Positions 1 to 37,834 of a stretch of 37,834 nt of DNA are shown in pieces (the stretch's first letter is position 1; the number at the start of each line of letters is the position of its first letter). This DNA comes from Frankiaceae bacterium (GTDB taxonomy: Bacteria > Actinomycetota > Actinomycetes > JAFAQI01), in contig JAVEEG010000018.1 in assembly GCA_030840585.1 (NCBI GenBank), positions 1 through 37,834 on the forward strand, written 5' to 3'. A program made the translations under genes and the position numbers. The notes under the pieces are model-generated. The model saw only the letters and a list, made by a program, of their open reading frames with translations. It was not told the DNA's origin and ran no database searches.

Positions 1-20
1 TGACGATCGCGCTGCTGCCC

Positions 21-1988
21 TCAATCCGCATTCGTTGTCTCCTGTGCGTTGTCCGGTTCGTCGACGACGACGAGCACGGTACCCGCGTCGACTTGTTGGC
101 CCGCCGCCACGCTGACGGCCGAGACCGAGCCCGCAGCCGGTGCGGCCACGGTGTGTTCCATCTTCATCGCTTCGAGCACGACGAGTGGCTGCCCGACCGC
201 AACCGCGTCACCGACTTCGACGAGAACTCGTACGACGGCACCCGGCATCGGCGCGGTCAGCGACCCGGCGGCGGCGAGATCTGACGGCTCCGGCAACCGC
301 GGCCGGACCGCGTACTCGGACGCGCCGAGATCCGAGTCGACATCGATCGTGCCGGCATTGATCCGTACGGCGAAGACCCGCCGGACCCCGTCGATGGTCG
401 CGTCGACCCGGCCGGGCGTGCCCTCGTGGACGACGACATCCAGCGATGATCCGTCGACCGACACGGTCACACCGTCGCGCCCGAACGCGTATTCGACGAC
501 GGTGTCGGCGCCGCGCCGTACCAACGAGATTCGTTGCGATTGCGAGGGATTGTTGCGCCAACCGCTCGGCAACCGGCCCCACACCGGCGCCGCGGCGCGA
601 TGCGCTGCTTGCAACGCGAGCGCGGCCGCCACGGCATGGTGACCGGCGGCGTCGTCGTCGAGCAGCGGCGACCCGAGCTTCGCCGGATCGTGGCGGTCGA
701 GGTACGCCGTGTCGGTGCCGCCTGCGCGGAACTCGTCCTCTTCGAGGATCCGGACGAGCAGGTCGCGGTTGGTGGTCACACCGTGCACGTGCGAGCGACG
801 CAACGCGCGGGCCAAGACGGCGGCCGCTTCGCCCCGCGTCGGCCCGTGCGCGATCACCTTCGCCAGCATCGAGTCGTAGTACGGCGACACCTGGTCGCCC
901 GCGTCGAACCCGCTGTCCAGCCGGACCGACGGATCGATGTCAAACGCCCGCAACGTCCCGGTGCTCGGCAGGAAGCCAGCCTCGGCATCTTCGGCGTAAA
1001 GGCGTACCTCGATCGCGTGCCCGTCGAGCCGTGGCGCCAACGCCTCGGGCGGGAGCGGTGCGCCTTGCGCTACCAGCAGTTGCAGCCGGACCAGGTCGAG
1101 CCCGGTCACCATCTCGGTCACCGGATGCTCGACCTGCAAGCGCGTGTTCATCTCCAGGAACGCGAACTCACCCGACTCATCGAGAACGAACTCCACCGTG
1201 CCGGCACCGACATATCCGACCGCGCGCGCTGCCGCGACCGCCGCGTCGCCCATCCGGGTGCGCAGTTCGGCCGACACCGCGGGCGACGGTGACTCCTCGA
1301 CGATTTTCTGATGCCGCCGCTGGATCGAACACTCCCGCTCGAACAGCGAGACGACGTTGCCGTGCGTGTCGGCGAACACCTGGATCTCGACGTGCCGCGG
1401 CGCGTCGACGTAACGCTCAAGGAAGACGGTCGCATCACCGAACGCGGCCCCCGCTTCCCGCGACGCCGCGGCAACCGCCTCGTCGAGCTCGCCGGCTGCT
1501 CGGACGACGCGCATGCCCCGACCGCCGCCACCGGCGCTTGCCTTGACCAGCAACGGAAACCCGACCCGCTCGGCCTCGTCGACGGTCTCCGCCCAGGGCA
1601 GCGTCGGCACCCCGGCATCGGCCATCATCCGCTTGGCCTGCAGCTTCGATCCCATCGCGGCGATCGCGTCCGGCGGGGGTCCGACCCAGGTCAGGCCGGC
1701 GTCGATCACGGCGCGGGCGAACTCCGCGCTCTCGGACAGGAAGCCGTAGCCCGGGTGCACCGCGTCGGCACCGGCTCGCAAGGCCGCCTCGACGACTGCG
1801 TCCGCCCGCAGGTAGCTCTCCGCCGGGGTCCGGCCGCCGAGCGGCACCGCGATGTCGGCCGCGCGCACGAACAGCGCCGACGCGTCCGGTTCGGAGAAGA
1901 CCGCAACGGTTCCGATGCCCATCGCGCGCGCGGTCCGGAAGACTCGCACGGCGATTTCGCCGCGGTTCGCGACCAGCAACCGTTTCAT
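21..1988 (-). CDS. accA: Acyl-CoA carboxylase alpha chain (biotin carboxylase + biotin carrier)
   Basis: 655 residues. The N-terminal ~450 residues are a biotin carboxylase, which makes carboxybiotin from ATP and bicarbonate. It opens with MKRLLVANRGEIAVRV and carries the ATP-grasp glycine loop KASAGGGGRGM, the catalytic EMNTRLQVEHPVTE segment and RLYAED. The last ~75 residues are a biotinyl domain with EAMKMEH; the biotin-accepting lysine is about residue 609. I chose the ATG at 1988 because the family's conserved N-terminus begins there; the frame stays open upstream, but that stretch is low-complexity and overlaps the carboxyltransferase. It begins 8 nt after the carboxyltransferase gene ends, so the two form an operon and presumably one complex. 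Such adjacent pairs in actinobacteria act on 3-methylcrotonyl-CoA, propionyl-CoA or acetyl-CoA. The substrate cannot be fixed from sequence; a methylcrotonyl-type role in leucine breakdown is my best guess. Confidence 0.93.
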   Translation of the reverse strand: MKRLLVANRGEIAVRVFRTARAMGIGTVAVFSEPDASALFVRAADIAVPLGGRTPAESYLRADAVVEAALRAGADAVHPGYGFLSESAEFARAVIDAGLTWVGPPPDAIAAMGSKLQAKRMMADAGVPTLPWAETVDEAERVGFPLLVKASAGGGGRGMRVVRAAGELDEAVAAASREAGAAFGDATVFLERYVDAPRHVEIQVFADTHGNVVSLFERECSIQRRHQKIVEESPSPAVSAELRTRMGDAAVAAARAVGYVGAGTVEFVLDESGEFAFLEMNTRLQVEHPVTEMVTGLDLVRLQLLVAQGAPLPPEALAPRLDGHAIEVRLYAEDAEAGFLPSTGTLRAFDIDPSVRLDSGFDAGDQVSPYYDSMLAKVIAHGPTRGEAAAVLARALRRSHVHGVTTNRDLLVRILEEDEFRAGGTDTAYLDRHDPAKLGSPLLDDDAAGHHAVAAALALQAAHRAAAPVWGRLPSGWRNNPSQSQRISLVRRGADTVVEYAFGRDGVTVSVDGSSLDVVVHEGTPGRVDATIDGVRRVFAVRINAGTIDVDSDLGASEYAVRPRLPEPSDLAAAGSLTAPMPGAVVRVLVEVGDAVAVGQPLVVLEAMKMEHTVAAPAAGSVSAVSVAAGQQVDAGTVLVVVDEPDNAQETTNAD

Positions 1989-1996
1989 CGCGGCGC

Positions 1997-3595
1997 TCAC
2001 ATCCGGAAGACGCCGAAGCCGCGGCGTCCCTGTACGGGATTGTTGTGCGCGACCGACAGGGCGAGACCCAGCACGGTCCTCGTGTCGCGCGGATCGATGA
2101 TGCCGTCGTCGTAGACCCGCGCGGTCAGGAACAGCGCGCGGGACTCCGCTTCGATCTGGTTCTCGACGAGCTCGCGCATCTGCCGGTCCTGCTCGTCGTC
2201 GTACGGCTTGCCGCGCGCCTGTGCGGACTGCCGCGCGACGATCGACAACACCCCGGCGAGTTGGGCCGGTCCCATCACCGCCGACTTCGCGTTCGGCCAG
2301 GTGAACAGGAATCGCGGGTCGTACGCACGGCCGCACATGCCGTAGTTGCCCGCGCCGTACGACGCACCCATCACGACGGTCAGGTGCGGCACGTCACTGT
2401 TGGACACGGCGTTGATCATCTGCGCGCCGGCTTTGATGATGCCGCGTTGCTCGTAGTCCTTGCCGACCATGTATCCGGTCGTGTTTTGTAGGAATAGCAA
2501 CGGAATATCGCTCTGATTGGCGAGTTGGATGAACTGCGCCGCCTTCTCCGACTCCTCCGCGAACAGCACACCGCGCGCGTTGGCGAGCACCCCGATCGGG
2601 TAGCCGTGCAGCTGCCCCCATCCGGTCACCAGCGATGGTCCATACAGCGGCTTGAACTCGTCGAACTCGCTGCCGTCGAGGATCCGCGCCAGCACGTCGC
2701 GCGGGTCGAACGGTTCGCGCAGATCGGTCGGGATCAGCCCGAGCAGGTCGTCCGCGTCGTACAGCGGTTCGGCGTACGACGGCGCCGGCGCATTGCCGAG
2801 CTTGTGCCGGTTGAGCCGGCGCACGATCTGCCGGCCGAGGCGGATCGCGTCGACCTCGTCGACCGCGAGGTAGTCGGCGAGGCCGGACACGCGGGCGTGC
2901 ATCTCGGCGCCGCCGAGTTCCTCGTCGTTGCTCTCCTCGCCGGTCGCCATCTTGACCAGCGGCGGCCCGCCGAGGAACACCTTCGCGCGTTCTTTCACCA
3001 TGACGACGTAGTCGCACATGCCGGGGATGTACGCGCCGCCGGCGGTCGAGTTGCCGAACACCAGCGCGATCGTCGGGATCGCCTTCGCCGACTTGCGGGT
3101 CAGGTCGCGGAAGCCGCGGCCACCGGGGATGAAGATCTCGCTCTGCGTCGGCAGGTCGGCGCCACCGGACTCGACCAGGTTGACGACCGGCAGCCGGTTC
3201 TCCTCGGCGATCTGCGCGGCCCGGCCGGACTTGCGCGCGGTCCACGGATTCGTCGCGCCGCCACGCACGGTCGGGTCGTTGGCGACGACCAGCACTTCAG
3301 TGCCCTCGACGACCCCGATGCCGGTGACGACGCTCGCGCCGACCGGGTACGTCGTCCCCCACGCGGCCAGCGGTGAGAGTTCGAGGAACGGCGAGTCGGG
3401 ATCGAGCAGCAGCTCGACCCGTTCGCGAGCGAGCAGCTTGCCCCGCTGCCGGTGCCGCTCGACGTACTTCTCTCCCCCGCCGGCCCGGGCGAGCGCGAGC
3501 TGCGTGTCGATCTCGCCGAGCAGTTCCAGCAACGCGCCGCGACGGGACGCGAACTCCGGCGCGTCGCGGTCGACGCGATCCGGCAGCACGGGCAT
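1997..3595 (-). CDS. accD: Acyl-CoA carboxylase beta chain (carboxyltransferase)
   Basis: 532 residues, the usual length for a stand-alone biotin-dependent carboxyltransferase. It moves the carboxyl group from biotin to an acyl-CoA. The N-terminal half has RGKLLARERVELLLDPDSPF and ESGGADLP. The middle has the oxyanion-hole segment GNSTAGGAYIPGMCDYVVMV, and the C-terminal half has GASYGAGNYGMCGRAYDP. The strong GGADLPTQSEIF and GGPPLVKMATGE context resembles methylcrotonyl-CoA carboxylase beta chains more than AccD of plant or E. coli type (inference). The next gene, the biotin-bearing alpha chain, starts 8 nt downstream. A TAGGCT hexamer sits 6 nt before the ATG and overlaps the stop codon of the upstream RNA methyltransferase, so the carboxylase pair probably has its own leaderless promoter. 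Confidence 0.93.
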   Translation of the reverse strand: MPVLPDRVDRDAPEFASRRGALLELLGEIDTQLALARAGGGEKYVERHRQRGKLLARERVELLLDPDSPFLELSPLAAWGTTYPVGASVVTGIGVVEGTEVLVVANDPTVRGGATNPWTARKSGRAAQIAEENRLPVVNLVESGGADLPTQSEIFIPGGRGFRDLTRKSAKAIPTIALVFGNSTAGGAYIPGMCDYVVMVKERAKVFLGGPPLVKMATGEESNDEELGGAEMHARVSGLADYLAVDEVDAIRLGRQIVRRLNRHKLGNAPAPSYAEPLYDADDLLGLIPTDLREPFDPRDVLARILDGSEFDEFKPLYGPSLVTGWGQLHGYPIGVLANARGVLFAEESEKAAQFIQLANQSDIPLLFLQNTTGYMVGKDYEQRGIIKAGAQMINAVSNSDVPHLTVVMGASYGAGNYGMCGRAYDPRFLFTWPNAKSAVMGPAQLAGVLSIVARQSAQARGKPYDDEQDRQMRELVENQIEAESRALFLTARVYDDGIIDPRDTRTVLGLALSVAHNNPVQGRRGFGVFRM

Positions 3596-3601
3596 GCAGA
3601 G

Positions 3602-3607
3602 AGCCTA
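3602..3607 (-). promoter_or_regulatory. Putative -10 element, leaderless carboxylase promoter
   Basis: TAGGCT on the minus strand, followed by 6 nt (CTCTGC) and the accD ATG. This is the spacing expected if transcription starts at the A of the ATG. No Shine-Dalgarno sequence is seen. The hexamer contains the TAG stop of the upstream methyltransferase gene. Confidence 0.5.
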
Positions 3608-4471
3608 GTGACGGCCCAGTTCCCAGAACGTCACCGCGGCGGCGGCCGCGACATTGAGCGAGTCGACTCCGGCCGCCATCGGGATGCGCAGCTTGCGCGC
3701 ACACCTCGCCATCGCCTCCGCCGACAGCCCGGGACCTTCGCTGCCCAGCACCACGGCGACCCGGTCGGACGGCTCGAACCCGGCCGCGTCCACCGGATCG
3801 GCGTCGGCCGCCGGTGTCATCGCGGTCAACGTGAAGCCGGCGTCGCGCAACTCGTCCAAGGCGCCCGGCCACTCACCGGCCCGGGCGTACGGGATGGCGA
3901 ACACCTCGCCCATCGAGACCCGCACCGAGCGGCGGTAGAGCGGGTCGGCACACGACGGCGAGAGCACGAGGCCGTCCATCCCGAGCGCCGCCGCGCAGCG
4001 GAACACCGCACCGAGATTCGTGTGGCTGACCAGGTCTTCGAGCACGACCAACCGGCGCGCGGATTCGGCGACCGAAGCCACCGATGGCAGCGGCCGGCGA
4101 TGGAACGACGCGAGCGCGCCGCGGTGCACATGAAAGCCGGTGAGCTGGCGCAACACGTCGTACGGCGCGGCGTACACCGGCGCGCCAACGTCGGCGATCA
4201 GGCCGGCCATCCGGTTCAGCCACTCCGGCGCCATCACCATCGACCGCGGCTGGTAACCGGCGAGCAGCGCACGCCGGATCACGGTCTCGCTCTCGGCGAT
4301 GAACAGCCCGTGCGGCGTCTCGATCCGCTGGCGCAGCGCCGCGTCGGTCAGGTCGCGGTAGTCGGCCAGCCGCTCGTCCGCGGCATCGGCGACCGGGATG
4401 AACGAGGTCAGTCGAGCAGGTCCGGCTGCTCGCGGGTGATCTTCGCGTACAACGGCTGGAACGACAGCCAC
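3605..4471 (-). CDS. TrmH/SpoU-family RNA 2'-O-methyltransferase
   Basis: 288 residues from the GTG at 4471. SpoU-type enzymes methylate ribose 2'-OH groups of tRNA or rRNA using S-adenosylmethionine and a knotted fold. The three family motifs are visible: LEDLVSHTNLGAVFRCA, VLGSEGPGLS and a C-terminal SLNVAAAAAVTFWEL. The N-terminal part (ETPHGLFIAESETVIRRAL) matches the substrate-binding domain of this subfamily. The start is uncertain. The GTG overlaps the aldolase gene by 64 nt and adds about 20 poorly conserved residues, while the family-like N-terminus (LTSFIPVADAADERLADY) begins at a CTG in a CTGA overlap with the aldolase stop. No ATG, GTG or TTG lies in frame between these two. Target RNA unknown. 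Confidence 0.85.
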   Translation of the reverse strand: MAVVPAVVREDHPRAAGPARLTSFIPVADAADERLADYRDLTDAALRQRIETPHGLFIAESETVIRRALLAGYQPRSMVMAPEWLNRMAGLIADVGAPVYAAPYDVLRQLTGFHVHRGALASFHRRPLPSVASVAESARRLVVLEDLVSHTNLGAVFRCAAALGMDGLVLSPSCADPLYRRSVRVSMGEVFAIPYARAGEWPGALDELRDAGFTLTAMTPAADADPVDAAGFEPSDRVAVVLGSEGPGLSAEAMARCARKLRIPMAAGVDSLNVAAAAAVTFWELGRH

Positions 4472-5169
4472 CCGACGAACTCCGACCCGACCTGCTCGTA
4501 CGTCTTGGTCGCCTGCTCGGAGTCGATCTGCACGACTTCACCCGCCGCCTTGGCGAGCAGTTGCACCTGGCAGGAGCGCTCCATCGTGATGAACCAGAAG
4601 ACCGCCGAGTCGACCGACTGGCCGACGGTGAGCAGGCCGTGGTTGCGCAGGATCAGCGCCTTGTTCTCACCGAGCGCGTGCGCGATGCGTTTGCCCTCTT
4701 CGACGTCGGTGACGACACCGGTGTAGTCGTCGAACAGCGCGTGGTCGCCGTAGAACGCGCACACGTCCTGGGTGATCGGCTCGAGCGTCGTACCGAGGGT
4801 CGACAGCGCGCGACCGTACGTCGAGTGCGAGTGCGCGGCCGCGACCACGTCTGGGCGGGCGGCGTGCACCTGCGAGTGGATCGCGAAGGCTGCGGTGTTG
4901 ACGTGGTATCCGCCCTCGACGACCTCGCCGTTGTGGTTGACCCGGATGAGGTCGCTCTGCTTCACGTGCGCGAAGGGGACGACGAACGGGTTGACCCAGA
5001 ACGTGTCCGGCTCGATCGGGTCGCGCGCGGTGATGTGGCCGGCGACACCCTCCTCGAACCCGAACTTCGCGAACAGCCGGAACCCGGCAGCGAGGCGTTG
5101 CTTGCGATGCAGCCGCTCGTCTTCCGGCGTAGCGAATTCGGGCAGCGTCGGGAACCACTTCTCGGTCAT
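4408..5169 (-). CDS. Class II aldolase/adducin-family protein
   Basis: 253 residues. The fold is that of zinc-dependent class II aldolases (fuculose-phosphate aldolase, ribulose-phosphate 4-epimerase, and relatives with dehydratase or decarboxylase roles). Likely zinc ligands are His113 and His115 in AHSHSTYG and His177 in RNHG. The N-terminus EFATPEDERLHRKQRLAAGF and the internal GHITARDP are typical of the adducin-like branch. I chose the ATG at 5169 because the conserved part begins there; a TACCCT hexamer ends 6 nt upstream, suggesting a leaderless message. It overlaps the following RNA methyltransferase gene and lies upstream of the carboxylase genes, but no shared pathway is evident. 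The substrate is unknown. Confidence 0.85.
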   Translation of the reverse strand: MTEKWFPTLPEFATPEDERLHRKQRLAAGFRLFAKFGFEEGVAGHITARDPIEPDTFWVNPFVVPFAHVKQSDLIRVNHNGEVVEGGYHVNTAAFAIHSQVHAARPDVVAAAHSHSTYGRALSTLGTTLEPITQDVCAFYGDHALFDDYTGVVTDVEEGKRIAHALGENKALILRNHGLLTVGQSVDSAVFWFITMERSCQVQLLAKAAGEVVQIDSEQATKTYEQVGSEFVGWLSFQPLYAKITREQPDLLD

Positions 5170-5175
5170 CCCGCA

Positions 5176-5181
5176 AGGGTA
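5176..5181 (-). promoter_or_regulatory. Putative -10 element, leaderless aldolase promoter
   Basis: TACCCT on the minus strand, 6 nt (TGCGGG) before the ATG at 5169. It fits the TANNNT consensus at the leaderless distance. No convincing ribosome-binding site precedes this ATG. Confidence 0.45.
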
Positions 5182-5220
5182 CGACGCCCGCGCCAACCGC
5201 GCCTCCCCCACGAGCCGCCG

Positions 5221-5291
5221 CACTTCGGAGGGCTGGTGACCACGACACGCCGCAAATCGGGCTCGGATCTGGTCACCAGCCCTCCGAAGTG
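5221..5291. repeat. 71-bp palindromic intergenic repeat, copy 1
   Basis: Two perfect 21-nt inverted arms (5221-5241 and 5271-5291, left arm beginning CACTTCGGAGGGCTGGTGAC) enclose a 29-nt loop. A second copy, inverted and with the same 29-nt loop length, lies at 10413-10483. Both copies share ACGACACGCCG just inside one arm, which gives the element an orientation; the rest of the loop differs. It starts 7 nt beyond the DUF3039 stop, so its RNA hairpin could end transcription or protect the 3' end. No T-tract follows. The repeat type is unknown; a REP-like or MITE-like element is possible. Confidence 0.9.
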
Positions 5292-5298
5292 GGGGTGG

Positions 5299-5574
5299 CT
5301 AGGTCTCTTGGCGGGACTGCCACTCGTTCATGCGGCCTTCGGGGCCGAGGTCGTACAGGCGCTGGCATTCGGGGCAGACCGGGTACTTCTTCGGGTCGCG
5401 GCTCGGCACCCAGACCTTGCCGCACAGGGCGACGACCGGCGTGCCCATGACCATCGCCTCGGTCACCTTGTCCCGCTCGGCGAAGTGGGCGAATCGCTCG
5501 TGGTCTCCGTCGTCGAGCCGCAGGTCCGGGCGGCCAGTGGCGAGGGTTTCGGACTCCGTGGACGTCGAGGTCAC
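5299..5574 (-). CDS. DUF3039 family protein
   Basis: 91 residues from the GTG at 5574. It matches the small actinobacterial DUF3039 family: an acidic DDGDHERFAHF segment, then KVTEAMVMGTPVVALCGKVW, then SRDPKKYPVCPECQRLYD. Cys51, Cys67 and Cys70 form a probable zinc site with one more ligand. Function unknown. A TACGCT hexamer lies 7 nt before the GTG, consistent with a leaderless message. The frame continues upstream without a stop, but only the part from the GTG matches the family. It is divergent from the VIT-family transporter with only 37 nt between start codons. Confidence 0.88.
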   Translation of the reverse strand: MTSTSTESETLATGRPDLRLDDGDHERFAHFAERDKVTEAMVMGTPVVALCGKVWVPSRDPKKYPVCPECQRLYDLGPEGRMNEWQSRQET

Positions 5575-5581
5575 GTTTGTC

Positions 5582-5587
5582 AGCGTA
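5582..5587 (-). promoter_or_regulatory. Putative -10 element, leaderless DUF3039 promoter
   Basis: TACGCT on the minus strand, 7 nt before the GTG at 5574. It lies inside the 37-nt gap shared with the divergent transporter gene. Confidence 0.5.
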
Positions 5588-5611
5588 GGCGAGCCGGGAA
5601 CCCCACGGGGC

Positions 5612-6334
5612 GTGACCGTCGCGACCCAACGCCCGCCGCGCGTGCAGCCGGACCACACGCACCGCGACGTCAGCGGCGGTTGGCTGCGCCCTACGGTGTT
5701 CGGCGCGATGGATGGTCTGGTCACCAACGTGAGCCTCATCGCCGGTGTCGGCGGCGGCGGTCTCGATCCATCGAAGATCGTGCTCACCGGGCTCGCCGGC
5801 CTCGTCGCCGGCGCGTTCTCGATGGCCACCGGCGAATACACCTCGGTCGCGTCGCAGAACGAACTCGTTCGCGCCGAGGTCGAGATCGAACGCCGCCAAC
5901 TCGAGGCCTATCCGGAGGAGGAGAAGGCCGAGCTGGCCGAGGCGTTCGCGGACAAAGGCGTCGAGCCCGAACTGGCCGAAGCGGTCGCCGCGCAGGTCTC
6001 GCAAGATCCGGACGAGGCGTTGCGGTTGCACGCGCGCGAGGAGCTCGGCGTCGATCCGGACGACCTTCCGTCGCCGGTCGTCGCCGCGGTCTCGTCGTTC
6101 GTCGCGTTCGCGGTCGGCGCGATCGTGCCGCTGCTCCCCTATCTCGCCGGCTCGACCAACCTCTATCTCGCGCTCGCCGTGGCCGGTGTGGCGCTGTTCT
6201 GCGCCGGCGCCCTGGTCGGCAAGCTCACCGCCTCGTCGATGTGGACTCGCGGTCTGCGTCAACTCGCTCTCGCGGCTCTCGCGACGGGAGTGACCTATGC
6301 GGTGGGTAGGGCGATCGGTACGTCGGTTTCCTAA
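5612..6334 (+). CDS. VIT1/CCC1-family iron/manganese transporter
   Basis: 240 residues from the GTG at 5612, the usual length for the VIT1/CCC1 family of Fe2+/Mn2+ membrane transporters. HTHRDVSGGWLRPTVFGAMDGLVTNVSL is split here for brevity: the key parts are the RDVSGGWLRPTVFGAMDGL segment and FSMATGEYTSVASQNEL, both characteristic. A glutamate-rich cytoplasmic stretch (AYPEEEKAELAEAF) is the metal-binding domain seen in VIT1 proteins. The C-terminal third has three predicted membrane segments. The start choice is moderate: an in-frame GTG with only a weak GGGG upstream. Its last 110 nt overlap the 3' end of the convergent MMPL gene. Whether it moves iron or manganese is unknown. Confidence 0.85.
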   Translation: MTVATQRPPRVQPDHTHRDVSGGWLRPTVFGAMDGLVTNVSLIAGVGGGGLDPSKIVLTGLAGLVAGAFSMATGEYTSVASQNELVRAEVEIERRQLEAYPEEEKAELAEAFADKGVEPELAEAVAAQVSQDPDEALRLHAREELGVDPDDLPSPVVAAVSSFVAFAVGAIVPLLPYLAGSTNLYLALAVAGVALFCAGALVGKLTASSMWTRGLRQLALAALATGVTYAVGRAIGTSVS

Positions 6335-8423
6335 ACTTCGGCAACCACCAGTTGAGCTCGCCCAGTAACGACATCGTGGCGGGCACCAGTACGAGCCGGA
6401 TGACAGTCGCATCGAGCAGTACGGCGACGGCAAGCCCGAGCCCCATCATCTTCACGACCACGTCGCCGGACAGCGTGAACGACAGGAAGACGCTGACCAT
6501 GATTGCGGCGGCGGCACTGATCACCCGCGCGGTGGAGGCGAGCCCGCGTACGACGCTGTCCCGGCCGTCGCCGTCGATCAGCCACTCCTCGCGAACCCGC
6601 GACAGCAGGAAGACCTCGTAGTCCATCGACAACCCGAACACGATCGCGAACATCAGCATCGGGATCACATCGACGAGCGGCACTTGTTCGGCCACGCCGA
6701 CGAGCTTGTGCAGCGATCCCCAGGTGAACACCATGACGACAACACCGAGCGCGGCGGCGATCGACAGCAGGTTGAACAACACCGCTTTCAACGGCACCAG
6801 GATCGAGCGGAACACGAACATCAGCAACACGAACGACACTGCGAGCACGGCGCTGACGAAGTACGGCAACCGATCCAGCACTCGCTGGCTGACGTCGTAA
6901 CGGCCGGCCGCCAGGCCGACGACGTAGACGCGAACGCCGGCCGCGCGCGCAACCGGCGGCAGAACATGCGATCGCAGCCGCGGCACCAACGCCGCGGTCG
7001 CCGAAGTCTGCGGCCCGGTGCGCGGTACGACGGTCACGACACCGACCGTGCCGTCGGGCCCGATCGCCATCGGCCGGCTGGCCGCGACATCGCGATCGGT
7101 GTCGACGGCTTGGCGCAGCAACGTCCCGACGCTCGGCGCGAGCGGTTGCCCATCGCGCGTCGCGACCACGAGTTGCAACGGCCCATTAGTGCCGGCACCG
7201 AACTCGCGGGCCAGCAACGCGTACGCGAGCTGCGCCTCGGACCCGTGCGCGGCGCTGCTGCCGTCGGGCATGCCGAGCCGGATCCCCGCGACCGGGATCG
7301 CGAGCAGCACAAGCAACCCCGCTGAGGCGGCGGCGTAGCGGATCGGGTGCCGTTCGATCGCCCGGCCCCAGCGGGTCCACCAGAGCCCGTCGTCGTTGCC
7401 ATGCAGCCGGGGCAGCCGGATGTGCAACCGGTCGATGTGCCGGTCGGTCAGCGCGAGCAACGCGGGCAGGATCGTGAGCGCCGCGGTCATGGACGTCGCT
7501 ACGACGATCGCGGCGGCGAAGCCGAGGCTGGTGATGACCGGAATGCCGGCGAACGCGAGCCCCCAGATCGCCGCGACCACGGTGACGCCGGCCCATAGCA
7601 CCGACGACCCGGCGGTCTCGGTCGCCAGCGTCGCGGCATCGATCGGCGCATCGCCGGCGCGCAATCGTTCGCGGTGCCGGGTGACGATGAACAGCGCGTA
7701 GTCGATGCCGACGCCGAGCCCGATCATCGTCGCGAGCGCCGGCGCACTGTCGTTGACCGAGTACACGGCCGCGAGCAACTTGACCAAGCCGAGGCCGGTG
7801 ACGATGCCGAGCGCCGCGGTCGCGACCGGCATCAACGCGGCGATCACCGAACCGAACGCGACCAGCAACACCAGCACCGCGGCCGCGATGCCGACCTTCT
7901 CGCCGAGACCGCTGCGCGGGGTGGCGAAGTCGACCACCAGCAGGCCGCCGGGGTACGCCGCCGCGTCCGGTGCGGGCGTCGTACGGACCGCAGCGGCGAG
8001 CGCCGACCGCAGCTGCGTCAACGACGTGCCCGGCAGCCCGAACCGGTCGCGGTCGTAGCCGACGCGCAGCCGTTCGGTGCTGCCGTCGGCCGACCGGTCG
8101 GACGGATCGGACGAGACCGCCGCGACGTGCGGCAGCGCGGAGACCCGCGCGGTCACGTCATGCACGAGCGCGGGCAGCTGCGCCGGCGCCGACGTATGTA
8201 CGACGACGTCTGCGGTCTCGGCCGCGGCGGCCGGGAAGCCGCGGGCGAGCACGTCTTGCCCGCGCTCCACCTCGGTTCCCGGCAGCCGCTCGTGCGCGGT
8301 ATAGCGACCGCCGACAGCGAACGACAGCCCTGTCACCGCGGCCGCGACAACGAGCCAGACGCCGATCACCAGCAACGGCCGCGCGGCGCAGCGCCGGCCG
8401 AGCCGATGCAGGAGCGAGCTCAT
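6225..8423 (-). CDS. MMPL-family RND transporter
   Basis: 732 residues with two repeated halves, each a transmembrane helix, a large extracytoplasmic loop and five more helices. Proton-relay type motifs are visible: GLGVGIDYALFIVTRHRE in the first half and FGLSMDYEVFLLSRVREEW in the second. Members export lipids, glycolipids or drugs using the proton gradient. The first helix is LLVIGVWLVVAAAVTGLSFA. The C-terminal ~38 residues (from about PKFRKPTYR) are basic, not family-like, and are encoded within the 110-nt antisense overlap with the transporter gene. A TAGGGT hexamer lies 8 nt before the ATG. Cargo unknown. Confidence 0.9.
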   Translation of the reverse strand: MSSLLHRLGRRCAARPLLVIGVWLVVAAAVTGLSFAVGGRYTAHERLPGTEVERGQDVLARGFPAAAAETADVVVHTSAPAQLPALVHDVTARVSALPHVAAVSSDPSDRSADGSTERLRVGYDRDRFGLPGTSLTQLRSALAAAVRTTPAPDAAAYPGGLLVVDFATPRSGLGEKVGIAAAVLVLLVAFGSVIAALMPVATAALGIVTGLGLVKLLAAVYSVNDSAPALATMIGLGVGIDYALFIVTRHRERLRAGDAPIDAATLATETAGSSVLWAGVTVVAAIWGLAFAGIPVITSLGFAAAIVVATSMTAALTILPALLALTDRHIDRLHIRLPRLHGNDDGLWWTRWGRAIERHPIRYAAASAGLLVLLAIPVAGIRLGMPDGSSAAHGSEAQLAYALLAREFGAGTNGPLQLVVATRDGQPLAPSVGTLLRQAVDTDRDVAASRPMAIGPDGTVGVVTVVPRTGPQTSATAALVPRLRSHVLPPVARAAGVRVYVVGLAAGRYDVSQRVLDRLPYFVSAVLAVSFVLLMFVFRSILVPLKAVLFNLLSIAAALGVVVMVFTWGSLHKLVGVAEQVPLVDVIPMLMFAIVFGLSMDYEVFLLSRVREEWLIDGDGRDSVVRGLASTARVISAAAAIMVSVFLSFTLSGDVVVKMMGLGLAVAVLLDATVIRLVLVPATMSLLGELNWWLPKFRKPTYRSPYPPHRSLPSREPRERVDADRESTSTRR

Positions 8424-8431
8424 CGGTTCTG

Positions 8432-8437
8432 ACCCTA
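8432..8437 (-). promoter_or_regulatory. Putative -10 element for the MMPL gene
   Basis: TAGGGT on the minus strand with 8 nt to the ATG at 8423, so any 5' leader is at most a couple of bases. Spacing is slightly longer than at the other leaderless candidates. Confidence 0.4.
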
Positions 8438-8473
8438 CGACCGAGGTAGTTGCGCCCTATTTGGTCCGATTGT

Positions 8474-8542
8474 CCGAACTTCGGGCCTCAACACTCAGCG
8501 TGATCCTGCCGAGGGACTAAGTAACACAGCGTGACCGTGACC
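8474..8542 (+). promoter_or_regulatory. Leader/regulatory region of the CAP-domain gene
   Basis: The 135 nt between the MMPL and CAP starts hold a short palindrome CCGAAcTTCGG (8474-8484). They also hold an 8-nt direct repeat CAGCGTGA at 8496-8503 and 8527-8534 (31 nt apart, about three helical turns) and tandem GTGACC units (8531-8542). These could be protein-binding sites or part of a structured leader. No -10/-35 pair is obvious. Confidence 0.35.
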
Positions 8543-8558
8543 CGAAAGGACTAAACCC

Positions 8559-9581
8559 GTGAGAACCCTCCGTCGCCTCGTCGCGACGTCGGCTGTGCTC
8601 ACCTCCTTCCTGGTCCCGCTCGCCGCGTCCGGCACCGCCGAAGCCGCCGCGACCACGGTCAACGCGGTCCGGCTCAACGGCTACGAAGCCGCGCTGATCG
8701 GTGACATCAACCGCACCCGGGGCTCGCACGGGCTGCGCGCGCTGGTCGTCGTCGCCGGCGCCACCGACGTCGCCCGCCGCTGGTCCTGGCACCTCGCCGG
8801 TGCGCAGGCTCTGTCGCACAACCCGTCACTCGTGAGCAACCTCGAAAGCGCGGGCTCCAGCGCGTGGACGATGATTTCGGAGAACGTCGGCACCGCCTCC
8901 GCCTCGAACCCTGGCGCGCTGTTCACGGCGTACATGAACAGCGCACCGCACCGCGCGAACATCCTCGACCCGGGCGCGCGGTACGTCGGCGTAGGTGTCG
9001 TGCAACGCGGCACCGCGGCATGGAACACCCTCGACTTCACCAACGCGTACTCGTCGACGTACGGGCTCACCCGCGTCCCCGCGGACGGGATGACGCTCGA
9101 CAGCGTCGCGGTCACGACGACGCGGCAGGTCGCCGGATTCGAAAGCCGTTACGACGAGCGCGCCGGCGCCAACGCGGTTGGCGGCGTCAGCGCGTCGCTG
9201 GTGCGGTTCACCGGACCGACGACGAGTGACGACCGTGCCTACGCGACGTTCGTCCGGCACAGCTCGACCGGCCACGGCGACTTAATCCTGCGCGATGCCT
9301 GGTCGTTGTCGTCGGCGCGATCGGTGACCGTGCGAGCGGCGATCAGCGACCCGGCGAAGCGGTCGGTCAGCGTGCAGGTGATCCTCGGTCACTCGTACGG
9401 CTCGACGGTGTCGCTCGGCACGATGAGCGTTCGCGGGGTCGCGACCTCGGCGACGTTCACGTTGCCGCTCGCGGCGCGGGCGTTCATGGACACGTTGACG
9501 TTCCGGGTGCAGAGCGGCGCGCTCGGCACCGCCGGCGGCAGCGCGGTGCTGTCGGTCTACAACGTGACCGTGGGGGCCTAA
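8559..9581 (+). CDS. Secreted CAP-domain (SCP/PR-1-like) protein
   Basis: 340 residues from the GTG at 8559, preceded by a good ribosome-binding site (AAAGGA, 8 nt upstream). A signal peptide is clear: MRTLRRLVATSAVLTSFLVP then AASGTAEA, with cleavage near residue 29. Residues ~40-165 are a CAP domain with INRTRGSHGL, His87, Glu108 in SENVG, and His131 in MNSAPHRANIL, which line the usual CAP cavity. The remaining ~170 residues are a Ser/Thr/Val-rich beta-type region without a family I recognise. Role extracellular and unknown. Its stop overlaps that of the convergent enoyl reductase gene by 4 nt. Confidence 0.88.
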   Translation: MRTLRRLVATSAVLTSFLVPLAASGTAEAAATTVNAVRLNGYEAALIGDINRTRGSHGLRALVVVAGATDVARRWSWHLAGAQALSHNPSLVSNLESAGSSAWTMISENVGTASASNPGALFTAYMNSAPHRANILDPGARYVGVGVVQRGTAAWNTLDFTNAYSSTYGLTRVPADGMTLDSVAVTTTRQVAGFESRYDERAGANAVGGVSASLVRFTGPTTSDDRAYATFVRHSSTGHGDLILRDAWSLSSARSVTVRAAISDPAKRSVSVQVILGHSYGSTVSLGTMSVRGVATSATFTLPLAARAFMDTLTFRVQSGALGTAGGSAVLSVYNVTVGA

Positions 9582-9586
9582 GCCCC
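9573..9586. terminator. Weak hairpin between convergent stops
   Basis: GGGGC-CTAA-GCCCC, a 5-bp stem with a 4-nt loop spanning both stop codons of the CAP and enoyl reductase genes. It is short, has no T-tract, and may not be functional. Confidence 0.25.
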
Positions 9587-10351
9587 TACGGCGTGCACGC
9601 CGCCGTCGACGTGCACGATCTCCCCGGTCGTCGCCGGGAACCAGTCGGACAGCAACGCCACGCAGGCCTTCGCGGCCGGCTCGGTGTTATTGACGTCCCA
9701 ACTCAATGGCGCGCGGTCGGCCCAGATGCCTTCGTAGGTCTCGAAGCCCGGGATGCTCTTCGCCGCCATGGTCCGCAGCGGTCCGGCGGCGACGAGGTTG
9801 ACCCGGATCTTCTGCTTGCCGAGCTCGCGGGCGAGGTAGCGCGAGCACGACTCCAGCCCGGCTTTCGCGACACCCATCCAGTCGTACGCCGGCCACGCGA
9901 TGGTCGCGTCGAAGTCGAGCCCGACGATGGAGCCGCCGCGTTGCTGCATCGCCGGGAGGACCGCGCGGGCTAACGAGGCGAACGAGTACGTCGACACGTG
10001 TACAGCGGTGGCGACGTCGTCCCAGGTCGCCGACATGAAGTTGCCGCCGAGGGCGGACTCGGGCGCGAACCCGATCGCGTGCAGCACGCCGTCGCAGCCG
10101 CCGAGCTTGCTCTCGAGGGTTCCGGCGAGGGCGTCAAGATGCGTCGGGTCGGTGACGTCGAGCTCGATCACGTCGGCGGGCTTTGGCAGCCGCGCTGCGA
10201 TGCGCGTCGTGATGGACAGGCCGCGGCCGAAGCCACTGAGCAGCACCGTGGCGCCTTGCTCCTGGGCCAGCCGGGCGACACCGAACGCGATCGAGGCCTC
10301 GGTGAGTACGCCGGTGACGAGGAGCCGCTTGCCGTCGAGGATGCCGGTCAC
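9578..10351 (-). CDS. fabI: InhA/FabI-type enoyl-[ACP] reductase (NADH)
   Basis: 257 residues from the GTG at 10351. It catalyses the last reduction of the fatty acid elongation cycle. Alignment by eye with mycobacterial InhA is strong. It shares LDGKRLLVTGVLTEASIAF (cofactor loop), the family triad in the GLDFDATIAWPAYDWMGVAK region (Phe147, Tyr156, Lys163), and NLVAAGPLRTMAA, LLSDWFPATTGEI and DGG at the end. Compared with InhA (269 residues) the substrate-binding loop after the AAGPLRT motif is about 10 residues shorter, which suggests shorter acyl substrates (inference). It lies downstream of fabG on the same strand, as in mycobacteria, but a 148-nt gap holding repeat copy 2 separates them. 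The start is the GTG matching the InhA N-terminus; the frame stays open upstream across the repeat. Confidence 0.92.
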   Translation of the reverse strand: MTGILDGKRLLVTGVLTEASIAFGVARLAQEQGATVLLSGFGRGLSITTRIAARLPKPADVIELDVTDPTHLDALAGTLESKLGGCDGVLHAIGFAPESALGGNFMSATWDDVATAVHVSTYSFASLARAVLPAMQQRGGSIVGLDFDATIAWPAYDWMGVAKAGLESCSRYLARELGKQKIRVNLVAAGPLRTMAAKSIPGFETYEGIWADRAPLSWDVNNTEPAAKACVALLSDWFPATTGEIVHVDGGVHAVGA

Positions 10352-10412
10352 GGCTCGGCATCCTCGCACGCCCCGGCGGCGGCCTCCGGCCTCGCTTACG
10401 ACCCGCCACCTC

Positions 10413-10483
10413 CACTTCGGAGGGCTGGTGACCATTCTTAGACCGCAATCACGGCGTGTCGTGGTCGCCAGGCCTCCGAAGTG
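10413..10483. repeat. 71-bp palindromic intergenic repeat, copy 2 (inverted)
   Basis: Arms at 10413-10433 and 10463-10483 with a 29-nt loop; two arm positions are mismatched. Read on the minus strand it matches copy 1 (5221-5291) at all but two of the first 32 positions and all of the last 22. The central ~17 nt differ. It lies 16 nt beyond the fabG stop and 61 nt before the enoyl reductase start, so it may attenuate or end transcription between the two genes. Confidence 0.88.
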
Positions 10484-10499
10484 GGCGGGGTGGCGAGGA

Positions 10500-11204
10500 T
10501 CAGTGGCCCATGCCGAGGCCGCCGTCGACCGGGATCACGGCGCCGGTGACGTACGCCGCGGCGTCGCTCGCCAGCCAAGTCACGACGCCGGCGACCTCCG
10601 CCGGTGTCGCGTATCGACGTAACGGGATCTGGCTGAGGATCTCGTCGCGGCGGGTGTCCGGCAGCGCCGCGGTCATGTCGGTCTCCACGAACCCGGGCGC
10701 AACCACGTTGGCCGTGATGCTGCGGCTGCCCAGCTCGCGGGCGACCGAGCGGGCGAGGCCGACGAGACCCGCTTTGCTCGCGGCGTAGTTGACCTGCCCG
10801 GCCGAACCGGTCAGCCCGACGACGCTTGAGATCAGGACAATCCGGCCGCGGCGCAGCCGCAGCATCCCCTTGCTGGCCCGCCGTACCAGCCGAAAGGTGC
10901 CGGTCAGGTTCGTGTCGATCACGGCCTGCCAGTCGTCGTCGCTCATTCGCAGCAGCAAGCCGTCGCGGGTGATGCCCGCGTTCGCGACCAGGATCTCCAC
11001 CGGCCCGTGCGCGGCTTCGGCTTCGTCGTACGCCGCTTCGATCGCGGCCGGATCCGTGACGTCGCAACGGATCCCGAGCAGGCCGTCGGGTACGGCGCTG
11101 CCGCGATGGGTGACCGCGACCTGGTCGCCGAGGGCCGCGAAAGCTTGAGCGATGGCAAGGCCGATGCCGCGGTTGCCGCCGGTGACCAGGACCGATCGAG
11201 CCAT
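10500..11204 (-). CDS. fabG: 3-oxoacyl-[ACP] reductase (MabA/FabG type)
   Basis: 234 residues, a classical short-chain dehydrogenase. The cofactor motif is TGGNRGIG (residues 8-15), NAG lies at 75-77, and the catalytic residues are Ser126/127, Tyr140 and Lys144 (YAASK). It ends in the typical VIPVDGGLGMGH. It reduces 3-oxoacyl-ACP with NADPH in fatty acid elongation. The ATG at 11204 gives the family-standard N-terminus; the open frame upstream is not family-like. The following gene is the InhA-like enoyl reductase, giving the mabA-inhA order known from mycobacteria. Confidence 0.92.
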   Translation of the reverse strand: MARSVLVTGGNRGIGLAIAQAFAALGDQVAVTHRGSAVPDGLLGIRCDVTDPAAIEAAYDEAEAAHGPVEILVANAGITRDGLLLRMSDDDWQAVIDTNLTGTFRLVRRASKGMLRLRRGRIVLISSVVGLTGSAGQVNYAASKAGLVGLARSVARELGSRSITANVVAPGFVETDMTAALPDTRRDEILSQIPLRRYATPAEVAGVVTWLASDAAAYVTGAVIPVDGGLGMGH

Positions 11205-11363
11205 GGCGGCATCCTCGCAAATCCGCTGTCCGACGCAGGTTCCGCCGTTCGGCCCAGCGCGGTGCGGCCCGCCCGGCTCGCGTGGATCCGTCCTCGCGGC
11301 GGTGTCAAGGGAGGTTGAGGTGGTCGATGAATTCCCTGCCATGAGGACGGCGAGGAGGACGCG

Positions 11364-11747
11364 ATGACGACAGCGACCGTCGACACGGGGGGCCGGGTGG
11401 GCTGTGTGCATCTGGCGGACGGCGTGGTGGTGCAGTTGGGTGGCACGTTGACGGACGACAACTTGCCGGAGCTGCGCGACGCCCTGCTGTCTCCCTTCGG
11501 GGCTTCGTGCCGGGACGTCGTCGTCGACGCGGGCGAGGTTGAAGATGTGACCGAGTCGGCTCTCGCCGTCCTCGTGGCGGCTAGGGACTGGGCCGAGCAC
11601 AACGGGCGGCGCTTCTTCGTCTCCCGAATGTCGCCGCTGGTCCGCTCCGCGCTCGACATCTGCCAGGTGAAGCTGCCCGAGCTGGGCGGTCGGCCGGGCC
11701 GGACCACCGCGACCGGGATCCCGACCCCCCGCGCCGCCGCCGACTAG
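11364..11747 (+). CDS. STAS-domain protein (anti-sigma factor antagonist-like)
   Basis: 127 residues with a good ribosome-binding site (GAGGAGG) before the ATG. The fold pattern of SpoIIAA-type STAS proteins is visible: VVVQLGGTLTDDNLPELRDALL, then RDVVVDAGEVEDVTESALAVLVAARD. Ser65 in the DVTES segment sits where anti-anti-sigma factors are phosphorylated by their kinase/anti-sigma partner. No partner kinase is encoded nearby. A 97%-identical but broken copy lies at 13266-13538. Its stop is 1 nt from the convergent lipoprotein gene. Confidence 0.82.
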   Translation: MTTATVDTGGRVGCVHLADGVVVQLGGTLTDDNLPELRDALLSPFGASCRDVVVDAGEVEDVTESALAVLVAARDWAEHNGRRFFVSRMSPLVRSALDICQVKLPELGGRPGRTTATGIPTPRAAAD

Positions 11748-11748
11748 G

Positions 11749-12030
11749 TCACATGCCCGCGCGCACCGCTTCGACGTGCGGCTGGTGGCGTAGGCAATTC
11801 AACTTGGAACGGCCGACGTCGGTAGGGATTAGCCAGGTGTTCGAACCAGGGCCTAGCTGTGGGTCGTCGTGAATGCCGCACCGCAAGAGGGTCTGCACCA
11901 CAGCTTCCGGAGATATCCGTTCGTCGAACATCACGTAGTAGCTGTGGTGCGGACCGCAGCCCGTCAGGGTGTAAGCGACCATCGCCAAAGCCAGCATTCG
12001 TCGGCAGGACTGCGCTCGTCCTCCGCTCAT
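11749..12030 (-). CDS. Small putative lipoprotein of unknown function
   Basis: 93 residues. The N-terminus has a basic stretch, a hydrophobic core and a lipobox: RRMLALAMVAYTLTGC, so the mature protein would be lipid-anchored at the cysteine. The mature part has no family I recognise; it includes YYVMFDERISPEAVVQTLLR. The ATG overlaps the stop of the upstream gene (ATGA, 12027-12030), implying translational coupling and joint function. Base composition is lower in GC than the neighbours, suggesting recent acquisition. Confidence 0.7.
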   Translation of the reverse strand: MSGGRAQSCRRMLALAMVAYTLTGCGPHHSYYVMFDERISPEAVVQTLLRCGIHDDPQLGPGSNTWLIPTDVGRSKLNCLRHQPHVEAVRAGM

Positions 12031-12947
12031 CGCACAAGTGGATGAAATTCACCCGGCACGATGCAGTGCCAGGGAATCTCAAAATCGTACTGGGGTGGCA
12101 AGAGATTGATATTCCACTGATTCGCCCATTCAGCCTGGATGGCGTAGTAGTGCCCGTTGGCCGTCTGATTCGCTTGCTGGGCGGCATAGTAAATCGGGAT
12201 GTCCCAAGCACACTTGTCGGCAATCTCGGTTTCTCCACACAACTCAAGGAACGTCAACGACTGCTGTCCGCACCAGCCGAGACCGGTGGGATCGGTCTGC
12301 ATCTCGAAGAACTCGTGCGAGGTGGTGTCGATCGCGAGATCCGCTGGCATGTTATGGCTCGGTGACCATTGGGTGAAACACGATTCCGACGCATACGGGA
12401 TGACGGCGTAAACAAGGTAATCGCTTTCCCCTGAGGGGACTGTGGCTGAGTGCAGGCCGCAGTTCCCCGTGTCGTTACCCCCCGTACAATCGTCAACACC
12501 ACCGCACCACAGTTCGCCCGGCCCTAAGTAGAGCGTGTAGGTGTGCGTCAGGCCACCGGGCCATGCCCATCCATGTCTGAGCGCAACGTCCTTGAATTTG
12601 TTGATCATGTCGATTTCGTTGATGGTCTGCCCCGGGTAGTCGCTGTTGTCGACGTAACTGCCCCCGTAGGTGGGACTTCCGATGTAGTGACGCCCAGTCG
12701 AGTCATCCATGTAGTACTGCCACGTCACTTGGTTAATCGACAATGAAGGCAGATCGCGGAGAAAGCCATCGATGATCGAGGGATACGTCGGAAGTAGATC
12801 TCGTTGGTTCGAAGTGGCCGGTACGGGCGGCAGCCAGAAGACGGCGTAGTTTGTCGCGGCAACCTCGACCGGTCCTCCGTGGTAGTACATGTTCTCTTCT
12901 GCCCCGATTGGGTCGGGAGGGGGCTGAGCCACCCGCGTCGCGGTCAT
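12027..12947 (-). CDS. Main frame of an exported HE-motif protein of unknown function
   Basis: 306 residues from the ATG at 12947. Recognisable pieces are ENMYYHGGPVEV near the N-terminus, several cysteines and DTTSHEFFEMQTDPTG at about two thirds. The HGGPV plus SHE..E..TDP pattern recalls uncharacterised secreted bacterial proteins distantly like plant EXORDIUM/PHI-1; the HE pair could bind a metal (inference). As annotated from this ATG it has no signal peptide. However, the same frame continues upstream through one TAG (13044-13046) to a GTG at 13160 that encodes a clear signal peptide. It may therefore be a pseudogene or use readthrough. Many cysteines and codon use unlike neighbours support export and foreign origin. 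It is coupled to the lipoprotein gene by an ATGA overlap. Confidence 0.65.
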   Translation of the reverse strand: MTATRVAQPPPDPIGAEENMYYHGGPVEVAATNYAVFWLPPVPATSNQRDLLPTYPSIIDGFLRDLPSLSINQVTWQYYMDDSTGRHYIGSPTYGGSYVDNSDYPGQTINEIDMINKFKDVALRHGWAWPGGLTHTYTLYLGPGELWCGGVDDCTGGNDTGNCGLHSATVPSGESDYLVYAVIPYASESCFTQWSPSHNMPADLAIDTTSHEFFEMQTDPTGLGWCGQQSLTFLELCGETEIADKCAWDIPIYYAAQQANQTANGHYYAIQAEWANQWNINLLPPQYDFEIPWHCIVPGEFHPLVR

Positions 12948-13043
12948 CTGCCCGTCAGAGATCCCTCGCCGTGACGCGCCTGATCCTGGATGGTGTGGGG
13001 GCAGCCGCTTCTCTACCCAACCCGGATTACCTACGGCAAGGGC

Positions 13044-13160
13044 CTACCCATGTGCCGCTCGGCTTGCGAGCGCCGCAGGCGCGGGACCTCCGATCACGAG
13101 CCCTACAGGTGGCAGTGCGATCAGGACTGCCGCGATGCGCAGTTGGCGCTGAATCCCCAC
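13044..13160 (-). pseudogene. Signal-peptide leader cut off by an in-frame TAG
   Basis: A GTG at 13160, with GGGGGA 4 nt upstream, starts a 38-residue frame: MGIQRQLRIAAVLIALPPVG, then LVIGGPAPAALA. This is a textbook Sec signal peptide with a likely cleavage after ALA. The frame then meets TAG at 13044-13046 and, in the same phase, runs on without further stops for 32 codons to the ATG at 12947 and through the whole downstream gene. A promoter fits just upstream. The simplest reading is a nonsense mutation in the gene for an exported protein. Confidence 0.7.
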
Positions 13161-13189
13161 AGAATCCCCCAAAGTCGAAGAACACGAGC

Positions 13190-13218
13190 ACCGTAGTTGG
13201 GCGCTTTACCTGCGACAA
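13190..13218 (-). promoter_or_regulatory. Promoter of the exported-protein gene
   Basis: On the minus strand, TTGTCG (13218-13213), a 17-nt spacer and TACGGT (13195-13190) form a good primary-sigma promoter. The transcript would start about 7 nt further on and carry a ~25-nt leader with the GGGGGA ribosome-binding site before the GTG at 13160. Confidence 0.6.
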
Positions 13219-13265
13219 GGTAGGTATTAGGGCAAAAACGGAGTTCGGCGCCCGGGGAGGACGGG

Positions 13266-13538
13266 ATGACGACGGCGACCGTCGACAGCGGGGCCGGGTG
13301 CTTCCTGCCGGGACGTCGTCGTCGACGCGGGCGAGGTTGAAGATGTGACCGAGTCGGCTCTCGCCGTCCTCGTGCCGGCAAGGGACTGGGCCGAGCACAA
13401 CGGGCGGCGCTTCTTCGTCTCCCGAATGTCGCCGCTGGTCCGCTCCGCACTCGACATCTGCCAGGTGAAGCTGCCCGAGCTCGGCGGCCGGCCCGGCCGG
13501 ACCACCGCGATCCCAACCCCCGCGCCGCCAAGGACTGA
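13266..13538 (+). pseudogene. Truncated, frameshifted copy of the STAS gene
   Basis: The ribosome-binding site, ATG (13266) and first ~35 nt match the STAS gene at 11364. Then 103 nt (11400-11502 of the intact copy) are missing, and one further base is lost. The frame is shifted and ends after 24 codons. The rest, equivalent to 11508-11712, is present with about six mismatches in ~205 nt. The conserved region including the phosphorylatable serine is still readable from 13345 in another frame, ending at 13593, but lacks the first half of the domain. Confidence 0.85.
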
Positions 13539-13565
13539 CCCACCACTCCGGCGCCGCCGCGGTGA

Positions 13566-13613
13566 GCAATCGCGCGCGCTGGTTCGCTTCTAGGCAAACA
13601 GGTGCGCGATTGC
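13566..13613 (+). terminator. Hairpin between the STAS pseudogene and the oxidoreductase
   Basis: Perfect 10-nt arms GCAATCGCGC (13566-13575) and GCGCGATTGC (13604-13613), extendable by a G-U and a C-G pair, with a ~24-nt loop. No T-tract follows, as is common in high-GC genomes. It could act in either direction. Confidence 0.5.
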
Positions 13614-13642
13614 CCGCGCCGTACCTGCCTGCGGGCGGCGGT

Positions 13643-13648
13643 TAGGGT
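13643..13648 (+). promoter_or_regulatory. Putative -10 element, leaderless oxidoreductase promoter
   Basis: TAGGGT followed by 6 nt (CGGACG) and the GTG at 13655. It fits TANNNT at the leaderless distance and no ribosome-binding site is needed. Confidence 0.45.
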
Positions 13649-13654
13649 CGGACG

Positions 13655-14608
13655 GTGCGCGCCATTCAGATTTCCGAGTTCGGTGGACCCGAGGTTCTCA
13701 AGCTCGTCGAGCTGCCAGACCCGCAACCCACTGACGGCTTCGACGTCGTCGACGTGACCGCCGCCGGCGTCAACTACGCCGACACCCACGCCACCGAGAA
13801 CAGTTATCTGCAGGCACAGTCACTCCCCCAGGTGCCCGGCTCCGAGGTCGCCGGCCGGACCGCCGACGGCCGCCGGGTCTCGGCGCTGGTCGGCTCCGGC
13901 GGGTACGCGGAGAAGGCGCTCGCACCGCGCGGCGTCACCTTCGACATCCCCGACGGCGTGAGCGACGGCGCCGCGGTCGCGTTGCTGGTCCAAGGCCTCA
14001 CCGCCTGGCACCTGCTCCGCACCTGCTCGCGGATGCAGAAGGGCGAGACCGTCGTCGTACACGCCGCCGCCGGCGGTGTCGGCACCCTGGCGGTTCAACT
14101 CGCCAAGCACTGGGGCGCCGGCCGCGTGATCGGCACCGCATCCTCACCGGACAAGCGCGAACTCGCCGAGTCACTCGGCGCCGACGTGACAGTGGCCGCC
14201 GACGCCGAGGACATGAACGCCGCGCTACGCGAGGCCAACGACGGCAAGAAGGTCGACGTCGTGTTGGAGATGGTCGGCGGCCCGACATTCGACGGCAGCC
14301 TCAAAGCGCTCGCGTCGTTCGGCCGGCTGATCGTGTTCGGCATGGCCTCGCGAGTCCCACCGACGCCGATCGCGCCGGGCAGCCTCATGGTCGGCAGCAA
14401 GACTGTGACGGGTTTCTGGTTGGTCGATTGCATGCGCGACCTGTCGATGCTGGCCGATCCGATGCGCGAGTTGTTCGACCTGACAGTGCAAGGGGTACTG
14501 ACCCCGATCGTGGGCGCGACCTATCCACTCGCCGACGCCCACCGTGCGCATGAGGACCTGCGGGCCCGCGCGACAACCGGCAAGGTCATCCTCGATCCGA
14601 CCGCTTGA
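13655..14608 (+). CDS. Zinc-independent quinone oxidoreductase (MDR family)
   Basis: 317 residues. An N-terminal GroES-like domain (MRAIQISEFGGPEVLKL, GVNYADTHATEN, PQVPGSEVAG) is followed by a Rossmann domain with HAAAGGVGTLAVQLAK, which binds NADPH. No zinc-ligand pattern of alcohol dehydrogenases is present, as in quinone reductase/QOR-type members. It probably reduces quinones or enones. The GTG start matches the family N-terminus. tldD begins 7 nt after its stop, with the tldD ribosome-binding site overlapping the stop, so the three genes 13655-17515 form an operon. Confidence 0.88.
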   Translation: MRAIQISEFGGPEVLKLVELPDPQPTDGFDVVDVTAAGVNYADTHATENSYLQAQSLPQVPGSEVAGRTADGRRVSALVGSGGYAEKALAPRGVTFDIPDGVSDGAAVALLVQGLTAWHLLRTCSRMQKGETVVVHAAAGGVGTLAVQLAKHWGAGRVIGTASSPDKRELAESLGADVTVAADAEDMNAALREANDGKKVDVVLEMVGGPTFDGSLKALASFGRLIVFGMASRVPPTPIAPGSLMVGSKTVTGFWLVDCMRDLSMLADPMRELFDLTVQGVLTPIVGATYPLADAHRAHEDLRARATTGKVILDPTA

Positions 14609-14615
14609 GGTGACG

Positions 14616-16127
14616 ATGACGCACGACATCGACGAGACGTTCCGCGCGCTACCGCTCACCCGCGTGGCGGAAGCCGCGCTGAGCCGGGCGCAAGAACTCG
14701 GCGTCGAACATGCAGACGTACGGGTCGAGCGGATCCGCACCGGCGCGTTCACGTTGCGCGACGCGCGAATGCAGAGCAGCCACGGCGACGACGAACGCGG
14801 GCTCGCAGTCCGCGTCGTCCACGACGGCACCTGGGGCTTCGCGGCCAGCGCCGACCTTTCCGCCGAGACCGCGGTGAAGCTCGTCGAACAGGCCGTCGAG
14901 ATCGCCCGCGCATCCCGGCCGGTCAACACCGAACCGATCGAGCTCGTACCGGAACCGTCGTACGGCGAAGTCACGTGGGTGTCCGCGTACGAGATCGATC
15001 CGTTCTCGGTGCACGAGAACGAACGCATCGCATTGCTCGAAGGCTGGTCGCGTCAGCTGCTCGCGGCGAAAGAGGTGTCGCACGCCGACGCGACGTTGCG
15101 GCAGGTGAAGGAGAACAAGTTCTACGCCGACCTCGCCGGCACCATGACGACCCAACAGCGGGTGCGGGTGCAATGCGAGGTCACCGCGACCTGGGTCGAC
15201 GAGCACAGCGGCCGGTTCGAGACGATGCGAACGCTCGCGCCGCCGGTCGGCCGCGGCTGGGAGCACCTCTCCGGTGCGAACTCGTGGGACTGGAACGGTG
15301 AACTCGCCCAACTCCCCTCGCTGCTCGGCGAGAAAGCCGCGGCGCCGTCGGTGCAATCCGGCCGCTACGACCTCGTCATCGATCCGTCGAATCTCTGGCT
15401 CACGATCCACGAGTCGATCGGGCACGCGACCGAGCTCGACCGCGCGCTGGGATACGAGGCCAACTACGCCGGTACGTCGTTCGCGACGCCGGACAAGCTG
15501 AACTCGCTCGCGTACGGCTCGCCGGTGATGCACGTCACCGGCGACCGGCAGGCCGAGCACGGGCTCGCGACCGTCGGCTGGGACGACGAGGGCGTCGCCG
15601 CGCAGACCTGGGATCTGGTCAAGGACGGCCAGTTCGTCGGGTATCAGCTCGACCGGCACATCGCGGCCCGCACCGGCGCCGGCCGGTCCAACGGGTGCGC
15701 GTTCGCCGACTCGCCGTTCCACGTGCCGATCCAGCGGATGGCCAATGTTTCCTTGCAACCAAAGGAGAATGGGCCCAGCCTCGACGACCTCATCGGTGGG
15801 ATCGACAACGGCATCTACATCGTCGGCGACAAGTCGTGGTCGATCGACATGCAGCGCTACAACTTCCAGTTCACCGGCCAGCGCTTCTACCGGATCCGGT
15901 CCGGCCGGCTCGACGGGATGCTGCGCGACGTCGCGTACCAAGCGACGACGACCGACTTCTGGGGTGCGATGGAAGCCGTCGGCGGGCCGTCGACGTACGT
16001 ACTCGGTGGCGCGTTCAACTGCGGCAAGGGTCAGCCGGGCCAGACCGCGCCAGTCAGTCACGGTTGCCCGGTCGCGCTGTTCCGCGGCATCCGGATCCTC
16101 AACACCGTCGAGGAGGCGGGCAAGTGA
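14616..16127 (+). CDS. tldD: TldD-type metalloprotease subunit
   Basis: 503 residues. TldD pairs with TldE to form a zinc protease that degrades unfolded or leader-processed peptides, for example in microcin maturation. The HExxxH motif is present: His265, Glu266 and His270 in TIHESIGHATELD. Other family segments are MTGDRQ-like HVTGDRQAEHGL, NGCAFADSPF and the C-terminal SHGCPVALFRGIRILNTV. The ATG at 14616 has a TGAGGTGA ribosome-binding site; an earlier in-frame ATG lies inside the oxidoreductase gene. The stop overlaps the tldE start (GTGA). No peptide substrate gene is in the window. Confidence 0.93.
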   Translation: MTHDIDETFRALPLTRVAEAALSRAQELGVEHADVRVERIRTGAFTLRDARMQSSHGDDERGLAVRVVHDGTWGFAASADLSAETAVKLVEQAVEIARASRPVNTEPIELVPEPSYGEVTWVSAYEIDPFSVHENERIALLEGWSRQLLAAKEVSHADATLRQVKENKFYADLAGTMTTQQRVRVQCEVTATWVDEHSGRFETMRTLAPPVGRGWEHLSGANSWDWNGELAQLPSLLGEKAAAPSVQSGRYDLVIDPSNLWLTIHESIGHATELDRALGYEANYAGTSFATPDKLNSLAYGSPVMHVTGDRQAEHGLATVGWDDEGVAAQTWDLVKDGQFVGYQLDRHIAARTGAGRSNGCAFADSPFHVPIQRMANVSLQPKENGPSLDDLIGGIDNGIYIVGDKSWSIDMQRYNFQFTGQRFYRIRSGRLDGMLRDVAYQATTTDFWGAMEAVGGPSTYVLGGAFNCGKGQPGQTAPVSHGCPVALFRGIRILNTVEEAGK

Positions 16128-17515
16128 GCCGGCTCACCTCGCCGCAGGAACTCGCCGAGCGGGCACTCGCCGCGTCGACCGCGGACGACTGCATCGTGCT
16201 CGCCCGGCAGAGCCAGACCGTCAACCTGCGTTGGGCCAACAACACGCTGACGACCAACGGCGTTACGCAGACCACCGATCTCACCGTGGTCAGCGTCGTA
16301 CGAGGCGCGGACGGTGCGCGGGTCGGATCGTTGTCGCGCAGCGGGGTGACCGCCGACGACGTCGAATCGCTGGTCGCCGACAGCGCGGCGGCCGCGGCCG
16401 AGAACACCGTCGCCGACGATGCGGCCGAACTGGTCGCGGATCGCGCCGGCGCCGACTGGTCGGATGCGCCGGCCGAGACATCGATCGGTGACTTCGCCGG
16501 CGTGACGCACGGGCTCGCCGCTGCGTTCGAAGCTGCGGCGGCAGCCGACGAGGGCCGGTACGGGTACGCCGAACACGACGTCAGCACGCTCTACCTCGCG
16601 ACGTCGCGCGGCGTGCGGCTGCGGCACGTGCAACCGCAGGCGCGGGTGGAGTTGACCGGCCGCGCGGCGGACGGCTCGCGGTCGGCCTGGGCCGGTGTGT
16701 CGACCGGCGCGATTCGCGACGTCGACATCGCGTCGCTCGAATCGCAAGTGGCGCAACGGCTCGCCTGGGGACAGAAGCGGGTCGACCTCGACGCGGGTCA
16801 CTACGAGACGGTGCTGCCGCCGTCTGCGGTCGCGGACCTGCTGATCTACCTGTACTGGACGATGGGTGCACTCGACGCACACGACGGCCAGTCCGTGTTC
16901 TCCCGCGCCGGCGGCGGCACCCGGGTCGGGGAGAAACTCACCGATGCCGCGTTGACGCTGCGCAGCGATCCCACGATGCCGGGCCAGAACTGCGAGCCGT
17001 TCGTCGCGGTCGGTGCATCGAGCCGGGACGCATCGGTGTTCGATAACGGGCTGGAGCTCGCGCCGACCGACTGGATTGCCGACGGGACCCTGGCCGCGCT
17101 GCTGCAGACCCGGCACTCCGCGCAGGTCACCGGCCTGCCGGTCACACCGGGGATCGACAACCTCGAGCTCGTGGCCGCGGACGGATCCGGCGACACGGCA
17201 GCGCTGATCGGCGACGTGCAACGTGGCCTGTTGCTGACCTGCCTGTGGTACATCCGCGAAGTCGATCCGCAGACATTGCTGCTCACCGGCCTAACCCGCG
17301 ACGGCGTCTTCCTGGTCGAGAACGGCGAGGTCGTCGCGGGCGTGAACAACTTCCGGTTCAACGAGAGCCCGGTCGGCATGCTGCGCCGGGTCATCGGCGC
17401 GAGTGCGACCGAACACACGTTGGCGCGCGAGTGGGGCGACTACTTCACCCGCACCCGGATGCCGGCGCTGCGCATCGCCGACTTCAACATGAGCTCGGTC
17501 AGCCAAGCTCGCTGA
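16124..17515 (+). CDS. tldE: TldE/PmbA-type metalloprotease subunit
   Basis: 463 residues from the GTG at 16124, which overlaps the tldD stop by 4 nt and is preceded by GAGGAGG. It is the non-catalytic partner of TldD and lacks the HExxxH motif, as expected. Family segments are TTNGVTQTTDLTVVSVV near the N-terminus, then LPPSAVADLLIYLYWTM, SDPTMPGQNCEPF and VENGEVVAGVNNFRFNESP. The two proteins form a heterodimer, so 1:1 coupled translation makes sense. Confidence 0.92.
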   Translation: MSRLTSPQELAERALAASTADDCIVLARQSQTVNLRWANNTLTTNGVTQTTDLTVVSVVRGADGARVGSLSRSGVTADDVESLVADSAAAAAENTVADDAAELVADRAGADWSDAPAETSIGDFAGVTHGLAAAFEAAAAADEGRYGYAEHDVSTLYLATSRGVRLRHVQPQARVELTGRAADGSRSAWAGVSTGAIRDVDIASLESQVAQRLAWGQKRVDLDAGHYETVLPPSAVADLLIYLYWTMGALDAHDGQSVFSRAGGGTRVGEKLTDAALTLRSDPTMPGQNCEPFVAVGASSRDASVFDNGLELAPTDWIADGTLAALLQTRHSAQVTGLPVTPGIDNLELVAADGSGDTAALIGDVQRGLLLTCLWYIREVDPQTLLLTGLTRDGVFLVENGEVVAGVNNFRFNESPVGMLRRVIGASATEHTLAREWGDYFTRTRMPALRIADFNMSSVSQAR

Positions 17516-17516
17516 G

Positions 17517-17735
17517 TCAGGCGTCCGGCGTCTCGATCCGGAACCCCACCTTCAGCTGCACCTGGAAGTGCGCGACGTCGCCGTTCTCGATGTGACCGCG
17601 GATGGTCGACACCTCGAACCAGTCGAGATTGCGCACCGTCTGCGACGCCCGGGCGATGCCGTTGCGGATCGCCTGGTGCACGCTCTCGCCGCTGGTACCG
17701 ACGATCTCTGTGATGCCGTACGTCTGGTCAGCCAC
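17517..17735 (-). CDS. Dodecin (flavin-binding)
   Basis: 72 residues from the GTG at 17735, with AAAGGGA upstream. It matches dodecins, which assemble into 12-subunit shells storing riboflavin or FMN: YGITEIVGTSGESVHQAIRN, then RNLDWFEVSTIRGHI and VQLKVGFRIE. The tryptophan in LDWFEV is the one that stacks on flavin in bacterial and archaeal dodecins. The gene is single and converges with tldE, its stop 1 nt away. The frame remains open upstream to 17768 but the added residues are not family-like. Confidence 0.92.
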   Translation of the reverse strand: MADQTYGITEIVGTSGESVHQAIRNGIARASQTVRNLDWFEVSTIRGHIENGDVAHFQVQLKVGFRIETPDA

Positions 17736-17879
17736 TGTCTGTCCCTTTCGTTTACCTGATCGATGCAAACTTCACCCGTATGCGGCCTTTGTGCGCTAGA
17801 CGACAACCCCCGTTGCTGGCAGTCTGTTGGCCAGCGTCATGTGTTGCCTTGCCGGGGTACCGCAGGCGCTCCCGGACGC

Positions 17880-17915
17880 GATGCCGGGCGACTGCCCCCG
17901 TGGTCGTCCGGCATC
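17880..17915 (-). terminator. Hairpin downstream of the Sec/Moco operon
   Basis: 12-nt arms GATGCCGGGCGA (17880-17891) and TCGTCCGGCATC (17904-17915) with one G-U pair and a 12-nt loop. It begins 7 nt beyond the stop of the last gene of the operon on the minus strand. No T-tract. The rest of 17736-17921 shows no gene. Confidence 0.55.
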
Positions 17916-17921
17916 GCCCGG

Positions 17922-18164
17922 TTAGCCCTGATCCGTGGCCGGTGGGATTAACGCGCGCACCTTCGCCGCGAGTGCCGCTGCGTCGCCGTCGTTGGCGCGG
18001 CCGACCGCGACCCCGAGCAGGTACGCCGTCAACGGTGCCGCCGGTCGGGCCACGTTGTGGGCGACGTCTTTGGTCAGGTCGAGCACTGCGTCACGATCGA
18101 GCACTCGCGGATCCAAGCCCAAGGCCGCACTGACCTCGGCGGTCCACTCGTCGAGCGTCGTCAT
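17922..18164 (-). CDS. DUF6457 small protein, Moco-associated
   Basis: 80 residues beginning MTTLDEWTAEVSAALGL, then DLTKDVAHNVARPAAPLTAYLLGVAVG. This short helical family is usually found beside or fused to MobA in actinobacteria, here translated from an ATGA overlap (18161-18164) with mobA. Function unknown; a helper in molybdopterin guanine dinucleotide formation is plausible. It is the last gene of the operon. Confidence 0.8.
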   Translation of the reverse strand: MTTLDEWTAEVSAALGLDPRVLDRDAVLDLTKDVAHNVARPAAPLTAYLLGVAVGRANDGDAAALAAKVRALIPPATDQG

Positions 18165-18715
18165 GACCGCAGGCTCCCCTCGATCCGTCGTACGTCGTCC
18201 GGTGTATCGCAGTCGATCGCGGCGCCGGCCGGCAGCGGCACCCCGATCCATTTCAACCCGCCGAGCGTGTCGCGCAACGACGCACCGGCGGTCAGGCCGC
18301 AGCGAGCCAGCGCCGAAGTCCGCCAGGCGCCGAGCAACCATTGCGGCCGGCCGTCTGCATCGACGCCGATCGCACCGTCGGCAGCGAGCGACGTGACGAG
18401 CAGATCCACCACGTCCGTCGTGAGCAACGGTTGGTCACCGGCGACGACGACTACGTCTTGAGTGGTGACATACGGGAGCGCGGCGGCGATCGCGGCCGCC
18501 GGCCCGCCACCCGGCGGATCCTCGCGGCACCACACCACCGGGCGCGACGTGGGCCGCGCCGACCCGACGACCACAACCGTGCCGGCCGGCGCGACCGCGT
18601 CGAGCACGTAGTCGAGCACCGGCCGGTCACGGACGATCAGCGCCGTCTTGTCGATCCCACCAAGCCGCCGGGACGTACCGCCGGCCAGCACGATGGCCCC
18701 GTACGGCCGGCTCAT
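18161..18715 (-). CDS. mobA: Molybdenum cofactor guanylyltransferase
   Basis: 184 residues. MobA joins GMP to molybdopterin to make the dinucleotide cofactor used by DMSO-reductase-family enzymes such as formate dehydrogenase. The nucleotide-binding signature is LAGGTSRRLGGIDKTAL at the N-terminus, followed by VVAGDQPLL, whose aspartate binds magnesium. Length is normal. The ATG overlaps the moaA stop by 4 nt (ATGA, 18712-18715). Confidence 0.9.
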   Translation of the reverse strand: MSRPYGAIVLAGGTSRRLGGIDKTALIVRDRPVLDYVLDAVAPAGTVVVVGSARPTSRPVVWCREDPPGGGPAAAIAAALPYVTTQDVVVVAGDQPLLTTDVVDLLVTSLAADGAIGVDADGRPQWLLGAWRTSALARCGLTAGASLRDTLGGLKWIGVPLPAGAAIDCDTPDDVRRIEGSLRS

Positions 18716-19701
18716 CCGCCGATGGCGGACATCGGGCGTTCCGGTTGCAAGAACGACGGATCGTCGATGCCGTGACCGGCGCGCTTGCGTTGGATCGCGG
18801 CCTGGATCTGCGCCGCGATCGCCGCGTCGCCGGCACCGGCGCGCAGCGGCGCCCGCAGGTCGGACTCCTCGGTCGCGAACAAGCAGTTGCGCACCTGCCC
18901 GTCGGCGGTCAGCCGGACCCGGTCGCACGCCGCGCAGAACGGCTTGGTGACGCTCGCGATCACACCGACGACCGCGGGCCCGTCATCGATCCGGTACAGC
19001 TCGGCCGGCGCCGATCCGCGCTCGCCGAGTGGAGTCAATGTGTGCCGGGCCGAGAGCATCTCGATGATCTCGTCGGCGGTCACCATGAGCTCGCGATCCC
19101 AGCCGTGCTGCGGATCGAGCGGCATCTGCTCGATGAACCGCAGCTGCACACCGTGGGCGAGGCAGTAGTCGAGCAGGTCGAGCGCCTCGCCCTCGTTGAC
19201 GCCGCGCATCAGCACGGAGTTCACCTTCACCGGTCCGAGCCCGGCGTCGCGCGCGGCCTCGATACCGGCGAGCACATCGTCTAGCCGATCCCGTCGCGTC
19301 AGCGCGACGAACGTCGCCCGGTGCATCGTGTCGAGGCTGACATTGATCCGGTCCAGCCCGGCTGCGGCGAGGTCGCGAGCGACCCGCGCGAGACCGATCC
19401 CGTTGGTGGTCAAGGCCAACCGCGGCCGCGGCTCGATCTCGGCGAGCCGGCGGACGATGTCGACCAGCCCGCGCCGTAACAACGGCTCGCCGCCGGTCAG
19501 CCGTACGTCGGTGATGCCGAGGTCGCGCACCGCGATCCCGACGACGCGAACGACCTCGTCGTCGGTCAGCAGGTTGTCCGACGGCAGCCAGTCGAGGCCC
19601 TCCGCCGGCATGCAGTAGGTGCAGCGCAAGTTGCACTTGTCGGTCAGCGACACCCGCAGATCCGTGTGCACGCGCCCGAAGCCGTCGACGAGTGCACCCA
19701 C
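18712..19701 (-). CDS. moaA: GTP 3',8-cyclase (radical SAM)
   Basis: 329 residues from the GTG at 19701. MoaA performs the first step of molybdopterin synthesis. The radical-SAM cluster is Cys23, Cys27 and Cys30 in DKCNLRCTYCMPAEGL. TGGEPLLRR follows, and the second cluster is in PFCAACDRVRLTADGQVRNCLF (split motif CxxC...C). The protein ends in Gly-Gly, needed for activity in characterised MoaA proteins. The start matches the usual xALVDGFGRVHTDLRVSLTD N-terminus; the frame is open upstream into selB but is not family-like. It begins 10 nt after selB. Confidence 0.93.
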   Translation of the reverse strand: MGALVDGFGRVHTDLRVSLTDKCNLRCTYCMPAEGLDWLPSDNLLTDDEVVRVVGIAVRDLGITDVRLTGGEPLLRRGLVDIVRRLAEIEPRPRLALTTNGIGLARVARDLAAAGLDRINVSLDTMHRATFVALTRRDRLDDVLAGIEAARDAGLGPVKVNSVLMRGVNEGEALDLLDYCLAHGVQLRFIEQMPLDPQHGWDRELMVTADEIIEMLSARHTLTPLGERGSAPAELYRIDDGPAVVGVIASVTKPFCAACDRVRLTADGQVRNCLFATEESDLRAPLRAGAGDAAIAAQIQAAIQRKRAGHGIDDPSFLQPERPMSAIGG

Positions 19702-19711
19702 CCCATCGACC

Positions 19712-21262
19712 CTACGCTTCGTTGCGCACCACGGTTCGGTTCCCGTCGCCGTCACGTCTGGTCCGGCGAGTCGCGTCGAGATGTTCGAGCAGCGGTACGA
19801 CGACCCGCCGGGTGCTGCCGAGCGCCTGCCGGGCCGCACTGACGGTGAACGGCTGCGGCAGCCCGGCGAGCACCGCGACCGCCTTCGCCGGTGCCTCCGC
19901 CGCGACGTACAGACCCGGCGCAAGTCGCAGTGCCTTGCCGGCCCGGACCGTCGCGGACAGTTCGGCCGGGTCGACACCCTCGCCGTTGAGACCGGCCAAT
20001 GGTTCGCGATCGAGCCGGGCCAAGAACTCCTGCAACTCGGCTGAGGGTTCGACGGCGTCTGGCGAGACGACCGGCGGGGCTTGGATCCGCTCCGGCGGAT
20101 GCAGGTACGGGTCGGCACCAGGGCCGGGGTCGAAGCCGGCGGCGATCAGATCGGTGCGCCGGACGCTGCCCAGCCTCTCGATCTCATCCTCGACCGACCG
20201 CGGCCAAGTCAGCGTCGCCGCCACTCGCGCGGCGTCACCGCGGCGCCGCAACGGAGCCGGCGCGACATCGAGCACCGTCGCCCCAGTCACCCGCCGGCTG
20301 GCGGGATCGCGGATCAGCATCCGGTCGCCCGTATGCAACGGCACCGGCTGCGCGAGGCGCAACCGGCTGACACCCGGGCCGAGCGGCCGCTGCCGGATCG
20401 GTACGGCGGCACTGCCGATGTGCAGCACGAGGTCGCCAGTCAGCTCACTGTCGATCCGTACGTCGACATCGGCGGTCAGCGTCCACGCCCCCGGCGTCAC
20501 CAACGCCATGCCGCGCGCCACGTCCGACCGGGCGACGCCGCGCAGGTTGACCGCGACCCGCTCGACCGCGACCGTGCGATCCCGCGGGCGCTGCTGGGTC
20601 TGCAAGCCGCGTACGACGACGTCGCCGACACCGGCGAGCGTTAAGGCGTCGCCGATCGCGATCGCACCGGCGGCGAGGGTTCCGGTGACGACGGTCCCGG
20701 CGCCGTGAATCGTGAAGGCGCGATCCACCCAGAGCCGCACGGGCGCCTGCGCCACCCCCGACGGCAGCCGCGCCACCAGCCGGTCGAGTGCAGCCACCAA
20801 CGCGCCCATCCCGGCCCCGGTCGCCGCACTCACGCCGACCGCGTCGAGGTCGCGAAGGCTCGTCGGCGCGAGCCGCCGCCGTACGTCCTCGATCACCGGT
20901 GCGGGGTCGGCGAGGTCAGTTTTCGTCACCACGACGAGGCCGTGCGCGACCCCGAGCGCGGCGAGCGCGTGGACGTGTTCCTCGGTCTGCGGCCGCCAGC
21001 CCTCGTCCGCCGCGACAACGAGGCAGACCGCCGGCACCGGCCCGACACCCGCGAGCATGTTCGGCACGAACCGCTCGTGCCCGGGCACGTCGACGAATGA
21101 CAACGTCTGGCCCGAAGGCAACGTCATCCAGGCGAAGCCGAGGTCGATGGTCATGCCGCGGCGGCGTTCCTCGGCCCAGCGATCCGGCTCCATCCCGGTG
21201 AGCGCGCGGACCAGCGCCGACTTGCCGTGGTCGACGTGTCCGGCGGTCGCGACTACCTGCAT
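19712..21262 (-). CDS. selB: Selenocysteine-specific elongation factor SelB
   Basis: 516 residues. SelB is the GTPase that brings Sec-tRNA to UGA codons marked by a SECIS hairpin. The G motifs are AGHVDHGKSALV (P-loop), GMTIDLGFAW (switch I), DVPGHERFV and TKTDLAD. Beta-barrel domains II and III follow. The C-terminal winged-helix part, which reads SECIS RNA, seems short: E. coli SelB has 614 residues. The ATG at 21262 lies inside the end of selA (10-nt overlap). The C-terminus has PPERIQAPPVVSPDAVEPS, then a helix-rich region ending in TRRTRRDGDGNRTVVRNEA. Confidence 0.93.
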   Translation of the reverse strand: MQVVATAGHVDHGKSALVRALTGMEPDRWAEERRRGMTIDLGFAWMTLPSGQTLSFVDVPGHERFVPNMLAGVGPVPAVCLVVAADEGWRPQTEEHVHALAALGVAHGLVVVTKTDLADPAPVIEDVRRRLAPTSLRDLDAVGVSAATGAGMGALVAALDRLVARLPSGVAQAPVRLWVDRAFTIHGAGTVVTGTLAAGAIAIGDALTLAGVGDVVVRGLQTQQRPRDRTVAVERVAVNLRGVARSDVARGMALVTPGAWTLTADVDVRIDSELTGDLVLHIGSAAVPIRQRPLGPGVSRLRLAQPVPLHTGDRMLIRDPASRRVTGATVLDVAPAPLRRRGDAARVAATLTWPRSVEDEIERLGSVRRTDLIAAGFDPGPGADPYLHPPERIQAPPVVSPDAVEPSAELQEFLARLDREPLAGLNGEGVDPAELSATVRAGKALRLAPGLYVAAEAPAKAVAVLAGLPQPFTVSAARQALGSTRRVVVPLLEHLDATRRTRRDGDGNRTVVRNEA

Positions 21263-22551
21263 GCGACCGCGCGCACCGCCGCTACGACGATGTCGTCGTC
21301 GGCTTCCGGGACACAACGCAGGTCGAGCAGCAACCGGCCGCGCTCCACTCGACCGACGATTGCGGGATCGTTGCGGCGCAACGGTTCGGCGAGGTCTTCG
21401 TCGAGTGCGATCGCCCATCCGGGCAACGCCACCTCGGGTGCGCCGCCACCACCGACACAGCCGTCACTGCCGACGACGTCCACGTCGAGACCGGACCCGC
21501 GCAACGTTCGCGCGACCGCGTCCGACCGGGCCCGCACCTGCTCGCTGTCGAGCGCGAGGCTGGCCAGCACCGGCGGCAGCGGGCCGGCCAGCGTCGCCTC
21601 CAGCGCGGCCAATGTCAGCTTGTCCACCCGCAGCGCGCGGGCCAGTGGATGGCGGCGCAGCCGTTCGATCACGTCCGCGGCGCCGAGCAGCAGCCCGGCC
21701 TGCGGGCCGCCGAGCAACTTGTCCCCGCTCGCGGTCACCAGCGCCGCACCCGCGGTCAGTGCGCTGGTCGCGTCCGGCTCGTCCGGCAGCAGCGGGTGCC
21801 GCCGGAGCAGCCCGGATCCGATGTCTACGACGACCGGCGGCCCGAGGGTCGCGAGGTCGGCGATGGGGACGGCACCGGTGAAACCGCGGACGACGAAGTT
21901 CGACGGATGCACTTTCAATACGAAGCCGGTGTGCTCGCCAATCGCGGACCGGTAGTCGTCGTACGTCGTCCGGTTGGTGGTGCCGACCTCGACGAGGCGG
22001 GCACCGGTCGACGTAACCAGATCGGGCAGCCGGAAGCCGTCGCCGATCTCGACCAGCTCGCCGCGGCTGACGACGATCTCGCGTCCTTGCGCCAGCGCGG
22101 TCGCGGCGAGCACCAGAGCGGCCGCGCCGTTGTTGACCACGTGCACATCGCCGGCCGCCGGCACCGCGGCCCGCAAGGCGTCGAGCGCGGTCCGGCCGCG
22201 CCGGGCCCGCGCCCCGCTCTCCACGTCGTACTCGACATCCACGTAACCGGCCGCCGCGACCAGCGCTTCGACTGCGGCGGATGACAGCGGCGCGCGGCCG
22301 AGGTTGGTGTGCAGGACGACGCCGGTCGCGTTGATCACCGGTCGCATGCCAGTGGCCCGGGCCGGTAGCGCCGCCACCGCCGCATCGACGACGTCCTCGG
22401 CCGCGATGTCGCCACGCCGGGCGCGATCCTGAGCCGAGGCGACGATCCGCTTGACCGTCTCCCCGCCGAGCGATTCGCTCGCCTGCCGGAGCCGCGGGTC
22501 GGCCAGCACGACGTCGGTGCGGGGGATCCGCCGGCGTACGTCGTCCGCCAT
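21253..22551 (-). CDS. selA: L-seryl-tRNA(Sec) selenium transferase
   Basis: 432 residues. SelA converts Ser-tRNA(Sec) to Sec-tRNA(Sec) using selenophosphate and pyridoxal phosphate. Family segments are INATGVVLHTNLGRAPLSS, VVNNGAAALVLAATALA, GTTNRTTYDDYRSAIGEHTG and SGDKLLGGPQAG, where Lys278 is the PLP-binding lysine. It heads the minus-strand operon selA-selB-moaA-mobA-DUF6457. A TACGCT hexamer 6 nt before the ATG suggests a leaderless transcript. selC (tRNA-Sec) and selD are not in the window. Confidence 0.95.
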   Translation of the reverse strand: MADDVRRRIPRTDVVLADPRLRQASESLGGETVKRIVASAQDRARRGDIAAEDVVDAAVAALPARATGMRPVINATGVVLHTNLGRAPLSSAAVEALVAAAGYVDVEYDVESGARARRGRTALDALRAAVPAAGDVHVVNNGAAALVLAATALAQGREIVVSRGELVEIGDGFRLPDLVTSTGARLVEVGTTNRTTYDDYRSAIGEHTGFVLKVHPSNFVVRGFTGAVPIADLATLGPPVVVDIGSGLLRRHPLLPDEPDATSALTAGAALVTASGDKLLGGPQAGLLLGAADVIERLRRHPLARALRVDKLTLAALEATLAGPLPPVLASLALDSEQVRARSDAVARTLRGSGLDVDVVGSDGCVGGGGAPEVALPGWAIALDEDLAEPLRRNDPAIVGRVERGRLLLDLRCVPEADDDIVVAAVRAVACR

Positions 22552-22557
22552 CGGGCC

Positions 22558-22563
22558 AGCGTA
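22558..22563 (-). promoter_or_regulatory. Putative -10 element of the Sec/Moco operon
   Basis: TACGCT on the minus strand, 6 nt (GGCCCG) before the selA ATG. The same hexamer at the same distance precedes the SDR gene at 27727. Confidence 0.5.
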
Positions 22564-22600
22564 CGGCGGCGAACTGTCGGCAATCCGACTCGAGGGTCCT

Positions 22601-22626
22601 TGTGGCTCTTGTCAGTGTTTGCCACA
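22601..22626. promoter_or_regulatory. Inverted repeat in the selA/unknown-gene divergent region
   Basis: TGTGGC and GCCACA, 14 nt apart, lie between the divergent starts at 22551 and 22657. A regulator binding here could act on both. The half-sites are only 6 bp, so chance is possible. Confidence 0.3.
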
Positions 22627-22656
22627 CTTGCGCCCGAGTCGTCCTAGGGGGTTGTC

Positions 22657-23208
22657 ATGCACGCATATGTGTTCGGTCGGCACGACGGGGAGCCGCCGAC
22701 CCATCTCGTCGGTCAGAAGTTCGGCGACGTCACCGTGCAGTCGATGACCGCGCTCGAAGGCGCCGAGCACTCACTGTTCACCAAGCTGCACTTCGAGAAC
22801 CCGAAGGCGCTGAGCGCGCCGGCGCCGAGTGCGCCCGCCTCGGGCGACGACCCGGTCGGCGACCTCGTCAACGACGCCATGGTGATCCTCGGCTGCCACT
22901 CGCCGGACTGCATGGACGTGATCAAGAACATCGAGAGCCGGATCTCGTTCATCGGCAGAGACAAGCCCTACTACTGCTTCATTGTTTGCGACATCACCGA
23001 CGTGCTCGACCACTTGCCGGAGCACGAACGCGAGCTCGGACCAGACGCGATCGCCGCGGCCACGAACGGCAAGGGCAAGGCGGTTATCGAGATCGCCGGT
23101 GACGACCTTGACGAGCTAAGAGCGCGAGCGGCGCGGATCGCCGACCACCCGGCCATCCGGAGCGCGAACATCTACCTCAGCAGGGACCTCGTCCGCGCCC
23201 CGCAATGA
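22657..23208 (+). CDS. Unknown protein next to the cyclase
   Basis: 183 residues, not recognised. The ATG has AGGGGG upstream. The N-terminal part (MHAYVFGRHDGEPPTHLVGQ) is followed by an Ala/Pro-rich linker near residues 52-65. A second domain has VILGCHSPDCMDVIKNIESR, DKPYYCFIVCDITDVLDHLP and KAVIEIAGDDLDELRARAAR. Four cysteines lie within about 30 residues, possibly for metal or disulphide. No signal peptide. The cyclase gene starts 10 nt downstream, so the two are almost certainly co-transcribed. A sensor or partner for the cyclase is an inference. Confidence 0.8.
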   Translation: MHAYVFGRHDGEPPTHLVGQKFGDVTVQSMTALEGAEHSLFTKLHFENPKALSAPAPSAPASGDDPVGDLVNDAMVILGCHSPDCMDVIKNIESRISFIGRDKPYYCFIVCDITDVLDHLPEHERELGPDAIAAATNGKGKAVIEIAGDDLDELRARAARIADHPAIRSANIYLSRDLVRAPQ

Positions 23209-23218
23209 CCGCCCAGCT

Positions 23219-26200
23219 ATGAACGCGGCCAGCGAGGACGGCGAACGGAAGTTCGCGGTCCTGCTGTTCGCCGACTTGAGCGGTTACACCGAGCTGTGCC
23301 GGCTGCTCGATCCGGAGGACGTCGTCGCGACCGTGCAACCGGTCATGTCGTCGTTGCGCGATCTCACCGAGGCCCGCGGTGGCACGATCTGCTCGGTCGC
23401 CGGTGACGGCTTCCTGGCCGTCTTCGGGGTGCCGCACGCCGACCCGGATGCCGGGGCAAACGCCGTGCGCGCCGCGGAGTCGATGCGCGGGCTGGTGCGG
23501 GAGAGCAATGCGGCGCCGCGGCCGATGCCGTTCCCGGACGTGCACATCGGCATCGCCGCGGGCGAGATGCTGGTCCGGCCGAGCACTGAGCCACCCGGCT
23601 TCGACCTGTTCGGCCCGGCGATCAACCTCGCCGCCCGGCTCTGCGACGCCGCGCCGGCCGGCGCGATTTACGTCGACGAGGTGTGCCGGAAGCTGGCCGG
23701 CGACGCCGGCGACTGGCTGGGCCCGGAGCCGCTGGAGCTACGCGGACTCGGCGCGCCGGTTCCGGCGTACCGGCTCGGCGGCGACCCGCAACCGGCGGCG
23801 GCGAGCCTGTCCCCCGCCGCGTTCGTTGGCCGGGCCGGGCTGCTCGGCGCCCTCGATGCCGAGCTGGCCGAGGTGGCCCGGACGTGGACGAGCAAGGTCG
23901 TGTCGTTCATCGGCGAGCCGGGCGTCGGCAAGACCCGGCTGATCGAGCACTGGCTGGGCCGACAGCCCGGGATTGCCGCCCGCTGGGTGCGCTCCGCACC
24001 GACCGGCGCCGGCCTCGCCGACCTCGTCCGACAGCTCGACGGCACCGCGAGTGGGCCGGGCGCGGAGGTCGGCCCGGGCGCATCCGGTGGGCCGACTCGC
24101 GAGGACCCATTCCCGGCCGCGCTGGCGGCCACCCGGGCACTGCTCGCCGAGGCGAGCGACGGCAAGCCGCTGGTTGTCGTGCTCGACGACCTGCACGCGG
24201 CCGACGCGACCCTGCCGGCTCTGGTGGCCGACATACGGCGGCACGCACTGGCCGCGCCGTTGCTGCTGGTGGCCTGCTGGCGCAGCGGCGAACCGGTCGG
24301 CGCCGATCTGGCCGCCGACCACGCCGTCGGCGGTCTCAGTGAGATGGAGACGACGGCGCTGCTCGCCGACACCCTCGGCGCCGCGCCGTCGGCCGAGCTG
24401 GGTCAGGCGCTCTATGCCCGGACCGCCGGCCATCCGTTGATGATGCTGCTGACCGCGGCGTACCTCGCCGAGGCCGACGCGCTGCAGGACGGGCCGGACG
24501 GCGTCCGGCCGCGCAGCCCGGCCGCGCTCGCGGCGCTGCCGACGACGGTGCGGCTGTCGGTCGCCGCCCGGCTCGACCGGCTGCCGGCCGCGGTCAAGCA
24601 GCTGTTGCAGCAGCTGAGCACCTGCGGCGCCGCGTTCAGCACCGAACACGCGGCCGCGCTGGTCGGCCCGGTCGCGGCGACCGCGTTGCCGGTCGCGATC
24701 GAGCGCGGGCTGCTGGTCCGCACCGGCGAGGGGCTGCTGCGGTTCGGCCACGACCTCGTCCGCGAGGTCGCGTACACGTCGTTGCCGCGGGCCGCCCGGG
24801 CCCGGCTGCACCGCAAGCAACTCGGGCTACCGGAGGTCGCGATGGACGTGCAACAGCGGGCGTACCACGCGGTCGCCTGGCTCGGCCATCTCGGCCTCGA
24901 CCACGACGCCGAACGCCGCGACGCCGTCGAGGCCGCGTTCGCCGCGCTGCACGACCACGCCGAGGTGCTGTTCACCACGCAGGCGCAGTCGGCGTACGAC
25001 GCGGTGAAGCGGGCGCTGCCGTTGATCGAGCAGCACGCCGAGCTCGCGCCGACCCCCGCCGTACGGCTGCAGACTCTCGCCGCGACCGCGCTGGTCGAGA
25101 TCTGGGAGTTCGACGAAGCGGAGCGGTTGGCGCGGTCGGCCCGGGACGTGGCAACGCGGCACCCGGTCACCGCCGAGGCTGCCCTCGACGCGGCGCTGAT
25201 CCACGGGGTCGCGCTGGCCCGGTTACGGCGGCAGAACGCGGCCCGGCAGACCCTCGACGACGTCGTCCGCACCGCCGACGCGACCGGCGATCAGGTACGG
25301 CGGGGCCGGGCGTTGCGGGCGCTCGCACTCACCTGGCGATTCGAGTCGTACCCGACGATGGTCGCGTTGCAGGAAGAGGCGTTCGACACGCTGCGAGAGG
25401 CCGGGGCGATCGCCGAGACGGCCGACATCGCGCGGATGCTGGCCTACATCACCGGCGTCGCGCCGGCCCGGCTGCACGACCGCTGGCTCAACCTCGCCCG
25501 CGAGCTGACCCCGCCAGACGACCTGCGCGGCCAGGCGAGCATCGCCCGGATCGTGGCGCTCGCCTCGATCTACCGGCTCGAGCCGGTGGCGGCGCGCGAG
25601 GCCGCGACCCGAGCCGTCGAGCTGGGCACCCGAGTGGCGGCGTACGACGTCGTCGGCGACGGCCTCGGCGTGCTCGTGGACTGCGCGGTCGCGACCGGCG
25701 ACCTCGACGAGTTCGTCGCGAAGCTGACCGAGTACGGCGAGCTGGCCCGGCGCACCGGCAACCCGCGGGTCGATCTGTTCACTGCGACGACATCGGCGCT
25801 CGGGCTGCTCCGGATGGGCCGGCTCGCCGAGAGCGTCGCGGCCTGCGACCTCGCCCGGTCGGCGATCGCGGAGTTCGGCTCGACCGAGCAGGCCGAGGTC
25901 GACTACGTCTGCGCGCTGGTCGCCCGCGACCGCGGCGACTTCGCGGCGGCGCTCGATCATCTGGCGAACGCCCGGGTCGCGAGTGCCGACGGGTATTTCG
26001 GCGTCGAGGAGCTGCTGCACCGGGTGCACGAGGCCCGGCTGTCGGTGGCCGCCGGCGCCGAGGTGTCACTCGCCGCGCTGGAGCAACTGCGCAAGGAGTG
26101 TGCTGAGGCCGGCGCGCCGCGGCTGGCGACGTACACCGAGGCGGTGTGGGAGCAGGCGTCGTTGCTGCGCGGGCAGCCGGTACCGCTCGACGCCGCGGCC

Positions 26201-26440
26201 GAGGGCGCGATGCTCGAAGAGCAGGCGCTGCGCGCGGACAATCAGGCGTTGCGCGCGGCTCTCGTCGGCGACGACGTCGAGACCGCGGCCAAGCAAGCGG
26301 TCGCGCTCTGGTCGTCGCTCGGCGCGACGGTCTGGCTGGCGGCGGCGCAGCGGCGGGCCGGCGACGACGGCGCCGCGAACGCCACTCTCGACACGATCGG
26401 TGCCGGCGACGCGGCGCGGGCCTGGGTCTTTCAGCGCTGA
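23219..26440 (+). CDS. Class III adenylate/guanylate cyclase with ATPase and TPR domains
   Basis: 1073 residues, cytoplasmic. Residues ~8-165 are a class III nucleotide cyclase: metal aspartates Asp19 (LFADLSGYTEL) and Asp63 (AGDGFLAVFG), and transition-state residues Asn136 and Arg140 (AINLAARL). The usual adenine-selecting lysine before the GDG is replaced by Ser/Cys (region TICSVAGDG). Residues ~200-470 are an AAA/STAND-type ATPase with Walker A GEPGVGKT (232-239) and Walker B LVVVLDDLHAAD (318-329). The rest is helical, TPR-like repeats. This cyclase-ATPase-TPR design is common in actinobacteria and mycobacteria and often senses unknown signals. Its stop overlaps the convergent Crp/Fnr gene by 10 nt. 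The product (cAMP assumed) is not proven. Confidence 0.9.
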   Translation: MNAASEDGERKFAVLLFADLSGYTELCRLLDPEDVVATVQPVMSSLRDLTEARGGTICSVAGDGFLAVFGVPHADPDAGANAVRAAESMRGLVRESNAAPRPMPFPDVHIGIAAGEMLVRPSTEPPGFDLFGPAINLAARLCDAAPAGAIYVDEVCRKLAGDAGDWLGPEPLELRGLGAPVPAYRLGGDPQPAAASLSPAAFVGRAGLLGALDAELAEVARTWTSKVVSFIGEPGVGKTRLIEHWLGRQPGIAARWVRSAPTGAGLADLVRQLDGTASGPGAEVGPGASGGPTREDPFPAALAATRALLAEASDGKPLVVVLDDLHAADATLPALVADIRRHALAAPLLLVACWRSGEPVGADLAADHAVGGLSEMETTALLADTLGAAPSAELGQALYARTAGHPLMMLLTAAYLAEADALQDGPDGVRPRSPAALAALPTTVRLSVAARLDRLPAAVKQLLQQLSTCGAAFSTEHAAALVGPVAATALPVAIERGLLVRTGEGLLRFGHDLVREVAYTSLPRAARARLHRKQLGLPEVAMDVQQRAYHAVAWLGHLGLDHDAERRDAVEAAFAALHDHAEVLFTTQAQSAYDAVKRALPLIEQHAELAPTPAVRLQTLAATALVEIWEFDEAERLARSARDVATRHPVTAEAALDAALIHGVALARLRRQNAARQTLDDVVRTADATGDQVRRGRALRALALTWRFESYPTMVALQEEAFDTLREAGAIAETADIARMLAYITGVAPARLHDRWLNLARELTPPDDLRGQASIARIVALASIYRLEPVAAREAATRAVELGTRVAAYDVVGDGLGVLVDCAVATGDLDEFVAKLTEYGELARRTGNPRVDLFTATTSALGLLRMGRLAESVAACDLARSAIAEFGSTEQAEVDYVCALVARDRGDFAAALDHLANARVASADGYFGVEELLHRVHEARLSVAAGAEVSLAALEQLRKECAEAGAPRLATYTEAVWEQASLLRGQPVPLDAAAEGAMLEEQALRADNQALRAALVGDDVETAAKQAVALWSSLGATVWLAAAQRRAGDDGAANATLDTIGAGDAARAWVFQR

Positions 26441-27165
26441 GCGGCGGGTAGCCCGGCGCGCTGCCGGAGGCCGACCATGTCGGTGACGACGATCCGCCGG
26501 CCGTCGAGCCGGATCAGGCTCCGCGCGGCGAGCGTTGCCAGCGCGGCGTTGACGGACTGGCGAGAACCTCCGGCGAGCTCGGCCAGCTTGCTCTGCGCCA
26601 ACGCGACGATCGGCTCGGAGCCGGGGTCGGCCTGCCGCCGTACCTCGACCAACCGGACCAGCGTCTTCGCGACCCGCGCCGGCAGGTCGAGCAACGTCGC
26701 GTCGGTGACCTGTTCGGTCAGCCGGCGGATGGTGCGCCCGAGCTCGCGCAACACGCCCTGCACGATCCGTGGTTCCGCGGCGAGCAAAGTCAAGAAGTCC
26801 TTGCGGGGCAAGGCAAACAGGTCGGTGTCTTCGAGCGCCTCGACCGATGCGGACCGCGCACCGCCGTCGACGAGACCGATCTCGCCGAAGCTGCCCGGCG
26901 CTTCGACGACCGTCATTGCCCGGCGGTCGCCGCCGCGTCCGGTGCGATGGATCAGCACCGAGCCACGAGCGACGACGTACAGCGCGTCACCGGGGCTGCC
27001 GTGGCCGAACACCAGCTCGCCGCGCCGTACCTTGCGGGACTGCATCGACCGGGCGAGCAACTCGCGTTCGGCGAAGGAAAGGCTGGCGAACAGCGAGACC
27101 GAGCCAAGCAACTCGGCGATGTCGAGCGGCGTCCGCGGTACGCGCGGGCGTGGCGGGCGTCCCAC
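26431..27165 (-). CDS. Crp/Fnr-family transcription regulator (cAMP-type)
   Basis: 244 residues from the GTG at 27165 (a TTG at 27174 is an alternative). The cyclic-nucleotide domain spans ~15-135. It keeps the cAMP-contacting signature: GEIGLVDGGARSAS has the Glu and the Arg-Ser pair that hold the phosphate-ribose in CRP. No Fnr-type cysteines are seen. The C-terminal winged helix has ALAQSKLAELAGGSRQSVNAA as the recognition helix. It lies 10 nt downstream of the UspA gene, so the two are likely in one operon. It may respond to cAMP from the convergent cyclase (inference). Confidence 0.88.
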   Translation of the reverse strand: MGRPPRPRVPRTPLDIAELLGSVSLFASLSFAERELLARSMQSRKVRRGELVFGHGSPGDALYVVARGSVLIHRTGRGGDRRAMTVVEAPGSFGEIGLVDGGARSASVEALEDTDLFALPRKDFLTLLAAEPRIVQGVLRELGRTIRRLTEQVTDATLLDLPARVAKTLVRLVEVRRQADPGSEPIVALAQSKLAELAGGSRQSVNAALATLAARSLIRLDGRRIVVTDMVGLRQRAGLPAAQR

Positions 27166-27175
27166 GCGCGGCAAC

Positions 27176-27631
27176 TTAACAGGTATGCGCGATGTGCACG
27201 CTGCAGTGCGCGTGGTGCGCGACCCGGTCGGCGACACTGCCGAGCAGGTAGCGGCGTACGCCGGTCATGCCCCGGTTGCCGACGACGACGAGATCGGCAG
27301 CGACCTCTTCGGCGGTGGCGAGGAGGGCGTCCGCCGGCTCCCCCAGGCGAGCGATGGTGTTCGCGCTGACCCCCACCTGCGCGAGCCGCTCCCCCGCCTG
27401 GCGGACGACCTCCTCCGCGGCGACGCGTTCGTCGTCGCCGAGCCATGCCGGTGTGGCCAATCCCCCGGTCCCGCTCGCCCCGACAGTCGCGAGAACGCTG
27501 GACCGCACCGGCGGGTACGCGGTGACCACGTGGACCACCGCGCCGCACGCGCGCGCTAGCTCGCCGGCGATCTCGACCGCCTTTGCAGCGGTGGCCGAGC
27601 CGTCGGTGCCGACGACGATCGTGCGGTACAT
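27176..27631 (-). CDS. Universal stress protein, UspA family
   Basis: 151 residues from the ATG at 27631, matching the family start MYRTIVVGTDGSATAAKAVE. The ATP-binding signature GNRGMTGVRRYLLGSV is complete (G-2X-G-9X-G-S pattern), so it probably binds ATP. Single-domain length. First gene of an operon with the Crp/Fnr regulator; members of this family are often induced in stress or low oxygen. The exact role is unknown. Confidence 0.9.
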   Translation of the reverse strand: MYRTIVVGTDGSATAAKAVEIAGELARACGAVVHVVTAYPPVRSSVLATVGASGTGGLATPAWLGDDERVAAEEVVRQAGERLAQVGVSANTIARLGEPADALLATAEEVAADLVVVGNRGMTGVRRYLLGSVADRVAHHAHCSVHIAHTC

Positions 27632-27714
27632 CGGCGTACCGTGCCCGCCGCGGGCTATCCGGGGCAATCGTCACGAGCGTGATCTGTCGGGCATCCGACA
27701 TCTGCTCCCCCGGT

Positions 27715-27720
27715 TACGCT
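27715..27720 (+). promoter_or_regulatory. Putative -10 element, leaderless SDR promoter
   Basis: TACGCT followed by 6 nt (GCGGCC) and the ATG at 27727, the same arrangement as before selA. Confidence 0.5.
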
Positions 27721-27726
27721 GCGGCC

Positions 27727-28512
27727 ATGTCGTCACGACCCGTTGCCCTGGTTACCGGCGCCTCGGCAGGCATCGGCCGCGAGCTCGCGAAGGTGCTGGC
27801 CCGGGAGGGGCACGACCTGGTGCTCGTCGCCCGGCGGCAGGCCGAGCTGGACGCACTCGCCGCCGAGCTGAAGCAGCAGTACGGCGCTGACTCGCGGGTG
27901 GTCCCGGCGGACCTCGCCGAGCCTTCGGCGGCATCGCAGGTGTTCGAAGCGCTGGGTCCGGAGTCGGTCGTCGACGTACTGGTGAACAACGCGGGGTTCG
28001 GCGGGCACGGCGCGTTCGCGTCGCGGGACCGCGACGCGGACATGCGGATGGTCGCGGTCAACGTGGTCGCGCTGACCGATCTGACGAAGCTCGTGCTGCC
28101 GGGCATGGTGGCGCGCGGGCGCGGGCGGGTGCTCAACGTCGCATCGACGGCGGCGTTCCAGCCCGGGCCGTTCATGGCGGTCTACTACGCGACGAAGGCG
28201 TACGTGCTGTCGCTGTCCGAGGCGCTGGCCGAGGAGGTGTCCGGCACCGGTGTGACGGTCACCTGCCTGTGCCCGGGCGTCACCGACACCGAGTTCCATG
28301 CAGTGGCCGGCACCGACGCGCAGCCGTTGACCCAGGGGCCGCTGTCGATGAGCGCAGCCGCGGTGGCGGAGTCGGCGTACAAGGCGATGATGCGCGGCAA
28401 GCGGCTGGTGATCCCGGGGCTGCACAACAAGTTCGGCGCGGCCTCGATCCGGCTGGCGCCCCGGGGCGCGGTCCTCAAGATTGTGCGGCGGCTGCACCCC
28501 TCGTCGGACTAG
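27727..28512 (+). CDS. Short-chain dehydrogenase of unknown substrate
   Basis: 261 residues. The NAD(P) motif is TGASAGIG near the N-terminus, NNAGFG lies mid-protein, and the catalytic residues are a Ser in NVASTAAF and Tyr-x3-Lys in YYATK. The C-terminal part (GLHNKFGAASIRLAPRGAV) matches DltE/YqjQ-like SDRs. Likely an NADPH-dependent oxidoreductase acting on a lipid or small carbonyl. It stands alone, divergent from the UspA gene and convergent with the CysG-type gene. Confidence 0.88.
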   Translation: MSSRPVALVTGASAGIGRELAKVLAREGHDLVLVARRQAELDALAAELKQQYGADSRVVPADLAEPSAASQVFEALGPESVVDVLVNNAGFGGHGAFASRDRDADMRMVAVNVVALTDLTKLVLPGMVARGRGRVLNVASTAAFQPGPFMAVYYATKAYVLSLSEALAEEVSGTGVTVTCLCPGVTDTEFHAVAGTDAQPLTQGPLSMSAAAVAESAYKAMMRGKRLVIPGLHNKFGAASIRLAPRGAVLKIVRRLHPSSD

Positions 28513-28539
28513 GCCGCTCACACCTCATTGACTGTGAAC

Positions 28540-29721
28540 TCACGACTCCGCGACGGCGCCGATGATGACGACTGCCGGCGGCTCGATCTTTTCGCGTTCC
28601 GCGTCGCCGGCCAATGACTGCAACGTCGTGCGCACTACTCGTTGATCCGGCATCGAGGCGTTCGCGACGATCGCCGCGGGAGTCGAGGCATCGCGCCCGG
28701 CTTCGACTAGCGCGGTCGCGATTGCGCGCAGGTTCGCCACGGCCATCAGCAACACCAACGTGCTGTCGGTCGCGCCGAGGCGTCGCCAATCCACGGTCGA
28801 GCGCGGATCGCCCGGCGGCACGTGGCCGCTCGCGACCGTGAACTCCTGCGCGGTGCCGCGTTCGGTCAGCGGTACGCCGGCCAGCGTCGCCGCCGCGGTC
28901 GCGCTCGTCACCCCGGGTACGACGTCGACCCGCACCCCTGCGGCCAGGCATGCCGCGACCTCTTCGCTCCCCCGGCCGAGCACGAACGGGTCGCCGCCCT
29001 TGAGCCGTACGACGACCTTCCCGGCTTGCGCGCGCTCGACGAGCAACGCGTTGATCGCGTCCTGCGACGCCGCCGCACCGCGCGGGTCCTTGCCGACGTC
29101 GACAACCTCGATGTCCTCGTCGAGCTCATCTAGCAAGACTGTCGGTGCAAGTCGATCCACGACGACCACATCGGCGGACAGCAACTCGCGATACCCGCGC
29201 AGGGTGAGCAGTCCCGGGTCGCCCGGTCCGCCGCCGACCAACACCACCCGGCCCCCGGCAGCGAGCCGCGTGCGCCGCGCGTGCAGTGTTCCGTCCCGCA
29301 GATCCCGCGCAATCGCGTCCCGCAATGCAATCGCCCGCCCGGGATCGCCACCGGCACTGACCGCGACGACGACCTCATCGACGACCGCAGCGGCCGGCAG
29401 CCATGTGTCCGACGCCGTCGCGTCGTCCGCGCGCACACACCAAACCCGCCGCTCCCGCGCCGCTTCCGCGACCGCCGCGTTGACTTCGGCGACATCGGTG
29501 CAAGCGAGCGCGAGCCAGGCACCGTCAAGATCCGCCGGCGTAAAGGCTCGTTCGTGGATCTCGTCCGCCTCGATGGCCGCGAGCACCGACGACGCGACAA
29601 CTACGACGTACGCGCCGGCGGACCGCAACCGCGCGGTACGGCGCGCCGCCACCGCGCCGGCACCCACGACGACGACCCGGCGGTCGCGCAGGTCGAGGAA
29701 GAGCGGGAGGCGCTGGCCCAC
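28540..29721 (-). CDS. cysG: CysG-type fusion: precorrin-2 dehydrogenase / uroporphyrinogen-III methyltransferase
   Basis: 393 residues from the GTG at 29721. The N-terminal ~150 residues form a Met8-like domain with the NAD motif VVVVGAGAVAARRTARL that oxidises precorrin-2. The C-terminal ~240 residues are a SAM-dependent uroporphyrinogen-III C-methyltransferase: LVGGGPGDPGLLTLRGY, VVVRLKGGDPFVLGRGSEEV and VPGVTSATAA. It starts the branch to siroheme (for nitrite and sulfite reductases) or cobalamin. It is shorter than E. coli CysG (457 residues); the N-terminal part is compact, so the iron-chelating role may be handled by another protein. The stop lies 28 nt from the convergent SDR stop. 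Confidence 0.9.
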   Translation of the reverse strand: MGQRLPLFLDLRDRRVVVVGAGAVAARRTARLRSAGAYVVVVASSVLAAIEADEIHERAFTPADLDGAWLALACTDVAEVNAAVAEAARERRVWCVRADDATASDTWLPAAAVVDEVVVAVSAGGDPGRAIALRDAIARDLRDGTLHARRTRLAAGGRVVLVGGGPGDPGLLTLRGYRELLSADVVVVDRLAPTVLLDELDEDIEVVDVGKDPRGAAASQDAINALLVERAQAGKVVVRLKGGDPFVLGRGSEEVAACLAAGVRVDVVPGVTSATAAATLAGVPLTERGTAQEFTVASGHVPPGDPRSTVDWRRLGATDSTLVLLMAVANLRAIATALVEAGRDASTPAAIVANASMPDQRVVRTTLQSLAGDAEREKIEPPAVVIIGAVAES

Positions 29722-29754
29722 GGCTCCATCGTGTCAGGCAGGCGCCACGCCCGG

Positions 29755-29760
29755 TAATCT
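29755..29760 (+). promoter_or_regulatory. Putative -10 element of the sugar-nucleotide gene cluster
   Basis: TAATCT about 32 nt before the DegT start; a poor -35 candidate (GTGTCA, 29731-29736) lies 18 nt upstream. It would give a short leader. Confidence 0.35.
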
Positions 29761-29792
29761 CCTGGGGTCGATCAACTGGGACGGAGTCGGGG

Positions 29793-30914
29793 TTGAAGGT
29801 CACGCCAGCGCGGGTTGTGTTCTCGGTCGAAGACCGCGAGGAGATCGCCGCGACCATCCAGCAATCGTTGACCACCGGCGCATTGACGCTCGGTCCGGCG
29901 ACGAAGCGATTCGAAGATGCGTACGCCGCCCGCCACCAGGCGCCACACGCGATCGCGGTCGCGAGCGGCACCGCGGCGCTGGAGATCATCCTGCGCGCGG
30001 TCGGGGTCGAGGGCCGCGAGGTCGTCGTACCGGCGAACACGTTCTTCGCCACCGCGGCGGCCGTGTTGCACGCGGGTGGCCGACCGGTGTTCGCCGACGT
30101 CGACGAGCACACGATGGCGCTGTCGCCGGAGTCGTTGCGCGCCGCGCTCACCAAGGACACCGCCGCCGTGGTCCACGTGCACATCGGCGGCCTGATCGCC
30201 AGCAGCATCGTCGAGATCGCGGCCATCTGTGCTGACGCCGGCGTACCTCTCATCGAGGATGCTGCACACGCGCACGGCAGCACATTGGATGGCCGGTACG
30301 CCGGATCGTTCGGTGTCGCTGCGGCGTTCTCGTTCTACCCGACGAAGGTCATCACCTCCGGCGAGGGCGGCATGATCGTCACCGCAGACGACCGCATCGC
30401 CGAAGAGGCGCGCATCTACCGCGACCAGGGCAAGGCCGGATTCCTCGGCAACGTGCACGTGCGCGAGGGATACGCGTGGCGGATGAGTGAGGTGCACGCC
30501 GCGATCGGCGAAGTGCACCTGAGAAGGCTCGACGAGTTCCTCGCGCATCGCGCCCGGATCGCAGACCGCTACGACGCCGCGTTGCGGTCGTTGCCGGTCA
30601 CGGTTCTGCCGACGCCGGCCAACGCGGTCAACAACTTCTACAAGTACATCGCGCTGCTGCCGCCCGGTGTCGACCGGGCGGACCTGAAGAAGACGTTGCG
30701 CGAGCAGCACGAGATCGGCCTGTCCGGCGAGGTCTATGAATTGCCACTGCACGCGCAGCCGGTGTTCGAGGCCTACACGCGCGGGCCGCTGCCGGTCAGC
30801 GAGGACGTGTGCGCCCGGCACATCTGCTTGCCGCTGCACTCCGACATGACCGACGCCGAGGCCGACCTTGTCGTCGACGCGCTCGCCGCCGTACTCGCGG
30901 ATGTGGTCGCGTGA
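29793..30914 (+). CDS. DegT/DnrJ/EryC1-family PLP aminotransferase
   Basis: 373 residues from the TTG at 29793, with GGAGTCGGGG upstream. These enzymes transaminate sugar-nucleotide ketones, or act as dehydratases. The PLP lysine is Lys185 in FSFYPTKVITSGEGG, and IEDAAHAHGS holds the cofactor aspartate. SGTAALEIILRAVGVEGREV and PANTFFATAAAV are typical. Length normal. It overlaps the epimerase start by 4 nt (GTGA). With the next two genes it looks like a small glycosylation cluster, product unknown. Confidence 0.9.
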   Translation: MKVTPARVVFSVEDREEIAATIQQSLTTGALTLGPATKRFEDAYAARHQAPHAIAVASGTAALEIILRAVGVEGREVVVPANTFFATAAAVLHAGGRPVFADVDEHTMALSPESLRAALTKDTAAVVHVHIGGLIASSIVEIAAICADAGVPLIEDAAHAHGSTLDGRYAGSFGVAAAFSFYPTKVITSGEGGMIVTADDRIAEEARIYRDQGKAGFLGNVHVREGYAWRMSEVHAAIGEVHLRRLDEFLAHRARIADRYDAALRSLPVTVLPTPANAVNNFYKYIALLPPGVDRADLKKTLREQHEIGLSGEVYELPLHAQPVFEAYTRGPLPVSEDVCARHICLPLHSDMTDAEADLVVDALAAVLADVVA

Positions 30915-31813
30915 AGACCGTCGTCACCGGCGGCTGCGGCTTCATCGGCTCGCACGTCGTCGACAAGCTCGTCGCCGCCGGTCATGACGTGACCGTGTAC
31001 GACGCGACCCCGCGCCCGTGGCGCGACGACGTCGCGTACGTGGCCGGCGATGTGCTCGATCCCGTTGCGGTTGCTGATGTTCTGGCCGATGCCGAGGTCG
31101 TGTTTCACCTCGCCGGGATGTCCAACGTCGACGTCGCCGCGCTGAACCCGCTCGCGACGGTCAAGCTCAACGTCGAAGGCACCGCGGTGATCGCGGACGC
31201 CGCGCGGCAACGCGGTGACCTGCGAGTCGTCCTCGCCAGCACCGTGTGGGTGTTCGGCGCGGCGGCCGGTGACGGCACCGTCGACGAGACCGCGTACATC
31301 GACCTCTCGCGGTCCGGCCACCTCTACACGTCGACCAAGGTCGGCGCCGAGATGGTGCTGCGCAGCTACCACGAGTTGTACGACCTGCCGTACACCGTGC
31401 TGCGCTACGGCGTGCCGTTCGGACCGCGGATGCGCGGCGAACTAGTGATCGCGAAGTTCGTCGCGAAGGCGCTCGCCGGTGAAGCATTGACCGTCGCGGG
31501 TGATGGCAAGCAGACCCGCAACTTCGTCTACGTCGAAGACCTCGCCGACGCGCACGTGCTCGCGCTGGAACCGGTCGCCGCGAACGAGACGTTCGCGCTT
31601 GACGGACCGGAGGAGGTGTCGATCCTCCAAGTCGCGGAGACGGTCGCCGAGCTCGTCGGCGACACCCCGATCGAACGCGTACCGGGACGCAGCGGCGACT
31701 TCGCCGGCCGGCAGATCGACATCACGCACGCGCGTGAAGTGCTCGGCTGGAAGCCCGAGACATCGTTCGCGGAGGGTGTGCGCCGCTACCTCGAATGGTT
31801 GCGGGCGAGCTGA
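30911..31813 (+). CDS. NAD-dependent epimerase/dehydratase (extended SDR)
   Basis: 300 residues from the GTG at 30911, in a GTGA overlap with the aminotransferase stop. The NAD motif is TGGCGFIGSHVV at the N-terminus. The catalytic Ser110/Thr111 are in VLASTVWVFG, and Tyr139 and Lys143 in LYTSTK. It probably converts a nucleotide sugar (UDP-glucose 4-epimerase-like). The next gene starts inside its last 19 nt. The same-strand order aminotransferase-epimerase-glycosyltransferase supports a shared sugar pathway. Confidence 0.9.
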   Translation: MKTVVTGGCGFIGSHVVDKLVAAGHDVTVYDATPRPWRDDVAYVAGDVLDPVAVADVLADAEVVFHLAGMSNVDVAALNPLATVKLNVEGTAVIADAARQRGDLRVVLASTVWVFGAAAGDGTVDETAYIDLSRSGHLYTSTKVGAEMVLRSYHELYDLPYTVLRYGVPFGPRMRGELVIAKFVAKALAGEALTVAGDGKQTRNFVYVEDLADAHVLALEPVAANETFALDGPEEVSILQVAETVAELVGDTPIERVPGRSGDFAGRQIDITHAREVLGWKPETSFAEGVRRYLEWLRAS

Positions 31814-32892
31814 CCGATTCGCGGCACGCGCTGCTCGTGTCGGGGTCGATCGGCATGGGGCACGACGTGATGGCCGACGCGTTCGCGGCGTCGCTCGCGG
31901 CTCGCGGCTGGACCTCGGAGACTCTCGACGCGATGGCGTTGCTCGGCGGCGCCGGTCATCGGGCGGGTGAGTCGGTTTTCCGTGCCCTGCTTGGGATTCC
32001 GGGCACCTTCGACGCGCTGCACTTCCACGCGTTGCGCGGCGGCAACCGGCTGGCCGGCTTCCTCGACAACCAGGCGGCGCGACGGATCGCGCCGCGGTTG
32101 TCTTCGGTGCTGCGCGACTCCCCCGCACCGTTGGTGGTGAGCGTGTTCGCGACCGCGGCGTCGGCGATGTCGCGGGTGCGGGCGGACGGCGTACCGGCTC
32201 GCACGGTGACCTTTTGCACCGACGTCAACCCGCACCGGCTCTGGGTGCATCCGAACACCGACATCTACCTCGTGCCGTCGCCGACCTCAGCGGCGTTCTT
32301 GCGCCGGTTCGAGCCGGAGGCGCGGGTCCTCGTCGTACCGGCACCGGTGCGGTCGGTGTTCTACGACGCTCCGTCGCGTGCGGATGCGCGGGCCGCCCTC
32401 GGCGTACCGGCGGACGCGAAGGTCGTGCTGCTCATGACGGGGTCGTGGGGGCTCGGCCCGCTGGCCGACGTCGCGCGCTCGCTTGCCGCGGCCGACGTGT
32501 ACGTGCTCGCGGTCGCCGGCCGGGCCGCTTCGGTCGAGGCAGCGTTGCGTACGGCGGCCGCGTCGGACTCGCGGATCGTGCCGTTCGGCTTCACCGACCG
32601 GGTGCCGGAGTTGATGGCGGCGTGCGACGTCGTGGTGACGTCGGCCGGTGACACGTGTTCGGAGGCGCGGGTGATCGGCCGGCGCATGGTGCTGCTCGAC
32701 GTCGTCGCCGGGCATGGCCGGGAGAACCTGCAACATGAGCTCGAACTCGGCGACGCGGTGGTGGCTTCGACGTCGCCGGATCTGCTGGTCCGTGGGGTGT
32801 TGCGGGCGTTGGCGAACGGTACGGATCCGACGGCGCAGGATCGCCGTACCGGATGGGAAGCGGCCGTCGACGAAATCGTCGACGGGCTCTGA
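31795..32892 (+). CDS. Glycosyltransferase, MurG/diacylglycerol glucosyltransferase-like (GT28)
   Basis: 365 residues from the ATG at 31795. The N-terminus LLVSGSIGMGHDVMADAFA is the pattern of MGDG-synthase/UgtP-like GT28 enzymes. Donor-binding pieces are FGFTDRVPELMAACDVVVTS, AGDTCSEARVIGRRMVLLDVV and GRENLQHELELGDAVV. Likely adds a sugar to a lipid or lipid-linked acceptor on the cytoplasmic membrane face; acceptor unknown. Last gene of the cluster. Confidence 0.85.
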   Translation: MVAGELTDSRHALLVSGSIGMGHDVMADAFAASLAARGWTSETLDAMALLGGAGHRAGESVFRALLGIPGTFDALHFHALRGGNRLAGFLDNQAARRIAPRLSSVLRDSPAPLVVSVFATAASAMSRVRADGVPARTVTFCTDVNPHRLWVHPNTDIYLVPSPTSAAFLRRFEPEARVLVVPAPVRSVFYDAPSRADARAALGVPADAKVVLLMTGSWGLGPLADVARSLAAADVYVLAVAGRAASVEAALRTAAASDSRIVPFGFTDRVPELMAACDVVVTSAGDTCSEARVIGRRMVLLDVVAGHGRENLQHELELGDAVVASTSPDLLVRGVLRALANGTDPTAQDRRTGWEAAVDEIVDGL

Positions 32893-32902
32893 CTCGCGCG
32901 GG

Positions 32903-33232
32903 CTACATGCCGGGCATCGGCAGGAACTCGAGCAGCTGGATGCTCGCGTCGGGCGCGTGCAGGTGCGGGTGGTCGTCGACCAGCTTGGTCGCGGCCGCGG
33001 GCGAGTCCGCCTCGATGATCGAGTAGCCGCCGATCGGCAGGCCGGTGTCGGCGCTGCCCGGCAGCGTCTGCGACTTGCCGAGCGGCGAGCCGAAGTCGGT
33101 GAGCGCTGGACCGGTGGCCTCGAACCACTTCATCCACTGGGCCATGCCCTCTTGGGCCTGCTCGGGCGTGCTGGTCGACATCTGCTCGGCGGCGTCGGCG
33201 GAGCTGCGGTAGAGGACGAGGTACTTGGGCAT
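32903..33232 (-). CDS. YCII-related (DGPF-type) small protein
   Basis: 109 residues with a strong ribosome-binding site (GAGGAGG) before the ATG. It has the ferredoxin-like YCII pattern: MPKYLVLYRSSADAAEQM at the N-terminus, GGYSIIEADSPAAATKLVDD in the middle and HAPDASIQLLEFLPMPGM at the end. Function unknown in this family. It is divergent from the ArsR-SRPBCC regulator, and both start near a perfect operator-like dyad. Such YCII/ArsR-SRPBCC pairs are common in actinobacteria. Confidence 0.87.
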   Translation of the reverse strand: MPKYLVLYRSSADAAEQMSTSTPEQAQEGMAQWMKWFEATGPALTDFGSPLGKSQTLPGSADTGLPIGGYSIIEADSPAAATKLVDDHPHLHAPDASIQLLEFLPMPGM

Positions 33233-33262
33233 AAGGAGCCTCCTCGGCGGATACCCTGGTAG

Positions 33263-33294
33263 TTCGGCAGGGACCTATTTAGGTGAACGCCGAA
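33263..33294. promoter_or_regulatory. Operator-like 32-bp dyad between YCII and ArsR genes
   Basis: TTCGGC (33263-33268) and GCCGAA (33289-33294) flank ACCTA-TT-TAGGT (33273-33284). Both palindromes share the exact centre 33278.5, so this is one two-tier dyad. It lies in the 94-nt divergent gap, at AT-rich promoter-like sequence (TATTTA / TAAATA). It is a strong candidate binding site for the ArsR-family protein, acting on both genes. Confidence 0.75.
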
Positions 33295-33326
33295 ACAGTA
33301 CGCCGACCGCGGGAGGTGCGGCAAGA

Positions 33327-34115
33327 GTGCCGGGCGATGTCGATGCCATCCTCCGCGCCCTGAGCGCACCGGCGCGCCGCGAGATCCTGACGCTGATCTG
33401 GGATCGCGACCTGCCGGCCGGCGAGATCGCGTCGGCGTTCGAGTTGACGCCCGCGACGATTTCGGAACACCTGGCCGTGCTGCGATCGGCCGGCTTGGTC
33501 GAGATGACGCCGGTGGGGACCTCGCGGCGGTACCGCGCGCGGCAGGAGGCGCTGGCCGGGTTGTACGGCGCGCTCGAGACCGAGACGAAGTGGGAGACGG
33601 CGACCGAGATCCCGGAGCGGTCGCTGGCCTCGACGCTGTCGGTCGGCGCGGTGGTCGCGTCGGTGGAGGTCGACGTCGATCAGGCGACGGCGTTCCGGGC
33701 GTTCACCGACGCCGCCGTTTACTCGCGCTGGTTGGGTGCCCCGGTGAGCATTCGGGCCGGCCGGTTCGCCGCGACGATGGAGTGGGGCACCGAGATTCGC
33801 GGTCGCTACGAAGTCGTCGTACCGCCCACGCTGATCGTGATGAGCTGGGACTTCGAGGACGGCAACGTGCCGGTGCCCGGGCGCCCGCGGACCGGATACC
33901 TGCGGGTATTTCCGATTGGGCGGCGGCGCGCTCGGGTCGAGGTGCACCAACTGGTCGAGTCGGCCGAGCAGGCGGAGTTCATGGAAGCCGCATGGGGCAT
34001 GGTGCTCGGGCGGTTCAAGCGCGGGGTGGTTGCGGCGGTGGCGCCGGCCTCCCCGGCAGCGCGCCGCCCACCGCGCCCGAAGCGCACCGACACCGGCAAG
34101 CGCGCCGCCGGCTGA
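33327..34115 (+). CDS. ArsR-type HTH regulator fused to an SRPBCC (AHSA1) domain
   Basis: 262 residues from the GTG at 33327, with GGGAGGTG 8 nt upstream; an earlier in-frame ATG at 33225 overlaps the neighbouring gene and the dyad. Residues ~1-85 are an ArsR winged helix: ILRALSAPARREILTLIWD, then ELTPATISEHLAVLRSAGLV. No metal-binding cysteines are seen. Residues ~105-240 are an SRPBCC domain (VASVEVDVDQATAFRAFTD, YSRWLGAPVSIRAG, LIVMSWDFED), a hydrophobic-ligand pocket that may sense a small molecule. It probably represses itself and the divergent YCII gene. The C-terminal ~22 residues are basic and disordered. Confidence 0.85.
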   Translation: MPGDVDAILRALSAPARREILTLIWDRDLPAGEIASAFELTPATISEHLAVLRSAGLVEMTPVGTSRRYRARQEALAGLYGALETETKWETATEIPERSLASTLSVGAVVASVEVDVDQATAFRAFTDAAVYSRWLGAPVSIRAGRFAATMEWGTEIRGRYEVVVPPTLIVMSWDFEDGNVPVPGRPRTGYLRVFPIGRRRARVEVHQLVESAEQAEFMEAAWGMVLGRFKRGVVAAVAPASPAARRPPRPKRTDTGKRAAG

Positions 34116-34461
34116 GCACACCCGGAAGAACTAGCTGGTCGGGCTGGGCGACTCACGACGAATTCGCCAGTGATGCCCGGGGTTGCATAGCCCGAAGATG
34201 GCCCGCAATGACTATCCAATTCCGCCGAGTGTGCCCCCAGAGTGGAGCAGTGATGGGCAACCCCGGGGGGGCGCGCGAAATAGCGGACTACCCGGTTCGG
34301 CCATCGGCGCAAGGCTCGAACTAGCTACTCGCACTATGGCCGACTGAAGCGGGAGTCGTTGATCCGCGCCAGTCTTGCTGGCGGATCCGCACACCACGGG
34401 GGCTTGGCCAAACTCACCGCTCACCTGCTCGCCGCGCTGCCCACGCCGTAGGGGGAACCTC
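34116..34461 (+). promoter_or_regulatory. 346-nt gene-free leader with paired repeats
   Basis: No convincing gene. It holds an 11-nt perfect inverted repeat, CCCGGGGTTGC (34176-34186) and GCAACCCCGGG (34257-34267), and a direct 8-nt repeat CAGTGATG just before each arm (34168-34175, 34248-34255). Hairpins follow at 34295-34321 (GTTCGGCC/GGCTCGAAC) and 34361-34387 (GATCCGCGCCAG/CTGGCGGATC). It ends with a GGGGGA ribosome-binding site at 34451-34456. It may be a structured 5' UTR of the giant gene, or hold a regulator site. I found no riboswitch class that fits convincingly. Confidence 0.4.
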
Positions 34462-37400
34462 GTGCTTTCTGCACGCCGTCGCACCGTGTCCGTCATCACC
34501 GCAATCACCGCTTTGGTCGGCGGCATCGGGTTAATCCCGAGCGCTGCGCTTGGCAGCGTCTCCTCGGATCCGGGAGTGAGCGGCGGCTTCGTGCCGGCCG
34601 GCCCCGAGGTGCCGGAGTTCCGGACCCGCTACGGGACGACGTTCGCCGGCGCGACACCGGGCACGTACGACTCGGTGATCCATGCCAAGCCGGTGCACTA
34701 CCTCGACGCCAATGGCGCTTGGCAGAACATCGACCCGACGTTGGTGCCGGGCACCGACGGCACGTTCCACAACGCGGCCGACGATCTCGGCATCACGGTG
34801 AAGCCGGTCGCGGTCAACGGTGGCGAGCTGGTGCACATGAACCTCGGCGACGGGCTCTCGCTCGGTTACGCCCTGTCCGGGTCGGCTCCGATCACCACGG
34901 CTGCGCCGGTCGGCGCGAGCATCACCCTGCCCAGCATCGTCACCGCGACCAATCTGCGGATCACCTCGCAGGCGGAGGGCGTCAAGGAAGACCTCGTCCT
35001 CACCGGCGCGCTGGCGCCGCGGACGTTCGTGTACCCGCTGTACCTGAACGGGTTGACCGCGAGCCTCGACAGTGACGGCAACGTCATCTACCGCGACCTC
35101 AACGGCGTCGAGCGGGCCCGCACCCCGCACGGCTCGATGGTCGACTCGAAGATCGACCCGCACTCCGGCGACCCGGCGTTCTCGAATGGAGTTACCTACC
35201 AGCTCATCTCCGGCGGACCGACCGGTTCGGAGCTGAAGGTCAGCCTTGACAACGCCTGGCTGTCGGACCCGACTCGGCAGTGGCCGGTCACGGTCGACCC
35301 CACCGCAACGACGACCACGTACCACGGCGGCACCGACGACACCTTCGTGCAGTACCCGTACACCAACGACTACTCGACCGACGTCTTGCTCAAGTCCGGC
35401 ACGTTCGACGGCGGCACCGACAAGGCGCGCTCGTTCATCCACTTCGCCGGCATCAATGCGCTCGACGGCAAGGTCATCAACTCCGCGACGGTCAAGGTGT
35501 TCGAGAACTGGTCGTTCTCCTGCACCGCCGAGCCGGTCAACCTCTACCGGGTCACGCAGAGCTGGACCGGCACCGGGCTGCACTCCTACCCGGGTTGGTC
35601 GCTCGGCGCGCTCATCGACCAAGTCACCGCCGCGCACGGCTACACCAGCTGCCCGACCGGCGCGTACGTGAACTTCGACGCCACCACCGCGATGAAGGAC
35701 TGGGCCAGCAACACCTGGGCCAACGACGGCGTCGCGCTCGTCGCGCCGAGCGAGACCAACGACTACGAGTGGAAGAAGTGGGACTCCGTCCAGGGCACGA
35801 ACGACCCGGAAATCGTCGTCAACTGGGAGGACCCGGACACCGCGCCGGGACGGCCGGCTGGCCGGTCGGTCGGCGGCAACACCTGCAGTCCGTGCACCGA
35901 CCCGATCACCGCCGACACGACGCCCGCCCTCACCGGTAACACCACGGACGCTGACGCCGACACCATCGAGTACTTCTTCGAGGTCTACCCGGGCTGGCTC
36001 ACCAGCGTCGACGCGAGTGGCAACGCGAGCGTCTCCGGCGTGACCGCGAGTGCCACCGGTCACACCGGTTACGTCGCCTCCGGCACCACCGGTACCTGGA
36101 CGACAACGCCCGCGCTCGCCGACGGCAAGTACTCGTACCGCGTCCGCGCGTACGACAGCCAGCTGTACGGCGTCTGGTCAGCTGGCTGGGTGAACTTCAC
36201 CATCGACTCCACCGGACCCGCGACGTCGGTCTCGTCGTCGACCCACCCGAGCCAGTCGACGTGGTACTCCAACAACACGCCAACGGTGTCGTGGTCCGCG
36301 TCGAGCGAATCCGGGATCAAGGGCTACTCGTATGTCCTCGACCAGGTGAGCTCCACGGTCGCCGACACCACCGCCGAAGGCACCGCCACGTCCACGTCGT
36401 ACAGCGGTCTCGCCGACGGGATCTGGTACTTCCACGTCCGCGCGCAGAACAACGCGAACATCTGGGGCTCGACCGCGACGTACACGTTGCGGATCGACAC
36501 GACCGCGCCCTCCGCGCCGAGTGGCCTGACGTCCGACCACACCGCCAACCTGCTGTCAACGAACCCGACGGTTAACGCGAGCTGGAACGCGGCGAGCGAC
36601 AACGCGTCCGGCGTGGCCGGCTACTCGTACGTGTTCAACAACTCGGCGACCACCCGGGCGGACGGCACGATCGACACCACCGGTACGTCAGTCAGCAGCG
36701 GCGCGCTGCCCGATGGCACATGGTGGCTGCACGTCGAGACGGTCGACAATGCCGGGAACATCAGCGGTGACAGCGTCATCGGGCCGTTCCTGATCAATGC
36801 GGCAATCCCGGCCGCGCCGACGATCACGTCGAGCACGTCCTCGACCAACTGGACGACCAGCCGTTCGGTGAGCTTCAACTGGACCGCGCCGTCGGACACG
36901 TTCGGCATCAACGGCTACTCGGTCGCGTTCGACCAGAACCCGAGTGCAACGCTCGCGCACGTCATCACGACGACCGGCCTCAGTGACAGCCGGACGAACG
37001 TCGCCGACGGCATCTGGTACCTGCACGTCGCCGCCGTCAACCAGTCCGGCACGTGGGGCGCGACCGCGACGTACAAGGTGATGATCGACGGCACCACTCC
37101 GCTCGCGCCGGCGCTCAGCTCGGCGACCAACCCGAACACGAACGCCTGGTACACCTCGACCAGCGCGACCGTGAACGCGACCGCCAGCGCGGTGTCCGGC
37201 ATCACCGGTTACGCGATCAAGCTCGACCAGAACTCGGCGGGTGACCCAGGCCTGTCCATCACCAGTGCGAGCGGTACGGCGACGTACACCGGTCTGGCCA
37301 ATGGGGTCTGGTACGTCCACATCCGGGCGATCAGCGGCAGCGGTCTGGTCAGTGGGATCAGCACCTACCCGTTGCGCATCGACGCGGCGACGCCGCTCGC

Positions 37401-37834
37401 GCCGTCGGTCACCGCGACCATCCCGGCCAACACGTGGAGTGCGACCCGCACGGTCACGTTCAATTGGACCGCGCCGGCCGCGGCCTCCGGCATCGCCGGT
37501 TACGCCGAGGCGTTCGACCAGAACGCGAACACCACGTTGCCGCAGAGCATCGGCACGCTCGGCCTCAGCGACACCCGGACGAACATCCCGGACGGCGTTT
37601 GGTACCTGCACCTCGCCGCGGTCAACAACGCCGGCACGTGGACGCAAACGACGACGTACAAAATCATGATCGACGCGACGGTGCCGGTGGCGCCGACGCT
37701 GACGTCGACTTCGCACCCGAACCAGAGCACGTGGTACCCGGCGACGAGTGGCAGCGTGACCGCGTCGACGAGCGCGCTCTCCGGCATCCCCGGCTACGCG
37801 TACAGCCTCGACCACAACGCGGCCGGCGACCCGG
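34462..37834 (+). CDS. N-terminal part of a giant secreted DNRLRE/Fn3-repeat protein (incomplete)
   Basis: GTG at 34462, open for 1124 codons to the window edge, without a stop. A signal peptide is visible: MLSARRRTVSVITAITALVG, then GIGLIPSAALG. Residues ~60-270 include PVHYLDANGAWQNIDPTLVP and TVDPTATTTT, as in Rhs/WapA-type secreted actinobacterial proteins. About 280-445 is a DNRLRE domain with DVLLKSGTFDGGTDKARSFI, INSATVKVFE and YRVTQSWTGT. From ~574 there are Fn3/Ig-like repeats, each with ID..xxP...AP at its start and DGIWYLHVAAVN-like core. The aspartate at the start recurs at residues 582, 679, (Asn)779, 876, 974 and 1071, a ~98-residue period. The complete protein probably exceeds 2000 residues and may end in an Rhs core or toxin; that end is outside the window. 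Contact-dependent toxin or surface adhesin are the two main options. Confidence 0.82.
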   Translation, partial: MLSARRRTVSVITAITALVGGIGLIPSAALGSVSSDPGVSGGFVPAGPEVPEFRTRYGTTFAGATPGTYDSVIHAKPVHYLDANGAWQNIDPTLVPGTDGTFHNAADDLGITVKPVAVNGGELVHMNLGDGLSLGYALSGSAPITTAAPVGASITLPSIVTATNLRITSQAEGVKEDLVLTGALAPRTFVYPLYLNGLTASLDSDGNVIYRDLNGVERARTPHGSMVDSKIDPHSGDPAFSNGVTYQLISGGPTGSELKVSLDNAWLSDPTRQWPVTVDPTATTTTYHGGTDDTFVQYPYTNDYSTDVLLKSGTFDGGTDKARSFIHFAGINALDGKVINSATVKVFENWSFSCTAEPVNLYRVTQSWTGTGLHSYPGWSLGALIDQVTAAHGYTSCPTGAYVNFDATTAMKDWASNTWANDGVALVAPSETNDYEWKKWDSVQGTNDPEIVVNWEDPDTAPGRPAGRSVGGNTCSPCTDPITADTTPALTGNTTDADADTIEYFFEVYPGWLTSVDASGNASVSGVTASATGHTGYVASGTTGTWTTTPALADGKYSYRVRAYDSQLYGVWSAGWVNFTIDSTGPATSVSSSTHPSQSTWYSNNTPTVSWSASSESGIKGYSYVLDQVSSTVADTTAEGTATSTSYSGLADGIWYFHVRAQNNANIWGSTATYTLRIDTTAPSAPSGLTSDHTANLLSTNPTVNASWNAASDNASGVAGYSYVFNNSATTRADGTIDTTGTSVSSGALPDGTWWLHVETVDNAGNISGDSVIGPFLINAAIPAAPTITSSTSSTNWTTSRSVSFNWTAPSDTFGINGYSVAFDQNPSATLAHVITTTGLSDSRTNVADGIWYLHVAAVNQSGTWGATATYKVMIDGTTPLAPALSSATNPNTNAWYTSTSATVNATASAVSGITGYAIKLDQNSAGDPGLSITSASGTATYTGLANGVWYVHIRAISGSGLVSGISTYPLRIDAATPLAPSVTATIPANTWSATRTVTFNWTAPAAASGIAGYAEAFDQNANTTLPQSIGTLGLSDTRTNIPDGVWYLHLAAVNNAGTWTQTTTYKIMIDATVPVAPTLTSTSHPNQSTWYPATSGSVTASTSALSGIPGYAYSLDHNAAGDP

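Follow-up and report, generated by a model that had tools for sequence, protein, structure and literature searches.

A secreted EXORDIUM-like protein gene of a Frankiaceae bacterium, probably acquired and inactivated by a single in-frame TAG

Secreted EXORDIUM-like proteins of bacteria are related through the Pfam family Phi_1 (PF04674), to which the plant EXORDIUM proteins belong (phosphate-induced protein 1). Genes that carry a single in-frame stop are also well described in bacteria: many of the genes so interrupted are reported to be under purifying selection still, and read-through of such stops has been argued for bacteria generally (Belinky et al. 2021, PMC7918605). Here we analyze a locus at which the two subjects meet, a gene for an EXORDIUM-like protein with one in-frame TAG, in a window of 37,834 nt (contig JAVEEG010000018.1, positions 1 to 37,834, of the Frankiaceae bacterium assembly GCA_030840585.1). 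The likely explanation is that a dispensable, acquired gene encoding an exported EXORDIUM-like protein has recently suffered one nonsense mutation.

On the minus strand, a GTG at 13160-13158, preceded at a distance of 4-5 nt by GGGGGA (13165-13170), a possible ribosome-binding site, opens a frame that meets a TAG at 13046-13044 after 38 codons. The frame then runs on through 338 open codons to a TGA at 12029-12027, and the TAG is the only disrupted position in 377 codons. The peptide encoded between GTG and TAG (13047-13160) is VGIQRQLRIAAVLIALPPVGLVIGGPAPAALASRAAHG, consisting of a Sec signal peptide, VGIQRQLRIAAVLIALPPVGLVIGGPAPAALA (predicted cleavage after ALA), followed by SRAAHG. The TAG (13044-13046) separates the signal peptide from a low-conservation in-frame linker (12888-13043), and a 306-aa open reading frame annotated from an internal in-frame ATG at 12947 (12027-12947) carries the EXORDIUM-like domain. 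By chance, the frame behind the TAG would stay open this far with a probability of about 6e-5; 8 and 11 stops interrupt the other two frames. The start, the GGGGGA, the TAG, the open frame beyond it and the 306-residue gene from 12947 had been proposed in an earlier note on this DNA, and we find all of them on the minus strand. The promoter proposed there, TTGTCG-17-TACGGT (13190-13218, minus strand), is present but weak: it has 7/12 consensus matches, shuffling the 100 nt upstream produces a match as good in about 15% of cases, and a stricter promoter scan detects none.

The encoded protein is a diverged relative of the secreted EXORDIUM-like (Phi_1) proteins. It retains all 17 invariant columns in an alignment of 16 sequences, including SHExxExxxD, and the family-invariant residues are H166, S210-H211-E212..E215..D219, E241, D244 and C246. 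Phi_1 is matched by 8 of the 16 aligned family members at E 0.01 or better, and the homolog L002 scores 33.5 bits against a cut-off of 25. The window protein itself has no Pfam or NCBIfam match, with no Phi_1 match at E 0.1, and is termed a relative rather than a Pfam member because the PF04674 gathering cut-off is not reached. Its best homologs are 33-38% identical, the linker giving no reliable alignment, and two intact paralogs (L008 and L009) lie in the same genome. When named genomes were scanned with a profile as guide, 32 homolog loci came up, in Frankiales and other actinobacteria, Chloroflexi, Acidobacteria and others, a few of which are records of homologs already found by whole-genome searches. 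Searches for close orthologs gave nothing above ~38% identity among 60 relatives, 395 class-level and 396 phylum-level genomes, or in the phage, plasmid, viral and genome-contig collections searched, which also gave no viral, phage or plasmid match; these searches thus yielded no close ortholog with a sense codon at the position of the TAG. Across the bacterial EXORDIUM-like proteins compared (window 12027-12947 and homologs L084-L111), SHExxExxxD is invariant.

The gene lies in a segment (11748-13252, ~1.5 kb) with a GC content of ~58% vs ~70% around it. Two genomes of the same genus have the flanking genes adjacent to each other and lack the segment at this place. Within it, a 93-aa predicted lipoprotein with the lipobox LTGC is encoded on the minus strand (11749-12030), and no homolog of it was found in 60 relatives. 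Because its start overlaps the stop of the EXORDIUM-like gene (ATGA), the two are probably co-transcribed as a two-gene operon with the EXORDIUM-like gene first. For the low-GC insert with its two-gene operon, no close relative turned up in any collection searched. On the plus strand, an intact gene with a STAS domain (anti-sigma-factor-antagonist-like; 11364-11747) precedes the segment, and a second, truncated copy follows it (13253-13540), in which comparison with the first copy shows a net 104-nt deletion and a frameshift with a stop after 24 codons. The STAS duplication (11351-11747 and 13253-13540) flanks the insert on both sides, and the congeners are single-copy. Since the two copies are 96% identical over 214 nt vs about 80-85% to the STAS genes of the congeners, the duplication appears younger than the split from these two genomes, and the segment would have arrived with it or after it. 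No integrase or transposase was recognized in the part that was inspected. We regard the gene as acquired because both congeners lack it at the syntenic position and because it lies in a low-GC insert and is bordered by a STAS duplication with a frameshifted remnant.

This setting also bears on whether the TAG is real. It could be an error of the consensus, or a variant from a minority strain, in a contig assembled from a metagenome, the gene being intact and secreted: the genome is fragmented (388 contigs, 93% completeness, 7.7% contamination), its nearest named relatives are metagenome assemblies, and the whole frame is affected at one position. However, the low-GC insert beside a degenerate STAS copy makes real inactivation plausible, and single-base consensus errors are rare beside real polymorphism. 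We consider an error or strain variant unlikely, yet the next most probable reading after a nonsense mutation.

The signal peptide at 13160 is no accident. The score of the frame upstream of the conserved domain was reached in 0/3000 dinucleotide shuffles and in 35 of the 10,716 native stretches of 330 nt taken from the window (genuine signal peptides may be among these 35), and the mean hydropathy of its h-region is 2.6 (simple signal-peptide score). Codon-position statistics were also tried for the frame of the N-terminal part and gave no decision: over 13160-12888 they are neutral between two frames, and for the signal-peptide part the +1 frame does as well or somewhat better. The N-terminus is therefore argued from the encoded peptide and from the homologs. 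In 8/8 homologs from relatives, the YHGGPV motif is preceded by a signal peptide and linker, and in 26 of the 32 from other genomes by a recognizable signal peptide, the remaining six including distant or partly matched sequences. The linker before YHGGPV is poorly conserved in most homologs and about 29-102 residues long, a range that includes the ~57 aa between predicted cleavage and motif in the window gene (SRAAHG counted). Because the homologs carry signal peptide and linker in this place, the gene most likely began, in its original form, upstream of the annotated ATG, which also counts in favor of a nonsense mutation; judged from these comparisons, ATG 12947 is probably not the original start. 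The Sec signal peptide of the earlier note is thus borne out by both shuffles and homologs. Orthologs that start at the internal ATG and lack a signal peptide, which the note had named as the contrary observation, are not what we see, as nearly all homologs have both signal peptide and linker, and the data support its view that a single exported gene has been interrupted by an in-frame TAG.

The same evidence makes it improbable that translation truly starts at the internal ATG 12947 (or at 12890) to give a cytoplasmic protein, the upstream signal peptide being a relic or a product of chance. That reading can point to the purine-rich GAGGGA ~14 nt upstream of ATG 12947 and to the annotation of the gene from this codon given in the earlier note, but the homologs have signal peptides and are read as exported, the signal peptide is far from chance, the domain bears cysteine and its neighbor in the operon is predicted to be a lipoprotein.

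TAG serves as a normal terminator in this genome. It ends 17 of 103 long coding-like open reading frames in 238 kb, and in seven of these frames, four of them TAG-ended, the stop is followed immediately by an open coding frame. Genome-wide reassignment of TAG, hinted at by these 4/17, was rejected, as all seven continuations look like distinct neighboring genes (in one case an FtsE-like and then an FtsX-like gene, names by recognition). RF1 is present and scores above its curated cut-off, and no tRNA with anticodon CUA is found among 42 tRNA loci, a set that is incomplete; of the marks of stop-codon reassignment or suppression, namely RF1 loss, a UAG-reading tRNA and rare use of TAG as terminator, none was found. 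No homolog has a stop at the corresponding place (8 from relatives and 32 others).

Functional read-through, by a suppressor tRNA or a leaky context, would allow some full-length secreted protein to be made. The downstream frame is indeed intact with all invariant residues kept, and some bacterial genes with in-frame stops are reported to be under purifying selection (PMC7918605). The RF1, the tRNA set, the ordinary use of TAG and the homologs all stand against it, as does the context GGG-TAG-GCC, which to our knowledge fits no leaky context, and we judge it very improbable. We give slightly less credence still to a TAG that serves as a low-level read-through or switch site, at which little EXORDIUM-like protein would be exported and most translation would yield free signal peptide. 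Of the two alternatives in the earlier note, the recent nonsense mutation is favored and read-through gains no positive support, since TAG is an ordinary stop, RF1 is present, tRNA-CUA is missing from the 42 loci and no homolog has the stop. A nonsense mutation is favored also because all invariant residues are kept and the TAG is the sole disruption.

Under the favored nonsense mutation, the ~1.5-kb insert would have brought a two-gene operon for the secreted EXORDIUM-like protein and the small lipoprotein between two STAS copies, and a single nonsense change would then have severed the signal peptide from the mature domain. Translation begun at GTG 13160 would yield no more than a 38-residue signal-peptide fragment, and any product made from ATG 12947 would have no export signal and stay cytoplasmic. 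We infer that translation ends at the TAG in vivo, that the TAG is of recent origin and that events took this order. The explanation also draws on the two intact paralogs in the same genome; the distance of the best homologs, the unalignable linker, the neutral codon statistics, the incomplete tRNA set and the survey of in-frame stops (PMC7918605) weigh against it. The annotation is corrected accordingly: what is annotated as an open reading frame from 12947 most likely represents the 3' portion of a disrupted gene for a secreted protein and not an intact cytoplasmic protein. In this soil actinobacterium the locus would be a probable case of a gene gained and then left to decay, with a neighboring duplicate decaying too, and it offers no evidence of recoding.

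A sequence-profile search against the PDB found no relative. The predicted model of the window protein (mean pLDDT 73) resembles the catalytic domains of TACE/ADAM and archaemetzincin at a borderline level (Z ~8 to 8.7, rmsd ~4), with zincin-type structural alignments of 140-180 residues at 8-11% identity, and has no Foldseek match at E 0.001 or better. Because of this resemblance and the invariant SHExxExxxD, the EXORDIUM-like family could be metal-dependent hydrolases, which we offer only as a hint; zincin-like metalloproteases have HExxH, whereas the window protein has HExxE.

Compared with bacterial secreted members of the EXORDIUM-like/Phi_1 family, the window protein shares 33-38% identity, an encoded signal peptide, the linker, YHGGPV and SHExxExxTDP, but differs in having no Pfam match, an extra C-terminal tail, several insertions and the interrupting TAG. 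As to export, a Sec signal peptide is encoded, yet the TAG separates it from the domain. In contrast to the genes surveyed in PMC7918605, no orthologous stop of the window gene was found in another species, so that the persistence test used there does not apply. Like the single in-frame-stop genes described in bacteria as pseudogene polymorphisms (PMC7918605), it combines one stop with an otherwise intact frame; the finding is real but ordinary.
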